64,000 nucleotides of DNA from Algoriphagus ratkowskyi (lineage in GTDB: Bacteria > Bacteroidota > Bacteroidia > Cytophagales > Cyclobacteriaceae): the NCBI RefSeq assembly GCF_002150505.1, contig NZ_MSSV01000007.1, positions 186,001 through 250,000 on the forward strand. Direction: 5' to 3'. The translations under genes and the position numbers were made by a program. Below are positions 1 through 64,000 of the stretch, piece by piece. The notes beneath the pieces were generated by a model that made no database searches, was not told the DNA's origin, and was given only the letters and a program-made list of their open reading frames with translations. Within the stretch, counting starts at the first letter, position 1. Every line of letters begins with the position of its first letter.

Positions 1-1166
1 CCAGGCTTATACTCGTCTGTGTTGTTCCACAGTTCTAATTGAGCTAATACCTGATTAGTAAATGAATTTGACATTACAAAAGATGGATGGCCAGTAGCGC
101 AACCAAGATTTACCAAACGACCTTCAGCTAAAATGATAAGCTCATTTCCATCTACGTTATATAAATCGACTTGAGGCTTGATTTCAATTTTAGTGTTTCC
201 ATAAGTTCCATTTAACCAGGCCATGTCGATTTCATTATCGAAATGACCAATGTTACAAACGATAGTCTTATCTCTCATTCCTCTGAAATGCTCCTCAGTG
301 ATGATATTTTTGTTACCAGTAGCAGTTACGACGATATCAGCTTCTTTCACCGCATCTACCATTTTCTTCACTGCAAAACCATCCATAGCAGCTTGAAGTG
401 CACAGATAGGATCAATTTCAGTTACAATAACTCTAGCACCGGCACCTCTCAATGAAGCTGCAGAACCTTTTCCAACATCACCATATCCACCTACTACTGC
501 TACTTTACCAGCCATCATCACATCAGTCGCTCTTCTGATCGCATCTACCAATGACTCTTTACATCCATATTTGTTATCAAATTTAGATTTAGTTACGGAG
601 TCATTCACATTGATCGCAGGCATTGGAAGTGTGCCATTCTTCATTCTTTCATATAACCTATGAACACCGGTAGTTGTCTCTTCGGATAGCCCTTTGATGG
701 CACCTACTAGCTCTGGATACTGATCCAAAACCATGTTAGTCAAATCACCACCATCGTCCAATATCATATTCAATGGCTGACGGTCCTCACCGAAAAATAA
801 TGTCTGCTCAATACACCAATCGAAATCCTTCTCATTCAAACCTTTCCATGCATACACAGAAATACCAGCAGCAGCAATAGCAGCTGCAGCATGATCCTGA
901 GTAGAAAAAATATTACAAGAAGACCAAGTCACTTCAGCGCCAAGAGCTACTAGAGTTTCAATCAAAACCGCAGTTTGGATAGTCATGTGAAGACAGCCTG
1001 CAATTCTTGCGCCTTTCAAAGGCTGAGCATCTCCAAACTCCTCACGAAGAGACATTAAACCAGGCATTTCCGCCTCAGCCAATTTAATTTCTTTTCTTCC
1101 CCACTCTGCCAAGGAAATGTCTTTCACCTTGTATTGAACGTACTTTTCAGATTTAATTTCTGACAT
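1..1166 (-). CDS. ahcY: Adenosylhomocysteinase, 3' end cut by window edge
   Basis: S-adenosylhomocysteine hydrolase splits SAH to adenosine and homocysteine and so recycles the by-product of SAM-dependent methylation in the cytosol. The minus strand is open from an ATG at 1164-1166 to base 1, giving 388 codons. Visible are the substrate-binding segment with [13 protein letters not shown] and DHAAAAIA, the [16 protein letters not shown] stretch with the lysine and aspartate of the active site, and the NAD-binding GGYGDVGKG loop. The family is usually 430-470 residues, so the C-terminal NAD-contacting tail lies outside the window. A TACCTTTG promoter box lies about 40 bp upstream. Identity is certain; only the end is missing. 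Confidence 0.97.
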
Positions 1167-1207
1167 AATATTGATAGTTAACGTATTTTTTTTCACTAAA
1201 ACCTGCG

Positions 1208-1215
1208 CAAAGGTA
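1208..1215 (-). promoter_or_regulatory. Bacteroidota -7 box of ahcY
   Basis: On the minus strand the octamer reads TACCTTTG, matching the Bacteroidota sigma-A -7 consensus TAnnTTTG. It lies about 40 bp before the ahcY start. No clear -33 TTG was found at the ideal distance. Confidence 0.5.
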
Positions 1216-1249
1216 CCCTATAAAATTTGGAATCTAAAATAGAAAAGGT

Positions 1250-2008
1250 TTATAAAAAAGAGATCTCTTTCAAATCAAACACTTCTATTTCACCATCTTT
1301 CAATTCTATTTCAAGTTTACCTCCTGCACTTATCCCAACTATTTTCCCGGAAAATTGTTCCTCATTCGCCGAATATTTTGACCAAGAATCCCTTCTATGC
1401 AAATTCATCAGGTATTCAGACTTAATTTCTTGCAATTTGCCTTTTTTCAACTGAATATAACCTTGCTCCAGCTGCGTGATCAACAGGCGAAACAGCTCTT
1501 CTAATTCAAACTGACTGCCAGTTATTGATTTAAGTGACACTGCAGTTTCTGAATCAAAACTAAGTTGATTGATATTCAACCCAATGCCCACAACAGCAAA
1601 TTCCCATTCTTTTCCAGAGAAAGTATTTTCAATCAAAATCCCACCCATCTTTCCATATCCGGGCACGATCAGGTCATTCGGCCATTTAACTTCAAGCTGA
1701 GGCACATAGTCCTGAAGTAATCGTCTTAGACTATTGGAAACAGTCATATTCAGATAAAACTGCTCCGAAATATCCAGGAAATCAGGCCGTAAAACTAAAG
1801 AAAAGGTTAAATTCTGACCTGCCTCAGACTGCCAGAAATTACCTCGCTGACCCTTCCCCTTAGTTTGATTGTCACATATCACAATACTTCCCTCACCCAC
1901 TTGAAATTGCCTGACCAAATTCAAAGCAATGTCATTAGTAGAGTGACACTCTGACAGGAAATGAACATCTTTCCCAAAAAAAATCGTATTGGCAAGAATT
2001 TTATACAT
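1250..2008 (-). CDS. birA: Biotin--[acetyl-CoA-carboxylase] ligase
   Basis: This enzyme activates biotin as biotinyl-AMP and attaches it to the lysine of biotin carboxyl carrier proteins. The 252-residue protein has the catalytic-domain signatures GKGQRGNFWQS (adenylate-binding loop) and KWPNDL (biotin binding), then GGILIEN and GIGLNIN, followed by a short C-terminal SH3-like domain. There is no N-terminal helix-turn-helix, so this is a group I BirA without repressor function. It is divergent from rsfS with a 55-bp gap that must hold both promoters. The length is normal for group I ligases. Confidence 0.93.
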   Translation of the reverse strand: MYKILANTIFFGKDVHFLSECHSTNDIALNLVRQFQVGEGSIVICDNQTKGKGQRGNFWQSEAGQNLTFSLVLRPDFLDISEQFYLNMTVSNSLRRLLQDYVPQLEVKWPNDLIVPGYGKMGGILIENTFSGKEWEFAVVGIGLNINQLSFDSETAVSLKSITGSQFELEELFRLLITQLEQGYIQLKKGKLQEIKSEYLMNLHRRDSWSKYSANEEQFSGKIVGISAGGKLEIELKDGEIEVFDLKEISFL

Positions 2009-2063
2009 AAATTTTGAATTCGTCTAGTCAAGGACATTTTTATCTCGGACATTGCAAAATTAA

Positions 2064-2420
2064 ATGAATAATATGACAGCAGAACAGCTGAGCAAAGTAA
2101 TCATAAAAGGAATGGAGGAGAAAAAAGCCTCGGACATTGTAGTAATGGATCTAAGAAACATAAAAAATACGGTAACAGATTTTTTCGTTATTTGCTCCGG
2201 ATCCTCTGACACCCAACTCGACGCTATCGCAGATTCTATTGAAGAAGAAGTGTTCAAAAGTGGTCAAGAAAACCCATGGAAAAGCGAAGGAAAAAGTAGT
2301 CGCCAGTGGATATTGGTGGACTATGTGAACGTTGTTGCACATATTTTCCTTAAGGATAAAAGACAATTCTATGGATTAGAAGATTTATGGGGGGATGCTA
2401 AAGTCACCCGAATTGAATAA
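2064..2420 (+). CDS. rsfS: Ribosome silencing factor RsfS
   Basis: RsfS binds ribosomal protein uL14 and blocks subunit joining in starved or stationary cells. The 118-residue product has the family pattern: DIVVMDLRN, then TDFFVICSGSSDTQLDAIAD, and the C-terminal WILVDYVNVVAHIF and YGLEDLWGDA. ATGs at 2064 and 2073 are both possible; neither has a strong Shine-Dalgarno. It is followed after 65 bp by ftsH on the same strand, a neighbour pair that recurs in Bacteroidota. Confidence 0.93.
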   Translation: MNNMTAEQLSKVIIKGMEEKKASDIVVMDLRNIKNTVTDFFVICSGSSDTQLDAIADSIEEEVFKSGQENPWKSEGKSSRQWILVDYVNVVAHIFLKDKRQFYGLEDLWGDAKVTRIE

Positions 2421-2485
2421 AAGCTTCGAACTTTCAGCTTGACACTCCGTTTTACCTAAAGTTTATGATATTACCCTAATACGAA

Positions 2486-4558
2486 ATGAGCGAAACTACC
2501 AATAAGAATAAAAAATTTACACCAAAGACCCCTCAAAAGCCTAATTTTCAACTCTGGTTGATAGTTGCCGCTGTAGCTGTACTTATAGGCCTTACATGGG
2601 TTCAAAACAGAAATTCAGTAGTTGACATCACTCAAAAGAGATTTGAGGATATGTACTTAGCTGGTGATCTCTCCAAGGTTACTATGGTGAAAAACATGGA
2701 GCGTGTGGATGTCACTCTCAACTCAGCCTCTCTATCTACAGATAAATATAAAACAGAGCTGGAGGCTAATTCCTCCTTCTTTAATCCGCAGGGACCTCAT
2801 TATTCTTTTCAAGTTGCTTCTGTAGAGAAATTTGCAAATGATTTTGACGTGCTAAAAGAGGACGTTCCTCAAGAAAAAAGAATTGAATTATCTGTGGCTA
2901 CTGAAGAGAACTGGAGTAGTTATTTTGGTAGTTTTGGCTTCTTAATATTGCTATTTGTCCTCTTCTGGTTTATGATGAGAAGAATGTCAGGCCCTTCTGG
3001 CCCAGGTGGACAGATTTTCAATGTGGGTAAATCAAAAGCGCAATTATTCGATGCTGAAAATAAAGTTAAGATCACTTTTGACAATGTGGCAGGACTTGAC
3101 GAAGCGAAAGAAGAAGTTCAGGAAATAGTAGAATTCCTGCAAAATCCAGGGAAATTCACCAAACTAGGTGGTAAAATCCCTAAGGGTGCATTGCTAGTAG
3201 GCCCTCCAGGTACTGGAAAAACCTTGCTTGCAAAGGCTGTAGCAGGTGAAGCTGGTGTTCCATTCTTCACTCTTTCAGGTTCTGACTTTGTAGAGATGTT
3301 CGTTGGTGTAGGAGCTGCTAGAGTACGTGACTTGTTTAAGCAAGCAAAAGAAAAAGCACCTTGTATCATCTTCATTGATGAGATCGATGCGATCGGTAGA
3401 TCTAGAGGAAAAGGTCAAATGCCAGGTTCTAACGACGAAAGAGAAAACACACTCAATTCTCTTTTAGTGGAAATGGATGGTTTCGGAACTGACACAGGAG
3501 TAATCGTTGTCGCCGCTACCAACAGACCAGACGTATTGGATAGCGCTTTGCTAAGACCAGGTCGATTTGATAGACAGATCTCTATAGACAAGCCAGATAT
3601 CGTGGGAAGAGAAGCTATTTTCAAAGTTCACTTGAAGCCAATCAAAACGGCTGATGATGTGGATCCTAAGAAATGTGCTGCTCAAACTCCAGGGTTTGCT
3701 GGTGCAGAAATTGCAAACGTATGTAATGAAGCTGCTTTGATTGCGGCTAGAAGAAATAAAGAGGCTGTGGATATGCAGGATTTCCAAGATGCCGTTGATC
3801 GTGTGATTGGTGGTTTGGAAAAGAAAAATAAAATCATTTCTCCTGAGGAAAAGAAAATCGTCGCTTACCACGAGGCTGGTCATGCAGTAGCCGGTTGGTT
3901 CTTGGAGCACGCAGATCCATTGGTCAAAGTCAGTATAGTTCCGCGTGGTGTAGCAGCTTTAGGCTATGCACAGTATCTTCCAAAAGAGCAGTTTTTGTAT
4001 CAAACAGAGCAGTTGATGGACGAGATGTGTATGACACTAGGTGGTCGTGCAGCGGAGGAAATCATCTTTAAGAAAATTTCTACTGGTGCTTTGAGCGACT
4101 TGGAGCGCGTCACTAAATTGGCCTATTCTATCGTATCAGTTTATGGTATGAACGATAAAATCGGAAATGTTTCTTTCTACGATTCCAAAGCCGATGGTTA
4201 CAAGATGACCAAGCCTTATTCTGAATCCACTGCTGAGGTGATCGATGAGGAAGTTAGAAAACTGATTCAGTCAGCTTACGACAGAACCAAAGAGTTACTT
4301 ACACACAGGATTAAAGAACTTGACATCTTGGCGCAAGAGCTTTTGGAAAAAGAGATTCTATTTCAAGCTGATCTAGAGCGATTGATAGGGAAAAGACCTT
4401 TTGATAAGGAAACAACTTATCAGGCTTTTACCAATAAAAAAGATGAGGTAAAATTACCTGATTTGATCTCCACGGAAGGAGAGGAAGAAAATCCTGAATC
4501 ATCAGATCCTCTGATAGATCCAATTCCGGCGCCGAATTCTGATAATCGAATCTTATAA
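2486..4558 (+). CDS. ftsH: ATP-dependent zinc metalloprotease FtsH
   Basis: FtsH is the essential membrane-anchored AAA+ protease that degrades misfolded membrane proteins and some regulators. The 690 residues show transmembrane helices at about 21-40 and 148-165 flanking a periplasmic domain, Walker A GPPGTGKT at 239-246, Walker [12 protein letters not shown], the second region of homology around RPGRFDR, and the zinc-protease motif HEAGH at 462-466. The C-terminal tail is acidic and proline-rich, as is common here. A strong terminator follows directly. Length and motifs are fully typical. Confidence 0.98.
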
Positions 4559-4563
4559 ATAAC

Positions 4564-4591
4564 AGCCCCGAACTACTCGGGGCTTTTTTTT
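4564..4591 (+). terminator. Rho-independent terminator after ftsH
   Basis: AGCCCCGA at 4564-4571 pairs perfectly with TCGGGGCT at 4577-4584 around a 5-nt loop, followed by an unbroken T run to 4591. It ends the rsfS-ftsH unit before lpxH. Confidence 0.92.
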
Positions 4592-4621
4592 GATTTAATT
4601 CCTGCACGTTTATCTTTAGCT

Positions 4622-5398
4622 ATGCAATCAACCCCATTGGATTTTCCTCTAAATGGAAAAAAACTCTATTTCGCTTCTGACTTCCATCTCGGAGCTCCAA
4701 ATGATGCTGAAAGTAAAGTTCGCGAAAAACGCATCATACGCTGGCTGGATTCAGTTGCTGATGATGCGGCAGCCATACTAATAGTGGGAGACATTTTCGA
4801 TTTTTGGTTTGAGTACGGGCAAGTGATTCCAAAAGGCTTTATTCCTTTTATCTCAAAAATTCATCAGCTCAGAGATCGTGGTATTCCTATCTTATTTTTC
4901 AGTGGAAATCATGATCTATGGATGAAAGACTATTTCACCATCGAACTTGGAATACCCGTTTATACTCATCCAATTGAGATTAAAGTTGAAGGGAAATCAA
5001 TACTTGTAGGACACGGAGATGGACTTGGGCCAGGAGACAACTCCTACAAATTCCTGAAGAAAGTATTTACTAATCCTATTGCAAAAGGGCTTTTCAGATG
5101 GCTTCACCCAGATATTGGAATTACAATAGCTAAAGCCTGGTCTGGTCATAGCCGGATTACAAACATGGAAAAAGATGAAAGTCGTTTCCTTGGTGACGAT
5201 GAATGGCTTTGGACTTACTGTAAAGAACTAGAGCAGAAGAAACATCACGATTTATACATATTTGGGCATAGGCATTTACCCTTAGAGCTAGAAGTTGGGG
5301 GAAGCTCTACCTATTTCAACCTTGGTGAATGGGTAACCCAAAACACTTTTCTGTCCTTTGATGGCAACAATGCCAAGCTTTCAACCTTCGAAGGATGA
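4622..5398 (+). CDS. lpxH: UDP-2,3-diacylglucosamine diphosphatase (LpxH type)
   Basis: This is a calcineurin-like metallophosphoesterase of 258 residues. LpxH hydrolyses UDP-2,3-diacylglucosamine to lipid X in lipid A synthesis at the inner membrane. The dimetal motifs are in order: ASDFHLG near the N-terminus, GDIFDFWFEYG, SGNHDLWM, HGDGLGPGD and a final GHRHLPLE. The aromatic DFWFEYG stretch and the downstream RWLHPDIG are characteristic of Bacteroidota LpxH. The stop overlaps the next start (ATGA), so the downstream gene is probably translationally coupled. A generic metallophosphatase is the alternative. Confidence 0.85.
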   Translation: MQSTPLDFPLNGKKLYFASDFHLGAPNDAESKVREKRIIRWLDSVADDAAAILIVGDIFDFWFEYGQVIPKGFIPFISKIHQLRDRGIPILFFSGNHDLWMKDYFTIELGIPVYTHPIEIKVEGKSILVGHGDGLGPGDNSYKFLKKVFTNPIAKGLFRWLHPDIGITIAKAWSGHSRITNMEKDESRFLGDDEWLWTYCKELEQKKHHDLYIFGHRHLPLELEVGGSSTYFNLGEWVTQNTFLSFDGNNAKLSTFEG

Positions 5399-6225
5399 TA
5401 CGACTCTCCCTCCTACTAAGCACTCTTCTTCCCCTTTTGGCAATTGCCCAGAGCGAAAGGAAACTAAGTGATCCCATTGCTGAGATTTCACTCGAAAATT
5501 TAGATCTGATTTCTTTTGATACAAGAGACCAGATATATGCAAGCACAATGGCAGGTGATATTTACCTTTTCAGCCCAGAAGGAAAGCAACTCAACCTCTT
5601 TTCTCCAACTCGTCAAGGAAGACTGAATCAGCTAGAGGCTGCCTGGACGGTGAATATCTTCAGCTTCTCCGCAGATTTACAAGAGTACAGAATCTTAGAT
5701 AGATTTTTGAATCCTTTGGCTGAAAAAGGATTTAGCCTAACTGACATCAACCTAGCTAAGGCCGCAACACTTGGCAATAACAATGTTATCTGGGTTTGGG
5801 ATGAATCTGATTTAAGTCTGAAATCAATGGACTACCTGCGTAATTTGATTATTCAATCCCAACCTCTCAATTTGCTACTTAATTCAGAAGAGTTGAATAT
5901 CTCTGAAATCAGGGAATTCAAGAATCGACTATTTATGAATTTACCTGAGTTAGGTGTTTTAATCTTTGATAATCAAGGCAATCTGATGCGAAAAGTAGCG
6001 GTGGCAGAAATCAAGAAATTATGCTATTACAATGAGCATCTGTTTTGGATTGGGGGAGATAAGCTAATGGCAATATCACTGATTACTAATGAAACATTCA
6101 CTTTAGCTGATTTGGACATACCTGATGCCTCCTATATCCAAATTGGACAAGAACGAATTGCACTGGTTACAAAAGATAAAATAAGCTTATACACTACTCC
6201 TGAGTGGATTAAGCAAATAAAATGA
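5395..6225 (+). CDS. Secreted protein, probable beta-propeller fold
   Basis: A 276-residue protein with a signal peptide (MIRLSLLLSTLLPLLAIAQ, cleavage after the AIAQ region). The mature part has repeated segments of alternating hydrophobic strands with a small-x-D-x-hydrophobic pattern, such as ISFDTRDQIYAST, IYLFSPEGKQ, VWDESDLSL and LIFDNQGNLMRKV. This resembles a small beta-propeller that would sit in the periplasm. No catalytic motif is visible. It overlaps lpxH by 4 bp upstream and msrA by 4 bp downstream, so the three are probably one operon. Function is not recognised. Confidence 0.75.
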   Translation: MIRLSLLLSTLLPLLAIAQSERKLSDPIAEISLENLDLISFDTRDQIYASTMAGDIYLFSPEGKQLNLFSPTRQGRLNQLEAAWTVNIFSFSADLQEYRILDRFLNPLAEKGFSLTDINLAKAATLGNNNVIWVWDESDLSLKSMDYLRNLIIQSQPLNLLLNSEELNISEIREFKNRLFMNLPELGVLIFDNQGNLMRKVAVAEIKKLCYYNEHLFWIGGDKLMAISLITNETFTLADLDIPDASYIQIGQERIALVTKDKISLYTTPEWIKQIK

Positions 6226-6773
6226 AAATCCCTTCCTCTGAGAATGCTACTGACTCCTTATTAAACAATTATAATTCTAATGTAATTGGTTTAGGAGGTG
6301 GCTGTCACTGGTGCACAGAGGCTATTTTTCAAAGCTTAACCGGTGTAGTCAAGGTAGCTCAGGGCTGGATCGCTTCGGGTGGCGTGAACAGCAGTTTTTC
6401 GGAAGCTGTACTTGTAACTTTTGATCCAGAAGTAATCAGCCTGGAGACTCTATTAGAAATCCACCTGCTCACGCATTCCAGCACATCTACACACAGTTTG
6501 AGAGGTAAATATCGTTCTGCTATTTATTACCAGAATCTAGCTCAGAAAAAACCTATGGAAGTTATTTTGGAGAACTTACGGCAGACTGACAAATACATCA
6601 CAAAGATATTAGCCCTAAAAAGCTTCAAATTAAACGAGGAAAAATTTTTGAATTATTACCAATCAAGACCCGACGCTCCCTTCTGCAAAACCTATATTTC
6701 ACCTAAATTAAGCTTTCTAAGAAAGCAGTTTACTTCAGTAGTTAAGTCCTCAGACCCCTGTAATGTTCAATAA
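6222..6773 (+). CDS. msrA: Peptide-methionine (S)-S-oxide reductase
   Basis: MsrA reduces methionine-S-sulfoxide in oxidised proteins. The 183-residue protein carries the catalytic motif GGGCHWCTEAIFQ, in which the usual phenylalanine after the nucleophilic cysteine is histidine, and the later YRSAIYYQN segment of the substrate pocket. The section between (VAQGWIASGG, ending before FDPEVISLETLLEI) matches the family order. Further cysteines near the C-terminus (PFCKTY and DPCNVQ) could serve as resolving residues. It is coupled by ATGA overlap to the secreted protein upstream and followed by a hairpin. Confidence 0.85.
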   Translation: MKIPSSENATDSLLNNYNSNVIGLGGGCHWCTEAIFQSLTGVVKVAQGWIASGGVNSSFSEAVLVTFDPEVISLETLLEIHLLTHSSTSTHSLRGKYRSAIYYQNLAQKKPMEVILENLRQTDKYITKILALKSFKLNEEKFLNYYQSRPDAPFCKTYISPKLSFLRKQFTSVVKSSDPCNVQ

Positions 6774-6785
6774 TCCCAATAAGAA

Positions 6786-6816
6786 AAACAGGTGTAATCA
6801 AAGACTACACCTGTTT
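6786..6816 (+). terminator. Hairpin after msrA
   Basis: AAACAGGTGTA at 6786-6796 pairs perfectly with TACACCTGTTT at 6806-6816 (11 bp, 9-nt loop). The T run after it is short, so it is a weak-to-moderate terminator. It closes the lpxH-msrA unit. Confidence 0.55.
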
Positions 6817-6865
6817 AAATACTTAATTATATTAGAAGATCACATTATGTGTTTTTCTCGTCAAG

Positions 6866-6973
6866 CTATCTCCTTTTTCTAGTTTGTTTAGCTTCCAGCT
6901 TTTTCTGTATTTTATCTTGTTTTTTTGCTTTCAAATCAACAGATGAGGACTTTAGGTTTTTATTACTAGCCAT
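6866..6973 (-). CDS. Putative 35-residue lysine/arginine-rich small protein
   Basis: A minus-strand reading frame runs from ATG at 6971-6973 to TAG at 6866-6868. It encodes a very basic 35-residue peptide that starts MASNKNLKSSS and ends KLEAKQTRKRR, with 14 Lys/Arg. It stands alone in a 660-bp gap and could be a nucleic-acid-binding small protein. No strong ribosome-binding site is visible, and lysine-rich frames arise easily in A-rich DNA, so it is tentative. Confidence 0.4.
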   Translation of the reverse strand: MASNKNLKSSSVDLKAKKQDKIQKKLEAKQTRKRR

Positions 6974-6976
6974 GAT

Positions 6977-7383
6977 CTTTATGTTTTTTTAAAGTTAATT
7001 TAGAAATGGTTAAAATGACAATCCTTCTATTCGAAAATTTCACATACGGGTATTGATTCAGCGTTAAAATATTCTGATTTTCAATAGTTTAATAAAATTT
7101 ACCGGATTTTTACTAGCACCCCCGCAAGTGCTAAAAAGACAGAAAGATAAGCGGAGGTTTACGAATGTTAAGCAATAGCTTATGCATGAAAGCAGAAAAA
7201 TCAAGCTTACATCTCACATCAATAAGTGATGTTATAAAAAATAAAGAGGCTCTATATGAAAAGTTATTAATCATTTTCAATCAATTACATAACCAGCCAT
7301 TTTTTAGCCTGCTATGTTGCAAAGATTAATCCCAAACATATACCTGATTATCTACTATTCCAAATTAAAAAAAACTTTAAACA
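6977..7383. other. Gap between small basic ORF and FKBP terminator
   Basis: About 400 bp, AT-rich. It holds a short inverted repeat (TAGCAC/GTGCTA near 7110-7135) and one weak candidate on the plus strand: an ATG at 7165 preceded by GGAGG, open for 54 codons to TAA at 7327-7329. That peptide has no recognisable features. No RNA gene was recognised. Confidence 0.3.
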
Positions 7384-7419
7384 TAAAAAAAAGCAGTTCC
7401 GAAAACTCGGAACTGCTTT
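7384..7419 (-). terminator. Terminator of the FKBP gene
   Basis: A perfect 13-bp stem pairs 7390-7402 with 7407-7419 around a 4-nt loop. Read on the minus strand it is followed by a run of Ts (the As at 7384-7391), the form of a strong intrinsic terminator 20 bp past the stop of the peptidyl-prolyl isomerase. Confidence 0.9.
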
Positions 7420-7439
7420 ATCTCATTTAATATTGAAAT

Positions 7440-7871
7440 TTAGTTGACTTTCACCAACTCAATATCGAAGATCAAATCCTTACCCGCCAATTGGTGGTTA
7501 GCATCCAATGTGATTTTCTCAGCATCCACTCCTACTACCGTTACTGGCATAGGCTGTCCATTATCTCCCTGAAGAGTCAAAGACAATCCTATTTCAGGTT
7601 TGATATCCGTTGGAACTTGCGCGATAGGCACATCGATCATCATATCTTCTCTGCGATCGCCATAAGCTTCTGCAGCAGGAATTGTCACAGTTACTTTGTC
7701 GCCTAGCTTCATGCCATCGACAGCCGTGTCAAATCCTTTAATCATATTACCATCGCCTAAGGTAAATCCTAGCGGTTCGCGGTTTGCTGAAGAGTCAAAC
7801 ACACTTCCATCCTCTAATTTTCCAGTGTAATGCACTTCTACTGCATCCCCTTTTTTAGCTTGCATAGTCAT
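7440..7871 (-). CDS. FKBP-type peptidyl-prolyl isomerase (SlyD-like)
   Basis: A 143-residue cytosolic isomerase/chaperone. It begins MTMQAKKGDAVEVHYTG, contains the FKBP core LEDGSVFDSS, MIKGFDTAVDGMKLGD and IPAAEAYGDRRED, then an inserted IF-type flap domain (MIDVPIAQVP to LDANHQLAGKDL) and the closing strand FDIELV. This is the SlyD architecture without the histidine-rich tail. The frame stays open upstream to about 8045, but the family start and a promoter box at 7888-7895 support ATG 7871 (or 7865). It diverges from the response regulator gene. Confidence 0.92.
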   Translation of the reverse strand: MTMQAKKGDAVEVHYTGKLEDGSVFDSSANREPLGFTLGDGNMIKGFDTAVDGMKLGDKVTVTIPAAEAYGDRREDMMIDVPIAQVPTDIKPEIGLSLTLQGDNGQPMPVTVVGVDAEKITLDANHQLAGKDLIFDIELVKVN

Positions 7872-7887
7872 TCGTTTTAGTAAAGCA

Positions 7888-7895
7888 CAAAGGTA
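7888..7895 (-). promoter_or_regulatory. Bacteroidota -7 box of the FKBP gene
   Basis: On the minus strand this reads TACCTTTG, identical to the box before ahcY, about 17 bp upstream of the chosen start codon. It also argues against the longer upstream frame being translated. Confidence 0.5.
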
Positions 7896-8047
7896 TAAAA
7901 ATCTTTTAAGGGAGAAAACCCGATCAACACTGTCCGATTTTAGTATAAAACCGTACACTTGTGGACACTTCCATGTCAGAAACCTACTTATATGGCTTAT
8001 ATTAGTGTTGGCATCATTTTGCCATAAGCAAGACCAAACACTCAACC

Positions 8048-9430
8048 ATGGAAACTCAAGACTTAGGCAAGATTCTTATCATCGATGATAACGAAGATTT
8101 ATTATTTGCTGCCAAAATGCTTTTGAAAAAGCACGCGAAAGAAGTGATGATAGAAAAGGATCCCCGCAGAATTCCTTTCCTGGTTAATAACAATAATTAC
8201 GATGTGATCTTGCTCGATATGAATTTCCGTGAGGATACTACTTCCGGCAAGGAGGGTTTTCACTGGCTAAAGCAAATAAAAGAGATAGACCCTAAGGCTG
8301 TAGTGATTCTTATCACAGCTTTCGGAGATGTCGAAATGGCCGTGCAGGCACTGAAAGAAGGAGCAACCGACTTTATCCTAAAACCTTGGCAAAATGAGAA
8401 GTTGATCGCAACGCTTTCTTCTGCTGTAAGATTGAAGGAAAGTTATAATGAAGTCGATAAGCTGCAGAAGAAGCAAAAACAAATGCAGACGGACATGAAA
8501 AAGCCTTACACCGACATCATCGGTCAAAGTGCTTCCATGAAGAATATCTTTTCAATCATTGATAAAGTAGCTCAGACAGATGCCAATGTTTTGATTTTGG
8601 GAGAAAATGGTACGGGTAAAGAATTGATTGCTCGCGCTATTCACGATAGATCATTGAGGAAAGATGAGATTTTCGTCGGAGTGGATATGGGAGCGATCAC
8701 AGAAACATTATTTGAATCTGAACTCTTTGGGCATAAAAAAGGCGCTTTCACTGACGCCAAAGATGATCGTGCAGGTAGATTTGAGATTGCTGATCAAGGT
8801 TCTTTATTTTTAGATGAAATCGGCAATCTTTCACTTCCACTTCAATCAAAACTCCTGACAGTATTGCAACGAAGAGAGGTCACTAGAATAGGTACTAATA
8901 AGGCGATTCCTGTTGATATCCGTCTTATCTGTGCTACAAATATGCCCCTGCACGAGAGTATAGCAGAAAATAATTTCCGTCAGGATTTATTATATAGAAT
9001 CAATACCGTAGAGATCTTCCTTCCTCCACTTCGTGAAAGACAGGATGACATCCCCATGCTAGCAAATCATTTCCTAAAAAGCTATAGCCAGAAATACCGT
9101 AAAACCTTCACTGGTTTTACAAGCTCAGGCATGGATCTATTACAGCACTATGCATGGCCAGGAAATATCCGTGAACTTCAGCATGCTATAGAGCGCGCGA
9201 TCATAATGGCTGAAGGTGACATCTTAGATTCACGTGATTTCTTCTTCCTTTCTGCAAAGCCTGCATCGGATAAAGCACCAGTATCGGTGACATTAAACCT
9301 AGATGACATGGAAAAGACCACTATCCAGCGAGCAATAGATAAAAACGGTGGAAACATCTCCAAAGCAGCGAAGGAGCTTGGTCTCACCAGAGCTTCACTC
9401 TACAGAAGGCTAGAGAAATATGGACTATAA
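8048..9430 (+). CDS. Sigma-54-dependent response regulator, NtrC family
   Basis: A 460-residue regulator with three domains. The receiver (about 1-135) has the acidic pocket IIDDNED and phospho-acceptor Asp57 in ILLDMNF. The AAA+ domain (about 155-390) has Walker A GENGTGKE, the sigma-54 contact loop as GAFTDA rather than GAFTGA, Walker B LFLDEIG and the arginine-finger region. The C-terminus is a Fis-type helix-turn-helix (NISKAAKELGLTRASLYRRL). It should drive RpoN promoters when phosphorylated. It overlaps the kinase gene by 11 bp, so the two form a two-component operon. The signal and targets are unknown. Confidence 0.93.
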   Translation: METQDLGKILIIDDNEDLLFAAKMLLKKHAKEVMIEKDPRRIPFLVNNNNYDVILLDMNFREDTTSGKEGFHWLKQIKEIDPKAVVILITAFGDVEMAVQALKEGATDFILKPWQNEKLIATLSSAVRLKESYNEVDKLQKKQKQMQTDMKKPYTDIIGQSASMKNIFSIIDKVAQTDANVLILGENGTGKELIARAIHDRSLRKDEIFVGVDMGAITETLFESELFGHKKGAFTDAKDDRAGRFEIADQGSLFLDEIGNLSLPLQSKLLTVLQRREVTRIGTNKAIPVDIRLICATNMPLHESIAENNFRQDLLYRINTVEIFLPPLRERQDDIPMLANHFLKSYSQKYRKTFTGFTSSGMDLLQHYAWPGNIRELQHAIERAIIMAEGDILDSRDFFFLSAKPASDKAPVSVTLNLDDMEKTTIQRAIDKNGGNISKAAKELGLTRASLYRRLEKYGL

Positions 9431-10763
9431 AGTTGGCTTACTTGGGCGGATCGCCTTCTTAGGAGCTTCCCTCTTTCTACTTGCTTACGCTATCATCGAT
9501 AGTTGGGGAGTCTTTATGACCTCCCTTTTTCTCATTTTGGTCGTTTTTCAGATCATTTATCTGCTTCGTTATTCCGAAGGCTCATTTAAAAAAGTGCGTG
9601 TTTTTCTAGATAACATCAAGCAGGATAAATATTCCCAACTCTACCCTGTCAAATTTGATGGGACAGAAACAGATGACTTGCACATAGAATTCAACGCGAT
9701 TCTCGCAAAGCTAAAAGAAGATCAAGCGGAAAAAGAAGCGAATTATCAGTACTTCCGATCTGTATTCAAACACCTAAGTATAGGTCTGATCACTTTTGGA
9801 GAAAACGGTGGTATTCAGATCGTGAACACGGCCGCGAAGAGAATTCTCGATGTGGAAGAACTAAAAAACATAGGCGATATCGAGGGTATAAACAAAGAGT
9901 TGCATCTAGCAATCAATAATCTGCGAACTGGCGGATCTGAGTTGATCAAAATTGCACATCCTGACGGCATAATGCAGATTTCGGTCTATGTAATTGAATT
10001 ACTGATGCGTGGGGAAAAGTTTAAGCTCGTTTCTCTTCAGAACATTCAGTCTGAACTGGAGGAAAAGGAGATGGAAGCTTGGCAAAATTTAGTCAAAATT
10101 CTGACTCATGAAATTATGAATTCAATTGCACCTATTTCATCTTTGGCAGGAACTATCCAAGGGGAAATGGAAAGTAAAATAGACAACGTGGAACAAATCA
10201 CTCCTGCTGAGATGGAAGACTATCTCATGGGAATAAGTACGATTGAAAAGCGTAGTCAAGGTCTAATCAGTTTCGTGTCTGACTTCAGAAGTTTGGCTCA
10301 TATTCCAGCACCAAAATTTAGCAGTATTGCTATCGCAAAGCTTTTCCATCAATTGGAGGTGTTACTACAAAACCAACTGGACACCTATCAGATTGAATTA
10401 ATTAAAGAGATCAACCCAACGGAATTAATCCTATTTGGAGACCAAACTCAGATCGAGCAGGTGATGATAAATCTGGCTCAAAATGCTATTCAGGCAGTGG
10501 AAGATTCTGAAGTAAAACGAATTATCCTTCGAGCATTTATAGACGAGGCAGGAAAAATCATTTTGGAAGTAGCAGATACTGGAAAAGGCATCGACGAAGA
10601 AGCACTTTCAAAGATTTTCATCCCATTCTTTACCACCAAGTCTAAAGGATCGGGGATCGGCCTAAGTCTTTCCAAACAAATCATGCGTCGACATAAAGGC
10701 AATATCCAGGTGCGAACTACACAAGGTGAAGGGACAACTTTCAAGTTGATATTTAACGGGTAA
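9420..10763 (+). CDS. Sensor histidine kinase
   Basis: A 447-residue membrane kinase and the evident partner of the overlapping NtrC-type regulator. Two hydrophobic helices lie at about 7-26 and 29-48 with almost no periplasmic loop, so the stimulus is probably membrane or cytoplasmic. A PAS-like region follows (about 115-205), then the HisKA helix with phospho-accepting His230 in LTHEIMNSIAP and the HATPase domain with NLAQNAIQAV, DTGKGI and GSGIGLSLSKQI. Domain order is complete. Confidence 0.92.
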   Translation: MDYKVGLLGRIAFLGASLFLLAYAIIDSWGVFMTSLFLILVVFQIIYLLRYSEGSFKKVRVFLDNIKQDKYSQLYPVKFDGTETDDLHIEFNAILAKLKEDQAEKEANYQYFRSVFKHLSIGLITFGENGGIQIVNTAAKRILDVEELKNIGDIEGINKELHLAINNLRTGGSELIKIAHPDGIMQISVYVIELLMRGEKFKLVSLQNIQSELEEKEMEAWQNLVKILTHEIMNSIAPISSLAGTIQGEMESKIDNVEQITPAEMEDYLMGISTIEKRSQGLISFVSDFRSLAHIPAPKFSSIAIAKLFHQLEVLLQNQLDTYQIELIKEINPTELILFGDQTQIEQVMINLAQNAIQAVEDSEVKRIILRAFIDEAGKIILEVADTGKGIDEEALSKIFIPFFTTKSKGSGIGLSLSKQIMRRHKGNIQVRTTQGEGTTFKLIFNG

Positions 10764-10831
10764 TTATTGAAGGGCATGACCAAGAACACGGGATATATGA
10801 TGGGGTTTATACGCATCAAATTTGTTCTGAT

Positions 10832-10857
10832 ACCGTGGTCTGTGTCCACACAGACCA
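10832..10857 (+). repeat. REP-like palindrome, left partner
   Basis: A 26-bp element beginning ACCG, containing TGGTCTGTG, a short loop and CACAGACCA (a 9-10 bp hairpin). Its reverse complement matches 11463-11488 at 25 of 26 positions. It lies just beyond the 3' end of the Y1 transposase gene, as one arm of a pair around it. Confidence 0.85.
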
Positions 10858-10874
10858 ATAAAAGCAATCAAAAG

Positions 10875-11432
10875 TTAAAACCTATCCATGTAATGAGTCA
10901 AGAAACCGAAATTATCAACTCCAACCTCATAAAAACGAGCTGAAGACCACCTATAGCTTTCAGGTCTATCAACTATGCCCCATCTCTCATGCAGAGGATT
11001 ATTGTGGAGATAGGTTAGCTTTTGCTCCAATTTCTCCCTCGAATCCATCAAAATAGCTAAAGGATCACGTTGCCAGACACGAAAATTCCTTTCTCCATCT
11101 TCCACTTTAAATAAAGGCAACAATTCTGGACTATAAAGCTTCAAATCCTTTACGATCATGTGGCTTGTAAACTTATTAAAACTAGCATGAGGCATTTCTT
11201 TACCATTAGGCTCCTTCATTTCCCAAATCACATGTAAATGGTTTGGCATAATCACGAATCCATACACAATTACTAATCCCCTCGTGACTAGATTTCGCCA
11301 TGATAAAATGACAATCTCTTTATATTGATCATGATTCAACAGGCATTTCCAATCCTTAATTGTATCCGTCCAAAAATACACTTCATCAAAATCCATTCGA
11401 GAATTTCGGTATTTACTCTCTTGATGTTCCAT
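10875..11432 (-). CDS. REP-associated tyrosine transposase (RAYT-like, Y1 family)
   Basis: A 185-residue single-stranded-DNA nuclease/transposase of the IS200-like Y1 superfamily. The metal-binding HxH motif is at 65-67 (FVIMPNHLHVIW) and the likely nucleophile is Tyr141 (LTYLHNNPLHERWG), with the final SSARFYE typical of RAYTs. RAYTs are single-copy domesticated relatives that act on REP hairpins. Here the gene lies between two near-identical inverted palindromes at 10832-10857 and 11463-11488, the arrangement expected of a RAYT with its own target repeats. It is intact, with no sign of decay. Confidence 0.88.
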   Translation of the reverse strand: MEHQESKYRNSRMDFDEVYFWTDTIKDWKCLLNHDQYKEIVILSWRNLVTRGLVIVYGFVIMPNHLHVIWEMKEPNGKEMPHASFNKFTSHMIVKDLKLYSPELLPLFKVEDGERNFRVWQRDPLAILMDSREKLEQKLTYLHNNPLHERWGIVDRPESYRWSSARFYEVGVDNFGFLTHYMDRF

Positions 11433-11462
11433 ATTTTATTCTTTTTAATGAAAATACAAAAA

Positions 11463-11488
11463 TGGTCTGTGAGGACACAGACCACGGT
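11463..11488 (-). repeat. REP-like palindrome, right partner
   Basis: Inverted copy of 10832-10857 with one change in the loop. It contains TGGTCTGTG, loop AGGA and CACAGACCA, then CGGT. It lies 30 bp upstream of the transposase start and 50 bp upstream of the glycosyltransferase start, so it could also affect that gene's leader. Confidence 0.85.
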
Positions 11489-11536
11489 AAAGAAGATGCT
11501 CTATACATTTGTGCCAACCCAATTTTTAAATTCCCT

Positions 11537-13062
11537 ATGAACCAGCGAAACCTATTTTTATTCGGATTCATACTCATCAAGTTTATCCTTCAATACCTGC
11601 TGATAGATATAGGTTACGACTTGCATCGGGACGAATACCTTCATCTAGACCAAGCGCATCATCTGGCTTGGGGATATATCTCGGTTCCTCCTGTGACTTC
11701 CTGGTTTTCTTACCTGATTTACCTGCTTGGAAATACTGAATTCTGGGTCAAGTTCTTCCCTGCGCTCTTCGGCACATTGACTATTATGCTGGTTTGGAAG
11801 GCAATAGAAAGACTTGGCGGCAATTTATATGCTCAGTCCTTGGCGGCGATTTGTCTGATATTTTCTTCTTTAGCTAGACTCAATATTCTATTCCAGCCCA
11901 ATTCTTTTGATATTCTGGCTTGGACTTTTGTGCTCTTCGCCATGCTTTGCTTCATCCAAACTGGTAAAAACAAGTGGCTCTACTGGCTGGGAATCGGTAT
12001 TGGTTTTGGTTTTCTGAATAAATACAACATCGACTTTCAAGTACTGGGATTATTGCCTGCTTTGCTGCTGACTTCAGAGCGGAAGATCTTCAAAAACCCA
12101 CACTTCTATACTGCTTTTGCGCTAGCATTTTTGATTGCCTTACCAAACTTGATATGGCAATGGCAAAATGATTTCCCTGTGCTCTGGCACATGCGCATGC
12201 TGAGTCAAAATCAGTTAGTGAATGTGAATCGAGTTAATTTTCTGAATGATCAATTTTTCTTCTTTTTCGGGTCAAGTTTTATTCTCCTTTTGGCGCTGAT
12301 TTCCTATTTCACTTACCCTCCTTTCGAAAGTATCAGGTTTTCTTTTGGGCGACATTTTTCACTTTGGCGATCTTCACTTACCTCAAAGCCAAAAGCTATT
12401 ACGCCATCGGCCTCTACCCTATTCACTTTGCATTTGGTGCGATTTATCTTTCTCACTTGCTGTACAAAAGCTGGGGTAAATATCTGAAGCCAGTAGTGAT
12501 GATTATTCCGATAGCATTATTTATTCTCGCTGCTCCGATTTCATTTCCTATAGGAGATCCAGAATACCTTAAGGGCGTCCAATCTCGCCATCCTGAACTG
12601 ATGGAAAATCGCTGGGAAGATGGTGAAATTCATGACTTGCCACAGGATTACGCGGATATGCTGGGCTGGAAAGAGCTTGCGGAGAAAGTTGATCTTGCCT
12701 ATTATAAAGCTCCTCCAGATGAGTACACGATAATCATCTGCGACAATTATGGGCAAGCTGGCGCGATTAACTTTTACACCAAAACCAAAGGATTACGAGC
12801 AGTTACTATGAATGCCGACTATGTCAATTGGATAGATCTAAGCAGGGAAATCAAGAATGTGATTTTGGTAAGAGAAGTGGAAGATGGTGTTAGCGAAAGA
12901 GAAATCTCCTTCTTCGAAAAATCTGAAGAGATAGGAACCATTACCGATCCCAATGCCCGTGAATACGGAACGATCATTCAGCTACTTCTCGGTGCTAAAA
13001 CTGATATCAATGGAATTTTAGCAGCTGAAATTGAAGAGAAAAGAGCGGAGTTGAGAGACTGA
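11537..13062 (+). pseudogene. Membrane glycosyltransferase (GT39/ArnT-like), frameshifted
   Basis: A polytopic PMT/ArnT-like glycosyltransferase, a class that moves sugars from polyprenyl-phosphate donors to acceptors at the outer face of the inner membrane. From ATG 11537 the first part has GYDLHRDEYLHLDQAHHLAW (the acidic loop after the first helix) and many membrane helices, up to about 12325. The frame then shifts: after CCT TTC at 12320-12325 the conserved continuation (RKYQVFFWATFFTLAIFTY, then KAKSYYAIGLYP) is read from 12325 in the next frame to 13062. Losing one base at about 12325 explains this. Both halves align with one intact enzyme of about 509 residues. It is either an inactivated gene or a sequencing error. 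Confidence 0.85.
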
Positions 13063-13133
13063 GAAATTTGAGATGCGACCTCTACAAGAATATACCAAGT
13101 AAAAGAGTTTGTATATTTGATAAACCACAGAAA

Positions 13134-13430
13134 ATGACCACGAAGGAAATTATATTGGAAAAACTCAGGTTGAATAAACCCCTACTGTCTAAACTTGGAA
13201 TTCGAGAAGTTGGTTTATTCGGTTCCTATTTGCGGAATGAGAATACTATTTCTAGTGATATTGATTTGCTTGTAGATTTCGATCCGGAAAAGGAAACATT
13301 TGACAACTTCATGGCTGCTTACGATTTATTTGAAAGCATATTTAAAAATCAGAAAATAGAAGTAGTCACAACCAATGGATTAAGCGAACATATCGGCTCT
13401 AATATTTTAAGGGAGGTGCAATATGTCTAA
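13134..13430 (+). CDS. mntA: MntA-type nucleotidyltransferase antitoxin
   Basis: A 98-residue minimal nucleotidyltransferase. The core motif is GLFGSYLRNENTISSDIDLLVDF: the GS turn and the paired aspartates DID of the polymerase-beta fold. In characterised MNT/HepT pairs this protein AMPylates the HepT toxin on a tyrosine and so neutralises it. The frame is open from 13068, but ATG 13134 gives the normal length and start. It overlaps hepT by 8 bp, the usual layout of the pair. Confidence 0.88.
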   Translation: MTTKEIILEKLRLNKPLLSKLGIREVGLFGSYLRNENTISSDIDLLVDFDPEKETFDNFMAAYDLFESIFKNQKIEVVTTNGLSEHIGSNILREVQYV

Positions 13431-13761
13431 AGATTCTATTAGCTATCTGCGACATATTTCTGATGAATGCAACTATATCCTTTCTGTGAGTAAGGAGCTT
13501 CCTTTTAATGATTTTATTGAAGATGAGACTTTAAAAAGAGCAATTGTTCGCAGTTTGGAAATAATTGGCGAGGCTACCAAGAAAATCCCATCAGATCAAA
13601 AAGTTAAGTGGAATACCATACAATGGAAAAATATGGCCGGCATGAGAGATAGGCTCATTCATGATTGTATGGGAGTAAATTATTCCATTGATTGGGATGT
13701 AGTAAAAAATAAAATCCCCGATGTACACAAGCAAATTCAGATCATTCTGACTCAATTTTAA
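13423..13761 (+). CDS. hepT: HepT-like ribonuclease toxin (DUF86)
   Basis: A 112-residue HEPN-domain protein. The catalytic HEPN motif is RDRLIHD (R-x4-H), followed by CMGVNYSIDWDVV, whose tyrosine matches the residue modified by the MNT partner in studied systems. The helix before it, AIVRSLEIIGEATKKIP, is typical of DUF86. HepT proteins cleave RNA when not AMPylated. An 8-bp overlap with mntA implies translational coupling. It appears intact. Confidence 0.9.
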   Translation: MSKDSISYLRHISDECNYILSVSKELPFNDFIEDETLKRAIVRSLEIIGEATKKIPSDQKVKWNTIQWKNMAGMRDRLIHDCMGVNYSIDWDVVKNKIPDVHKQIQIILTQF

Positions 13762-13789
13762 AGTAAAGAAATCACTCCAGCTCAAATAA

Positions 13790-14179
13790 ATGGATGAACT
13801 CTTTCAATACATCGCATGCCGAATCAAGCGTCTTAAAAAATCCAATAGTTTAATCACATTTACCTTTTTACTTGTAGGAGTTGGTATTATAACCTGGAAA
13901 TACTCATACTATTCAGCAATAACGACAGTTTTCATTTTTACTTCGGCACTAACTCTGTTTGATCTAATTCTTAATCTCAAATTCTACTTATACCCATTAA
14001 AGAAAAAGTCGAGTTTTGACAAGGGACAAAAATTATTCACATGGATTTTGATTGCAATTATCGTAGTAATACAGTGCATTTTATGGAATAGAAGAATTAC
14101 CATCTTGACTATCGGTATTGGTTTAACTTACGCAGTTGTATTAAAAATTATTTTATTCTATAAATCAATCTTTCGATGA
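13790..14179 (+). CDS. Small four-helix membrane protein
   Basis: A 129-residue hydrophobic protein with four predicted membrane segments (about 20-38, 44-62, 84-100 and 104-124), joined by short lysine-rich loops such as YPLKKKSSFDKGQK. No family was recognised. It starts 28 bp after hepT on the same strand and could be co-transcribed with the toxin-antitoxin pair. Whether it has a role with the pair is unknown. Confidence 0.6.
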   Translation: MDELFQYIACRIKRLKKSNSLITFTFLLVGVGIITWKYSYYSAITTVFIFTSALTLFDLILNLKFYLYPLKKKSSFDKGQKLFTWILIAIIVVIQCILWNRRITILTIGIGLTYAVVLKIILFYKSIFR

Positions 14180-14335
14180 ACCTTAAACTATAGTGCCCAT
14201 TGTGCACCAAGTGGGAATATAAACCCCTAATTCAATACTTTTAAGTCTTCACTTTTGTTCCTTTGCATTCCAAAGAACCTTCACCCACCTCGTTCTTCCT
14301 TATCAAAGCTTAATTTTCCAGTACAATCCCCATTC

Positions 14336-15340
14336 ATGAACACGTTCAAACAAATAGAAGCTGAAATTCTAGCAGCATCAAACATCCTTATTACTGCCCA
14401 CAAATCTGCCGATGGTGACTCTGTCGGTTCTTCTTTGGGACTATTGCATTTTATAGAAAAGTTTGGAAAAAAAGCTATCATCTGTCATCCTGACAAAGCT
14501 CCAGATTTTTTGGATTTCCTTGAGCTCTCTTCCATCACGGTGATGGATCAGGAACCTGAGAAAGTAACCGCAGCATTTCAAGAAGCAGACCTCATCTTTT
14601 GTCTGGACTTTAACGCAACAGACCGTGTAGGAAAAAGAATGCAGCCCTTGCTGGAATCAGCAACTTGTACCAAAATCATGATTGACCATCATCTAGACCC
14701 GCAGGATTTCGCTTCTATTACAGTATCCGACACCTCAGCATCATCTACGGCAGAGTTGATCGTTGAACTGATCGAGCAGTCTGGAAATGGAGCTTTATTG
14801 GACGAAAAAATCGGTAATCCCTTGTACCTAGGAATTTTGACTGATACGGGTAGCTTTCGCTTCAACTCCGTCAAGCCTAGAACTCACGAGGTGCTAGCAA
14901 AATTGCTTGCTGCAGGCGTAAAACATCACCTCATTCATGAATTGCTGAATGACACGAATACTGCATCTCGTCTTCGTCTACAGGGATTTGCTATGAGCCA
15001 AAAAATGGAGATCAAGGAGGAAAACACTGTGGCTATAATTTCTCTTACTAAAGAAGAACTGGAAAAGTATCAGTACAAAAAAGGAGATACAGATAGTCTA
15101 GCCAACCTTGCGCTGTCCATCAAAGGGATGAAAGCTGCCATGGTCTTTTCGGAACGAGACGGCATTATCAAGATTTCCTTCCGCTCAAAAGGCAAAGAGA
15201 ATCCAGTAAATGTCCTGGCTGCAACTCATTTCGATGGTGGTGGACACGCAAATGCATCTGGAGGAATGAGTGCACTCTCCATGCCTGAAACTTTGGATAA
15301 AATCAAAAGTCTAGTTCCTGAGTATTTTACTTTAGTGTAA
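14336..15340 (+). CDS. nrnA: DHH/DHHA1 phosphoesterase, NrnA-like
   Basis: NrnA proteins degrade nano-RNA oligonucleotides and often also dephosphorylate 3'-phosphoadenosine-5'-phosphate. The 334-residue protein has the metal-binding set HKSADGDSVGSSLGL, CLDFN, IDHH (the DHH motif) and LGILTDTGSFRFNS, followed by a DHHA1 domain ending FDGGGHANASGG. The frame is open from 14255, but the family start is MNTFKQIEAEIL at ATG 14336. It stands alone; a strong hairpin follows. Confidence 0.92.
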   Translation: MNTFKQIEAEILAASNILITAHKSADGDSVGSSLGLLHFIEKFGKKAIICHPDKAPDFLDFLELSSITVMDQEPEKVTAAFQEADLIFCLDFNATDRVGKRMQPLLESATCTKIMIDHHLDPQDFASITVSDTSASSTAELIVELIEQSGNGALLDEKIGNPLYLGILTDTGSFRFNSVKPRTHEVLAKLLAAGVKHHLIHELLNDTNTASRLRLQGFAMSQKMEIKEENTVAIISLTKEELEKYQYKKGDTDSLANLALSIKGMKAAMVFSERDGIIKISFRSKGKENPVNVLAATHFDGGGHANASGGMSALSMPETLDKIKSLVPEYFTLV

Positions 15341-15394
15341 TTAAGTTCTCAAGGTTTGATTGGAATAAAACCAGGAATTTAAGAATAGTAAGAA

Positions 15395-15428
15395 AACGTT
15401 CGAGGTCTGAAAAAAGACCTCAAACGTT
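15395..15428 (+). terminator. Long hairpin after nrnA
   Basis: A 14-bp stem (15395-15408 with 15415-15428, one mismatch) closes a 6-nt loop GAAAAA. No T run follows, so it may be an mRNA 3'-end stabiliser rather than a simple intrinsic terminator. Confidence 0.5.
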
Positions 15429-15479
15429 ATTTCAGCGGCCTCTGCGAAACCTTCGTGCCCTTTGCGGTAAAAAATAAAA

Positions 15480-15513
15480 AAAACTCCTTGCGAAATCAAT
15501 CACACGGAGTTTT
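15480..15513 (-). terminator. Terminator of the lipoprotein gene
   Basis: GGAGTTTT at 15506-15513 and AAAACTCC at 15480-15487 form an 8-bp stem. On the minus strand it is followed by an almost unbroken T tract (As at 15473-15482), suiting the gene that ends at 15540. Confidence 0.7.
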
Positions 15514-15539
15514 AAGTTTCAGGCTTAATCGTTTATGGA

Positions 15540-16337
15540 TTAGTCTTTCAAAGTCACTGTTCTAGTTACGTCATTGAATCCACCTGGGATCAAAGTTCCG
15601 TCTGCATCCAACAATTCCAATTTGATAGTCACCTCACCTTTTGCAAGGCCTTTGATTACATAAGGAGCCCAGTCAGTGATCATGAATTCCTGACCGTTGA
15701 TGGTTGCTCTTACTTTATTTCCAGTTTCAGAAAGTGTGGTGTTTAACAAGAAGAAGTCAAGCAATAAGTTCTCAGTATCAGCACCGCTATACTCACCTTT
15801 TGGACGGCTGTAAATCATGGTTGGCTTAGCAAAATCAACATTCAAATCATCACTTGCTTTGCCAACTACCATTTTCTTAGCAATAAAAGACTTAGAGTTT
15901 TTCACAGATTCATGATATGATCTGCTTAAAAATGCCACTAGGTAGTGAGTTCCTTCTGGCATTTCTCTTTTGAATTCTGCTTCATAATGCGCAGAATACG
16001 GTTGGTTATCTAATATGAAGTGAATATGCTGACCTTGGTCGGAGTTAGCCAAATTCTCAGCCATTCCATTTCGCTCAGTTACTTCTCCCAACTTATAGTC
16101 TTTCACATCAAATGCAAAGTCTACTTCACCCGCTTTTGCAATGGTAGTGTTTGTAGGCTTCTTTAAAGTTAAAGAAGAGGAAGAGTATGCTGGAGTATCG
16201 GTAAACTTCTCAATAGAAATTTCGGCAGGAGTATTCATCTCCATCTCTACAACCTCTTCACTTTCTACTTTTTTCGGCTGGCAACTTACCGCCATCAGCA
16301 ATGCTACAGCAGCTGTACCTAATATCTTGATGTTCAT
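15540..16337 (-). CDS. Lipoprotein of unknown function
   Basis: A 265-residue protein with a lipoprotein signal (MNIKILGTAAVALLMAVSC, lipobox cysteine at 19), so probably anchored in the outer membrane or periplasm. An acidic linker (VESEEVVEMEM) leads into two beta-rich parts, one with GQHIHFILDNQPYSAHYEAEF and one ending VTIKLELLDADGTLIPGGFN. The HIHFILDN piece resembles a motif I recall in Cytophagales lipoproteins loosely labelled phosphopeptide-binding; that label is not supported by any motif seen here. It is monocistronic. Confidence 0.8.
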   Translation of the reverse strand: MNIKILGTAAVALLMAVSCQPKKVESEEVVEMEMNTPAEISIEKFTDTPAYSSSSLTLKKPTNTTIAKAGEVDFAFDVKDYKLGEVTERNGMAENLANSDQGQHIHFILDNQPYSAHYEAEFKREMPEGTHYLVAFLSRSYHESVKNSKSFIAKKMVVGKASDDLNVDFAKPTMIYSRPKGEYSGADTENLLLDFFLLNTTLSETGNKVRATINGQEFMITDWAPYVIKGLAKGEVTIKLELLDADGTLIPGGFNDVTRTVTLKD

Positions 16338-16371
16338 AATTTTCAGTTTTGGTGTTAAAATTTTCTTTTAA

Positions 16372-16827
16372 AGTCACAAATGACATTCCAACGGTAGATC
16401 GGATGAAATTTGAACTCAAAGTTATTCATATCATGAGACATTCTATAATTTATGGCTTTTGATTTCACTTTATAATTCGAATAAATAGACCTTTAGGCAT
16501 AACAAAAGCTTAATTATAAAGCTTAATCTAACTAGTATAAAAACGGAAAGTCCTACTGTAAGAAGCTTTAGATTTTCTTATAATTCTTACCATGCAAGCT
16601 GTATTCTTCGATCAAAAGTGTAACAACTACCCGAACTGGGGAAATCCATCTCTTAAATCAAGAATATTAATCATCACTGAATTCACTTTTAGAAGAGTTT
16701 AAGAAATTAGAAAATCATTTTTTTTACGAAGTCTATACTTCCCATTTAAAAATTGCTTTTTCCAGTCAACGAAAACATCCTAAAAGATCCCAATTACTCT
16801 TAAATATCCCATTGTTAAATATACTTT
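16372..16827. other. AT-rich intergenic region
   Basis: About 450 bp between the lipoprotein start and the end of the WYL regulator. It should hold the lipoprotein promoter. No gene, RNA or clear repeat was recognised; the longest frames are under 40 codons and without features. Confidence 0.4.
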
Positions 16828-17778
16828 TCACTCCTGCATTTGTTTGATCTCATTAAGCAATTCACTCAACCGAACTCGTAGAATTGTAGGCTTCTTAATC
16901 ACAACCATATCTCCCAGAGAGATCACCCAGCGCACAAAACCCTCAATAGAAGAATTCATAAAAGTCATCACGGTTCTTTCCCCAACCTTTTCCTCAGACA
17001 CAAAACCATTATTGTATTTGGAGTTTGCGAGGTATTTCAATGACCCATCAGGCACTTCTAGCACAATTTGATGGAGTTTTTGTTCCCCAGCAACTTTGTC
17101 CAAATAAGACTGTAAGGATGGATGCTTGGCTGTGGAATACGAAATATCTGTAAACCTAAATTTGCTGAATCTATCTAATCGAAATGTACGGTAATCCCTA
17201 CGCATTCGACAGAATGCCATCAAATACCATTGCTCGTAGGAATGAAACATACCAACAGGTTCCAACTCTCTCTCTGTTATCTGCTCTGGATCGAAAGTAA
17301 CGTAGGTGGTAGCTACAACATTTTTATCAGAAATAGCCTGAAGCATGAATTGAAAAGCTTTGCTAGATTGATTCATGTTTGGTGAAGAACTCGACTTCAA
17401 CACTTTGATTGTATCCTGCACTTCCACCAGTAAATCCTTTTCGGTAGATTTTAACACCGCTTTAATTTTAATCAACGCATTATTGAAATGCTTGCTGGTT
17501 TGCTCACCCAGCGCTTTTTCCATCAATTTCTCTGCTACCAACATTGCCAATGCCTCCTCTCTGCTAAACATGATGGGTGGAAGTCTATACCCCTCAACCA
17601 ACGAATATCCCTGCCCTGCTTCACCAATGACTGGAACTCCTGACTCTTCCAGAGATCTCACATCTCTGTAGATCGTGCGCAAACTCACCTCAAAACGAGC
17701 AGCTAGCTCGGAAGCACGAACAGTTCTCTTGGATTGCAGATGCGTTAGTATGGCTGTAAGTCGATCTATTCTATTCAT
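16828..17778 (-). CDS. WYL-domain transcriptional regulator
   Basis: A 316-residue regulator. An N-terminal winged helix-turn-helix (MNRIDRLTAILTHLQSKRTV, then VSLRTIYRDVRSLEESGVPV) is followed by the WYL domain (about 130-205, with the HSYEQWYLMAFCRMRRDYR core) and a WCX C-terminal extension. Such proteins sense nucleic acid or small ligands and often repress neighbours. The frame extends 20 codons further upstream, but those codons spell a hydrophobic run foreign to the family, so ATG 17778 is preferred. It is divergent from a DinB-family gene, its probable target. Confidence 0.9.
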   Translation of the reverse strand: MNRIDRLTAILTHLQSKRTVRASELAARFEVSLRTIYRDVRSLEESGVPVIGEAGQGYSLVEGYRLPPIMFSREEALAMLVAEKLMEKALGEQTSKHFNNALIKIKAVLKSTEKDLLVEVQDTIKVLKSSSSPNMNQSSKAFQFMLQAISDKNVVATTYVTFDPEQITERELEPVGMFHSYEQWYLMAFCRMRRDYRTFRLDRFSKFRFTDISYSTAKHPSLQSYLDKVAGEQKLHQIVLEVPDGSLKYLANSKYNNGFVSEEKVGERTVMTFMNSSIEGFVRWVISLGDMVVIKKPTILRVRLSELLNEIKQMQE

Positions 17779-17915
17779 GGAAAAAAAGTAAAAGGCTAGT
17801 AAGTAAAGAAACTTGAAAAAAATTAAAAAAATTTTCAAATCTCAAAATCCTACTGACATAGGGTTGACACTATGCGGTTGTTTATTTGAGTATTCTTAAA
17901 CAAAATATATCCACA

Positions 17916-18410
17916 ATGGAAACGACAACATCATCATCAAGCGCTCAAATCATCAACAAAGATCAATTATTCACCCACTGGCTAGGACATCGCAAAGTCA
18001 CCCGCAGGACGCTGGAAGCTTTTCCTGAGAAAGAATTATTTGAATTCAGCATAGGCGGAATGCGGACTTTTGCGCAGCTCATGAAAGAAATGCTGGCTAT
18101 GGATAGTGCCACCGCTAGAGGTTTGGCCACGTCAACTTGGGAAGCGCTTGACGAGGAAAAAGCCGAACTGACTACCAAAGCTGATCTGCTTGCGAGCTGG
18201 GATCAATCAACAGAGAAAATCCAAGAATATTGGAAGGATATTACGATGGAGGAATTTCAGAAGCAAATCAAAGCCTTCGGACAATATGATGGCACAGGCT
18301 ACAGCATTCTATTTTATATCATAGATAATGAAATCCACCATCGCGGCCAAGGCTTTGTCTATTTACGCGCACTGGGTATTACACCTCCAAATTTCTGGGA
18401 GCAATATTGA
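17916..18410 (+). CDS. DinB-family protein
   Basis: A 164-residue four-helix protein of the DinB/YfiT-like superfamily, whose members bind a metal through three histidines and act as thiol-dependent transferases or hydrolases. The histidine set is visible as HWLGHRKVTRRTL near the N-terminus and NEIHHRGQGFVYLRALGI near the end. Start ATG 17916 is chosen over an upstream TTG. It is divergent from the WYL regulator with 137 bp between, which suggests a regulator-target pair. The substrate is unknown. Confidence 0.87.
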   Translation: METTTSSSSAQIINKDQLFTHWLGHRKVTRRTLEAFPEKELFEFSIGGMRTFAQLMKEMLAMDSATARGLATSTWEALDEEKAELTTKADLLASWDQSTEKIQEYWKDITMEEFQKQIKAFGQYDGTGYSILFYIIDNEIHHRGQGFVYLRALGITPPNFWEQY

Positions 18411-18548
18411 CATGATTTTTTTTTTTAGGACTAAGCTCAGGTTTATGAGTCGGCTGATATCAATTTTAGGAAAAACAAGCATTTCATCTCCTGAAAAATC
18501 ACACGCAACAAACAGCTATTCCGGATATTCTCCGATAGATATTTAGGC

Positions 18549-18580
18549 AAAATACCCTCTACTATAACGGAGGGTATTTT
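18549..18580. terminator. Bidirectional terminator between dinB and lysR
   Basis: AAAATACCCTC at 18549-18559 pairs with GAGGGTATTTT at 18570-18580 (11 bp, 10-nt loop) between two convergent genes. T-rich arms on both strands allow use in either direction. Confidence 0.65.
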
Positions 18581-18584
18581 GAGT

Positions 18585-19454
18585 TTACTCTAACAACGGT
18601 AATACTTGCATCAACGCAGGATTACGATTTTCGGCTTTCCAGATGGCAGACAGCTCGGTAAACTGACGAATATCGGGAATCTCCATAAAGCGTACATTCA
18701 GCTCATACCCTTCCTTCAGGGAAGTCGGCACTATCGCCACTCCCATTCCATTTTCCACTAATTTAAAGATCGTCAAGGCATGAACAGACTTATGTCTGAT
18801 CTTCGGAGAAAAACCGGCATCTCGGCAAATTCCAATAATTTGCTCGTAATAGAGATTGCTATAATCAGAAGAAAAAAGCACGAAAGACTCGTCCTGAAAC
18901 TGAGCTACTGAAACAAATTCCTGCTTCTGAATTGGATGATTTTTTGGCACAACCAAAGAAAAGCTATCTCTCAAAACAACCTTCATCTCGAGATCACTTG
19001 GCACGGAGGCCAACCGAACAAATCCCAAATCCAGTTTGTCCTTTTCAATCATTTCCACCTGCATAGAATTGCTCAACTCTTCCAAACTGGTGCTGATCAA
19101 GGGCTGATTCGAATTGAGTTTTCCAAGCAAATCTGGCAAAATCTGATTGGATGCAGAGCCTAAGAATCCAATCCTGAGCTCCCCTATTTTCCCAGCTGCG
19201 ATCAACTTCAACTGATTTCTGGTGAGATCAAGATGATTCATAACAAAATCTACTTCTCCTTTTAGAAATACCCCAGCAGATGTTAACTCTACATGCTTTT
19301 GATCTCTATCAAAAAGTTTTACTTCCAGCATTTCCTCCAATTGCTTGATTTGCCTACTCAATCCAGGTTGCGAAATAAATAAGCGCTCAGCTGCTTTTCG
19401 GAAATTTAATTCCTCGGCAACAGCTTTAAAATAATTCAAATGTCTCAACTCCAT
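18585..19454 (-). CDS. LysR-family regulator, probable regulator of the hut cluster
   Basis: A 289-residue LysR-type regulator. The N-terminal winged HTH reads MELRHLNYFKAVAEELNFRK, then AAERLFISQPGLSRQIKQLE, and the rest is a periplasmic-binding-like effector domain. It is divergent from hutH, and the 98-bp gap holds two palindromes suited to LysR binding. Control of histidine degradation by this protein is inferred from that context; the inducer would plausibly be urocanate or histidine. Confidence 0.9.
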   Translation of the reverse strand: MELRHLNYFKAVAEELNFRKAAERLFISQPGLSRQIKQLEEMLEVKLFDRDQKHVELTSAGVFLKGEVDFVMNHLDLTRNQLKLIAAGKIGELRIGFLGSASNQILPDLLGKLNSNQPLISTSLEELSNSMQVEMIEKDKLDLGFVRLASVPSDLEMKVVLRDSFSLVVPKNHPIQKQEFVSVAQFQDESFVLFSSDYSNLYYEQIIGICRDAGFSPKIRHKSVHALTIFKLVENGMGVAIVPTSLKEGYELNVRFMEIPDIRQFTELSAIWKAENRNPALMQVLPLLE

Positions 19455-19461
19455 GATGCTT

Positions 19462-19469
19462 CAAAGGTA
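19462..19469 (-). promoter_or_regulatory. -7 box of the LysR gene
   Basis: TACCTTTG on the minus strand, 8 bp before the start codon, implying a very short leader if used. It is the same sequence as the boxes before ahcY and the FKBP gene. Confidence 0.4.
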
Positions 19470-19483
19470 TCACATCATGACCA

Positions 19484-19517
19484 TATTGATATCAATACTT
19501 ATCACTCTAGGGTGATA
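19484..19517. promoter_or_regulatory. Operator palindromes between lysR and hutH
   Basis: Two inverted repeats lie side by side. A perfect 14-bp palindrome, TATTGATATCAATA, occupies 19484-19497, and TATCAC-N6-GTGATA occupies 19500-19517. Their place between divergent regulator and target is what a LysR operator pair looks like, and the second overlaps the presumed hutH -7 box. Confidence 0.55.
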
Positions 19518-19523
19518 TCTTTG
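19516..19523 (+). promoter_or_regulatory. -7 box of hutH
   Basis: TATCTTTG matches TAnnTTTG and lies 30 bp upstream of the hutH ATG. It overlaps the second palindrome, so binding there could control access. Confidence 0.5.
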
Positions 19524-19552
19524 TGAAGACCCTGAATCTAAACCCGATTATA

Positions 19553-21118
19553 ATGAACACTTTCCGATACGGCCAAGACCAACTGACAGTAGGAACCGCT
19601 TTGCAACTCGCTAGAAAAGAGATAAAAGGAGTTATAAGCTCAGAAACGCTAGACAAGGTTAAAGCTTCCGCTTCGGCGGTTGCCACTATTGCGAAAGGAG
19701 AAAAAGCAGTCTATGGTATTAATACGGGTTTCGGTCCACTTTGTACCAGCAAGATTTCTACAGCTGACACACAGACTTTGCAGGAAAACCTCCTAAAAAG
19801 TCATGCTGTTGGGTTAGGAGAACCAGTTCCTCTTGAAATCTCCAAGTTGATGCTTGTCCTAAAACTTCAGGCCTTAGCTCAAGGATTCTCCGGAATTAAG
19901 CTAGAAACTTTGGAGAGAATGATTTGGATGCTGGAGAATGACGTGATTCCAGTTGTCCCTATTCAAGGCTCAGTGGGTGCATCTGGTGATTTAGCTCCCC
20001 TTTCACATTTATTTTTGCCGTTGTTAGGTTTGGGAAAAGTGCATTATGAAGGCAGCATTGTGAAAACCTCAGAACTTTTTGCGAAGCTCAATATTACTGC
20101 ACTTCACCTAGGTCCCAAAGAAGGTTTGGCGCTGATCAACGGCACCCAATTCATGGCTGCTTATGGAGTAAAAGTCGTCGATCGACTGCACAATTTGCTC
20201 GTTCATGCTGATATCACCGGCGCGATGATGATCGAAGGATTGATGGGTTCGATCAAGCCTTTTTCGCCCGAATTGCATCAATTAAGACCATTCGCAGGAA
20301 ATCAGCATGTGGCTCAGAATATTTTGAATTTGCTTCATGAGTCTGAAATCGTCAATTCTCACTTGAACTGCGCGAGAGTGCAGGATCCATATTCTTTGCG
20401 CTGCATGCCGCAGGTTCATGGCGCTTCGCGAAATGCTTGGCTTCATCTGAAAGATACCATCGAAATTGAAATCAATTCAGTGACTGACAATCCAGTTGTT
20501 TTCAATGAAGATCACACGATTTCCGGTGGAAGTTTTCATGGGCAACCCATCGCTATACCATTGGATTATGCTTGTCTTGCGGCTTCGGAACTAGGAAATA
20601 TTTCCGACAGGAGAATCTATCTTTCTCTGGTTGGAGATACGCCTGGAGTACCAAAATTGCTCATGAAAGAAACAGGCTTAAACTCTGGACTAATGATTCC
20701 GCAATACACCACGGCTGCTTTAGCTTCAGAGAATAAAGGACTTTGCTTCCCCGCTTCTGCCGACAGCATCCCAACTTCCCTAGGTCAGGAGGATCACGTG
20801 AGTATGGGATCGATTGGAGCGAGAAAAGCCTTACAAGTCATTGGAAATGTGGAGAAAATCTTGGGAATTGAGCTATTTTATGCTGCTCAAGCGATGGATT
20901 TTCATGCGCACTTGAAATCTGGAAAAGTAATGAATGCGATCTACGAACGAGTTCGTGAACGAATCAGTCCAGTATTCAACGACCGTGTGATGACCGAAGA
21001 TATGGAAGCGGCGATTGAGATGGTTCAAAGTGGAGAGCTGATCGAAATCGCAAATAAAGTAGCAAAAGAGGAAGGCTTGCCTTTTGAAACCAAGTGGAGT
21101 AACTTATTCACCTGTTGA
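19553..21118 (+). CDS. hutH: Histidine ammonia-lyase
   Basis: HutH removes ammonia from L-histidine to give urocanate, the first step of histidine degradation. The 521-residue protein has the Ala143-Ser144-Gly145 triad that cyclises into the MIO cofactor (GSVGASGDLAPLSH), the YGINTGFG loop near residue 54 and the late GQEDHVSMGSIGARK stretch. A GTG lies 10 codons upstream, but ATG 19553 gives the usual N-terminus (MNTFRYGQDQLTVG). It is the first gene of the hut run and is controlled from the region shared with the LysR gene. Confidence 0.97.
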   Translation: MNTFRYGQDQLTVGTALQLARKEIKGVISSETLDKVKASASAVATIAKGEKAVYGINTGFGPLCTSKISTADTQTLQENLLKSHAVGLGEPVPLEISKLMLVLKLQALAQGFSGIKLETLERMIWMLENDVIPVVPIQGSVGASGDLAPLSHLFLPLLGLGKVHYEGSIVKTSELFAKLNITALHLGPKEGLALINGTQFMAAYGVKVVDRLHNLLVHADITGAMMIEGLMGSIKPFSPELHQLRPFAGNQHVAQNILNLLHESEIVNSHLNCARVQDPYSLRCMPQVHGASRNAWLHLKDTIEIEINSVTDNPVVFNEDHTISGGSFHGQPIAIPLDYACLAASELGNISDRRIYLSLVGDTPGVPKLLMKETGLNSGLMIPQYTTAALASENKGLCFPASADSIPTSLGQEDHVSMGSIGARKALQVIGNVEKILGIELFYAAQAMDFHAHLKSGKVMNAIYERVRERISPVFNDRVMTEDMEAAIEMVQSGELIEIANKVAKEEGLPFETKWSNLFTC

Positions 21119-21240
21119 AATCTAGCCTTCTAGTAATCTTGAGTAATTCTGCTCACTGATGATTGCAGAGAAGGCTGCAGGCTGGTGCGGATCATCTCTG
21201 ATCATCTGCTGGAAATTCACAATAACTGCAGGAAATAAAC

Positions 21241-22479
21241 ATGAAAAACACAATATTAATCGGCCCATTTACTCAACTGCTTACACTTGACAAACTTCCG
21301 CTAAAAGGAGCTTTAATAGATGAGCAATTGGAATTATTGGGAAATGCAGGAATTCTTATAGAAGGAAATGAAATCTTGGAAGTTGGCGAATACACTGTTT
21401 TATTGGAAAAAGCTGCTTTACTAAATGCTGAGATAATAGAGCTTATAGGTGAATACGTAGCACTTCCTGGCTGGATAGATTGTCATACACATATTTGTTT
21501 TGGCGGCAGCCGTGCAAAAGATTTCGCTATGCGGAATGCTGGAAAATCCTATCTGGAAATCGCACAATCTGGGGGTGGTATTTGGGACACGGTGACACAA
21601 ACAAGAAATCTCAATCAGTCCGAACTTACAGAAAGAACCATCGCAAATGCAAATCGTCATCTAAGCGAAGGTGTTACGACGATTGAAGTGAAAAGCGGTT
21701 ATGGATTAACCGTCGCTGAGGAATTAAAAATGCTGCGAGCTATCAAGGAAGCAGATCAGAAAACTGAAGCCGATTTGTACCCAACTTGCCTAGCGGCTCA
21801 CATGAAGCCAAGGGATTTTGAGGGAAGCAATTCAGAATATCTCAAACTAATTAGTGAGCAACTTTTCCCAATTCTGAAATCAGAAAACCTTACAAATCGC
21901 ATCGATTCATTTATTGAGAAAAGTGCTTTTTCTCCAGAAGAGATCGAGCTTTATTATCAAAAAGCGAAAGACTTAGGGTTTGAAATAACTGTTCATGCAG
22001 ACCAATTCACAGCTGGAGGATCTGAAGTTGCTGTGAAATTTGGCGCAAAATCAGCGGACCATTTGGAAGCTTCAGGTGAGTCAGAAATTGAGCTTTTAGC
22101 AAAATCAGAAACTGTAGCAGTAGCACTTCCGGGCGCTTCAATAGGTTTGGGTTGTGGGTTTACTCCGGCTCGAAAGATCTTGGATCTTGGAGGATCATTA
22201 GCAATTGGTAGCGATTGGAATCCAGGCTCCGCACCTATGGGAGACTTGGTGACACAAGCTTCCATTTTGGCAACATTCGAAAAACTCAGCACAGCAGAAG
22301 TGCTGGCAGCACTCACTTTTCGAGCAGCAGCAGCTTTGGGCTTAGAAGATCGCGGAATTTTAAAAGCAGGATCACTGGCAGATTTTAACCTTTATCCTAT
22401 AGCCGATTTTAGAGAGATTCTATATCAACAAGGGAAAATGAAGCCCGCTCAAGTCTGGAAGAAAGGAAATAAAATCTAA
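21241..22479 (+). CDS. hutI: Imidazolonepropionase
   Basis: HutI hydrolyses imidazolone-5-propionate to formiminoglutamate, the third step of the pathway. This is a 412-residue amidohydrolase with metal ligands in DCHTHICFGGSR, the lid sequence GGGIWDTVTQTR, VHADQF and the late GSDWNPGSAPMGDL. The C-terminal strand PIADFREILYQQG closes the composite beta-sandwich. It lies 122 bp after hutH and before hutU, so the three are probably co-expressed. Confidence 0.96.
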   Translation: MKNTILIGPFTQLLTLDKLPLKGALIDEQLELLGNAGILIEGNEILEVGEYTVLLEKAALLNAEIIELIGEYVALPGWIDCHTHICFGGSRAKDFAMRNAGKSYLEIAQSGGGIWDTVTQTRNLNQSELTERTIANANRHLSEGVTTIEVKSGYGLTVAEELKMLRAIKEADQKTEADLYPTCLAAHMKPRDFEGSNSEYLKLISEQLFPILKSENLTNRIDSFIEKSAFSPEEIELYYQKAKDLGFEITVHADQFTAGGSEVAVKFGAKSADHLEASGESEIELLAKSETVAVALPGASIGLGCGFTPARKILDLGGSLAIGSDWNPGSAPMGDLVTQASILATFEKLSTAEVLAALTFRAAAALGLEDRGILKAGSLADFNLYPIADFREILYQQGKMKPAQVWKKGNKI

Positions 22480-22609
22480 GACAATAGACTTAAGACATTA
22501 AAACCAAGATCCTAGACATGGCAATCTTTTAAGTAAGAGTTTGAGTTTATAACAGAAGATTGAAGAACAGATCATACTCGTAAATCCCAAATCGTAATTC
22601 GTAAATCCA

Positions 22610-24613
22610 ATGGTTTTTCAAGATCAAATTCAACAAGGAATACCTTCACAGCTCCCTTCCAAAAAATATAGAAGTAGAACTTTGAGTCATGCTCCAAAGC
22701 GAAAAGATATTTTGAATCTCGATGAAAAGAAACTGGCTCTCAGGAATGCACTGCGCTATTTCCCTAAGGAATGGCATGTGGAATTGGCAGAGGATTTTTT
22801 AGCGGAGCTCAAGGAATTTGGTAGAATTTACATGTACAGATTTATGCCTGAATACGCCATTCATGCTAGACCTATTCAGGATTATCCAGCTAACTGTCAG
22901 CAGGCAGCAGCAATTATGCTGATGATTCAAAACAATCTAGATCCGGCTGTTGCTCAGCATCCTGAGGAATTGATCACTTACGGCGGAAACGGCGCGGTTT
23001 TCCAAAACTGGGCACAATATCTTTTGGTGATAAAGTATTTGTCTGAAATGACAGATGATCAAACCCTTCACATTTATTCTGGTCACCCAATGGGGCTTTT
23101 CCCTTCTTCACCAGAGGCACCACGTGTAGTGGTCACGAACGGCATGATGATTCCGAATTATTCGAAGCCTGATGACTGGGAGAAATTCAACGCACTTGGA
23201 GTGACACAATACGGGCAAATGACTGCTGGTTCGTTTATGTACATCGGGCCACAAGGGATTGTTCACGGCACTACCATTACAGTGATGAACGCTTTTCGTA
23301 AGAAATTGAAAGCAGGAGAAAAGCCAGCTGGCAAGATATTTCTAACCGCAGGTTTGGGCGGAATGAGTGGAGCGCAGCCTAAAGCAGGAAATATCGCTGG
23401 TTGCATTACAATCTGCGCTGAAGTAAATCCTGCCGCAGCAAGAAAACGATATGAGCAAGGTTGGGTAGACGAACTCATTGAAAATATAGATGAGCTGGTA
23501 TTCCGAACTCAACTTGCCAAGCGCAACGAGGAAGTGGTATCTATCGCTTTTATAGGGAATATCGTCGATGTTTGGGAGAAATTTGACCATGAAAACATAT
23601 TCATAGAGCTTGGTTCTGATCAAACATCACTTCATAATCCTTGGGCTGGTGGCTATTATCCAGTGGGGATTTCTTTCGAAGAATCGAATAAATTGATGGC
23701 TGCACATCCTGAAATCTTCAAGGAGAAAGTTCAGGAAACTCTACGTAGGCATGCAAACTCCATCAACAGACATGTAGCGAAAGGCACTTACTTCTTCGAT
23801 TATGGAAATGCTTTTTTGTTGGAAGCATCAAGAGCAGGCGCTGAGGTAATGTCAGAAAACGGCATTGATTTCCGGTATCCTTCTTATGTTCAAGATATTT
23901 TGGGGCCTATGTGCTTTGACTATGGTTTCGGGCCTTTTCGCTGGGTTTGTACTTCCGGAAAGACCGAAGATTTGAGAAAATCCGACCAGATTGCTGCTCG
24001 AGTATTGAAAGAAATCATGAAAGATTCCCCTGCTTCAATCCAGCAGCAAATGCAGGATAACATTACTTGGATCGAGGAAGCCGAAAAAAACAAACTGGTC
24101 GTGGGATCTCAGGCTCGAATCCTCTATGCAGATGCAGAAGGTCGGGCGAAAATTGCGCAGGCATTCAACAGTGCTATTTCAGCTGGAGAAATCTCTGCAC
24201 CAATAGTCCTAGGCCGAGATCATCATGATGTCAGCGGAACAGATTCTCCTTATCGTGAGACAAGCAATATCTACGATGGAAGCAAATTCACTGCTGATAT
24301 GGCAATTCACAATGTAATTGGTGATAGTTTCCGTGGCGCCACTTGGGTTTCTATCCACAATGGCGGAGGCGTAGGCTGGGGAGAAGTGATAAATGGAGGC
24401 TTCGGTATGCTCCTGGATGGGACAGAGGAAGCTGAGAGAAAGCTAAAGTCAATGCTATTTTACGATGTCAACAACGGAATTGCAAGACGTGCTTGGGCGA
24501 GAAATTCAGGTTCTTTGGAAGCAATCCAACGCGAAATGGACCGAAGTCCTGGATTGAAAGTGACCTTGCCAAATCTTGTGAATGATGATATTTTTGGATC
24601 AATTGAATTCTAA
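22610..24613 (+). CDS. hutU: Urocanate hydratase
   Basis: HutU converts urocanate to imidazolone-propionate using tightly bound NAD. The 667-residue protein has the NAD-binding FLTAGLGGMSGAQPKA and downstream GAEV-, DQTSLHNPW- and GDSFRGATWVSIHNGGGVGWGE-type blocks of the family. It is about 110 residues longer than the common enzyme of roughly 555; the extra length is at the N-terminus and in internal insertions. All conserved blocks are present, so it should be active. A 130-bp gap with degenerate repeats separates it from hutI. Confidence 0.95.
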   Translation: MVFQDQIQQGIPSQLPSKKYRSRTLSHAPKRKDILNLDEKKLALRNALRYFPKEWHVELAEDFLAELKEFGRIYMYRFMPEYAIHARPIQDYPANCQQAAAIMLMIQNNLDPAVAQHPEELITYGGNGAVFQNWAQYLLVIKYLSEMTDDQTLHIYSGHPMGLFPSSPEAPRVVVTNGMMIPNYSKPDDWEKFNALGVTQYGQMTAGSFMYIGPQGIVHGTTITVMNAFRKKLKAGEKPAGKIFLTAGLGGMSGAQPKAGNIAGCITICAEVNPAAARKRYEQGWVDELIENIDELVFRTQLAKRNEEVVSIAFIGNIVDVWEKFDHENIFIELGSDQTSLHNPWAGGYYPVGISFEESNKLMAAHPEIFKEKVQETLRRHANSINRHVAKGTYFFDYGNAFLLEASRAGAEVMSENGIDFRYPSYVQDILGPMCFDYGFGPFRWVCTSGKTEDLRKSDQIAARVLKEIMKDSPASIQQQMQDNITWIEEAEKNKLVVGSQARILYADAEGRAKIAQAFNSAISAGEISAPIVLGRDHHDVSGTDSPYRETSNIYDGSKFTADMAIHNVIGDSFRGATWVSIHNGGGVGWGEVINGGFGMLLDGTEEAERKLKSMLFYDVNNGIARRAWARNSGSLEAIQREMDRSPGLKVTLPNLVNDDIFGSIEF

Positions 24614-24665
24614 AAAAAACCAGAAATAGGAATTTCAATACCGATAATAATACTGCTTGTGGAGA

Positions 24666-24689
24666 AGAAGGAAGTTATCTGTTCCTTCT
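24666..24689. terminator. Possible terminator between hutU and the Uma2 gene
   Basis: AGAAGGAA at 24666-24673 pairs with TTCCTTCT at 24682-24689 (8-nt loop) in the gap between two convergent genes. No T run follows, so support is modest. Confidence 0.35.
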
Positions 24690-24724
24690 GTTCCAACACT
24701 GTGACCAATTTGGTTAATTGATCT

Positions 24725-25339
24725 TTACAAAATTTCTTCTAGATCAAGTACAAACCCTGGAAGCGCAGTAGATCGAATCTGATCTCCTGAAGTAAAAAGT
24801 CGAGAAGGCTGGAATTTCTCATCAACCAAGGTGTAAATCAAAACCGTGCAATCTGTTGGATGTACCACCCAATATTCTTTGACTCCATATTCCTGATACA
24901 GTTCATACTTATTTTGGAGCTCGACACGGCTATTTCCAGGTGAAAGTATCTCTACCACCAAGTCTGGCGCACCAAAACAACCTTTATCATCCAATTTGGA
25001 TGGATCACATATTACAGAAATGTCCGGCTGGACTACAGAATCTATTTTTGAATAATCTGAGTCTCTTGAAAACCTTACATCAAAAGGAGCTGAGTATATT
25101 TTGCAGGTATATTTCTTTAGAAATTGGCCTATCGTTAGATAGATATTTCCTGAAACCTCTTGATGTCGGCGATTTGGAGCAGCAGCTTTAGCAAATATTT
25201 TCCCTTTGATTAATTCTACGATTTCCTCAAAGTCCCACTTGAGGTAATCTGCATAGGTGTAGCTTCCAGATTCACCATCAGGCTCATTGAAAGCATCCAA
25301 GTCAATATTTTCTTTCTGGGGAATTCTATATTCTTTCAT
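24725..25339 (-). CDS. Uma2-family (DUF820) endonuclease-like protein
   Basis: A 204-residue protein with a PD-(D/E)xK nuclease fold. The visible catalytic elements are VVQPDISVICDP, then GAPDLVVEILSPGNSRVELQNK, which gives the Asp, Glu and Lys of the motif, and YGVKEYWVVHPTD. Uma2 proteins are widespread and often multiplied in bacterial genomes; their role is not established. This one stands antisense inside the hut cluster between hutU and hutG, which looks like an insertion into a metabolic locus. Confidence 0.88.
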   Translation of the reverse strand: MKEYRIPQKENIDLDAFNEPDGESGSYTYADYLKWDFEEIVELIKGKIFAKAAAPNRRHQEVSGNIYLTIGQFLKKYTCKIYSAPFDVRFSRDSDYSKIDSVVQPDISVICDPSKLDDKGCFGAPDLVVEILSPGNSRVELQNKYELYQEYGVKEYWVVHPTDCTVLIYTLVDEKFQPSRLFTSGDQIRSTALPGFVLDLEEIL

Positions 25340-25370
25340 ATGATTATAATTTGATTTTCAATAGCCATAT

Positions 25371-25440
25371 GGAATCTCGCAGGGTATAATCATTCCAGTG
25401 TGTGACTTTTGAGTCATGCCTGACTGCCTCAGGCAGGCTC
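25371..25440 (+). repeat. Dispersed intergenic repeat, copy A
   Basis: Starts GGAATCTCG, and 41 bp later has TGACTGCCTC, within the hairpin GCCTGA (25418-25423) / TCAGGC (25429-25434). A related copy lies at 55804-55873 with the same order and spacing. Both lie between a minus-strand gene start and a plus-strand gene start. Confidence 0.5.
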
Positions 25441-25571
25441 GATTTCATAGCTATCATATTGGAACCCAGCTGAACTTTTGAATATTACCTAAAAACAGAA
25501 TACATTGTTTCTGGTATCTAACGTATCAAACCTTCATCTTTAAGTTAGCATAAAATTAAATCCAACACTCA

Positions 25572-26528
25572 ATGTCCCATCAGAATCCAAATCCATCTCT
25601 TTGGTCAGGCAGGAAATCAGAAACTATCGAATATTGGCATCAAGCAACTATCTCTGTCAAAGACCTCAAGGTTGACGATAACCATGGAACTCCGAAAGTC
25701 GGCATCTTAGGCTATGCTGGAGAAGAAGGAGTTAAAAGAAATCATGGCCGACTTGGTACTGCGGAAGGGCCAAATGCAATCCGAAAGAATCTTGGCACTT
25801 TAGCTTTTCACTTGCCAGAAAAAAGTAGAATCTTTGACTATGGTGATGTTTACACAGAAAACTCTGAGTTGGACGTAAGCCATAATTTGATTTCTGAAAC
25901 AGTTTTTAATTTGCTTGAAACAAAGCATTTCCCTATTCTATTGGGCGGAGGACATGATTTAGCTTTGGCACATGGACGGGGAGTTTACAAACATTTGGCA
26001 ACCAAAAACCAGAAACTCGGCATTATCAACATGGATGCTCATTTTGACCTTCGTCCTACGATTGACGGGCAGAGTCATTCTGGTTCTCCATTCTTACAAC
26101 TTGCTGAAGAGAATCCAGACTCATTCAACTATTTATGTTTAGGAGTGCAACGCTCGGTAAACCCAAAATCACTTTTTGAGACTGCAGACAGAGTTGGAGC
26201 AAAATGGATGGTAATGGAAGATTTCAGAATGAATAACTGGGAAGTGATTCAGGAGAAAATCCTTTGGTTTCTAGATTCTGTTGACAAAATCTACCTAAGT
26301 GTTGATATGGATGGATTCTCCTCAGCTTTTGCTCCCGGAGTATCCGCTCCTTCGCCGATGGGCTTCAGGCCTGAATTTGCCTTCAAAGTGTTTGAATTAA
26401 TCGCTTCCAGTAAAAAGCTTATTTCTCTAGATGTCGTAGAACTCAATCCAGCTTTTGACCATGATCAAGCTACTGCCAGACTGGCCGCAAGATGTGCGGA
26501 ATATGTAGCTAGGAAGGTATTAGGGTAG
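25572..26528 (+). CDS. hutG: Formimidoylglutamase (arginase family)
   Basis: A 318-residue ureohydrolase that would complete the hut pathway by hydrolysing N-formimidoylglutamate to glutamate and formamide. The dinuclear manganese ligands are in LGGGHDLALAHG, INMDAHFDLRP and SVDMDGFSSAFAPGVSAP, with the final DVVELNPAFDHDQATARLAA. Arginase or agmatinase would share these motifs; the position next to hutH-I-U decides for HutG. It is separated from hutU by the antisense Uma2 gene and needs its own promoter. Confidence 0.9.
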   Translation: MSHQNPNPSLWSGRKSETIEYWHQATISVKDLKVDDNHGTPKVGILGYAGEEGVKRNHGRLGTAEGPNAIRKNLGTLAFHLPEKSRIFDYGDVYTENSELDVSHNLISETVFNLLETKHFPILLGGGHDLALAHGRGVYKHLATKNQKLGIINMDAHFDLRPTIDGQSHSGSPFLQLAEENPDSFNYLCLGVQRSVNPKSLFETADRVGAKWMVMEDFRMNNWEVIQEKILWFLDSVDKIYLSVDMDGFSSAFAPGVSAPSPMGFRPEFAFKVFELIASSKKLISLDVVELNPAFDHDQATARLAARCAEYVARKVLG

Positions 26529-26981
26529 TGTGGATTACTGGCTAGTTCAGATCAACTGTTTTATTTTAGAGATGCCTTTGGAGGGATAGTTATTTCCTTC
26601 ATTTCTAGTTTAGATTTTTTCGGGCATTTCTCAAAAATATTAGAAGCACGTATTCCTTTTCTTTATTCTAAATATTTCTTTAAGCTCAAATCTTAAAGAG
26701 ATATTTTTTTTTTTACATTAGATCAATCCAACCCAAGATCCAACTTCGTATATAAGAAAACCTTGATTAAACGCTCAAAAAAGCACTTAATCCCTAATGG
26801 TAAATTTCAAGCCGACAACTTGAAAACGTCACATGGTATTACTTTTTAATCTTTTTCAGATAGCAATCATAGTAGTTTAACATATATTTTATTCCTTCTT
26901 GAATTAAATACTGCCAGTTTATTAGCTGAGTTGCTCTGCTATGATTGTTCAATTTATTCAAACCATTTTAATTAAAACACC
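26529..26981. other. AT-rich intergenic region before the ferritin-like genes
   Basis: About 450 bp with poly-T stretches and no reading frame of note. It must hold the promoter of the two ferritin-like genes. No hairpin strong enough to call, no RNA gene and no repeat was recognised. Confidence 0.4.
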
Positions 26982-27719
26982 ATGTCAAAACAAACAACAT
27001 CAGAGGATTTAGTTCCTATGTTAGGCCTACAGAAAGTGGGCGATCGTAGGAACTTTCTCAAGTTCAGTGGAGCAGCCATTGCTTCGACTGGAATTTTACT
27101 ATCAGGTTGCCAAGAGGTATTTGAAGAACTTCCAAATGCAAGAAAAACCGGGAAAGGCCAAGAAGTAAGGGCGGTTCCTTTGGGAAAAGGAGATATCGGA
27201 ATCCTGAATTATGCCTATGCTTTGGAGCAGTTGGAAGCAGCATTTTATTTGATGGTAGTAGCGAATATGTACGCTGGAATTTCTCCATCGGAAAAGGTAA
27301 TGATGGAAGACATCAAAAACCATGAAGTTGCTCACAGGGATTTTCTAAAAGCGGCGTTAGGTAAAAATGCTATTATCGATCTGTCTTTTGATTTCAGCAG
27401 CGTTAATTTCAACGAAAGATCAAGTGTATTGGCTACGGCAAAAACATTTGAAGACCTCGGTGTGGCTGCGTATAATGGCGCAGGGCAACTTCTAGAAAGT
27501 GCTGATTATCTATTAATTGCAGGTAAAATCGTTTCAGTTGAAGCTCGACATGCTGCAGCGATTAGAAGTATTCTTGATGCTGACCCAAGGTCCTTTGCTG
27601 GTGCCGATGTAATTGATGCAAATGGTTTGGATAGAGCTTTTTCTCCTACTATGGTATTGGAAATGGCGGCACCGTTTATTACCAATAAGATCATTGCAAA
27701 TCAATTACCAACCTCATAA
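26982..27719 (+). CDS. Exported ferritin-like lipoprotein
   Basis: A 245-residue protein with a twin-arginine lipoprotein signal: DRRNFLKFSGAAIAS leading to the lipobox LLSGC (Cys at about 43). The mature part is a four-helix ferritin-like domain with a diiron ligand pattern, one acidic set per helix: LEQLEAAFY, NHEVAHRDF, FEDLGVAAY and VEARHAAAI. It would be exported folded by the Tat system and held at a membrane outside the cytosol. A paralogue follows after 16 bp, so the two are one operon. The reaction is unknown; roles in metal or peroxide handling are plausible. Confidence 0.87.
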   Translation: MSKQTTSEDLVPMLGLQKVGDRRNFLKFSGAAIASTGILLSGCQEVFEELPNARKTGKGQEVRAVPLGKGDIGILNYAYALEQLEAAFYLMVVANMYAGISPSEKVMMEDIKNHEVAHRDFLKAALGKNAIIDLSFDFSSVNFNERSSVLATAKTFEDLGVAAYNGAGQLLESADYLLIAGKIVSVEARHAAAIRSILDADPRSFAGADVIDANGLDRAFSPTMVLEMAAPFITNKIIANQLPTS

Positions 27720-27735
27720 CTCTAAAATTCACATC

Positions 27736-28542
27736 ATGAAAATATTTGAAGTTCTCAATAAATATGATATCAAGACAGAAGAGCTTGAATCATTTACCTC
27801 TAGACGTGAAGCATTTAAAAAGCTCACAAATTTTGGAAAAAGTGTTGCATTTGCTGCAATCCCTGTCGGAATCTTGGCTGCCAGTACGCAAAAAGTCTCA
27901 GCTGCCCATATACCTACTGTATTAAATGTGCTCAATTTTGCACTTACGCTTGAATATTTGGAAGGCGAGTATTACACTATGGGCATCAATAGCCCTAATT
28001 TAATTCCTGCCGGAAAAGATCGGGCCATCTTTGAGACCATCGAAAAACACGAAGTAGACCACGTGGCATTTCTTAAAAAGGCCATTATGAGCTATGGCGG
28101 AACACCTGTAGCGAAACCAACTTTCGATTTTACTGTGGGTGGAGCATTTTCCCCATTTACAAATTATGAGCAATTTCTCATCTTAGCTCAAGCTTTCGAA
28201 GATACTGGTGTAAGAGCATACAAAGGACAAGCAGGAAACTTGATCGCTGAAAATGATGCTTTGACTGCTGCGCTACAAATCCATTCAGTGGAAGCAAGAC
28301 ATGCTTCTGAAGTTAGAAGGTTGAGAGGCCTCAAAGGCTGGATCACACAAGCTGAAAGAGGTGCGGGAATGCCGGAAGTCACACAGGCTGTATATAATGG
28401 AGAAGATAATTTAATCCAAGGTGGGGTAAATGTCACCACTGTTACACCTATTGGTTCAGATGGAATTACCGAAGCATTTGACGAGCCTTTGACTAGGGAT
28501 GAAGTGTTAACAATCGCTGGATTGTTCATCGTAGCTGCTTAA
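27736..28542 (+). CDS. Exported ferritin-like protein
   Basis: A 268-residue paralogue of the preceding gene product. The N-terminal region has TSRREAFKKLTNFGKSVAF, then a hydrophobic run ending in ASTQKVSAA, a probable Tat signal with cleavage after VSA and no lipobox. The four ligand segments are LEYLEGEYY, KHEVDHVAF, FEDTGVRAY and VEARHASEV. The frame is open from 27613 inside the upstream gene, but ATG 27736 matches the export signal. A strong terminator follows. Confidence 0.87.
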   Translation: MKIFEVLNKYDIKTEELESFTSRREAFKKLTNFGKSVAFAAIPVGILAASTQKVSAAHIPTVLNVLNFALTLEYLEGEYYTMGINSPNLIPAGKDRAIFETIEKHEVDHVAFLKKAIMSYGGTPVAKPTFDFTVGGAFSPFTNYEQFLILAQAFEDTGVRAYKGQAGNLIAENDALTAALQIHSVEARHASEVRRLRGLKGWITQAERGAGMPEVTQAVYNGEDNLIQGGVNVTTVTPIGSDGITEAFDEPLTRDEVLTIAGLFIVAA

Positions 28543-28564
28543 GTGTATTGCTAACTAATTTTAG

Positions 28565-28595
28565 AAAAGGCCGGTTATTAGACCGGCCTTTTTTT
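28565..28595 (+). terminator. Terminator after the ferritin-like operon
   Basis: AAGGCCGGT (28567-28575) pairs with ACCGGCCTT (28582-28590) around a 6-nt loop, with Ts continuing to 28595. It lies 23 bp past the stop. Confidence 0.93.
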
Positions 28596-28617
28596 GATTA
28601 GAAAATCTATCTTTTTT

Positions 28618-31566
28618 TTAAGCCAAAGCTTCCCACAAGACCTCCACCGGATGCTTTGCTTTTCTTCCTGTACCATCCGCTATCTGATGTCGGCAGGAAG
28701 TTCCTGGAGCTGCAATAATAGTTTGTAAATTAGCCTTCCTTATAGCTGGAAATAACACCAACTCTCCCACTTGCTGAGAAACTTCATAATGCTCAGCTTC
28801 GTAGCCAAAGCTTCCAGCCATTCCACAGCATCCGCTTGGGATAGTTTCTACAGAATAATTTATTGGGAGCGAAAGAATTTTCTGCGTCCAAATCATGGAA
28901 GAAAGTGCTTTTTGATGGCAATGACCGTGAAGCTTAATATGCTGTGTCTGTGTATTGAACGAATCAGCTTTGATATTTCCTGCGGCGATTTCCTGAGCCA
29001 AAAACTCATCAATAAGCTTCACATGAAATTTCAATTTCTTTGCTGCTTCCGCCAATTCTTTCTTTACAATTCGAGGATATTCATCCCGGAAACTCAAAAT
29101 AGCCGATGGTTCTAATCCAATCAGCGGTGTATTCCCATCAATCAGCTTCTCAAAAACTATCACATTTGCCTCAGCATGTTTTTTAGCTTTAGGCAATAAG
29201 CCCTTAGAAAGTGCAGAACGACCACTTTCCTCATGATCTACGACTTTCACATCATAGCCTAGCTTTTTCAACAATGAAATCGCTTTAATACCTATCTTAG
29301 TATCATTGAAATTGGTGAATTCATCTACAAAAAAGTAAACAGATTTGATTTGCTTTGCTGCACTTGGAAGCGACTGATAATTCTTCTTGTACCACTTTCG
29401 GAGACTAACTTTACTGATTTCAGGCAGATTTCTTTCTGGAGCTACACCCAAAATAGACTTCATTAAGCCGCCTGTTAGCTTATTTCCTAACATGAAATTT
29501 GCTAAGCCACCAGTTTTCGCACCCAATTCGTTTAGCTCATTGATGTAGGCAAAAGCTCTAGATCGCAGTGGAATACCGTTTGTCTTTTGATATTGATAGA
29601 GGAATTCAGCTTTCATGCTAGCCATGTCCACGTTCGAAGGACATTCGGCAGTGCAGCCTTTGCAGGAAAGACACAAATCCATCGCCTCCTTGATCTCAGG
29701 ATGGTTGAAGGCGTTTTCCTTTTTGTCCATCGTGAGAAACTCCCGAAGCGTATTGGCGCGGCCACGAGTAGTATCCTTTTCATTGCGAGTAGCCATATAG
29801 CTCGGACACATCGTGCCACCAGATTCAGGCAACTTGCGACAATCCCCAGAACCGTTACACTTTTCTGCCAAGCGGAGAATACCCCCCACATTGGAAAAGT
29901 CCATTAAGGTATCATGAGTTGGGGTCTCCATATCTGGCTCATAGCGCAGAAATTTATTCATCGGAGCGGCATCCACGATCTTGCCTGGATTGAAAATATT
30001 CTGTGGATCCCATGAGAATTTGATCCTACGGAAAAGCTGATAATTCTTTTCCCCCACCATCATAGGAATGAAGGCCGCACGAACTCTACCATCTCCATGC
30101 TCCCCACTTAATGAACCCTGATACTTTTTCACCAATTCGGCGGAAGCCTTAGAAATCTGATAGAACTCCTCCACATCCTTAGATTTTTTCAAATCCAAAA
30201 TCGGTCGCAAATGTATCTCTCCAGCTCCGGCATGAGCATAATGAACAGGCTTTTGATTGAATCCTGCCATCATTTCATCTACTTCATCAATGTAATTGGC
30301 GAGATCTTCGATATCCACAGCAGTATCTTCAATACATGCCACCGCCTTCGCATCTCCAGGTATATTTGCCAAAAGCCCCAACCCTGCAGAGCGAAGTGCC
30401 CAAGCGGTAGAAACCATCGCTGGCTCAATGATAGGATACGCATAGCCAAGTCCTGTTGCTTTCAAGTCATCCACCAAAGCTTTGCCTTTTGCCATAGCTT
30501 CTTCCAAAGTATTTCCCCGAAACTCCACCATCAATAGTGCCTCAGGATCACCCTCTACGAAATAGCGGTTTTTGCTATACTCTATACTCTCTTTGGTGCA
30601 ATCCAAAATAATTTTATCCATCAATTCCACTGCAGTTGCTGGATGCTTCATGGCCGTCTGAGCTGAAACCATACTTTGATGAATCGTCTCGAAATGCGCT
30701 GCAACCACGATTTCAATAGGCTCAGGTAGTGGATCAAGGCTGATTTTGATTTCTGTAGTGAAAGCCAAAGTGCCTTCAGAACCACTTAAAAGCTTACAAA
30801 AGTTGAATTTTTCTTCCCCCTCAAAAATATCAGCCTTCAACAATTCATCTACTGCATAACCAGTGTTTCTTCTATGGATAGACTTTTTGGGAAATTGAGC
30901 ATGAATCTCTTGTCGAGCTTCCTCGTCTCCCAACTCCTCAGCTACTTTTCTATAAATATCACCTTCAAGCGATTGAAGTTTTGTCTTTTTCTCAAACTCA
31001 TCTTTTAAAAGCTCCTCAAATTTCACTGAATTTCCATCACTCAAAATAGTATCAAGGGAGATGACTTTATCGCGCGTTACTCCATAGACGATTGAAGTAG
31101 TACCAGAAGAATTATTTCCTACCATACCACCAATCATCGCACGGTTGGCAGTGGAAGTAATGGGACTAAAGAAAAGTCCATGAGGCTTTAAAAAGCGGTT
31201 GAGTTCATCACGCACCACTCCTGGCTGCACTCGAACCCAGCGCTCGGCTACATTCAATTCCAGTATTTTGGTAAAATGCTTGGACACATCCACCACAATC
31301 CCATTACCTACGCACTGACCCGAAAGTGAGGTACCCGCAGTTCTTGGTATCAGTGAAGTGCAATTTTTGGAGGCAAAAAGTATCAGTTTCTGGATATCTG
31401 AATCGCTTTTTGGAAAAGCTACTGCCAAAGGGATTTCCCTATAAACGGAAGCATCAGTGGCATAAAGTGTTTTGGTAAGCGCATCCAGTTGCAAAGTTCC
31501 TTCCAGTTGAGTGGAAAGTTCTTGAAGCAAAGGCAATAGGTTAGGTTGGTTTGAACTCATGCTCAA
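28618..31566 (-). CDS. FAD-linked oxidase with Fe-S domain (D-lactate dehydrogenase-like)
   Basis: A 982-residue respiratory-type dehydrogenase that fuses two modules. Residues about 1-480 form an FAD-binding type 4 domain (PRTAGTSLSGQCVGNG and the GGMVGNNSSGT loop) and FAD-oxidase C-domain (HYAHAGAGEIHLRP, GEHGDGRVRA). The rest holds two ferredoxin-like cysteine sets (CNGSGDCRK..MCPSY and CLSCKGCTAECPSNVDM) and two CCG-type cysteine motifs (HGHCHQKAL, SGCCGMAGSFGYE). Fused forms like this oxidise D-lactate or other 2-hydroxyacids and pass electrons to quinone. The exact substrate cannot be told from sequence alone. Confidence 0.92.
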   Translation of the reverse strand: MSMSSNQPNLLPLLQELSTQLEGTLQLDALTKTLYATDASVYREIPLAVAFPKSDSDIQKLILFASKNCTSLIPRTAGTSLSGQCVGNGIVVDVSKHFTKILELNVAERWVRVQPGVVRDELNRFLKPHGLFFSPITSTANRAMIGGMVGNNSSGTTSIVYGVTRDKVISLDTILSDGNSVKFEELLKDEFEKKTKLQSLEGDIYRKVAEELGDEEARQEIHAQFPKKSIHRRNTGYAVDELLKADIFEGEEKFNFCKLLSGSEGTLAFTTEIKISLDPLPEPIEIVVAAHFETIHQSMVSAQTAMKHPATAVELMDKIILDCTKESIEYSKNRYFVEGDPEALLMVEFRGNTLEEAMAKGKALVDDLKATGLGYAYPIIEPAMVSTAWALRSAGLGLLANIPGDAKAVACIEDTAVDIEDLANYIDEVDEMMAGFNQKPVHYAHAGAGEIHLRPILDLKKSKDVEEFYQISKASAELVKKYQGSLSGEHGDGRVRAAFIPMMVGEKNYQLFRRIKFSWDPQNIFNPGKIVDAAPMNKFLRYEPDMETPTHDTLMDFSNVGGILRLAEKCNGSGDCRKLPESGGTMCPSYMATRNEKDTTRGRANTLREFLTMDKKENAFNHPEIKEAMDLCLSCKGCTAECPSNVDMASMKAEFLYQYQKTNGIPLRSRAFAYINELNELGAKTGGLANFMLGNKLTGGLMKSILGVAPERNLPEISKVSLRKWYKKNYQSLPSAAKQIKSVYFFVDEFTNFNDTKIGIKAISLLKKLGYDVKVVDHEESGRSALSKGLLPKAKKHAEANVIVFEKLIDGNTPLIGLEPSAILSFRDEYPRIVKKELAEAAKKLKFHVKLIDEFLAQEIAAGNIKADSFNTQTQHIKLHGHCHQKALSSMIWTQKILSLPINYSVETIPSGCCGMAGSFGYEAEHYEVSQQVGELVLFPAIRKANLQTIIAAPGTSCRHQIADGTGRKAKHPVEVLWEALA

Positions 31567-31745
31567 AAATAACCCGATGTGATGGATTTAAGGAAATGTT
31601 GGGCAAAAGATTTTGGAAATGAGCAATGGACAATTTTCATTGCTCAATTTTCAAGGCTTGGCTACTTGATTATTGCACATTTAACATTGAATTTGATTAT
31701 TGATCATTTCACTCCTTTCTTTACAACAAACACTAAAATCAATTC

Positions 31746-32516
31746 ATGTTTTTCTACTTCTCCCAATTTTTAAGCTTCCTTGCTCTTCCCCTCACTATTA
31801 TTATCATTCTGATTGTGTTTGGGGCTTTTTTCATCAAAAGAAGATGGGGAAAAAGAGCACTTTGGATAGGGATATTTTTGCTTTGGTTTTTCTCAAACCC
31901 ATTTATTGCAAATCAAGCTATGCTTGCCTGGGAACCAGATTTTAAAGCCTTTAATGAGGTGGGAAATCACGAAATAGGCATAGTACTCACCGGAGTTACA
32001 AACCTGAGTAAGACCGCTTACGACCGGACTTTTTTTAATAAGGGTGCAGATCGAATCACTCATGCCTTGCAGCTTTACCGTGAGGGGAAAATTAAGAAAA
32101 TACTCATCACCGGTGGACAAGGGCTCAACCCCGTAAATCCACAGTCAGAAGCCGAACTTCTGCAACGATTCCTTCTGATGACTGGAGTTCCAGCTGAGGA
32201 TGTAATGATAGAAGATCAATCCAAAAACACATATGAAAATGCTCTTTTCACCAAGGATTTTTTGGAGCAAAATGGAATAGACGTTAATCAGGAATTTATA
32301 CTGATCACTTCCGCTTTTCATATGAAAAGATCCAAAGCTTGCTTCGATAAAGTTGGGTTTCAAACAGAAACTTTCCCCACGGATTATTATAGCAACGACA
32401 CCAAATACGATATCCCAACCTTATTTTTCCCTGACCCTTATTCCATCTTTATCTGGCACAAACTGTCAAAGGAGTGGATTGGGATAGTCGTTTATACTGC
32501 GGTTGGGTATATGTAA
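31746..32516 (+). CDS. YdcF/ElyC-family (DUF218) membrane protein
   Basis: A 256-residue protein with two N-terminal membrane helices (about 5-27 and 34-52) and a DUF218 domain. The domain's marks are IGIVLTG, ALQLYREGKIKKILITGGQG, SEAELLQRFLLMTGVP and the DQSKNTYENALFTKDFL segment. Members such as ElyC and SanA affect envelope integrity in Enterobacteria; the biochemical activity is unsettled. It stands alone. An 8-bp hairpin (31621-31645) lies in its upstream gap. Confidence 0.9.
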   Translation: MFFYFSQFLSFLALPLTIIIILIVFGAFFIKRRWGKRALWIGIFLLWFFSNPFIANQAMLAWEPDFKAFNEVGNHEIGIVLTGVTNLSKTAYDRTFFNKGADRITHALQLYREGKIKKILITGGQGLNPVNPQSEAELLQRFLLMTGVPAEDVMIEDQSKNTYENALFTKDFLEQNGIDVNQEFILITSAFHMKRSKACFDKVGFQTETFPTDYYSNDTKYDIPTLFFPDPYSIFIWHKLSKEWIGIVVYTAVGYM

Positions 32517-32588
32517 GTATTTGGTCACTTTCACTTAGTACTTAATATTTCGCTCTTAAAAATAATGACGAATTGATAATTAAGGTTT

Positions 32589-32640
32589 TTATTACGTACT
32601 TTACGTAACGCTATTTACGTAACGCTATTTACGTAATATT
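32589..32640. repeat. Direct 14-bp repeats before the ATPase gene
   Basis: TTTACGTAACGCTA occurs twice in direct tandem (32600-32613 and 32614-32627), followed by a third partial copy (TTTACGTAATATT from 32628). Each unit contains the palindrome TTACGTAA, and another TTACGTA lies at 32592. They end 14 bp before the ATG of the ATPase gene, so they could be an operator or lie in the mRNA leader. Confidence 0.75.
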
Positions 32641-32653
32641 AAATCTAAGAATC

Positions 32654-33775
32654 ATGAAAGATCCCTTCAATCCATTTGTAATCAATACCTATCAAGGGAA
32701 AGACTATTTCTGTGACAGAGAAAATGATCTAAACATGCTCATTTCTCATATAGAAAACGATAGAAACGTGGTACTTTATGCATGGAGAAGACTAGGTAAA
32801 TCAGCGCTTATCCATCGACTTTTTGAAGAATTAGAAACTTCCAAAGGTTGTGAAACAATCTACATAGACTTGCTTGCTACCCAAAACATGGACGAAGCGA
32901 TACAAGCAATTGCTTCAGCTATCTATGAAAAATACGGCAGAACCACCTCAGGCATCAGTGCAAGCATCCAAAAACTACTCGCTTCTATTGGAGCATCAAT
33001 CAATTTCAGTCCACTTTCTGGTTTACCGGAAATAACACTTGGAATAAATAAATCAGAGCAACCAAGCCAATCACTCAAGGCTCTGGGAGAATTTCTGCTT
33101 TCTCGAAAAAAGCGAATAGTGATCGCAATCGACGAGTTTCAGCAAATCTCAGACTATGAAGACAACAAGGCAGAAGCTGTTTTTCGAACCTGGGTTCAGC
33201 AAATCCCTGAAGTACGGTTTATCTTCAGCGGTAGTCATCGCACGCTGATGGAGGCTATGTTTACGGAGAAAAAGCGGCCCTTTTATCAAAGCTCCCAGCT
33301 GGAATCCCTTCAGCCAATAGCCCTTGAGGCATATGCGGAATTTATCACTGAGCATTTTCAAGCTGCAAAAAAGACAATAGAGCCTAATTCAATTGAGAAG
33401 ATTTATAGCTGGAGCCGTGGACAAACTTATACCGTACAGCTAGTCTGCAATCATCTTTTTGCTAATTACAAAAAAGTGAGCAATTCGGATGTGGATGTGG
33501 TATTCGATCAGATTTTGAAGCAGCAACAGGCTGTTTTTGCAAATTTCCAAAAGATGCTTACACGCGCTCAGTGGAATGTATTTCGAGCGATTGCTAAGGA
33601 AGAACCCTTGCAAAACCCACTTAGCAAAGACTTTACCCAAAAGCATAACCTCGGAGCAGCAAGCACTGTGAGTACAGCCTTGAAAGCTTTAGAAAAATTA
33701 GAATTGGTCATAAAAGACGAAGGGAATTACCTTGTACATGAAGTACAGCTGGCTAGATGGATGGCGAGTTTATAA
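32654..33775 (+). CDS. AAA ATPase of the archaeal-ATPase-like type
   Basis: A 373-residue ATP-binding protein. Walker A has the variant form AWRRLGKSALIHRL near residue 48, Walker B is IVIAIDEFQQI near residue 162, and a sensor-like FIFSGSHRTLM follows. The C-terminal part is a winged-helix domain (WNVFRAIAKEEPLQNPLSKD onward). This STAND-like/archaeal-ATPase group is common in accessory regions and lacks a defined function. Its start lies directly after three 14-bp repeats. It is convergent with hipA. Confidence 0.85.
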   Translation: MKDPFNPFVINTYQGKDYFCDRENDLNMLISHIENDRNVVLYAWRRLGKSALIHRLFEELETSKGCETIYIDLLATQNMDEAIQAIASAIYEKYGRTTSGISASIQKLLASIGASINFSPLSGLPEITLGINKSEQPSQSLKALGEFLLSRKKRIVIAIDEFQQISDYEDNKAEAVFRTWVQQIPEVRFIFSGSHRTLMEAMFTEKKRPFYQSSQLESLQPIALEAYAEFITEHFQAAKKTIEPNSIEKIYSWSRGQTYTVQLVCNHLFANYKKVSNSDVDVVFDQILKQQQAVFANFQKMLTRAQWNVFRAIAKEEPLQNPLSKDFTQKHNLGAASTVSTALKALEKLELVIKDEGNYLVHEVQLARWMASL

Positions 33776-33817
33776 TCTTTTACAATACTGATATCGATAA
33801 GAGTGTCCCCACTCACA

Positions 33818-35119
33818 TCATATCAATAATGTGCTTTGAATAGAATCTCGTAAACCACTCTCAACATTCACTTCATCCGCAAATTCGCCCCATTTACTCA
33901 CTGCTGATTTCACCTGAGCGATCTTTTCCTCAGGCTTTTTGATATTCATCTGTCGGGCTACTTCCAAGAAATCAGCTTCGACGATTTCTTCTCTTTTACC
34001 ATTTACAGTCAAGGACTGAGCACTCACCCAGAGACTTCCAGGGCGATAAGCATAGCAAATATCGTAAGCGGGTGACAGCGACCATTTCCCGTTTTGATCC
34101 ATCAGAAACGCAAAGTTCTTGGTATGATCATCACAGTTCCTTGCCAACACATTAAAAACCATTCGAATGAACATCTGCTCAGCTTCAGGATACGAAAGTC
34201 GTAGCATTCTCATGGTCTCAAAAACCTGCTCATAACTAAAGAATCCAACTTGATTGAAATCAAAATGGCGGATACCACATAAGCTCTGCATATGTATTTT
34301 TTGACCATTATCCTCTCGATCAAATCGCTTGGTCATAAAGTGAGCGCGGCCATTTTCCTCAAGCAATCTACACTCACTCATCTCGACCCCAGCAGCTACA
34401 GCCATTAGATAATAGGCCATTTCTACTCTTCCAAAGCCCACTGTAGCACCAAATTGAGAATCATGTACACCATCAAATTTGATGATCCAATAGGAGAATC
34501 CAGCTGGAGCCTTTACCTGACCACTTTTCACCGCACCTGTTTTAGGATTGAAAGCAATCACTGCCTTTGCACGCGCACCACCTGCGGAAGTACCGATCTT
34601 GAGAATATCAGAAAGCGCAGACTGTTCCTCGTCTGTTAAGTTGGACTGGAAATCGGCTCTGGAATTGAGGATTTTCCCTGCGATATTTACCAGGCTATCT
34701 ATTTCGATTGAACTCGCTTTGATCGACTCATCCCGAAGAGATGGCTTGATTTCCAAAGCTCCAACCCCTCTCTTTCCAATAAAGCAAAGTTGCTCTACAG
34801 GATTGAGACTATCTGCTCCTCTACCATTTTGGATCAACCAAGCATTAATCAATTGATTCCCATATTTGTCCGGTAGCATATCTGCCAGCAAACCGGGCAA
34901 CCCCTTGAACGTGTCAAAAACATCGCCTCGGGACTTTCGGATTTCAGGAAATTTATAAACCCTGTTCCCTTGACTCAAAGGCATTTTGATAAGAGAAATA
35001 TCCAGACCCGAGCTAAGGAAATTTTGATTGAATTCAAAACTGCCCATCAGCTCCGACTCATCCCATAGTATCGCCCCAGCAAACTTATCCCATATCCAGA
35101 TTTCAGCCGATACTACCAT
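33818..35119 (-). CDS. hipA: HipA-family kinase toxin
   Basis: A 433-residue serine/threonine kinase-fold toxin. The phosphate loop is GTSAGGARAKA, the HFMTKRFDR stretch is typical of HipA, and the catalytic segment is NVLARNCDDHTKNFAFLMD, followed by LSPAYDI. In E. coli HipA phosphorylates glutamyl-tRNA synthetase and causes persistence; the target here may differ. Key catalytic residues are all present, so it should be active. It overlaps hipB by 7 bp, as expected of a coupled pair. Confidence 0.92.
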   Translation of the reverse strand: MVVSAEIWIWDKFAGAILWDESELMGSFEFNQNFLSSGLDISLIKMPLSQGNRVYKFPEIRKSRGDVFDTFKGLPGLLADMLPDKYGNQLINAWLIQNGRGADSLNPVEQLCFIGKRGVGALEIKPSLRDESIKASSIEIDSLVNIAGKILNSRADFQSNLTDEEQSALSDILKIGTSAGGARAKAVIAFNPKTGAVKSGQVKAPAGFSYWIIKFDGVHDSQFGATVGFGRVEMAYYLMAVAAGVEMSECRLLEENGRAHFMTKRFDREDNGQKIHMQSLCGIRHFDFNQVGFFSYEQVFETMRMLRLSYPEAEQMFIRMVFNVLARNCDDHTKNFAFLMDQNGKWSLSPAYDICYAYRPGSLWVSAQSLTVNGKREEIVEADFLEVARQMNIKKPEEKIAQVKSAVSKWGEFADEVNVESGLRDSIQSTLLI

Positions 35120-35448
35120 TCTAAGGGTGGATCTTCAGCTGCCATATTCACATTGCGAATACGCTGACGCTCATGCCTCTTTTGAAGCTTAATATAGGTC
35201 ATAGGACTAATTACGGGCTTTACTTCAAACGAGTCCAACCATTGTAATTGATTAAGGACACGGAGCACTTGAATCAAAGTGATCAAATTAACCTTTTCGC
35301 CGCGCTCTAGCAGGCTCAACGTGGATCTACTCACACCCGCCTCTGTAGCCAACTGCTCTTGAGATTTGTTTTGAGCCATACGATGATGCTTGACAAAGTC
35401 TCCCAGCTTTTGAAGAATTGCTAAATCGCTTATTTGATTGTAATCCAT
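35113..35448 (-). CDS. hipB: HipB-like XRE antitoxin
   Basis: A 111-residue protein whose helix-turn-helix (QEQLATEAGVSRSTLSLLER) is of the Cro/C1 type. The C-terminal tail is longer than in many HipB proteins and basic (LQKRHERQRIRN). It precedes hipA with overlap and should bind the toxin and repress the operon through the ATGAATGA/TCATTC boxes upstream. Confidence 0.9.
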   Translation of the reverse strand: MDYNQISDLAILQKLGDFVKHHRMAQNKSQEQLATEAGVSRSTLSLLERGEKVNLITLIQVLRVLNQLQWLDSFEVKPVISPMTYIKLQKRHERQRIRNVNMAAEDPPLEW

Positions 35449-35454
35449 GACTTA

Positions 35455-35585
35455 AATATCATTCATTATCCATAAATGTACCTCTTAATGAATGAATTAT
35501 AATACAAAAGATCAAAAATAATAATGAATGACAAATCAGTCATTAATTAAGAAAAATAGACTTAACGAATGAATTATCATTCAAA
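35455..35585. promoter_or_regulatory. hipBA operator region
   Basis: The gap upstream of hipB is full of ATTCATT/AATGAAT boxes. These are ATCATTCATTAT at 35458-35469, AATGAATGAATTAT at 35487-35500, AATGAATGA at 35523-35531 and a perfect palindrome GAATGA-N4-TCATTC at 35567-35582. Multiple boxes spaced over about 120 bp suit cooperative binding by HipB or HipBA. Confidence 0.6.
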
Positions 35586-35591
35586 ATGATA

Positions 35592-38500
35592 CTATTTAAT
35601 GCTAACAAGAATCTCTCTACTCCATTTCCATTCAAAACTCCATCCTTTTTGTTCAAGCAAAATAGGATGATAAGCTAAAGCCGCTTTTGCACTAGATGCA
35701 CTAAAAAATCGTTGGTCGTCCGTAAGCACTGCCTTCTTAGCACCATTTGATTCACTCCAAATCATATCCATCACTGCTGACGGGGTTTCTAAAGTGTAAG
35801 AATTACCACTAGCAAGCAGCTTATTCTTCAAGCTCCAATCAATCTCGTAACCTTTCGCTTTAGACTTCGCAACTGGAATGGAAGGACATTTACTTTGCTC
35901 TTGAGCAAAAGCCAAAAACTCTCTGAGTAAAACTAATCCTGGATTTTTAAGTTGGCTAGGACGAAAATCCGCCGGTTCAATACTTGAAATCACATGCATC
36001 ATCTTCCGAGCTCGGGTGATAGCCACATTTAGTCTATTTTCCGCTCCCGACTTACCTAGCAAACCAAAGTTAGTCACCAACTTCCCTTCTAGATTTGGAG
36101 CATAGCCCAAGGACAAAATAACCTGATCGAACTCGTCTCCTTGCACATTTTCGATATTACGAACCTTGATTCCAAAATCTTGAAAACCCGCTTTCCAGAG
36201 CTTTTCGCGAATCAATTCCATCTGAAAATAATTTCCAGTCACTATCCCAATAGTATCTGCTGGGCTGGAACTTAGAATAGATGCAACTTTCAAAACGACT
36301 GCATCAGCCTCCATTTTATTCACTTGGTTAGTCCAAATACCTTCTACTTTTTCCCAAGAAAATGCAGGCTGGCCAGCCATCGAAGTCTCATAATCCGGTA
36401 AGGATTCCAATTGATTTTCGTAGAAATGCAGATTGGAAAAATGAATCAAATTCGGATCTGAAGAACGATAATGACCTTTCAGTTGATATTTTTCAAAGAA
36501 ATTACCTGCCAATTCAAGTAATGATTCTGCTTCGTATTCCAAGCCTTCCTCATCAGACTCCCATTTTACTTGATAGAAATCCGAAGGCCTCAGCTGCTTG
36601 GAATCTCCAGCAATTACCACCTGCTTTCCACGAAGCATTGCCGGGAATCCTCGCTCAACCTGACATTGTGAAGCCTCATCGAAAATCACCAGATCGAATT
36701 CTTGATCAAGTGGAAACAAGGCAGAAACAGTCTCCGGGCTCGCAAACCAACAGGGCAACAAGCGAAAAACTTCCTCCCCAATTTCTTCCACTAATTTACG
36801 AATTGGCCAACGTTGCCGCTTCTTACTCACCTGATGAAGCAAATCTCGATAAGTCAGCCTATTTCCCAATCGATTAAATTCCAAATCAGCCGTGACTTGC
36901 TCCCTAAGCCTAAGTAAAGCGATATGTTTAGAGATCTTCCTTTTTTCAAGAATTGCTTCCTTCAACTCATCCAACTCATGCTCCATTTTCAAACCGCCAG
37001 CTTCAGCCAAAATAGGATTTTTCGCTTCCAAACTAGCAATCCAAGCCAAATACCAAGAATTCCAGAAAGCTGAAAGCTGATTTGACAAGTCTAATTCCGG
37101 GAATTCTGATTCCACCTTTTTGGCAAGTGAAATAGTAATTGAGTCAGAACTTTCCAAGAAGCGATCAAAGGCAACCAACTCAGAAAAAGTCTGATTCAAC
37201 TGCAGTTCAGCAGAGGTTTCAGGAATTTCATTTTTCAAAACTCCCAGAATTTGCTCATCACTAAAATAGGCCTTCCACTTTATAGCATTAAGCTGAAGTG
37301 ATTTTGCTAGCTGATTTAGTTGGGCGAGCTGAACCTTAAATTCACTGATATTCCAACTAACTATCGATTGAATATCACTTTGACTCTTCCATAACTCTAT
37401 CCAATTTAGAATTGGGTCAAGTAAATCAAGCTGACGTCTTAATGCTTCGACAGAGAGCTCAGTCACCTCCACTCCTTCAATTTTTGGAAGTTCGGAAAGT
37501 TCATGATTTAATGATTTGAGCGTTTCAAGTTCGTCCCGAATACTGGAAATCGACGCTGCATCAAAACTCAGATTCGCCTTGTTCAGAATTCCAAAAGTCA
37601 GTAAATACCTGCTTTTACTCAAATTCACTTGGATTTTCCCAAGCCATGAATTTGATTTTGGGCTCAGAGAATATAGCTCTATTTCAAGTTTTGACAGGTT
37701 TTCTGGACTGGTCCCAATCCCTAGCTGCAAATGCTGAAGTTTTTCAATCGATACCAAAATCCATTTCTGAAGTTTGGTGATTTTCGATAAAAACTTTGAA
37801 TCGAAAACTGCGGAAATAGCTAAAGTAGGCCGCTCCAACTGATTCAGATAATTCGTCAAACCATCCAACTCATCAACGAAATTGCATTTCGTTAAAATCA
37901 GCTGAGCTAAAATATCGGGATTCGCAATTGTTGAATTTGAACTGAAACCAGATATCTCTTTAATGCTTTGAGAAATTCTTGGGAAAACAGCTGGCTCAAA
38001 ATGGGCAAAAGAAATTCGGCTTTCCCAAAAGTTATCTTTGAACTGAGCCTGATAAGAAAAGTAAATTTTATAAAACTTCTCAAATTCCTGCGCTCCTTGA
38101 AAATCGAGCTTAGCTAAATCCGAATGCTCAAACATTGGCATTTTCAGATCTGCGTTCAGATACATTGCCTTGATAGGAATTCCAGCAGACTCAGAGTCAA
38201 AAAGAGCAGTTCTAAACATTTCAAATTTCTCTGAAAGTCTGGTTATAGTCTTGGAATACTGCGAGATCTCGCGTTCGAGTTGAATAGAATCAATTCCTCT
38301 ATTCTCCTCTTGATATGCTTCTATCCCTTCGATTTGAGCTTTGATTTTCTGAAAAAGGACCTTTTGATCTGCACGAAAATCATGTACTAAACCCAAGAAA
38401 CCACCAAAACCAGCATTCTCCAATCGCTCAAATACCACATCCAAGGCCGCTCTCTTTTGAGAAACTACCAAGACTTTTTTTCCTCTAGCACAATAATCCG

Positions 38501-39467
38501 AAACTAGATTCGCGATCGACTGGGATTTACCTGTACCTGGAGGACCTTCTACTACTAAGCTCTTTCCTTGTCGAACTTTAACCAACACATTCTCCTGTGA
38601 AGCATCTAAAGGAAACACAGGAAAAAGCTGCTCTTCTCTAGGAATAGGCTGATTGTCATCCCTTGCAAAATGCTGAGTGAACATTTCCTCCAAACTCAAC
38701 TCGCCAAATTCATTTTCCAGATTTTCATAATCTGTAAACAGAAAACTGCCCTTCTGAGCAAATTGACCCAAAAGTGCATAGCTTTTCAAAACCAACTTTC
38801 CATCTTGGAAACTAGTAGAATCAACGCTCAATTGAGAAATTGGAAACTGAGTTAGCTGATCTTCAAACAGCGATGAACTTAGCTGAATCGAGAAGTGATC
38901 ATTGAGTAATTTAGAGAACCCAGTACGGAATTCAGTTGCATCTATTGCTAATTCCTGCAAAGCTTGATTCAAAGCGTCCACATCAAATGCTTTCACATAT
39001 CCGCGTGAATAAGCTAACAGAAAAGCAGGATTCCATTGCCAATCATCGGTTTTGGAGAGATTCCAAAGCCCATTTTCCAGTTGGACTTTTACTCCCAAAA
39101 GCAATAATGGAGCACGAAGAACTTGACCATTTATTAATTTCCCCTCCACAAATGGCCAACCTAGATAAAGAGATTGCTCGCCTGTCTCCTCCCGGGTCAA
39201 TTGGTCTCGAAATGAAAGCCTAGCTAATGTCTTGGAAAGCGTATTTACACTCCCAATTCTAGGGTCAGATTCTGGAATTAATGGAATTGGTTTCTTAGAA
39301 GAAATCGCCTTTCGTATGATTTCAAAGCTATTTTCTCCATTCAAAAAATCTAGCTCTTTCAGATCAACGATCCCGAATCCTTCCGTTTTTGGCAAATAAA
39401 GTGACCTATTTTTGGAAGACAGGTCAACAAGTCTATTTCGGTAAGTCTGAAAGATCGATTCATGCAT
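35592..39467 (-). CDS. Large SF1 (DUF4011/UPF1-like) helicase
   Basis: A 1291-residue superfamily 1 ATPase. The N-terminus (YRNRLVDLSSKNRSLYLPKT) resembles the DUF4011 domain. Walker A GPPGTGKS is at 308-315, and Walker B FDLVIFDEASQCQVERGFPA sits near residue 920 after a long helical insertion. The C-terminal helicase half ends with NVAITRARKMMHV. The last 100 residues (about 1190-1291) resemble the Vsr-like nuclease tail of related helicases, but the catalytic acidic residues look lost (AVLTDDQRFF). Relatives often sit in defence-type regions. Its start abuts the SDR stop (TAA then ATG). Confidence 0.87.
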   Translation of the reverse strand: MHESIFQTYRNRLVDLSSKNRSLYLPKTEGFGIVDLKELDFLNGENSFEIIRKAISSKKPIPLIPESDPRIGSVNTLSKTLARLSFRDQLTREETGEQSLYLGWPFVEGKLINGQVLRAPLLLLGVKVQLENGLWNLSKTDDWQWNPAFLLAYSRGYVKAFDVDALNQALQELAIDATEFRTGFSKLLNDHFSIQLSSSLFEDQLTQFPISQLSVDSTSFQDGKLVLKSYALLGQFAQKGSFLFTDYENLENEFGELSLEEMFTQHFARDDNQPIPREEQLFPVFPLDASQENVLVKVRQGKSLVVEGPPGTGKSQSIANLVSDYCARGKKVLVVSQKRAALDVVFERLENAGFGGFLGLVHDFRADQKVLFQKIKAQIEGIEAYQEENRGIDSIQLEREISQYSKTITRLSEKFEMFRTALFDSESAGIPIKAMYLNADLKMPMFEHSDLAKLDFQGAQEFEKFYKIYFSYQAQFKDNFWESRISFAHFEPAVFPRISQSIKEISGFSSNSTIANPDILAQLILTKCNFVDELDGLTNYLNQLERPTLAISAVFDSKFLSKITKLQKWILVSIEKLQHLQLGIGTSPENLSKLEIELYSLSPKSNSWLGKIQVNLSKSRYLLTFGILNKANLSFDAASISSIRDELETLKSLNHELSELPKIEGVEVTELSVEALRRQLDLLDPILNWIELWKSQSDIQSIVSWNISEFKVQLAQLNQLAKSLQLNAIKWKAYFSDEQILGVLKNEIPETSAELQLNQTFSELVAFDRFLESSDSITISLAKKVESEFPELDLSNQLSAFWNSWYLAWIASLEAKNPILAEAGGLKMEHELDELKEAILEKRKISKHIALLRLREQVTADLEFNRLGNRLTYRDLLHQVSKKRQRWPIRKLVEEIGEEVFRLLPCWFASPETVSALFPLDQEFDLVIFDEASQCQVERGFPAMLRGKQVVIAGDSKQLRPSDFYQVKWESDEEGLEYEAESLLELAGNFFEKYQLKGHYRSSDPNLIHFSNLHFYENQLESLPDYETSMAGQPAFSWEKVEGIWTNQVNKMEADAVVLKVASILSSSPADTIGIVTGNYFQMELIREKLWKAGFQDFGIKVRNIENVQGDEFDQVILSLGYAPNLEGKLVTNFGLLGKSGAENRLNVAITRARKMMHVISSIEPADFRPSQLKNPGLVLLREFLAFAQEQSKCPSIPVAKSKAKGYEIDWSLKNKLLASGNSYTLETPSAVMDMIWSESNGAKKAVLTDDQRFFSASSAKAALAYHPILLEQKGWSFEWKWSREILVSIK

Positions 39468-40289
39468 TTAGTGGAAAGGTGAGTCTTTTTCCTTTTTCAA
39501 TTGATTGTAGACAATATAATCCAACCTTCCTGGCATCCATTTATTTAAGAACTTCAACCACCATCCTTGTGTAGTAAGCGTCAAATCACGCTTTCTTTTC
39601 AACGTAGCTTTCAGTATTCTCTCTGCTACTTCTTCCGAACTCATCATTTTAGATTCATCTCTGGGCGAATCGCCCTGCAAAGATCCATGCGCATCCAGTG
39701 CGTTTATACGAATGTTTGAAGCAGTAAATCCAGGACAAGCCACCAGCACATGAACACCTCTCTTCATTACCTCAGTTCTAAGTGATTCAAAAAATCCATT
39801 CATGGCATATTTGCTAGCGGTATAGGCCGTTCGAGCTGGTGTACCGCGGAATCCATTGACTGAAGAAATCCCGATCACAGATCCTTTGTTCTCGAGGATA
39901 GACGGCAAACAAAACTTAGTGGCATAAACTGTACCCCAAAAATTCGTGTCCATCACTTTATGAAAGACCTTAAAATCAAGGTTTTCAAACAAGGCTCGCA
40001 TAGTTATTCCCGCGTTATTTATCAGAATATCAATTTTCCCAAACTCTGCCAATACTGTCTTTGCCATGCGCTCATTGTCATCAATCACCCCAGCATCAGC
40101 CGAAATAGCCAACACAACTATGCCTTCAGCTTCAAGCTTAGCTTTACTTAACTCCAGTTTATCCTGATTTCTGCCTGTAATCACAATCTTAGCACCAGCC
40201 TTGCCAAAGGCAAGAGCACAGGATTCCCCTATACCAGAGGAAGCTCCAGTGATGATTACTACTTTATCTTTTAGGCTGTCTTGTTTCAT
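39468..40289 (-). CDS. Short-chain dehydrogenase/reductase (SDR)
   Basis: A 273-residue NAD(P)-dependent oxidoreductase. The cofactor loop is ITGASSGIGESCA, with the structural NNAG motif following and the catalytic ISSVNGFRGTPARTAYTASKY, giving the Ser-Tyr-Lys set. This is the classical SDR layout. The C-terminal part has a hydrophobic, basic stretch (LKFLNKWMPGRLDYIVYNQL) like that of DHRS7-type membrane-near enzymes. The substrate is unknown. Its stop touches the helicase start, so the two could be co-transcribed. Confidence 0.9.
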   Translation of the reverse strand: MKQDSLKDKVVIITGASSGIGESCALAFGKAGAKIVITGRNQDKLELSKAKLEAEGIVVLAISADAGVIDDNERMAKTVLAEFGKIDILINNAGITMRALFENLDFKVFHKVMDTNFWGTVYATKFCLPSILENKGSVIGISSVNGFRGTPARTAYTASKYAMNGFFESLRTEVMKRGVHVLVACPGFTASNIRINALDAHGSLQGDSPRDESKMMSSEEVAERILKATLKRKRDLTLTTQGWWLKFLNKWMPGRLDYIVYNQLKKEKDSPFH

Positions 40290-40297
40290 TGATCGTG

Positions 40298-40305
40298 CAA
40301 AGATA
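40298..40305 (-). promoter_or_regulatory. -7 box of the SDR gene
   Basis: TATCTTTG on the minus strand, 8 bp before the SDR start codon. It fits TAnnTTTG and would give a short leader for the SDR-helicase transcript. Confidence 0.4.
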
Positions 40306-40445
40306 CTGAATTGTGATTTTTAAATTTTGAATTGGAGAAAGCAACAAAAGCGATTTGCTTCAATTTCTCAGCCAAAATGCAAATTTTCTATTGAACCTTT
40401 TTCTAACCAAAAAATCAATTTTAAAGTTTTGGAATTATATATAAC

Positions 40446-40695
40446 GATTGAAGATCTAATCGCACCGCTGGTGCTTTGGCCGATTCGGAATCCTGTTATT
40501 ACAATAAAAATGCGCCGCTGGAGCTACTCAGAATATATCGAAAACCCAACAGCTAAAATATCATTCAATTAGGTCCTGAGATTAATTTTAGCTTCAGAGA
40601 AGCTTTTTATTTATAAAAAATAATCCCATTAATCTGCAAGAGCTTAAGAGAAGTGATTTTATAACTGATAACATCATCAGAGTAATTATTTGCCC
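40446..40695. repeat. Array unit 1 (most degenerate)
   Basis: P1 and P3 are perfect hairpins here. P2 (40512-40524) has GGAGC in place of the pairing arm, and P4 (40641-40654) has two mismatches. It is farthest from the transposase. Confidence 0.8.
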
Positions 40696-40947
40696 GATTG
40701 AAGATCTAATCGCACCGCTGGTGCTTTGGCTAATTCACAACCACGTATTAACAGTCAAAATGCGCCGCTGGCGTTATTAATGTAAGAATTTGTGTTTTCA
40801 GAGTCAATCACTTTTATATCGAACAATATTGGCTTTGAAACAGCTTCAGAGAAGCTTTTTGATTGTAAAATTCAATGAAAGTTGATAGGAAGAGCTTCGG
40901 AGAAGCGATTTAATATCCAAACCTATCATAGAAATTTCAATTTACCC
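40696..40947. repeat. Array unit 2 (best preserved)
   Basis: All four hairpins pair perfectly: P1 40712-40724, P2 40762-40773, P3 40842-40856 and P4 40894-40906. The block from P2 to P3 is almost the same as in unit 3. Confidence 0.85.
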
Positions 40948-41170
40948 GATAAAGATTAAATCGCACCTCTGATGCTCTGGTGGATTCGGGATCACATTGC
41001 TACAATTAAAATGCGCCGCTGGCGTTATTAATGTAGATTTTATATTTTCAGAGTCAAACTATTTTTTATCGAACAATATTGGCTTTGAAACAGCTTCGGA
41101 GAAGCTTTTTGATTGTAATTATTAATCAAAATTGATAGCACGAGCTTCGGAGAAGCGATTTATTATCTAC
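40948..41170. repeat. Array unit 3 (next to the transposase)
   Basis: P2 (41013-41024), P3 (41092-41106) and P4 (41144-41156) pair perfectly; P1 (40963-40975) carries one mismatch. The unit ends about 12 bp from the transposase stop codon, with a further GCGATTT/AAATCGC inverted repeat (41155-41182) across that boundary. Confidence 0.82.
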
Positions 41171-41181
41171 CCTAAAATCGC

Positions 41182-41655
41182 TCATAAGGGCACATCATCC
41201 AAGAATTCAAATAAATACTCATCCTTGAATTCAATTTCAAATTTCCTTAGAAGCGTCATATACTCTTCCTTAAAAGTCATTTTTTGATGATGAATCTCTT
41301 GATTCAATATATACTGATACACGTTATCGACATGAGATTTTGAATATGAAAAAGCTCCATACCCTTTCTGCCATGAGAAATTTCCGTCCGCCCACTTCTT
41401 ATCTTTTAAAAAATGGTTAGATGAGGTTTTTAATTTTTCAACCAAATCTGAAATGGTTTTGTCGGGATTTAGCCCTATAAAACAATGGACATGGTCAGCG
41501 ACTCCATTGACTATAATGGACTTGTGGCCAAGATCTTGAATCATCAAAACCATAACTTTGAAAAACTCCTGACGAAACTCCTTTTTCAAAAGACTCTGCC
41601 GCCCCTTCACGGCAAAAATCAATTGGATGTAAATCTGATGATAGGTGTTTGCCAT
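41182..41655 (-). CDS. IS200-like Y1 transposase (TnpA type)
   Basis: A 157-residue Y1-family protein. The HxH metal site is at 55-57 (VADHVHCFIGL) and the probable nucleophile is Tyr115 (VYQYILNQEIHHQ), with SWQKGYGAFSYSKSH before it. TnpA enzymes cut and join single-stranded DNA at hairpin ends. The array of repeated hairpins begins about 12 bp beyond its stop codon. No tnpB or iscB neighbour is present. All catalytic residues are intact. Confidence 0.9.
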   Translation of the reverse strand: MANTYHQIYIQLIFAVKGRQSLLKKEFRQEFFKVMVLMIQDLGHKSIIVNGVADHVHCFIGLNPDKTISDLVEKLKTSSNHFLKDKKWADGNFSWQKGYGAFSYSKSHVDNVYQYILNQEIHHQKMTFKEEYMTLLRKFEIEFKDEYLFEFLDDVPL

Positions 41656-41689
41656 TTTATTATAGTTGTGAAAAAAGGCTAGTTCTATC

Positions 41690-42859
41690 CTAATTTACAA
41701 TCAATTGACGAAAAAACACCTTATCCTCAATAGAGTCAGGAGTTACTGCTACATAAACACCTTCCTTTAGAAAGAATAGATTGTAGCCAGAGGCACGCCA
41801 GTCCTTATTAAAATCAAATTCTCCGATTCGTTCTAGATTTTCATCATATATAATAACTGACCTCTGGTTTGGTAAACCTTTATCAGTTTTAAGTATTTTT
41901 GCAATGGATTCCTCATCATATTTCTTATAAAACAGTCTCCAGTATTCTTTTCTAAAAGGATCGTAGTTCAAGGAAAAATAGTAATCTGTTGACAATTGAA
42001 AATGTCGCTGCTTATCTGTTTGGCTTTCTTTAAAATTAATTGGATTAGGTTTTTCAATATGTGAATTACCCATCCAAAAAAATGGTGACATCTTTTCAGT
42101 TCTGAGGTCAAGCAAATAGATTGAATCTACCAGGGGAAAGCTTACTAAAATCTTATCTGGATCTTTAAAGGATGATATGCTGGGCAAAATATGGTCTGCC
42201 CCTCCCCAGTAATTCCCATCTTGGTACCATTCAGGATATCCTAAAAGTGTAGTATACTCTCCTGTTTCCAAGTCTAATTTGATCAGTAAATTCTTACTCT
42301 TGTATTGACTTTTAAATGGATCTGTATCTGGGACGCAAGGAATATACAGAAGTTTACCTTTGAGAAACATCCGTGATTTGGAGGTACTCCAGGGTAATAC
42401 AGAATCCTCATCTGGCCTATTGCCTTCGTTTTCTTTAAGCCTATACGATTGCTTAACTCTTCCAGAAGAATCCGCTAGCGAAACCGTATAGCTGTATCTA
42501 TCTACTAAAAAGATAGAATCATAGGAATGAAAATAAAACTCAGTTATGGTTCCCACTCCGTTTGGCCCTTCATTCTCAAATTCCAAAACCAAATCTAAAG
42601 CGGGATCTGCGAAGGAATTAATAAATATATAGTTTGGATTAGAACGGAAATAATTGAGATGAATATAAAGTTGATTACCATTTTCCTCAATGTGAACTTG
42701 AGAAAGTATGGAAAAATTAGTGGATTTGTCATTCACTGGAATAATCTTTTGTCCACCTAATCTGAGAATCAAATCATTCTTTTCACCCACCTTCCCGCCA
42801 CCCTTTCCACAGGAATAGAAAAATAAGGCAAGGCACAAAATCATAAAAGTGCTTTTCAT
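41690..42859 (-). CDS. DUF4221-like lipoprotein
   Basis: A 389-residue protein with a lipoprotein signal (MKSTFMILCLALFFYSC, Cys at 17). The mature part is built of repeated beta segments with aromatic and Asp residues, such as LLYIPCVPDTDPFKSQYKSK, LLGYPEWYQDGNYWGGADHI and SIYLLDLRTEKMSPFFW, fitting a propeller-like outer-membrane or periplasmic protein. It resembles the DUF4221 family, which is abundant in Cytophagales and has no known function. It stands alone with its own promoter. Confidence 0.75.
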   Translation of the reverse strand: MKSTFMILCLALFFYSCGKGGGKVGEKNDLILRLGGQKIIPVNDKSTNFSILSQVHIEENGNQLYIHLNYFRSNPNYIFINSFADPALDLVLEFENEGPNGVGTITEFYFHSYDSIFLVDRYSYTVSLADSSGRVKQSYRLKENEGNRPDEDSVLPWSTSKSRMFLKGKLLYIPCVPDTDPFKSQYKSKNLLIKLDLETGEYTTLLGYPEWYQDGNYWGGADHILPSISSFKDPDKILVSFPLVDSIYLLDLRTEKMSPFFWMGNSHIEKPNPINFKESQTDKQRHFQLSTDYYFSLNYDPFRKEYWRLFYKKYDEESIAKILKTDKGLPNQRSVIIYDENLERIGEFDFNKDWRASGYNLFFLKEGVYVAVTPDSIEDKVFFRQLIVN

Positions 42860-42959
42860 TATACTATTTTTTCATTAATCATCTAATTATTCGTAGAACA
42901 CCTAAATATACATTTTTATTCTAATTCTCATTCCATTGATCCACCTCATCTTTTTTACT

Positions 42960-42967
42960 TAATTTTG
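42960..42967 (+). promoter_or_regulatory. -7 box just before rlmD
   Basis: TAATTTTG fits TAnnTTTG, only 6 bp before the ATG at 42973. If used, transcription would start at about that codon, which favours ATG 42985 as the true rlmD start or a leaderless mRNA. Confidence 0.4.
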
Positions 42968-42972
42968 CGCCC

Positions 42973-44379
42973 ATGTCGCGAAAAATGAAAAACAAAGTGA
43001 TTACCAACCTACTCATCGAGCGAATAGCTTCGGAGGGGAAATGTTTGGGACATCATGAGGAGAAAGTGGTTTTTGTAACGGGAGTAGCTCCTGGAGATGT
43101 GGTAGATGTACGGATCACCAAAGGGAAAAGCTCTTTCATGGAGGGAGAACCGGTTAATTTCCACGAATATTCCAAAGAACGAATTGATCCTTTTTGCTCA
43201 CATTTCGGCACATGCGGTGGCTGCAAGTGGCAACACATCAATTATGACTTGCAGAAAACCTACAAGCGTCAGCAGGTTTTGGATCAGTTTCAGCGCATAG
43301 CCAAAGTGGAAATCCCTGAAGTGATGCCGACTTTAGGTTCTGAAAATACTCGATACTATAGAAATAAGCTTGATTTTACTTTTTCAAATAAGAAATGGTT
43401 AACTGTTGAGCAGATCCAGTCAGGAGAAGAGTTTGACAGAAATGCATTGGGCTTTCATATCCCGAAAATGTTTGACAAAATCGTCGATGTGGATCACTGC
43501 TACTTGCAAGGGAATATCTCTAATGACGTTAGAAATGAGTTGAGAACTTTTGCGCTCGCAAATGCACTAACCTTCTATGACATTAGAGGACGAGTTGGGC
43601 TACTTCGCAATCTCATCATCCGAACCACCAGCACGGAGCAATCCATGGTGATCGTGCAATTCGGGGAAGATGATCCGGAAGGAATCCAAAAGGTAATGGC
43701 GCATTTGATTGAGAAATTCCCTCAAATCACCTCTTTGCTGTATGTGATTAACACCAAAGGAAATGAGACTTTCCATGATTTAGACTTAGTTACTTTCTCA
43801 GGAAAGGATTATATCGAGGAAGAAATGGAAGGTTTGAAATTCCGAATTGGCCCGAAATCTTTCTACCAGACCAACTCCGAGCAAGCCTACGAATTGTACA
43901 AAGTAGCGCGTGATTTCGCCGATTTGCAAGGCGATGAGGTAGTTTATGATCTCTATACGGGAACAGGCACTATTGCCAATTTCATAGCCAAAAAAGCCAA
44001 GCAAGTTATAGGCATCGAGTACGTGCCAGCTGCTATCGAAGATGCGAAGATCAATTCTCAGATCAACGGAATAGACAACACCCTTTTCTATGCTGGCGAT
44101 ATGAAAGACATGCTGAACGAGGAATTCATCGCAAATCAAGCTGCTCCAGATCTCATCATCACTGATCCTCCACGTGCCGGAATGGATGAGAAGGTAGTTC
44201 AGATGCTCTTGAGATTGAACGCTCCCAAAATCGTGTACGTGTCCTGCAATCCTGCGACTCAGGCTAGAGATGTAGCGCTTTTGGGAGAAAAATATAAAGT
44301 AGAAAAAATTCAACCTGTGGACATGTTCCCGCAGACTTATCACGTAGAAAACGTCGTACTCTTAACTCTAAAATCATGA
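42973..44379 (+). CDS. rlmD: 23S rRNA (uracil-5-)-methyltransferase RlmD
   Basis: Methylates a uracil of 23S rRNA (U1939 in E. coli) with SAM. The 468-residue protein starts with a TRAM RNA-binding domain (GKCLGHHEEKVVFV, GDVVDVRI) and has the 4Fe-4S cysteines in CSHFGTCGGCKWQ. The SAM domain follows, with DLYTGTGTIANFIAK, ITDPPRAGM and the catalytic VYVSCNPAT. ATG 42985 may be the actual start given the promoter box. The next gene overlaps by 4 bp. Confidence 0.94.
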   Translation: MSRKMKNKVITNLLIERIASEGKCLGHHEEKVVFVTGVAPGDVVDVRITKGKSSFMEGEPVNFHEYSKERIDPFCSHFGTCGGCKWQHINYDLQKTYKRQQVLDQFQRIAKVEIPEVMPTLGSENTRYYRNKLDFTFSNKKWLTVEQIQSGEEFDRNALGFHIPKMFDKIVDVDHCYLQGNISNDVRNELRTFALANALTFYDIRGRVGLLRNLIIRTTSTEQSMVIVQFGEDDPEGIQKVMAHLIEKFPQITSLLYVINTKGNETFHDLDLVTFSGKDYIEEEMEGLKFRIGPKSFYQTNSEQAYELYKVARDFADLQGDEVVYDLYTGTGTIANFIAKKAKQVIGIEYVPAAIEDAKINSQINGIDNTLFYAGDMKDMLNEEFIANQAAPDLIITDPPRAGMDEKVVQMLLRLNAPKIVYVSCNPATQARDVALLGEKYKVEKIQPVDMFPQTYHVENVVLLTLKS

Positions 44380-44753
44380 TTTCAGATTTCAACGATCCCG
44401 AACTAAGTGGTAAATACCTGGGTACAATAACCAGTGATTTTATAAAGATTTCAGATACGCTCAAGGAAGCATCCTATCAAATCAGAACTCGAAAATTCTC
44501 TGATTTCCCAATCTTTCCTATCTCCAAAGAGATGCAGCCAATTGGGAAAATCTTCATCGGAAAAGATGAAAAAGATTTGGATTGGAACTACTTCATGACC
44601 TATGTGGATGAGTTTGTGCAACGCAAGTTAATCGCTGAAGAATCACTTCCTGACTTCGAAAAAGCCTACAAGGACCCAGATGAATTCTGCTGTTTATTTG
44701 TGATGGATGGTGCTTTTACGAGCTTCGTTTACATTCCTTACCCAAACGACTAA
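44376..44753 (+). CDS. Conserved small protein coupled to rlmD
   Basis: A 125-residue acidic, soluble protein with no signal peptide. Features include PELSGKYLGTITSDFIKISD, a central KIFIGKDEKDLDWNYFMTY and FCCLFVMDGAFTSFVYIPYP at the end. The family was not recognised. The ATGA overlap with rlmD implies translational coupling, so a link to RNA modification or translation is possible but not shown. Confidence 0.75.
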   Translation: MISDFNDPELSGKYLGTITSDFIKISDTLKEASYQIRTRKFSDFPIFPISKEMQPIGKIFIGKDEKDLDWNYFMTYVDEFVQRKLIAEESLPDFEKAYKDPDEFCCLFVMDGAFTSFVYIPYPND

Positions 44754-44771
44754 TATCAATACAGACTCATA

Positions 44772-44812
44772 AATAAAGCTTTACCTATTGATTAGGTAAA
44801 GCTTTATTGTTT
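44772..44812 (+). terminator. Terminator after the rlmD operon
   Basis: A perfect 16-bp stem (44772-44787 with 44793-44808) with a 5-nt loop, followed by GTTT. It lies between convergent genes and may also act for the sulfatase gene on the other strand. Confidence 0.82.
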
Positions 44813-44893
44813 ATTGTAAATAAATATGTTACAGATTTTACATAAAGTTATTATTTAAGAATTCACCACCTCTTCGAACACGGCTTCTTTTAA

Positions 44894-46942
44894 TTATCTA
44901 AACCAGAATTCTGAGGGAATTAACACCGTAGGTCCATTTTCAAAACTCCATGACAAGTCAAGTTTTGGCGAGCTGTCTTCCTTCAACATATAAATTTTCA
45001 CAGGGTGATTTCCTGCTTCCAGATAAACAGTACCCTGAGGTGAATCATCTGTCGAATAATTACCATCTACTACCGAACTATCATGAATTCGCATAAAGAA
45101 GTGACTTTGTTTGCGATCAGCAGAAAAAGTGTATTTCCCACCTTCTGGAACTTTGATGTATCCAGTCCAAACTACTAGATTACCATCTCCACTTTCGCCT
45201 TCAATAGCTGGCAAATCCTGCACTTCTTCTGAAATTGCTTTCCCCAATACTGAAGGTATGAAAGCGCTGTTGACCTGATATGAAGTGGCTAGTAAGCCTT
45301 CTTTGACTTTCAGACCTTCCAATGCTGGAACAAGTGAATTATCATAAGGACGAGGAGCTCCTACATCCGCCATTCTACCTCTAAGTGCCATAGACTTGAA
45401 TTCCTCTTGCAGTTTGATATTTTCACCAGCTAGGTTCCTCGCTTGCTGCGGATCTTTCACTACATTATATATCTCAAAATCATCGGCTTGGTTTTGAATA
45501 TCATAGCGAACCCCTACCATATCACCTTTTTTAAGCATCTGCATTTCCCCACGCTTTTTGTTTCGGTGAGATTCCAAAAACTCATCATAGCCAGGCACTT
45601 TCCCATTTTCAGAATATTCTACATATATTTTGCTGGAGGCTTGTTTTCCCTTTCCGATCAGAGAAGGCAATAAGGATACACCATCTGTACGAATAGGTGC
45701 TGCTGCCTGGGAAACGTCCGCGAAGGTTGCCATCCAGTCATACGAAATACTTGGGGTAGAAACGACAGTCCCTCCTTTGATATGTGATGGCCAATGTACA
45801 ATCGTAGCTGTGCGTAAACCTCCCTCATACACATCTCTCTTTATGCCGTCAAAATTTGCGAAATTATTAAAAAACTCAGGCGTATAGGCCACATAGTCCT
45901 TGGGTAAATAAGACTCTCTGGACGGACCATTATCTGAAGTAAATACAACCAAGGTGTTTTCTGAAATATTCAGGTCTTTGAGCAATTGCATCAAATCTCC
46001 TACTTGATCATCAATACGTCTATTCACGGTAGCGTATCGCTTGTAGGTAGATGGCCACTCCTCCTCTGGAGTGTTTACATCTTTGTCGTGATCGTAGGTA
46101 GCATTGGCAAATTCAGGATAGGTAAATGAATCCACTTCGCCGGAAGCTGTATTAATCATTTCACCAGGAGTACCTAGCCATTGAAGTCCTCCATTCAAGC
46201 CACCACCTGCAGGATAATCTTGCGTAGGTAATTCCAGTACTGCATGAGGGGTGTCATAGGCCAAATACATGAAAAATGGTTGTGCTGACTTCTTATTTTG
46301 ATGTGAAATAATATAGTCTTTTGCCTTGGCCGTGAACAAATCTCCCGTATAAGACTTGTCAAGTCCTTCTACCAATTCATACCCATCGTACACTTCCTTG
46401 CTCCCACGGTAAACTCCTTCTACAGGATAATGCTCGTGTCCATCTCCATGTCGGATATAACCAAAGTACTGGTCAAAGCCCTTTTTCAACGGGTGTGCTG
46501 GCCAATCAGGCCCTTTTCCTTTTCCCTGTAATTCCCATTTACCAATCGCAATGGTTTCGTATCCTACATTCTTAAGCACATCAGCGACCGTATAATTATC
46601 CCCGATTTCCTTATCAAATTGATTATTGCGAACGTGCGCATGTCCTTGGCTGACCCCCATTAAAATTGAAGCTCTAGAGGGTGCGCAGACAGGAGCAGCA
46701 GTATAATGGTTCGTCAACATAGCTCCCTCATTTGCCATTTTATCCAGCATTGGAGTCATGATCCATGGTTCACTTCGGTCGTTCCGTACTTTTCTTTCAT
46801 TTTGAAAAAAAACACCTATGTCACCATATCCAAGATCATCTACCAGGATGAATATTATATTGGGTTTCTCCTGTGTGTGTCCCACACTTGGAAAAGCGCC
46901 TACCAATACGAGCAGGCTCATCATTCTTAAAAAACTATTCAC
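44894..46942 (-). CDS. Type I sulfatase with C-terminal PA14-like domain
   Basis: A 682-residue secreted enzyme (signal MNSFLRMMSLLVLVGAFPSV). The metal ligands DD at 35-36 (FILVDDLGYGD) and the formylglycine motif Cys86-Ala-Pro-Ser-Arg90 place it in the type I (S1) sulfatases, which remove sulfate esters from glycans. An anaerobic or FGE-type maturase elsewhere would be needed. After residue about 540 a beta-rich PA14-like domain (GYIKVPEGGKYTFSADRKQ, VYLEAGNHPVKIYML) may bind carbohydrate. It is the last gene of the SusC/SusD locus, 168 bp after susD, so it is probably the degrading enzyme of that locus. Confidence 0.92.
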   Translation of the reverse strand: MNSFLRMMSLLVLVGAFPSVGHTQEKPNIIFILVDDLGYGDIGVFFQNERKVRNDRSEPWIMTPMLDKMANEGAMLTNHYTAAPVCAPSRASILMGVSQGHAHVRNNQFDKEIGDNYTVADVLKNVGYETIAIGKWELQGKGKGPDWPAHPLKKGFDQYFGYIRHGDGHEHYPVEGVYRGSKEVYDGYELVEGLDKSYTGDLFTAKAKDYIISHQNKKSAQPFFMYLAYDTPHAVLELPTQDYPAGGGLNGGLQWLGTPGEMINTASGEVDSFTYPEFANATYDHDKDVNTPEEEWPSTYKRYATVNRRIDDQVGDLMQLLKDLNISENTLVVFTSDNGPSRESYLPKDYVAYTPEFFNNFANFDGIKRDVYEGGLRTATIVHWPSHIKGGTVVSTPSISYDWMATFADVSQAAAPIRTDGVSLLPSLIGKGKQASSKIYVEYSENGKVPGYDEFLESHRNKKRGEMQMLKKGDMVGVRYDIQNQADDFEIYNVVKDPQQARNLAGENIKLQEEFKSMALRGRMADVGAPRPYDNSLVPALEGLKVKEGLLATSYQVNSAFIPSVLGKAISEEVQDLPAIEGESGDGNLVVWTGYIKVPEGGKYTFSADRKQSHFFMRIHDSSVVDGNYSTDDSPQGTVYLEAGNHPVKIYMLKEDSSPKLDLSWSFENGPTVLIPSEFWFR

Positions 46943-47110
46943 TTTCGATATTGGTTTAGATTGAAAATTGAGATTAAAATTACTCGTTCAAAACACCTCT
47001 GGGAACAACAATTGAAATTCAACTGAGTGTTAGATATGAGGATTCAAATTTAATGAAAATGCCCTCCAATCTATATGGACTGAAGGGCACTAGTTATTCT
47101 TAAGTAGAAT

Positions 47111-48889
47111 TTACCAACCTGGATTCTGTTCCAATTTTGGATTAAGGGCTATCTCTTCGGAAGGCACTGGATACAAGTATTGATAATCTTCCCAAGCTGG
47201 AGGAGTACCAGGAAAGAACTGGATATATCCTTCTGCAGCTCCACCTTGGATTGGAATTCTATTGTTCACTTTAGATCCTACTATCCAGCGACCCAGTTTT
47301 GGACTATTAGTATAGTCCATTTTCTTCCATCTTCTCAGATCATCAAATCTAAAGCCTTCAGCCATTAATTCGATGCCACGCTCACGTCTGATCTCCCACA
47401 ACACAGGATCAATATCGGGATCTCTTTTAGGATCAAATCCCACAGTAATACTTGCCACATTCATCGGAGCTACTTTTCCTCTTGCTCTAAGTTTATTGAT
47501 AGTCATGTCTGCCACATTCTGATTAAACTCACCCAGTTCCCACTTTGCTTCAGCATAATTGATCAAGACCTCACCCATTCTGAAAATCGGTGCGTCATTG
47601 AAATCATTGTTCTGAATATCGTGAAGACGGTTGTAGTATTTAAACAACTTGTAACCTGTTCTGGAAACATTATAAGGATCACCTTCATTGAAATCTCTGT
47701 AGTGAGGTGAAACCCTCAATATATAACCGGCATGATTTCTAGATGGTAATTCTTTCTGAGTCGGACTTGAAATACCAGCCATAAAGTCAATATACTCACG
47801 ATCTTTTACGTCACTAGTATAATCCCAAGCGAGCTGATTTCCTGCTACTGTTTTCACTCTGAAAGGAGGAGTAATGGTATACAACATTCGGAGATCTCTT
47901 TTTCTGAATTCAGCATAAGGATCCTTATCTGTTTCAAAATCTGGGCTGGTCCAGATAGTCTGACCATCCTGCATCAGGTAGGAATCAGCACCACGTTTAG
48001 TGATATCCCAGTTACCTGCCGAATTTCTATGTCTAGAAGTCAAGCTATGGGTCAATATTCCATTTTCATATCTTTTGAAAAGCAGAATACCTGGTACGCC
48101 ATCCAAAGACTCACTATTAAACACCTCATTGTAATTAGGGTGTAGCGTTGGGTTATTAGCGATAAGCTTTTCTGAAGCTGTAACAGATGCCCTTAGAAAT
48201 TCATCTCCTCCTGATAAGCCATGATAGCGCCTCCAAGTCCCTTCAAAAAGGCCAAATCTTGAAATCAAAGCTCTAACTACATCGCTGCTAATTGTATTAC
48301 TAGCCACACCATTAGTGCCAGGCTCAAAGATATTCTGCTCTGCAAAAAGCAAATCATCCAACATATGCTTTGCGACTTCTGCACGAGGCGTACGAGGAGC
48401 AAAAAGTAGTTCGTCCTGATCCGAAAGAACTCTATCTACCCAAGGCACGTCGCCATAAGCTGCGATCTTGGAATAATAATCATAAGCTCTGAAGAAATAA
48501 CTGATCGATCTCCAATGATTTTTTTCTGCCTCAGTCATGTTAGACTTATCTAGATTGTCCAACATGATGTTAGCCCGACGCACAAAAGAAAAGTCCCAGA
48601 TTGATGATGATGTAGGAATAGTTTGCCTACCCCAGATCCAAGCAGAACCTTGATTAGTATTATTCTGCATCATCAGATCTGCATCCCAATCACTGTTGAT
48701 TGGAGCAAAGTCATATCCTGGAAACGCAGTGTAAAACCCATAGGCATAGGTCTGCGAAACCTGGAAATTCTCAAAGGCATTCTCCTCTGAAAATGCTAAT
48801 TCCGGCTTTTTGTCCAAGGTGCTTTCGACACAACTAAATGTCAAAAGCGCTAGCGCAAAACCGAAAGCTATATTTTTAACTATTTTCAT
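47111..48889 (-). CDS. SusD/RagB-like glycan-binding lipoprotein
   Basis: A 592-residue surface lipoprotein (signal MKIVKNIAFGFALALLTFSC, Cys at 20). SusD proteins cap the SusC channel and bind the glycan. The N-terminal helical region has RANIMLDNLDKSNMTEAEKN and the C-terminus has the RagB blocks MGEVLINYAEAKWELGEF and EIRRERGIELMAEGFRFDDL, ending YLYPVPSEEIALNPKLEQN. The start lies 13 bp after the susC stop, so the two are co-transcribed. Confidence 0.94.
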   Translation of the reverse strand: MKIVKNIAFGFALALLTFSCVESTLDKKPELAFSEENAFENFQVSQTYAYGFYTAFPGYDFAPINSDWDADLMMQNNTNQGSAWIWGRQTIPTSSSIWDFSFVRRANIMLDNLDKSNMTEAEKNHWRSISYFFRAYDYYSKIAAYGDVPWVDRVLSDQDELLFAPRTPRAEVAKHMLDDLLFAEQNIFEPGTNGVASNTISSDVVRALISRFGLFEGTWRRYHGLSGGDEFLRASVTASEKLIANNPTLHPNYNEVFNSESLDGVPGILLFKRYENGILTHSLTSRHRNSAGNWDITKRGADSYLMQDGQTIWTSPDFETDKDPYAEFRKRDLRMLYTITPPFRVKTVAGNQLAWDYTSDVKDREYIDFMAGISSPTQKELPSRNHAGYILRVSPHYRDFNEGDPYNVSRTGYKLFKYYNRLHDIQNNDFNDAPIFRMGEVLINYAEAKWELGEFNQNVADMTINKLRARGKVAPMNVASITVGFDPKRDPDIDPVLWEIRRERGIELMAEGFRFDDLRRWKKMDYTNSPKLGRWIVGSKVNNRIPIQGGAAEGYIQFFPGTPPAWEDYQYLYPVPSEEIALNPKLEQNPGW

Positions 48890-48902
48890 AATCTTCTGTT
48901 AA

Positions 48903-51900
48903 TTAAAGTGTCACATTAAGTCCGAAGGAGATCTTCTTAATGAAAGGATAATTCCCACCATTGTTAATCCCAGTCAAATCTGCATCAAGCCCATCAGGCA
49001 AATGATCAAAATTGAGTAAATTTTCTCCTGACACATACATTCTAAATCTTGTGATTTTCAATCTATCTAAAAGCTGATCACTCAAAGTGTAGCCCAACGT
49101 AATATTCTGCAATCTGAGGTAAGCACCATTTGAGAGGTATTTACTCTGAACATTTCTACTTACACCGTAATTACCTGCACCATTAGGGTAGTTTCTAGGA
49201 TAGAAAGCATCCGTATTCTCTGGTGTCCAGTAATCCAACTGGTGCTCGTATATTGTAGTAAATTCAAATGTATAAGGGAAATACACCGGATTATTAATCC
49301 ATACGTCACGCTTGCCTATTCCTCTTAGAAATAGAGACAAGTCAAAGTTGGCAAAGGAAAGAGAACCATTTACACCATATTCAAATCCTCTGGTGGAATT
49401 ACCGATGACAGATCTATCCCCAGGATCACCAAGCGTACTGTTGCCAGAGAATATCACTCCATCACCATTCAAATCTAAGTATTTGATATCTCCTGGGTTT
49501 TGTTTCACACCATTGAACGAAGGCACTCCGTCTTTCAATTGTCCATTGAGTAGGTTGGCATCCAATGTGCCTTCTACGAAATCATCCACAGTATAAAAGC
49601 CATCGGTCGTGTATCCCCAGATTTCATTCATTTTTTGACCTACATAGAACTGGTTAATCAAGCCTGCTTCATTCTGGAACCGGGTGATCTCAGTAGTGCT
49701 GTTGTACAAGTTGAAACCTACAGTATAGTTGAGTCTCTTGCTCGTCTCTCTCCATTTGATATCCAATTCCCAACCCAGAGTTTTAAGATCGGCTACGTTT
49801 TGAAGTGGCGCATTAGCACCGAGTGCAGCTGGCAGTTGAGAGCCTGCTGCTAGCATATCCAAGGTCTGTCTATTGTACCAATCAAATGTGGTAAATAACT
49901 TATTCTCAAATAATCCAAAATCAACTCCAACATTGGTCGTTCTCACTCGCTCCCAAGAATAATTAGAGCTTACCAAGCCAGGAGCGCTTAAACTAACAGC
50001 ACGAACTCCGGAATCGTTATCTATCCAAGCTACGTTGGAAGAATTCATAGTAGGCAGGTAAGGATAATTTCCCCATGCTCCTTCTACCGCCTGATTTCCG
50101 ATTTCTCCCCAAGATCCTCTCAGTTTTAGTTCGGTAATCGCTTTCGCTACGCCTGCCATAAATGGCTCTCTACTTACTTTCCATGCTCCAGAAAAAGAAG
50201 GGAAGAATCCGAAACGGTTTCCTTCAGGGAATCTGGAAGAGCCGTCATATCTACCATTTGCTTCCAATAGATATTTTTCTTTGAACTGATAGTTTGCTCT
50301 ACCAAAGAAACCTACGATGCCATAATCAGTGTAGAAATCACTCACATTCACTACGCCAGTGGCAGTAGAAAGCCCAGGATTGGAAGGTGAAATAAGCTCC
50401 TGTCTAGAAGCATTGAAACCTTCACTCATAGACACCTGCTGGTTCATTCCCAACATGAAATCCAAGGCATGCTCGCCGAATTTCTTATTGTACTTACCAT
50501 AGGCGTTTACAGCATGGTAATTTCTCTTGTTTGAACTAGTAAAGTATGAAGACTGACTAGGGTTGTATGGACTAATAGATAAAGTAGCAGGATTGATCAT
50601 CGTCGGAGTGAAAGAAGGAGAACTGATCTCATCTCTACTTTTCTCAAACGTGTATTCAGCATTGAATTCCAGTCCTGCAAGAGGCTTATAAGATCCTTTT
50701 AAAAAGAATCGTATAACCTCTTCAAAATTTTCACGCTCTGGTGAATATTTGATCAAATTCGCTGGAGTCGCAAAAGGAACCTGTTCAGTACCACCTAGAT
50801 TATCACTTCCTATAGGAGTAGCAGAGTGGAAGTTAATAGCACTATAATACAGGCTACCCCAATTTCCTCCAATAGGACCGGTTCTCAGACCATTTTTATA
50901 AAAACTATTGAAAGTTGTACTGATCTTAGGACTGATCTGTGTAGTCAAATCTACATTCGCAGTATATCTCTTGTAGCTATCTTTATCCGTCACCATGATA
51001 CCATCTTCGTCATTGAAACCCATGGATATACGGTAAGAAGTGTTTTTACTACCTCCTTTTACAGATAAGTTATGGATTTGCTCGAATCCACTCGATCCTA
51101 AAAACTCCTGATAAAGATCATTTTCACGAGTGTAATACCTCAGACCACTTGGGTCAGTGATATATCCTTCTGGATAAGCACTTGGGTTGCTATTGTACTC
51201 ATTGATATATCCCTTCCAGGTTGACACATTCTGACCGGTCCAGTAAGTCTGCTGTCCCCAGTCATCCAATGCAGTAACAAAATCTAGCGGAGATGCTTTC
51301 TTAGGTAGCGTACTTGGTTTAGTAAAACCAAAGTTGTTAGAGTATTCCAGCTTCATAGGCTGCTCGAATCCACCTGTCTTCGTCGTGATCAAAATCACAC
51401 CAAATGCAGCTTCAGCTCCATAAATAGAGGCAGCGGATGCATCTTTCAGTACTACTACATCTTCTATATCTCGAGGGTTGACATCGTCTAAACTCATTGG
51501 CACGTTGTTCACCAAGACAAGTGGGCTACCACCATTGATAGAAGTGAATCCTCGAATGTTGATATTCGTACTAGCACCTGGCTGACCACTTCCGTAAGTA
51601 ATCTGCAAACCTGGAACAGTACCTTGAAGAGCTTTAGCAGCATCAGTAACAGGTCTATCACCCAGCACTTTGTCCATTTTCACAGAAGTCACAGCACCTG
51701 AAATATCCTCACGCTCCTTGCTACCGAATCCTACCACTACGACTTCATCCAGTCCTGCGTAATCTTCTTCCAACACGATATCTACACGGCTTCTAGCCCC
51801 TACTACTACTTCCTGCTTTTTGAACCCTATAAAACTAACCACGAGCACAGCTCCTTCATCAGGAACTGAAAGTGTATAGTTTCCATCCAAATCTGTAATA

Positions 51901-52385
51901 GTACCCTGTACACTTCCTTTGAGCAAAACATTCACTCCTGGGACACCCAAGCTATCTTCATCTGTGATCTGACCCGTGATCTCCCTTTCCACTTTCTCCT
52001 CTTTCTCAACTCTTTTGGCCGATGGAGTAGTAGCATTCACACTTATGGTCTCATTGACCTGCTTAAATTTCAGCTGGGATTGCTGAGCGATTTCGCCTAG
52101 AAACACCGCTACTGAAGCACGGCTATTTTTCAAAATCACATTTCTAGAAAGATCCACACCTGCGTCAGTGAAGAAAAATGTGAAAGGGGTTTTTTGCTCA
52201 ATTTCTTTGAAAGCATCTTTAATAGACAGCTCTCTTGGTTGCATCGAAATCACAACCTTCTCTATATCCTTAGCCTGTAGCAGCTCATTTGCGGAGGCGG
52301 TAGAATATACCGACATCCCCAACATGAGCATTACCAAAAAGCCTAGATTTAGCAACGGACTAAATACACGTAAACTTTTAATCAT
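48903..52385 (-). CDS. SusC/RagA TonB-dependent transporter with STN domain
   Basis: A 1160-residue outer-membrane transporter. After the signal come an STN domain (about 45-115, signal-transducing), a carboxypeptidase-regulatory-like domain (about 135-215, GQITDEDSLGVPGVNVLLKG) and a plug (VVVVGFGSKEREDISGAVTS, then a GASTNINIRGFTSINGGSP block). The 22-strand barrel ends NYPFIKKISFGLNVTL. The STN domain means it also relays ligand binding to the FecR anti-sigma factor just upstream. With susD it imports an oligosaccharide. Confidence 0.95.
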   Translation of the reverse strand: MIKSLRVFSPLLNLGFLVMLMLGMSVYSTASANELLQAKDIEKVVISMQPRELSIKDAFKEIEQKTPFTFFFTDAGVDLSRNVILKNSRASVAVFLGEIAQQSQLKFKQVNETISVNATTPSAKRVEKEEKVEREITGQITDEDSLGVPGVNVLLKGSVQGTITDLDGNYTLSVPDEGAVLVVSFIGFKKQEVVVGARSRVDIVLEEDYAGLDEVVVVGFGSKEREDISGAVTSVKMDKVLGDRPVTDAAKALQGTVPGLQITYGSGQPGASTNINIRGFTSINGGSPLVLVNNVPMSLDDVNPRDIEDVVVLKDASAASIYGAEAAFGVILITTKTGGFEQPMKLEYSNNFGFTKPSTLPKKASPLDFVTALDDWGQQTYWTGQNVSTWKGYINEYNSNPSAYPEGYITDPSGLRYYTRENDLYQEFLGSSGFEQIHNLSVKGGSKNTSYRISMGFNDEDGIMVTDKDSYKRYTANVDLTTQISPKISTTFNSFYKNGLRTGPIGGNWGSLYYSAINFHSATPIGSDNLGGTEQVPFATPANLIKYSPERENFEEVIRFFLKGSYKPLAGLEFNAEYTFEKSRDEISSPSFTPTMINPATLSISPYNPSQSSYFTSSNKRNYHAVNAYGKYNKKFGEHALDFMLGMNQQVSMSEGFNASRQELISPSNPGLSTATGVVNVSDFYTDYGIVGFFGRANYQFKEKYLLEANGRYDGSSRFPEGNRFGFFPSFSGAWKVSREPFMAGVAKAITELKLRGSWGEIGNQAVEGAWGNYPYLPTMNSSNVAWIDNDSGVRAVSLSAPGLVSSNYSWERVRTTNVGVDFGLFENKLFTTFDWYNRQTLDMLAAGSQLPAALGANAPLQNVADLKTLGWELDIKWRETSKRLNYTVGFNLYNSTTEITRFQNEAGLINQFYVGQKMNEIWGYTTDGFYTVDDFVEGTLDANLLNGQLKDGVPSFNGVKQNPGDIKYLDLNGDGVIFSGNSTLGDPGDRSVIGNSTRGFEYGVNGSLSFANFDLSLFLRGIGKRDVWINNPVYFPYTFEFTTIYEHQLDYWTPENTDAFYPRNYPNGAGNYGVSRNVQSKYLSNGAYLRLQNITLGYTLSDQLLDRLKITRFRMYVSGENLLNFDHLPDGLDADLTGINNGGNYPFIKKISFGLNVTL

Positions 52386-52466
52386 AGTACATCATTTATT
52401 GTAGGTTTATTAATTGCATTTTTCACTTTTACTTATCACTTCTATATAGCTCTACTTGACTGAAGA

Positions 52467-53501
52467 TTACTCTCTAGTAAAATCAACATAGACAGTATCC
52501 TTATTTATTTCATAGTTGAAAAACGTGGAATAGCTCAGCACGTCCAGTACATTTTCTAAAGTCTCTCCTTCTTGGAATTTGCCCAATCCCTTAGCTGAGG
52601 ACAGACTTCCTTTCACCTCGATCTTCACTCCATACCAGCGCTCAAGTCGCTTAAAAATCTCCTTGAAACCCAAGTTTCGGAATTCTAAAACACCTTCAGT
52701 CCATTGCGTATCACGTCTGACATCTCCTTTTCTTTTCTCAAATCCACCCTTATTGCTAGTCAAAACTGCTTTTTCACCCGGTAATAGAATTAGAGCCTCA
52801 TCACTCTCTCCCTTATCCACTTTCACTTTCCCCTCGACTAGCAACACCTCCACGCTATTCTCATTTTCATAAGCTTTGATATTAAAAATAGTCCCGAGCG
52901 CTTCTGTGTTCAACCCAAGACTTTTGATAATGAAGGGATGCAAACTGTCTTTTGCCACGGTGATGTATGCCTCGCCTATTAGCTCAATATTTCTATTGAC
53001 TGCGAAGTCCTCCTGATACACCACTGAACTTTCAGAATTCAGTGATACCAAGGAGCCATCTGGAAGCTGGAATTTTGATTTTACGCCTGATGGATTACTT
53101 CTAGTGATTACTTTGGAAGGAAGTTCCTGCTGGGTAGGCTCAGGAGTATTCGTTGATTTGAAAAAAACCAGAGGAACCAAAATGACCAGTGTCACGATGG
53201 CTGCTACACTTACCCAAGAAGGTATATGTCCTTTAGTTGTTCTATGTACCTCTCTGCTGTAGTTAGTGTCGAGCTTCCGCGTTTTAGCTTTTACTTTCTC
53301 AACATTGATTTTATCTAGGAGGGATTGATCGTTCCAATCTGCATAGTCTCCGACTACAAGCTTACTGTTCCAGTCAGAATTAATTTTAGAATCTAAAAAA
53401 GAGGTGCCTTCCTCAGTATTCAGCCAAGCACAAAACACTTTCGCATCTGACTCGGGCATTTTCCCATCAAAAAAATCCTCGAACTGTCTATTCTTATCCA
53501 T
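52467..53501 (-). CDS. FecR-family anti-sigma factor
   Basis: A 344-residue inner-membrane regulator. The cytoplasmic part (about 1-95) binds the ECF sigma factor. One membrane helix follows (IPSWVSVAAIVTLVILVPLVFF), and the periplasmic FecR domain starts near SNPSGVKSKFQLPDGSLVSLN, then EAYITVAKDSLHPFIIKS. The C-terminal STN-like domain (LGKFQEGETLENVLDVLSYS) would touch the SusC STN domain. It lies between the sigma gene and susC, the normal order. Confidence 0.94.
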   Translation of the reverse strand: MDKNRQFEDFFDGKMPESDAKVFCAWLNTEEGTSFLDSKINSDWNSKLVVGDYADWNDQSLLDKINVEKVKAKTRKLDTNYSREVHRTTKGHIPSWVSVAAIVTLVILVPLVFFKSTNTPEPTQQELPSKVITRSNPSGVKSKFQLPDGSLVSLNSESSVVYQEDFAVNRNIELIGEAYITVAKDSLHPFIIKSLGLNTEALGTIFNIKAYENENSVEVLLVEGKVKVDKGESDEALILLPGEKAVLTSNKGGFEKRKGDVRRDTQWTEGVLEFRNLGFKEIFKRLERWYGVKIEVKGSLSSAKGLGKFQEGETLENVLDVLSYSTFFNYEINKDTVYVDFTRE

Positions 53502-53725
53502 TAGGTTTATTTAGTTAACCCGGATTATGAATTAGAATTCATAGGAAAATAAAAGCCACAAGTATATCAACTTAATGATTTCAGGCAGTCTTAATTCGTA
53601 ACAGATTTCCTATTACATATTTCGGGTTCAAAAGTATATAGACCTGAGGTCCGCAAAAGTCCCGGAGAAATGTGAAAAAATCTTAATTATTTTTCCTTGA
53701 AGGAATTCCAACTAATAAATTACTA

Positions 53726-54319
53726 CTACAATTCGCCCATAGTCGATAGCCACAAGATGACAATAGGAATAATATCCCGCTCTGAAATCTTGGACTTCAA
53801 GTACTTACTCGCTTCTACTAATTGATTTTTAACTGTTTTCTTGGAAATATGCAGTTGATCAGCAATCTCATCCAGAGACAGTAATTCTACCCTTTTCAAT
53901 AAAAAAATCTGTCGCTGTCTAGGAGGAAGGTTATTCACCTCCTTTAGCGAAGCTTCCAGCATTTCTGCATAAATAAAGTCATCCTCTGTAGAATTATGAG
54001 CATCACTACCTGTGGACATTAATTCAGTTTTTTGAAGGGATTTTCTGGCATTCTGCTGGACAAGTCGAATCACCAGTGATTTGAGGATAGCTAGTAAGTA
54101 AGCATTGAAGCTCAAGGAGGGATCCAATCGCTCTCTATTTTTCCAAATCTTGATAAAAGTCTCCTGCACTACTCCTTCCGCATCCTCATGATCCAGTTTC
54201 ATTTTTCGGGAGGTGTGGTAGATTTTCTTGGAATACTTGGTGTACAAAAAAGTAAATGCTTCTTCTGAGCCCGACCTAAGGTCTTCTACCCACATCGCAT
54301 CTTCTACTTCACCTTTCAT
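53726..54319 (-). CDS. ECF RNA polymerase sigma-70 factor
   Basis: A 197-residue extracytoplasmic-function sigma factor. Region 2 reads SEEAFTFLYTKYSKKIYHTS, then EDAEGVVQETFIKIWKNRERL, and region 4 is LPPRQRQIFLLKRVELLSLD, then EIADQLHISKKTVKNQLVEA. It should be freed by FecR when SusC binds ligand and then transcribe the susC-susD genes. It is the first gene of the locus; a 224-bp gap separates it from fecR. Confidence 0.94.
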   Translation of the reverse strand: MKGEVEDAMWVEDLRSGSEEAFTFLYTKYSKKIYHTSRKMKLDHEDAEGVVQETFIKIWKNRERLDPSLSFNAYLLAILKSLVIRLVQQNARKSLQKTELMSTGSDAHNSTEDDFIYAEMLEASLKEVNNLPPRQRQIFLLKRVELLSLDEIADQLHISKKTVKNQLVEASKYLKSKISERDIIPIVILWLSTMGEL

Positions 54320-54393
54320 CTAAGAATCCTTAATTGTACCTGAACTTGGTATTTGAAATAGCAATTAAAGAATTTTAGGGCAAATATTCCAAA

Positions 54394-54436
54394 CACTGCA
54401 TAGCCCAAATTATCTAGGACAAGGGACTATGCAGTG
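54394..54436 (-). terminator. Hairpin downstream of pepP
   Basis: CACTGCATAG at 54394-54403 pairs with CTATGCAGTG at 54427-54436. Three more C-G pairs extend the stem inward past a bulged A. It lies 17 bp past the pepP stop; the T tract on the minus strand is weak. Confidence 0.5.
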
Positions 54437-54452
54437 ATTATTTTATATTCTA

Positions 54453-55745
54453 TTAGCTATTCATCAACTCTTCAATCTCCTCAGCTTCTACGGGGATGTT
54501 TCGCATCAGGTCAAAGTACCCTTTGCCTTCCTGAATCACGATGTTGTTTTCCAATCTAATCCCAAGACCTTCCTCTTGAATATAGATACCAGGCTCTACT
54601 GTGAATACCATCCCTGGCATAACCGGCCCATGCATAGTTCCTACATCATGCACGTCGAGTCCTAGATGATGTGAAGTCCCATGCATAAAATACTTTTTAT
54701 AGGCAGGCCACGCTGGATCTTGATTTTTGATATCTGTATCATCAATTAATCCCAAACTCACCAATTCACTCTGCATGATCAAGCCTACTTCCTTGTGGTA
54801 ATCCTGAATATTGGTGCCAATTCTCAATATCTGAGACGCTTCTTTCTGCACGCGTAATACAGCATCGTACACCGCACGCTGTCTCTCGCTGAATCTACCA
54901 CTCACTGGAATGGTACGTGTCATATCAGCATTGTAGTTCCCATACTCAGCTCCTACATCCATAAGTAGCATTTCGCCTGCAAGACATGCTTTGTGATTCT
55001 CTATATAATGTAGCACACAGGCTGATGCTCCAGAAGCAATGATAGGCTGGTAGGCGAATCCATTACTCCTATTTCTGACGAATTCATGCAGATACTCTGC
55101 TTCAATTTCGTATTCCGTAACACCAGGTTTTACAAAAGACAAGATCCTTCTAAAGCCTTTCTCAGTAATATCACATGCAATCTGGAGCTGGTCGATTTCT
55201 TCCTTTTCCTTCGCGCCCCTCAATTCATGCATTATTGGCGCAGCGCGATGATAGGTATGGAGCGGGAATTTGGTTTTGCACTCTTTGATAAATCTTGCAT
55301 CCTGAGTCTCTACTATTACTCCAGCTCTGAGATGCTCATTCGTGTTCAAATAAATATTACAAGAAAGTGCCATCACCGTGTTTAAAACCTGCTCAAAATT
55401 GGCTAGCCACTGGATATTCTTTATTCCAGATGTAGCCTCAGCCTCTTCCTTAGTGTATTTATGTCCTTCCCAGATCGCAATGTGTTCGTTTGTTTCTCTC
55501 AGAAAAAGGACTTCACGCATGTGTGGATTTGGACAATCAGGCGCTACCAGCAAGATTGTCTCCTCCTGATCTATTCCCGTCAGGTAAAACAAATCGTTGT
55601 TCTGCCGAAAGCGCATTGTCCCGTCGGCATTGGTAGGCATGATGTCATTTGAATTGAAAATCGCTACGCTACTTTCAGTAAGTTTGTAGCAAAATTTCTC
55701 ACGATTCTTAATGTAGAGCGCACTAGAAAGAGGTTGATATTTCAT
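54453..55745 (-). CDS. pepP: Xaa-Pro aminopeptidase (aminopeptidase P)
   Basis: A 430-residue M24B metallopeptidase that removes an N-terminal residue before proline. The creatinase N-domain is followed by the pita-bread catalytic domain, with metal ligands in LLMDVGAEYGNYNADMTRT (two Asp), GTSHHLGLDVHD (His), FTVEPGIYI (Glu) and GIRLENNIVI (Glu). The frame is open 12 codons further, but ATG 55745 (MKYQPLSSALYIKNREKF) fits the family. It is divergent from the M16 peptidase gene. Confidence 0.93.
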   Translation of the reverse strand: MKYQPLSSALYIKNREKFCYKLTESSVAIFNSNDIMPTNADGTMRFRQNNDLFYLTGIDQEETILLVAPDCPNPHMREVLFLRETNEHIAIWEGHKYTKEEAEATSGIKNIQWLANFEQVLNTVMALSCNIYLNTNEHLRAGVIVETQDARFIKECKTKFPLHTYHRAAPIMHELRGAKEKEEIDQLQIACDITEKGFRRILSFVKPGVTEYEIEAEYLHEFVRNRSNGFAYQPIIASGASACVLHYIENHKACLAGEMLLMDVGAEYGNYNADMTRTIPVSGRFSERQRAVYDAVLRVQKEASQILRIGTNIQDYHKEVGLIMQSELVSLGLIDDTDIKNQDPAWPAYKKYFMHGTSHHLGLDVHDVGTMHGPVMPGMVFTVEPGIYIQEEGLGIRLENNIVIQEGKGYFDLMRNIPVEAEEIEELMNS

Positions 55746-55803
55746 GTATATATATTTGTTTTTGCAATGGTCATCCTCCATATAGTTAATCGGGCTATCG
55801 GAA

Positions 55804-55873
55804 GGAATCTCGTATGGCTAAAATTCATTTCTATAGGAAAACCTTGAACATGACTGACTGCCTCTTGCAGGCG
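55804..55873 (+). repeat. Dispersed intergenic repeat, copy B
   Basis: Starts GGAATCTCG like 25371-25440 and has TGACTGCCTC 42 bp on, followed by GCAGGC. It is more decayed in the hairpin than copy A. The orientation is the same, again between divergent genes. Confidence 0.45.
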
Positions 55874-56001
55874 CCACTATTAAAATTTTTCCTAATTCTG
55901 AAACGGAAAGTTACTAATTATAGGTCGAAATTCTGGACAGAAATTGATCAGAAACCAATTTCCTGCTTTACTTTGTATATTACCGACAGGGTAAATAAAG
56001 C

Positions 56002-57231
56002 ATGGAATTAAACATTAAAGAACTTAGTAACGGCATTCGGATTGTCCATCAGGAAGTTACTCATACCAGACTGGTTCACTGCGGATTTATATTAGATATA
56101 GGAAGTAGAGACGAGACCAAAGAGCAGGAAGGACTAGCTCACTTTTGGGAGCACATGGCTTTCAAAGGCACCAAAAAGCGCAAAACCTTCCATATCCTCA
56201 ATCGCCTCGAATCTCTTGGCGGCGAACTTAACGCTTACACGACCAAGGAAAAAGTCTGTTTCTATGCCTCTACCTTAAAAGAGCATTACAGCAAAGCCGC
56301 CGAACTACTTTTCGACATTACATTCAACAGTACTTTTCCTGAAAAACAAATTGAAAAGGAGCGTCAGGTGATTTTGGAAGAGATGTCTATGTATCGAGAC
56401 TCTCCAGATGATGCAATTCAGGATGAGCTGGATGAGTTGGTTTTTGATAATCACGCCTTAGGGAGAAATATCCTCGGCACAGAACAAACAGTGGGAAGTT
56501 TCACCCAACAAGATTTCTTCGACTTCATTTCTACCCGACTGGACACTTCTCGCCTCATATTTTCGGTCGTCGGAAATATCTCTTTTCAGAAAGTGTTACG
56601 TGTAATAGAGGGTCCTTTGACCCAAATCCAAACGAAAAGAAGTCTATACGTCAGGAGTGAATTTCACAGCTATGTACCAAAAGTAAAAACACTAGAACGA
56701 GACGTAACTCAATCCCTATGCGCCATAGGCCGGCCTACTTTTTCCCTTTACGACCCTAATCGATTTAAACTTTATCTTCTCAATAATGTCTTAGGAGGGC
56801 CGAGCATGAATAGCCGATTGAATTTGATGCTCCGAGAAAAACACGGGTATGTATACAGCATTGAATCTAGTTATCAGCCATTTTCTGACATTGGGTTCTT
56901 TGGAATTTATTTTGGAACAGAGGGAAAAACCTTAAAAAAAGCGCTTGCATTAGTACTCAAAGAAATGAGTAAAATGGCACATACAAAACTCGGCACTGTG
57001 CAGCTTCATATGGCCAAGGAGCAAGCCATAGGTCAGATGGCTATGGCTGAGGAAAATTACGCTGCCTTGATGTTGGTCTATGGAAAAAGTCTACTCGACC
57101 ACAACAAAATAGACCCCTTGGAAAGTATTTTTACCCAGATAAAAAACACGACTGCAGAAGAAATTCAAGAGATAGCACAGGAGGTTTTCAATCCAGAAAT
57201 GCTCACTTACCTCACCTATACGCCACAATAA
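56002..57231 (+). CDS. M16-family zinc peptidase
   Basis: A 409-residue pitrilysin/processing-peptidase-like protein. The inverted zinc motif HFWEH is at 47-51 (GLAHFWEHMAFKG), with the distal glutamate in the helix KQIEKERQVILEEMS. The C-terminal half has the GGPSMNSRLNLMLREKHGYVYSI block typical of M16B. There is no signal peptide, so it is probably cytosolic. It starts 5 bp upstream of an O-methyltransferase gene, so the two are likely co-transcribed. Confidence 0.93.
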   Translation: MELNIKELSNGIRIVHQEVTHTRLVHCGFILDIGSRDETKEQEGLAHFWEHMAFKGTKKRKTFHILNRLESLGGELNAYTTKEKVCFYASTLKEHYSKAAELLFDITFNSTFPEKQIEKERQVILEEMSMYRDSPDDAIQDELDELVFDNHALGRNILGTEQTVGSFTQQDFFDFISTRLDTSRLIFSVVGNISFQKVLRVIEGPLTQIQTKRSLYVRSEFHSYVPKVKTLERDVTQSLCAIGRPTFSLYDPNRFKLYLLNNVLGGPSMNSRLNLMLREKHGYVYSIESSYQPFSDIGFFGIYFGTEGKTLKKALALVLKEMSKMAHTKLGTVQLHMAKEQAIGQMAMAEENYAALMLVYGKSLLDHNKIDPLESIFTQIKNTTAEEIQEIAQEVFNPEMLTYLTYTPQ

Positions 57232-57235
57232 TAAT

Positions 57236-57880
57236 ATGGATTTTATCGACCCAGCACTTTTAACGTATTGCGAGAATCATAGCAGCAAGGAGGATGATTT
57301 ACTTTTAAAAATCACGCGGGAAACACAGGCGAAAGTTATGATGCCTCGTATGATCTCAGGCCATTTGCAAGGAAAAATGCTGGAGCTTTTCACCAAAATG
57401 CAAAATCCAAAAACGATCCTGGAGATTGGTACATATACCGGATACTCTGGAATCTGTATGGCTAGAGGATTGGGAAAAGAGGGGAAACTGATCACTATAG
57501 ATATTAATGATGAGCTAGAAACGATGGTACGAGGATTTTTTGAAGAAAGTGGATTAGCCGATCAAATCGACTACAGACTTGGGAATGCACTTGATATTAT
57601 CCCAATTTTACCTGGCCCTTTTGATATGGTCTTCATTGATGCTGATAAAGACAATTATTGTAGTTACTACGATCTAATCATCGACAAGATGAATCCAGGA
57701 GGGATTATACTAGCTGACAATGTACTTTGGTCTGGGAAAATCTTGGTAGAAGAGGGACAGAAAATAGATAAAGACACACAAGCAATTCTGGATTTTAATG
57801 CAATGGTTCAAAATGATCCTAGAGTAGAAAATGCCTTACTTCCCATCCGAGATGGAGTAATGATGGCAAGAAAAATCTAA
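57236..57880 (+). CDS. O-methyltransferase (COMT-like class I)
   Basis: A 214-residue SAM-dependent methyltransferase. The SAM motif is ILEIGTYTGYSGICMARGL, the acidic loop is MVFIDADKDNYCSYYDLI, and LADNVLWSGKILVEEGQ holds the second metal ligand. These are marks of the divalent-cation-dependent catechol/caffeoyl-CoA O-methyltransferase family. The methyl acceptor is unknown. It follows the M16 peptidase gene closely, a pair seen in other Bacteroidota. Confidence 0.92.
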   Translation: MDFIDPALLTYCENHSSKEDDLLLKITRETQAKVMMPRMISGHLQGKMLELFTKMQNPKTILEIGTYTGYSGICMARGLGKEGKLITIDINDELETMVRGFFEESGLADQIDYRLGNALDIIPILPGPFDMVFIDADKDNYCSYYDLIIDKMNPGGIILADNVLWSGKILVEEGQKIDKDTQAILDFNAMVQNDPRVENALLPIRDGVMMARKI

Positions 57881-57945
57881 GTGAAGCCAAAAGGGTACCA
57901 TTTTTGCTAAAAAGAGGCTGAATCGACTATGAATGCCTTTTTCGC

Positions 57946-59535
57946 ATGAAAAAAATACATATCTCCCACTTAGTTTTTATCCTTTTCCTTTTTTCCAGCC
58001 ATGAATCTCTGGCTCAGATCCCACAAGTACCCGGGGAATTGCAATTTGCAGACCTTATCGTTAGAATCAATCCTCAAGCGCGTCGCGAAATCCAATTGGA
58101 TGTAGACGCACAATATCGAAACCCTACCTTTTTCAAAGTAAAACAAGACAGGGTCAATCTCTATATGCCTATTATCGAAGATGAACTAAGAAAAGCAGGG
58201 GCTCCTCTAGATTTGAAATATCTGGCTATACAAGAAAGTAGTTTGATTGGTGACGCAGTATCCACCTCAAATGCGGTGGGCTTTTGGCAGTTTAAGCAAG
58301 GGACAGCTGAAGAAGTATTCCTTCGTGTGGACAATCAAATTGATGAGCGTAAAAACATAGTTTCATCCACGAAAGGCGCCGCTCTTTATCTCCAAAAACA
58401 TAATAATACCTTTGATAACTGGATGTGCGCATTAGTTTCTTATCAAATGGGATTGGGTGGAGCCAAAGCATATTTTGGCACAGAATACAATGGGAAACAA
58501 GTCATAGATGTGGATAGAAATACGCATTGGTACTTCAAAAAATTTCTTGCGCATAAAATTGCCTTTGGAAGCCAAACAACTTCCCTTGTTAGTAATGGGC
58601 AATATATGGTAGAAGAACGTGTGCAAGGCCCAACAACATTGGCTGTGCTGGCAAAGAAATACGGTGTAACGGTGAAGCATCTTGAAGAATACAATCTATG
58701 GACTCGCAATGGGAAAATCCCTGGAGATAGAGTTTATACCGTTATCTATGTGAAAGATGGCTCCCTACCAATACAACAAGCAGTCATAGTAGAGCAGAAA
58801 CCTCAAACGCAACAAATCCCAAGTACCACCACTGCTGCTGCATCACGTACCTACAAGCAAGCGGATTCATTCCCTAGAATTGCTGGGAATACAACCAAAG
58901 CTTCTCAAGCAGATCAGATTACTGTCAATAACTTAGAAGGGGTGCAAGCTGCGCAATCAACGAATCAGAGCGCATTCTCCGACCGAGTTGGCTTGAGTGA
59001 GAATAAGCTGAGGAGACTCAATGACCTAGATAAAAACGAGCGAATCGAAGCTGGCAAATATTACTACACAGAGAAAAAGAATGGCAGCGCCGAAGTATCT
59101 ACACACATTGTACGTCCAGGAGAAACGCTGTGGAGCATCTCTCAGAAATATGGAATCAAACTATCTTCCCTGAAGTCAAAAAACAGGATCAGGCAAGACA
59201 GAGATCTAAAAGCTGGAATGGTTCTAAACTTGCAAGAACATAGAAAGCGTGGAGATGATATCCCAATCGTAAAATTGGCGGATCCTGCTCCTGTGAGACA
59301 AACAACTGCCAACCCAACTCCCACACGACCAAGCAATCAACCGGCAACTACTACAGCCCCACCAAGTAGACCAGCATCTACAACTAATATAACACATACA
59401 GTTGCAACTGGCGAGACGCTATTTGCTATCAGCAAAAAATACGGAGTGACAGTCAATCAATTGAAAGCCTGGAACAATATCGGAAGTCAAAACATCATAT
59501 CCATTGGGCAGAAATTGGTTATCTTTCGCCCCTGA
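57946..59535 (+). CDS. Lytic transglycosylase with LysM domains (MltD-like)
   Basis: A 529-residue secreted peptidoglycan enzyme (signal peptide MKKIHISHLVFILFLFSSHE, then SLAQ). The SLT domain (about 75-230) has the catalytic Glu in YLAIQESSLIGDAVSTSNAV, then GFWQFKQGTA. Two clear LysM domains follow (ETLWSISQKYGIKLSSLK and ETLFAISKKYGVTVNQLK), preceded by a more diverged one near residue 225 (LAVLAKKYGVTVKHLEEYN). A Thr/Pro-rich linker joins them. It is transcribed with the DUF3078 gene 24 bp downstream. Confidence 0.93.
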   Translation: MKKIHISHLVFILFLFSSHESLAQIPQVPGELQFADLIVRINPQARREIQLDVDAQYRNPTFFKVKQDRVNLYMPIIEDELRKAGAPLDLKYLAIQESSLIGDAVSTSNAVGFWQFKQGTAEEVFLRVDNQIDERKNIVSSTKGAALYLQKHNNTFDNWMCALVSYQMGLGGAKAYFGTEYNGKQVIDVDRNTHWYFKKFLAHKIAFGSQTTSLVSNGQYMVEERVQGPTTLAVLAKKYGVTVKHLEEYNLWTRNGKIPGDRVYTVIYVKDGSLPIQQAVIVEQKPQTQQIPSTTTAAASRTYKQADSFPRIAGNTTKASQADQITVNNLEGVQAAQSTNQSAFSDRVGLSENKLRRLNDLDKNERIEAGKYYYTEKKNGSAEVSTHIVRPGETLWSISQKYGIKLSSLKSKNRIRQDRDLKAGMVLNLQEHRKRGDDIPIVKLADPAPVRQTTANPTPTRPSNQPATTTAPPSRPASTTNITHTVATGETLFAISKKYGVTVNQLKAWNNIGSQNIISIGQKLVIFRP

Positions 59536-59559
59536 TCCGCAATCCCTCAAGCTTTTTAA

Positions 59560-60552
59560 ATGTCAAAGTATCTTCTGATTTTTGGATTATTCCTACTATG
59601 CCTCAGCCATTCTATTCAGGCTCAGGATAGGCAGTATATTCCTGATACTGTACTAATAAATGGCGATACTTTACTGATGTTGGGTGATTCTCTATTAATA
59701 GAAGTTCCCGTCAAAGAAATCTTCTGGAAAACTGGAGGTAATTACAATCTTAACATCCAGCAAGTAACCTTGTCCAACTGGTCAGCGGGTGGATCAAGTA
59801 CTTTTGCCCTTAATACTGGCTTGGCGCTTTTCGCTAACTATAAAAAAGACAATAAAGTGTGGGACACTCAACTGAATGTCAGTTTGGGTTACAATCGGCA
59901 AGACGATAGAGCCTACCAAACTAGAAAGACCAATGACAACTTCAATTTTGTAAGTAACTATGGACGTGAACTCTCGAAATTCTTTTATCTCTCTACACAG
60001 TTAGATGCAAGAACGCAACTTCTTGCCGGCTACAAGTACTCTAGGCCCAGTGGAAGTGATGTAGAAGTGCGCACCAAAATATCAGACTTACTATCTCCTG
60101 GATATGTGCAGTCTTCTACTGGTCTTAACTACCGTAAAACCTACAAGGACAAGAGTAAAATTTCAGTAATTCTTTCACCTTTCACAGGCAGATTCACCAT
60201 CGTATTGGACGATTCTCTGAGCAGAGCTGGAGCATTCGGTGTAGTTCCCGGTGAAAATGTACGAGCAGAGGCAGGTGTCTCTATAGCTGCTTCAGTGACA
60301 GACGTTAAACTGATGCAAAATATCACCTGGACTTCTGACATCAATCTTTTCTCAAATTACGAGGTCTTTGGAAATATGGTGGTCAACTTCAAATCTGTGA
60401 TTAAAATGCGAGTAAATAAGTTCATTTCCACCCGAATAGAAACAGTATTGATTTACGATGAGGATGTGTTTATCAAACAAGATGACGGCTCATCCAAGCA
60501 AGCACTCCAGCTCCAGAATCTAATAAACTTTGGAATATCGCTAGATTTCTAG
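59560..60552 (+). CDS. DUF3078 outer-membrane protein
   Basis: A 330-residue protein with a signal peptide (ending HSIQAQ) and a beta-rich body. The DUF3078 marks are FWKTGGNYNLNIQQVTLSNW, SAGGSSTFALNTGLALFANY and a run of amphipathic strands up to LQLQNLINFGISLDF, whose terminal aromatic suggests a barrel. Function is unknown; it is common in Bacteroidota. The last 4 bp overlap the dnaX tau end on the other strand. Confidence 0.87.
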   Translation: MSKYLLIFGLFLLCLSHSIQAQDRQYIPDTVLINGDTLLMLGDSLLIEVPVKEIFWKTGGNYNLNIQQVTLSNWSAGGSSTFALNTGLALFANYKKDNKVWDTQLNVSLGYNRQDDRAYQTRKTNDNFNFVSNYGRELSKFFYLSTQLDARTQLLAGYKYSRPSGSDVEVRTKISDLLSPGYVQSSTGLNYRKTYKDKSKISVILSPFTGRFTIVLDDSLSRAGAFGVVPGENVRAEAGVSIAASVTDVKLMQNITWTSDINLFSNYEVFGNMVVNFKSVIKMRVNKFISTRIETVLIYDEDVFIKQDDGSSKQALQLQNLINFGISLDF

Positions 60553-61130
60553 TAGTCTGTCTCCAAGCCAAACATTCGCTGAAACTCTCCCAGAGCAGCA
60601 TGTTTTTCTTTTAGAAAATTAAACTTGTCGCTACTCGTATAAAGCTTACTACGCTCAGACTCTAACTCTTCTTTAAATTCCAATTCGAGTTTAAAGTGAT
60701 TTACAGAAGCTAATTCCTTAATTATTCTGATCACTTCTGGCTTCATTTTTAAAGCAAGCTCCTCTTGTACATGCCCCATTACCTGAAGCATTACAACTTC
60801 ACCTTTCATTTTCATTCCCTCTCCCAGAATAGCAAGCTCCATACTCTTACCTAATTTCTGAAAATGATCTTTTACGTCTAAAAATATCCCATTTAAGATC
60901 TCTTGGGTAAGATCTCTTCCTTCCAGTTTAATTTCCACCACATCCTCAGTAGCATTGGATTTAGCACTCTCGAGATCCTGCTTCGCTTTTTGATCTGCTA
61001 ATTGCTTAGTATGGCCAAGATTTTTGGGAATAGAAATAGTCTTCTGAAAAGAACTAGTCTTGGGCGTGCTGGGAGAAGTAGAAAGAGGAATTGGTTCTTT
61101 GGCTGTCTCAGGAATCTCCTCTGCTAGGCT
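60549..61130 (-). CDS. dnaX: DnaX tau-specific C-terminal region (reached by -1 shift)
   Basis: This frame is open from the A10 run (61130-61139) to the stop at 60549-60551, with no need for its own start. Read after a -1 shift it starts Lys-Ser-Leu-Ala-Glu-Glu, passes a Ser/Pro/Thr-rich linker, and ends in a helical domain (MVEIKLEGRDLTQEILNGIF to FQRMFGLETDY) of the kind that follows the clamp-loader domain III in tau. Full tau would have about 573 residues. It adds 193 residues after 380 shared ones. Confidence 0.85.
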   Translation of the reverse strand, partial: SLAEEIPETAKEPIPLSTSPSTPKTSSFQKTISIPKNLGHTKQLADQKAKQDLESAKSNATEDVVEIKLEGRDLTQEILNGIFLDVKDHFQKLGKSMELAILGEGMKMKGEVVMLQVMGHVQEELALKMKPEVIRIIKELASVNHFKLELEFKEELESERSKLYTSSDKFNFLKEKHAALGEFQRMFGLETDY

Positions 61131-62269
61131 TTTTTTTTTGCATCAGCAGCCACCACCATTGAGAGACGGAAAGCCTGCGGCAACTTAGCCATTTTCATTA
61201 GTGCCAGTTCCACGTGCAAGCGCTGGTTTTTCGAAGTCTTATAATGGATATCGCAGTAGTTCGCTATGTTCAGAGCAGAAAGCAAGAAAGAAGCGGATGT
61301 AGCTTCTGTTTGTTGCAAATAACGCTCTTTAGCTGATTCAGACACCTCTATCAGTTCAATCGTAGCTGCATCTTTGGCAACTAGCAAGTCTCTGAAATGC
61401 TCACAAAGTCCAACAATGAAGTTATGCCCATCAAATCCCTTCTTCAAAATCTCATCAAAAATCAATAAGACTTGGGAAAGATTCTCAGTAACTAAAGCAT
61501 CTACAACTTTAAAATAATAATCATAATCAAGGATGTGAAGATTCCCAATCGTCTCATGATAAGTCACTTTTTTCCCTGCGGAATAAGTAACGATCAAATC
61601 AAACATGGAAAGTGCATCACGAAGCGCACCATCAGCTTTGGTAGCGATAAGGCGAAGAGCTTCTTCTTCATAGTCCACTTTTTCCTTTTGAGCGATCTGT
61701 TGAAGATGGTTAGAGATGTCTTTAATCTGAATTCTATTGAAATCAAAAATCTGACAACGGGAAAGAATGGTAGGAATGATTTTGTGCTTTTCTGTAGTAG
61801 CCAAAATAAAGATGGCGTACTTAGGTGGTTCTTCTAAGGTCTTCAAAAAGGCATTAAATGCCTGATTTGAAAGCATGTGAACCTCATCAATTATATAGAC
61901 TTTGTACTGCCCTTTTTGCGGAGCATAACGGACTTGATCAACTAGATTACGAATATCATCTACGGAATTGTTAGAAGCAGCATCGAGCTCGTAGATATTG
62001 AAGGAACTGTTGTTTTGGAACGATACGCAGGATTCGCATTTACCGCAAGCTTCGAAGTCAGCTTGCAAATCTTCGCAGTTAATAGTCTTCGCTAGAATAC
62101 GCGCACAGGTAGTCTTCCCCACTCCACGCGGGCCACAAAACAAAAAAGCCTGCGCTAAGTGGTTGTTTTTTATGGCATTCTGAAGCGTGGTGGTGATATG
62201 TTGCTGACCAACTACGCTTTTGAAATCTGCCGGTCTATACTTTCTTGCCGAAACGACGAAATTTTCCAT
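61124..62269 (-). CDS. dnaX: DNA polymerase III gamma subunit (0-frame dnaX product)
   Basis: Clamp-loader ATPase that, with delta and delta', loads the sliding clamp. The 381-residue 0-frame protein starts MENFVVSARKYRPADF and has Walker A GPRGVGKT, the four zinc cysteines in CEDLQADFEACGKCESC, Walker B IIDEVHML and the SRC sensor (TILSRCQIF). It ends at TAG 61124-61126, one codon after a run of ten As, which is where the tau reading frame takes over. A GTG precedes the ATG; ATG 62269 is the usual start. Confidence 0.95.
   Translation of the reverse strand: MENFVVSARKYRPADFKSVVGQQHITTTLQNAIKNNHLAQAFLFCGPRGVGKTTCARILAKTINCEDLQADFEACGKCESCVSFQNNSSFNIYELDAASNNSVDDIRNLVDQVRYAPQKGQYKVYIIDEVHMLSNQAFNAFLKTLEEPPKYAIFILATTEKHKIIPTILSRCQIFDFNRIQIKDISNHLQQIAQKEKVDYEEEALRLIATKADGALRDALSMFDLIVTYSAGKKVTYHETIGNLHILDYDYYFKVVDALVTENLSQVLLIFDEILKKGFDGHNFIVGLCEHFRDLLVAKDAATIELIEVSESAKERYLQQTEATSASFLLSALNIANYCDIHYKTSKNQRLHVELALMKMAKLPQAFRLSMVVAADAKKKA
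61130..61139 (-). other. dnaX A10 slippery run
   Basis: On the minus strand GCA AAA AAA AAA GCC TAG: ten As, then one sense codon and a stop. A -1 shift, or one extra A in the mRNA, leads into an open frame of 193 codons. Such runs drive programmed slippage in dnaX of Thermus (A9) and ribosomal frameshifting in E. coli dnaX. Confidence 0.85.
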
Positions 62270-62428
62270 CACCGCAAGATATAAAAAACTCTATACTCAG
62301 GAAGCCCTACAACTGGCATTTTCAGAGAATTTTAGCTAATACTTTGATTTACAAATGGATGAAAACTTAAGTATTTAAAGGAAAACTCTTAGAGTAAAAT
62401 CTCTTGATCTTCGGAACGAAAATTGTAT

Positions 62429-62436
62429 TACTTTTG
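62429..62436 (+). promoter_or_regulatory. -7 box of ssrA
   Basis: TACTTTTG matches TAnnTTTG and lies 17 bp upstream of the mature tmRNA 5' end. A TTG lies 22 bp before it. Confidence 0.5.
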
Positions 62437-62452
62437 TCATCCTTACACAAAT

Positions 62453-62855
62453 GGGGCTGACCGGTATTGACAGTAAGAGTAAAGATCGGGCTCGCATGCA
62501 GGCTGGAGTATGTACGGCCTTAAAATATTCATACGCACTATAAATGGCGAAGAATCTTACGCTATGGCTGCCTAATCTTACCCTAACAGGAAAGAAAGCT
62601 TAAAGGGTTGAGTTACGAGAGTAATTCCCCAGCCACATCTCTCCGCCCCCCGTCCTTTCGGGGTGGATTCCGGGATGTCGACTTGATCGGACTGCTGCTT
62701 GTGATGCTATTATGCAAGCCTAAGACCCAGTAGCTAAGTCGAAACTAGGTGTGTCACCCAGCATATTTCGATCGAAAATCCAACAGGTGACTAAGCATGT
62801 AGAAGGTACGTTGTTTCCTTATCTGGACGTGAGTTCGAATCTCACCAGCTCCACC
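62453..62855 (+). ncRNA. ssrA: tmRNA
   Basis: tmRNA rescues stalled ribosomes and adds a degradation tag. The 5' GGGGCTG (62453-62459) pairs with CAGCTCC (62846-62852) in a tRNA-like acceptor stem, and the T arm has the TTCGAATC loop near 62834. The tag frame ends GGC GAA GAA TCT TAC GCT ATG GCT GCC TAA (62546-62575), giving GEESYAMAA; AAT at 62543 may be the resume codon. The discriminator A is 62853 and CC follows, so the last A of CCA is added after transcription. The 3' end is also the end of a recombinase gene on the other strand. Confidence 0.97.
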
Positions 62856-64000
62856 CCATGAGAGAGAGGCGATTTTATCGCTTTTTTCTCATTTTTTTTG
62901 CCTTGTAACTCTCTGTCTATCAAATACATTGAGTTGACTATAGAATTAATTCTAGTGGTTCGACTTTTAGATTTGTCAAAACACAGTTTTTCAGGAAAAA
63001 TCGAACCAATCAGCATCCTTTTTTGTGCTACCGAAGCATTCAAAAACAATTCGTCAAGTTTTGAAAGTCTATTAACACACTGATTTACAATATCTTTTAC
63101 ATGTAAATCTGTCTTGGGTTCATTCAATGTCAGTTGCTTCTCGAGTTCGACTATTGTCTCATTTGTAATTGTCTTAATTTCCTTATAATCGGCCCCATCT
63201 ATATCTCCTACCAAAAGTAAATTGCGCGCGTTTTTAAGCCGTTCATGTTGCTCTTCTATTTTGTCAGAAAGCCTTTTACGTTGGTCTATACCATTCTTGA
63301 AACTATTCTCAACCATTATTCTTAAGGTCTGTTGATACGCTTCTTTGGTTCCACCCTTTAAACTAAACTTCCGCAGCTCCTTCATAAGAGTATCATGAGC
63401 CTCCTGAACTTGGGAGCGATAGCCACATTTGGATTTGCAGTGGTAATAAAAGTATCTTTTTGTTCTTCCTTTTGATGCGCTTCCTGTTAAAACGTGTCCA
63501 CACTTAGGGCAAAGCAAATAGCCTCTTAGTGGAAAACTCTCATCTGTATCCTCCTTCGACTGGATTGTAGGCCTACCATTATTAGCGAGCAAAATCTGTA
63601 CTTTCAAAAAATCATCCTCTAAAACAATTCCTTCATGTAAGCCTTCAACTAATTTCTCTCTTTCTTCCTCAAAAGCTGGGACAAATATTTTCCCGCAGTA
63701 AACGGGATTCCTTATTAGCCTATGAAAATTAGGACGACTCGTCTTAAGTCCTTTCTCCCTTGCCATCTCCCAAATCTTATCAACTGGATGGACATTCTCC
63801 AATACTATTTGGAAAGACCATCGTATAAGGGAAGCTGCAGGTTCTATTGGCTCAATAAATTTCCTTCTACCTTCTGCCTTATTTATGTAACCAACTGGTG
63901 CCATTCTAAGGAATCGTCCTTCCTTTAAGCCTCTTCTCATTCCAAAGAAAATATTTAGTCCCCTCCTGTCATTTTCCACTTCAGGAGTTGCAAGGTATAT
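62819..64000 (-). CDS. Large serine recombinase, 5' end cut by window edge
   Basis: A site-specific recombinase of the large serine type. The first visible residues (YLATPEVENDRRGLNIFFGM) are the end of the catalytic resolvase domain, which lies outside the window. Next come the recombinase domain (VGYINKAEGRRKFIEPIEPA, LIRNPVYCGKI), a zinc ribbon (CPKCGHVLTGSASKGRTKRY, then YYHCKSKCG) and a coiled coil (QRKRLSDKIEEQHERLKNAR). The final 11 codons and stop (62819-62855) are the antisense of the tmRNA T arm and acceptor stem. This shows the element joined at the 3' end of ssrA and that its integrase gene ends inside the target. Confidence 0.93.
   Translation of the reverse strand: MYLATPEVENDRRGLNIFFGMRRGLKEGRFLRMAPVGYINKAEGRRKFIEPIEPAASLIRWSFQIVLENVHPVDKIWEMAREKGLKTSRPNFHRLIRNPVYCGKIFVPAFEEEREKLVEGLHEGIVLEDDFLKVQILLANNGRPTIQSKEDTDESFPLRGYLLCPKCGHVLTGSASKGRTKRYFYYHCKSKCGYRSQVQEAHDTLMKELRKFSLKGGTKEAYQQTLRIMVENSFKNGIDQRKRLSDKIEEQHERLKNARNLLLVGDIDGADYKEIKTITNETIVELEKQLTLNEPKTDLHVKDIVNQCVNRLSKLDELFLNASVAQKRMLIGSIFPEKLCFDKSKSRTTRINSIVNSMYLIDRELQGKKNEKKAIKSPLSHGVELVRFELTSR
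62822..62855. other. Probable attachment site in the 3' end of ssrA
   Basis: The stretch is at once the tmRNA T arm and acceptor strand and the antisense codons of the recombinase C-terminus (ELVRFELTSR). Such shared sequence marks the boundary of an element integrated into ssrA. The other att copy would lie outside the window to the right. Confidence 0.7.
62866..62888 (+). terminator. Terminator after ssrA
   Basis: GCGAT (62869-62873) and ATCGC (62877-62881) form a 5-bp stem, extendable by two weaker pairs, with a TTT loop and six Ts after it. It lies inside the recombinase coding region on the other strand, so it came with the inserted element. Confidence 0.65.

Follow-up and report, generated by a model that had tools for sequence, protein, structure and literature searches.

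Organization of the hairpin array

The window analyzed here is a stretch of 64,000 nucleotides from Algoriphagus ratkowskyi (positions 186,001 to 250,000 of contig NZ_MSSV01000007.1). An array of hairpin-bearing units lies in the window beside tnpA, a gene for a Y1 transposase, between two genes that mark the same junction in related genomes:

39468..40289, minus strand: short-chain dehydrogenase gene, the array-side neighbor and a marker of the common junction in relatives
40445..41170, no strand assigned: array of three tandem units of ~250 bp each, delimited by direct repeats and edge comparison
40455..40661, minus strand: unit 1, farthest from the gene and most worn (P1 40462-40474, P2 40512-40524, P3 40590-40604, P4 40642-40654)
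40705..40913, minus strand: unit 2 (P1 40712-40724, P2 40762-40774, P3 40842-40856, P4 40894-40906)
40956..41163, minus strand: unit 3, which adjoins the gene (P1 40963-40975, P2 41013-41025, P3 41092-41106, P4 41144-41156)
41182..41655, minus strand: tnpA, encoding a 157-residue Y1 transposase with DHVH, WQ and YILNQEIHH motifs
42973..44379, plus strand: gene for a 468-residue protein, the other junction marker, present in 70 of the 72 Algoriphagus genomes searched

The 468-residue protein is provisionally labeled RlmD. A DUF4221 gene (41690-42859) is situated between tnpA and this next conserved gene; among the junctions examined, it was present in G000, G029, G031 and G051 only.

A preceding sequence-only reading had described three direct copies with a period of ~250 bp. 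The array was confirmed by copy starts at 40445, 40695 and 40946 (spacings of 250 and 251 bp), by a second repeated block at 40590, 40842 and 41092 (252 and 250 bp), and by a top 80-bp self-match of 73/80 in the array region compared to 45 for the best among 50 mononucleotide shuffles. The left edge (~40435) was set by eye from comparison with a relative that lacks the gene, and the right edge is blurred in that comparison by another gene. When Tandem Repeats Finder was run on the window, the array was absent from its list. The sole array listed was a 14-bp tandem repeat, TTTACGTAACGCTA, with 2.6 perfect copies at 32600-32636. The end of the array at 41170 is 11 bases from the tnpA stop codon, which agrees with the proximity proposed earlier. 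The description of the array as free of a protein frame also held: no conserved reading frame was found within it, only short frames with ATG, GTG or TTG starts, and the longest frame touching it spans 81 codons (40327-40572).

The hairpins follow the fixed order P1-P2-P3-P4 in all three units, as had been stated. The number of four hairpins per unit stood, with the correction that full Watson-Crick pairing is seen in 7 of the 12 stems (P3 3/3, P1 2/3, P4 2/3, P2 0/3) and the rest are imperfect. The P2 stems comprise four pairs with a terminal G-T in two copies, and have an internal mismatch in the first copy. Copies said to be nearly identical in long blocks proved to be so for units 2 and 3 (82.7% identity over 208 aligned columns), but not for unit 1, because the latter is only 62-63% identical to either of the others.

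The adjoining Y1 transposase

The window TnpA matched PF01797 with 78.8 bits and passed the transpos_IS200 model NF033573 (60.9 bits; cut-off 55), but failed the REP-associated transposase model NF047646 (21.7 bits; cut-off 80). The predicted fold (pLDDT 94.5) was nearest to ISDra2 TnpA, followed by IS608 TnpA; the REP enzyme 4er8 was placed 30th among the fold neighbors. Residues H55, H57, W95, Q96, Y115, Q119 and H123 were invariant in an alignment of 34 proteins that comprised the window TnpA and 33 sequences hand-picked from 72 stop-free relatives, so that the HxH and Tyr motifs previously noted are indeed intact. The Y---Q--HH signature was present in 79 of 80 relatives (the best 80 of 98 by protein). 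Judged by sequence, the window enzyme is an IS200-type transposase with the Y---Q--HH signature and not a REP-associated transposase. The dN/dS values of 0.04-0.08 among intact tnpA orthologs, obtained from the 6 of 15 pairs with computable dS, some near saturation, indicate that these orthologs are under purifying selection.

TnpA_Y1 proteins of subclass 1.2 are characterized by DH[IV]H, WQ and Y---Q--HH motifs in the published survey (Quentin et al., 2018; PMC6006769). The window TnpA bears this signature, and its assignment to the subclass rests on motifs, phylum and length. The genome carries nine Y1 genes of such type that are 32-43% identical to the window query; a recent IS burst was therefore rejected, as the other Y1 genes of the genome are at most 43% identical to the window TnpA. 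A defense system was rejected in view of a PADLOC search without a match, a phage element because the matching PHROG is a generic family of transposases, and an Rfam family because two matches of 20.8 and 22.2 bits were below cut-offs of 77 and 42.3, respectively. A second Y1 gene in the window (10875-11432, minus strand) encodes a 185-residue protein with NHLH and YLHNNP motifs. It is RAYT-like at 66.3 bits, below the cut-off of 80. A single 22-nt palindrome lies to either side of the gene (10836-10857 and 11463-11484).

Conservation of hairpins and flanks in Algoriphagus

Fifteen units were aligned, drawn from the window and from four further species (A. antarcticus, A. yeomjeoni, A. faecimaris and A. 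algorifonticola); units of G016 and A. marinus were left out. Mean column identity was 0.90 in the hairpins compared to 0.61 in the remaining columns, and the hairpin loops were mostly unchanged across the 15 units. The 5′ flank of each hairpin, taken in its own orientation, scored 0.86-0.89 compared to 0.48-0.67 for the opposite side, the score being calculated over 7 columns instead of 12 for the two outer hairpins. Between Algoriphagus species, therefore, hairpins and 5′ flanks are kept while spacers drift. The flank is TCAAATC at the outer hairpins and TACAATCAAAA at the inner hairpins. As the conserved flank flips in mid-unit, the unit consists of two two-hairpin modules that face each other (> > < <). 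With the modules divergent in this way, the ends of the unit are inverted hairpins, as in a REPIN.

Pair cells in the alignment were still paired in 92.6% of cases compared to 34-43% when partners were slid by 1-3 columns. Two pairs were altered on both sides, in 13 cells compared to 5.7 in shuffles, and the covariation score was 0.127 compared to 0.072 in shuffles, a value reached in 0 of 500. The number of two-sided pair changes was not above that of shuffles, 394 of 500 of which reached the same number; the count of further pair types was below shuffles; and both changes track one between-species split. Thus, pairing is kept, but the evidence for compensation within the genus is thin as the numbers of changed pairs fall within shuffles and reflect a single split.

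An RNA made from the locus was among the options of the sequence-only reading. The array might act as a structured RNA or as transcription terminators that stop or protect the tnpA or dehydrogenase transcripts, which we regard as very unlikely. Terminator-like matches numbered 8 compared to 1.2 expected, six of them being array hairpins, and RNA folding of the plus strand exceeded that of shuffles (z -2.9; equaled by 0 of 20). However, folding is less striking for the strand that a tnpA transcript would have (z -1.7), wobble pairs favor neither strand (6 compared to 5 cells), and Rfam families were below cut-off throughout, which leaves the RNA option unsupported. Moreover, terminators leave the tandem multi-hairpin units, the inverted flanks and the dependence on the gene family unexplained.

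Joint presence and absence at one junction

Orthologous tnpA was located at the same junction in at least 9 of 72 searched genomes of the genus, and at least nine species have a single gene copy per genome at this conserved junction. The junctions compared were those of 30 of the 70 loci with the downstream neighbor, plus further tnpA loci. In 20 genomes without tnpA the neighboring genes are 93-434 bp apart. Short-loop hairpins were absent from 18 of these 20 gene-less junctions, and one A/T-rich hairpin of another kind was present in two. Where the gene is present and the gap is complete, hairpins number 3, 4, 7, 8, 10 and 14 in six genomes, and the window, A. marinus and G016 also carry hairpins at the junction. 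Units flank the gene on both sides in A. faecimaris and A. algorifonticola. In G031 and G051 the DUF4221 gene is present, tnpA is absent, and none of the window-type hairpins was found; the G031 gap has one unrelated hairpin. Copies in genomes without any related transposase had been named beforehand as an outcome that would count against a link between array and enzyme, and the hairpins occurred in 0 of the 20 gene-less junctions. Array and gene thus appear and disappear together at the junction. Broken tnpA orthologs (loci L014 and L020) were observed beside retained hairpins in G016, where the gene has an in-frame stop, and in G010, where it is in two pieces.

Trees of TnpA and its two neighbors, which cover 7 of the 9 species, share a split that separates G000, A. 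antarcticus and A. yeomjeoni from the rest; the finer forks of the three trees are weak and discordant. A. marinus and G016 were left out of the trees because one neighbor gene is off their contig. G017, of the same genus, has the same DNA as A. yeomjeoni.

Hairpins beside related genes in other Bacteroidota

Relatives of TnpA were sampled as the best 80 of 98 loci from a protein search. The choice was blind to hairpins since loci were picked by protein similarity alone; the hairpin definition was fixed after the array had been seen. Hairpins were counted up to 600 bp from the gene, stopping at the next frame of 80 codons. Beside the gene, these best 80 of 98 loci possess 554 hairpins in 51,255 bp (10.8 per kb) compared to 0.44 per kb in shuffled gene flanks. 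The other intergenic DNA of the same best 80 of 98 loci, to which 24 of the 80 contribute nothing and which partly includes array lying beyond 600 bp or behind a short frame, has 35 hairpins in 21,732 bp (1.6 per kb). Beside the gene, 65 loci of the best 80 of 98 have two or more hairpins with a common core, compared to 4 of 80 in other intergenic DNA. Tandem arrays that repeat at 60 bp or more were seen up to 600 bp from the gene in 19 of 80 loci and elsewhere in 1 of 80. When the proteins of the best 80 of 98 loci were clustered at 65% identity, most loci of 10 out of 10 clusters had repeated hairpins, one cluster accounting for 52 of the 80 loci. An IS3-type (rve) control, in which 26 of 30 loci were used and the rest were dropped as repeats or as loci without a frame over the match, gave 5 hairpins in 9,604 bp (0.52 per kb) and repeated cores in 0 of 26 loci.

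Hairpin similarity correlated with TnpA identity (r 0.759; 79 loci with at least two hairpins among the best 80 of 98; reached in 0 of 2000 permutations), and the correlation was 0.746 once pairs with a common neighbor gene were removed. Upstream and downstream hairpins resembled each other more at the same gene (0.741) than between different loci (0.509; 60 loci; 0 of 10,000). The other flank of the same locus ranked first in only 18 of 60 cases because related loci have hairpins in common. These correlations could be explained by joint inheritance alone and do not prove contact between hairpin and protein. In the cluster of 52 proteins, the commonest hairpin core was CGGATTAAAATCCG, in 33 loci, followed by GAGCC-GTA-GGCTC (22 loci) and GTGCC-GTA-GGCAC (21 loci), with others that include GAACC-GTA-GGTTC (10 loci) and GTTCC-GTA-GGAAC (6 loci). 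The loop is constant in these cores and the stems vary in matched pairs. As matching hairpins lie beside related genes across Bacteroidota, a transposase class described as being without a hairpin DNA partner probably has one.

Neutral tandem duplication of hairpin-rich sequence, with the transposase as a bystander and copy number changed by ordinary recombination, would account for units that are near-identical within a species, as in A. faecimaris (98.1%), for one A. antarcticus unit that is fused between two hairpins, and for one A. algorifonticola unit that is without its middle. The A. faecimaris identity and the fused A. antarcticus unit fit either TnpA action or recombination. Nevertheless, duplication of this type is extremely improbable as it is at odds with the way hairpins and flanks are preserved while spacers are not, with the joint presence and absence of gene and array, and with the association of hairpins with the gene in most relatives.

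Sister families and dispersal

All exact matches of two window hairpin patterns in their own genome (5 and 4) are inside the array. The window family is thus confined and is not dispersing in its own genome. The P1/P2 pattern also matched in G004, G014, G020 and G027, where the reversed control matched too. Among the matches listed, six exact matches to one hairpin lay outside arrays, each of them isolated.

Other Y1 genes of the genome have arrays of their own. At L203, multi-hairpin units of 206-301 bp extend over ~3.5 kb on both sides of the gene; this array spans positions 6585-10065 of L203 (contig C1). L205 (4216-6480, contig C8) contains two neighboring Y1 genes, and a separate tandem array of 181-183 bp units lies beside each of them. 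L208 has 4.4 copies of a 249 bp unit, L204 also carries an array, and L206 and L207 have few hairpins only. The outer hairpin of the L203/L204 gene family matched 50 sites with at most two mismatches compared to 0 for the reversed control; 23 of the sites are at its two genes and 27 are elsewhere in the genome. Several of the dispersed sites are whole units with inverted outer hairpins and without a gene. One such unit occupies a common intergenic place in G000, G080 and G045 and is inverted in G045 (L226 ~1100-1400 compared to L210 1299-1586). It is absent from that place in G017, G035, G060, G062 and G072, and the target site is unreadable because the species without the unit hold other sequence there. 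Two genes of the genome are above the RAYT cut-off, one of which (L267) has different hairpins; RAYT genes might be the movers of the dispersed sister units.

These data also bear on whether the locus is a classical IS200/IS605-type insertion sequence in which the end hairpins have multiplied and the whole element is mobile. The IS200 model passed by TnpA, the ISDra2 and IS608 enzymes as nearest folds, the absence of gene plus array as a block from 20 junctions, and the presence of units on both sides of the gene in two species are all in keeping with this proposal. Against it are the occurrence of just one copy in each genome, at the one conserved junction, in nine species or more, Y1 genes that point to no recent burst at 32-43% identity, hairpins that are inverted inside the unit and reiterated, and dispersed sister units that carry no gene. 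On balance, an insertion sequence of this type is unlikely.

Proposed explanation

We consider it probable that the locus is a REPtron/BIME-like system built on an IS200-type (subclass 1.2) Y1 transposase, for which the hairpins are cognate single-stranded DNA sites. The four hairpins per unit, together with the A-rich 5′ sequence, would be the sites of the adjoining TnpA, which would bind them while the DNA is single-stranded. The enzyme would then cut near the hairpins at a position dictated by the 5′ flank and rejoin the ends, the flank playing the part of the guide tetranucleotide in IS608 and REP systems. Through its inverted ends the unit would serve as the module for excision, inversion or copying, and tandem growth of units would follow. 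In this manner, units may be lost, gained, inverted or moved next to existing copies by cutting and rejoining; in the sister families, units may have been moved elsewhere in the genome. We infer that TnpA binds and cuts the hairpins under guidance of the flank, and that it, rather than ordinary recombination, changes the array; recombination between copies could be a source of changes in unit number. Five imperfect stems among the twelve in the window and the lack of both a GTAG guide and dispersal in the window family are points against a REPtron-like system.

Of the three options offered by the sequence-only reading, a set of substrates and a REP-type cluster together fit best. The REP-type label holds for the cluster, but not for an enzyme that is not REP-associated by model nor for a window family that is not spreading; the earlier interpretation as a whole is partly supported.

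More tentatively, and with somewhat less than even confidence, the subclass 1.2 Y1 enzymes of Bacteroidota may represent a second, separate REP-like origin, in which an enzyme of IS200 type rather than a RAYT is retained by the host along with its own multi-hairpin unit; the enzyme would amplify this unit in tandem and, in some families only, spread and flip it in trans. The four-hairpin unit would be the mobile module, and its two nested inverted pairs would come together in one synaptic complex. In the published survey, subclass 1.2 was left as an orphan that is near to IS200 transposases, without IS properties and without REPs (PMC6006769). The arrays supply it with candidate substrates that are suited to existing cleavage assays. 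Should the hairpins prove to be cut, two or more branches of the Y1 family would have given rise to REP-like systems, and these could be compared. Moreover, the dozens of pairs of enzyme and hairpin, in which the loop stays constant and the stem changes, would constitute natural data on hairpin choice by HUH enzymes.

Comparison with known systems

In IS200/IS605 elements such as IS608 and ISDra2, subterminal hairpins are recognized with a 5′ guide, according to the published mechanism. The window locus resembles these elements in the protein model and predicted fold of TnpA, but is without a single left-end/right-end pair or a near-identical multi-copy element, and its hairpins are inverted and tandemly reiterated. 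The RAYT-type subclass 2.6 of Bacteroidetes, as presented in PMC6006769, shares the phylum and atypical hairpins without GTAG, and has copies elsewhere in the genome. However, it is a separate enzyme branch with Y---NP, and the RAYT gene at L267 has other hairpins.

Subclass 1.2 is listed with REP "no" and the typical terminal secondary structures of IS200 are stated to be generally absent in the survey (Quentin et al., 2018; PMC6006769). The window locus resembles the subclass in the DHVH, WQ and Y---Q--HH motifs, length near 150 residues, occurrence in Bacteroidota, low copy number and low inter-copy identity. In contrast to the description of the subclass in that text as being without REPs or terminal hairpins, hairpin arrays adjoin the genes here. 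The automatic REP search reported there required GT[AG]G and stems of 7-20 nt, which the window hairpins do not possess. Hairpins beside subclass 1.2 genes are taken as correcting the class description rather than excluding membership. No literature on hairpin arrays with subclass 1.2 was found in a search to which preprints and most subscription papers were external.

REPtrons comprise RAYT/TnpA_REP genes with REP, BIME or REPIN repeats, as outlined in PMC6006769, PMC3733652, PMC3116915 and PMC8266576. The likeness to the window locus lies in a Y1 gene flanked by its own palindromes, a 5′ sequence that is conserved at every hairpin, hairpins paired in inverted orientation, clustering in tandem next to the gene, and a separate family for each gene. 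In the window array the conserved side of the hairpins flips in mid-unit so that these form inverted pairs as in a REPIN or BIME. The REPtron Mb of Marinomonas is described as having REPs with 5-bp stems and 4-nt loops that are concentrated near the gene. Unlike a REPtron, whose enzyme has Y---NP, the window locus has an IS200-type Y---Q--HH enzyme (YILNQ), TCAAATC and TACAATCAAAA flanks with no GT[AG]G or GTAG 5′ of the hairpin, a unit of four hairpins in two inverted modules, and a family that is not dispersed. Overall, the locus appears from its sequence to work like a REPtron, but its enzyme branch, its guide sequence and its lack of dispersal place it outside the REP/RAYT group. What is new is that a class described as hairpin-less has hairpins locus by locus, here in the form of an inverted four-hairpin unit.
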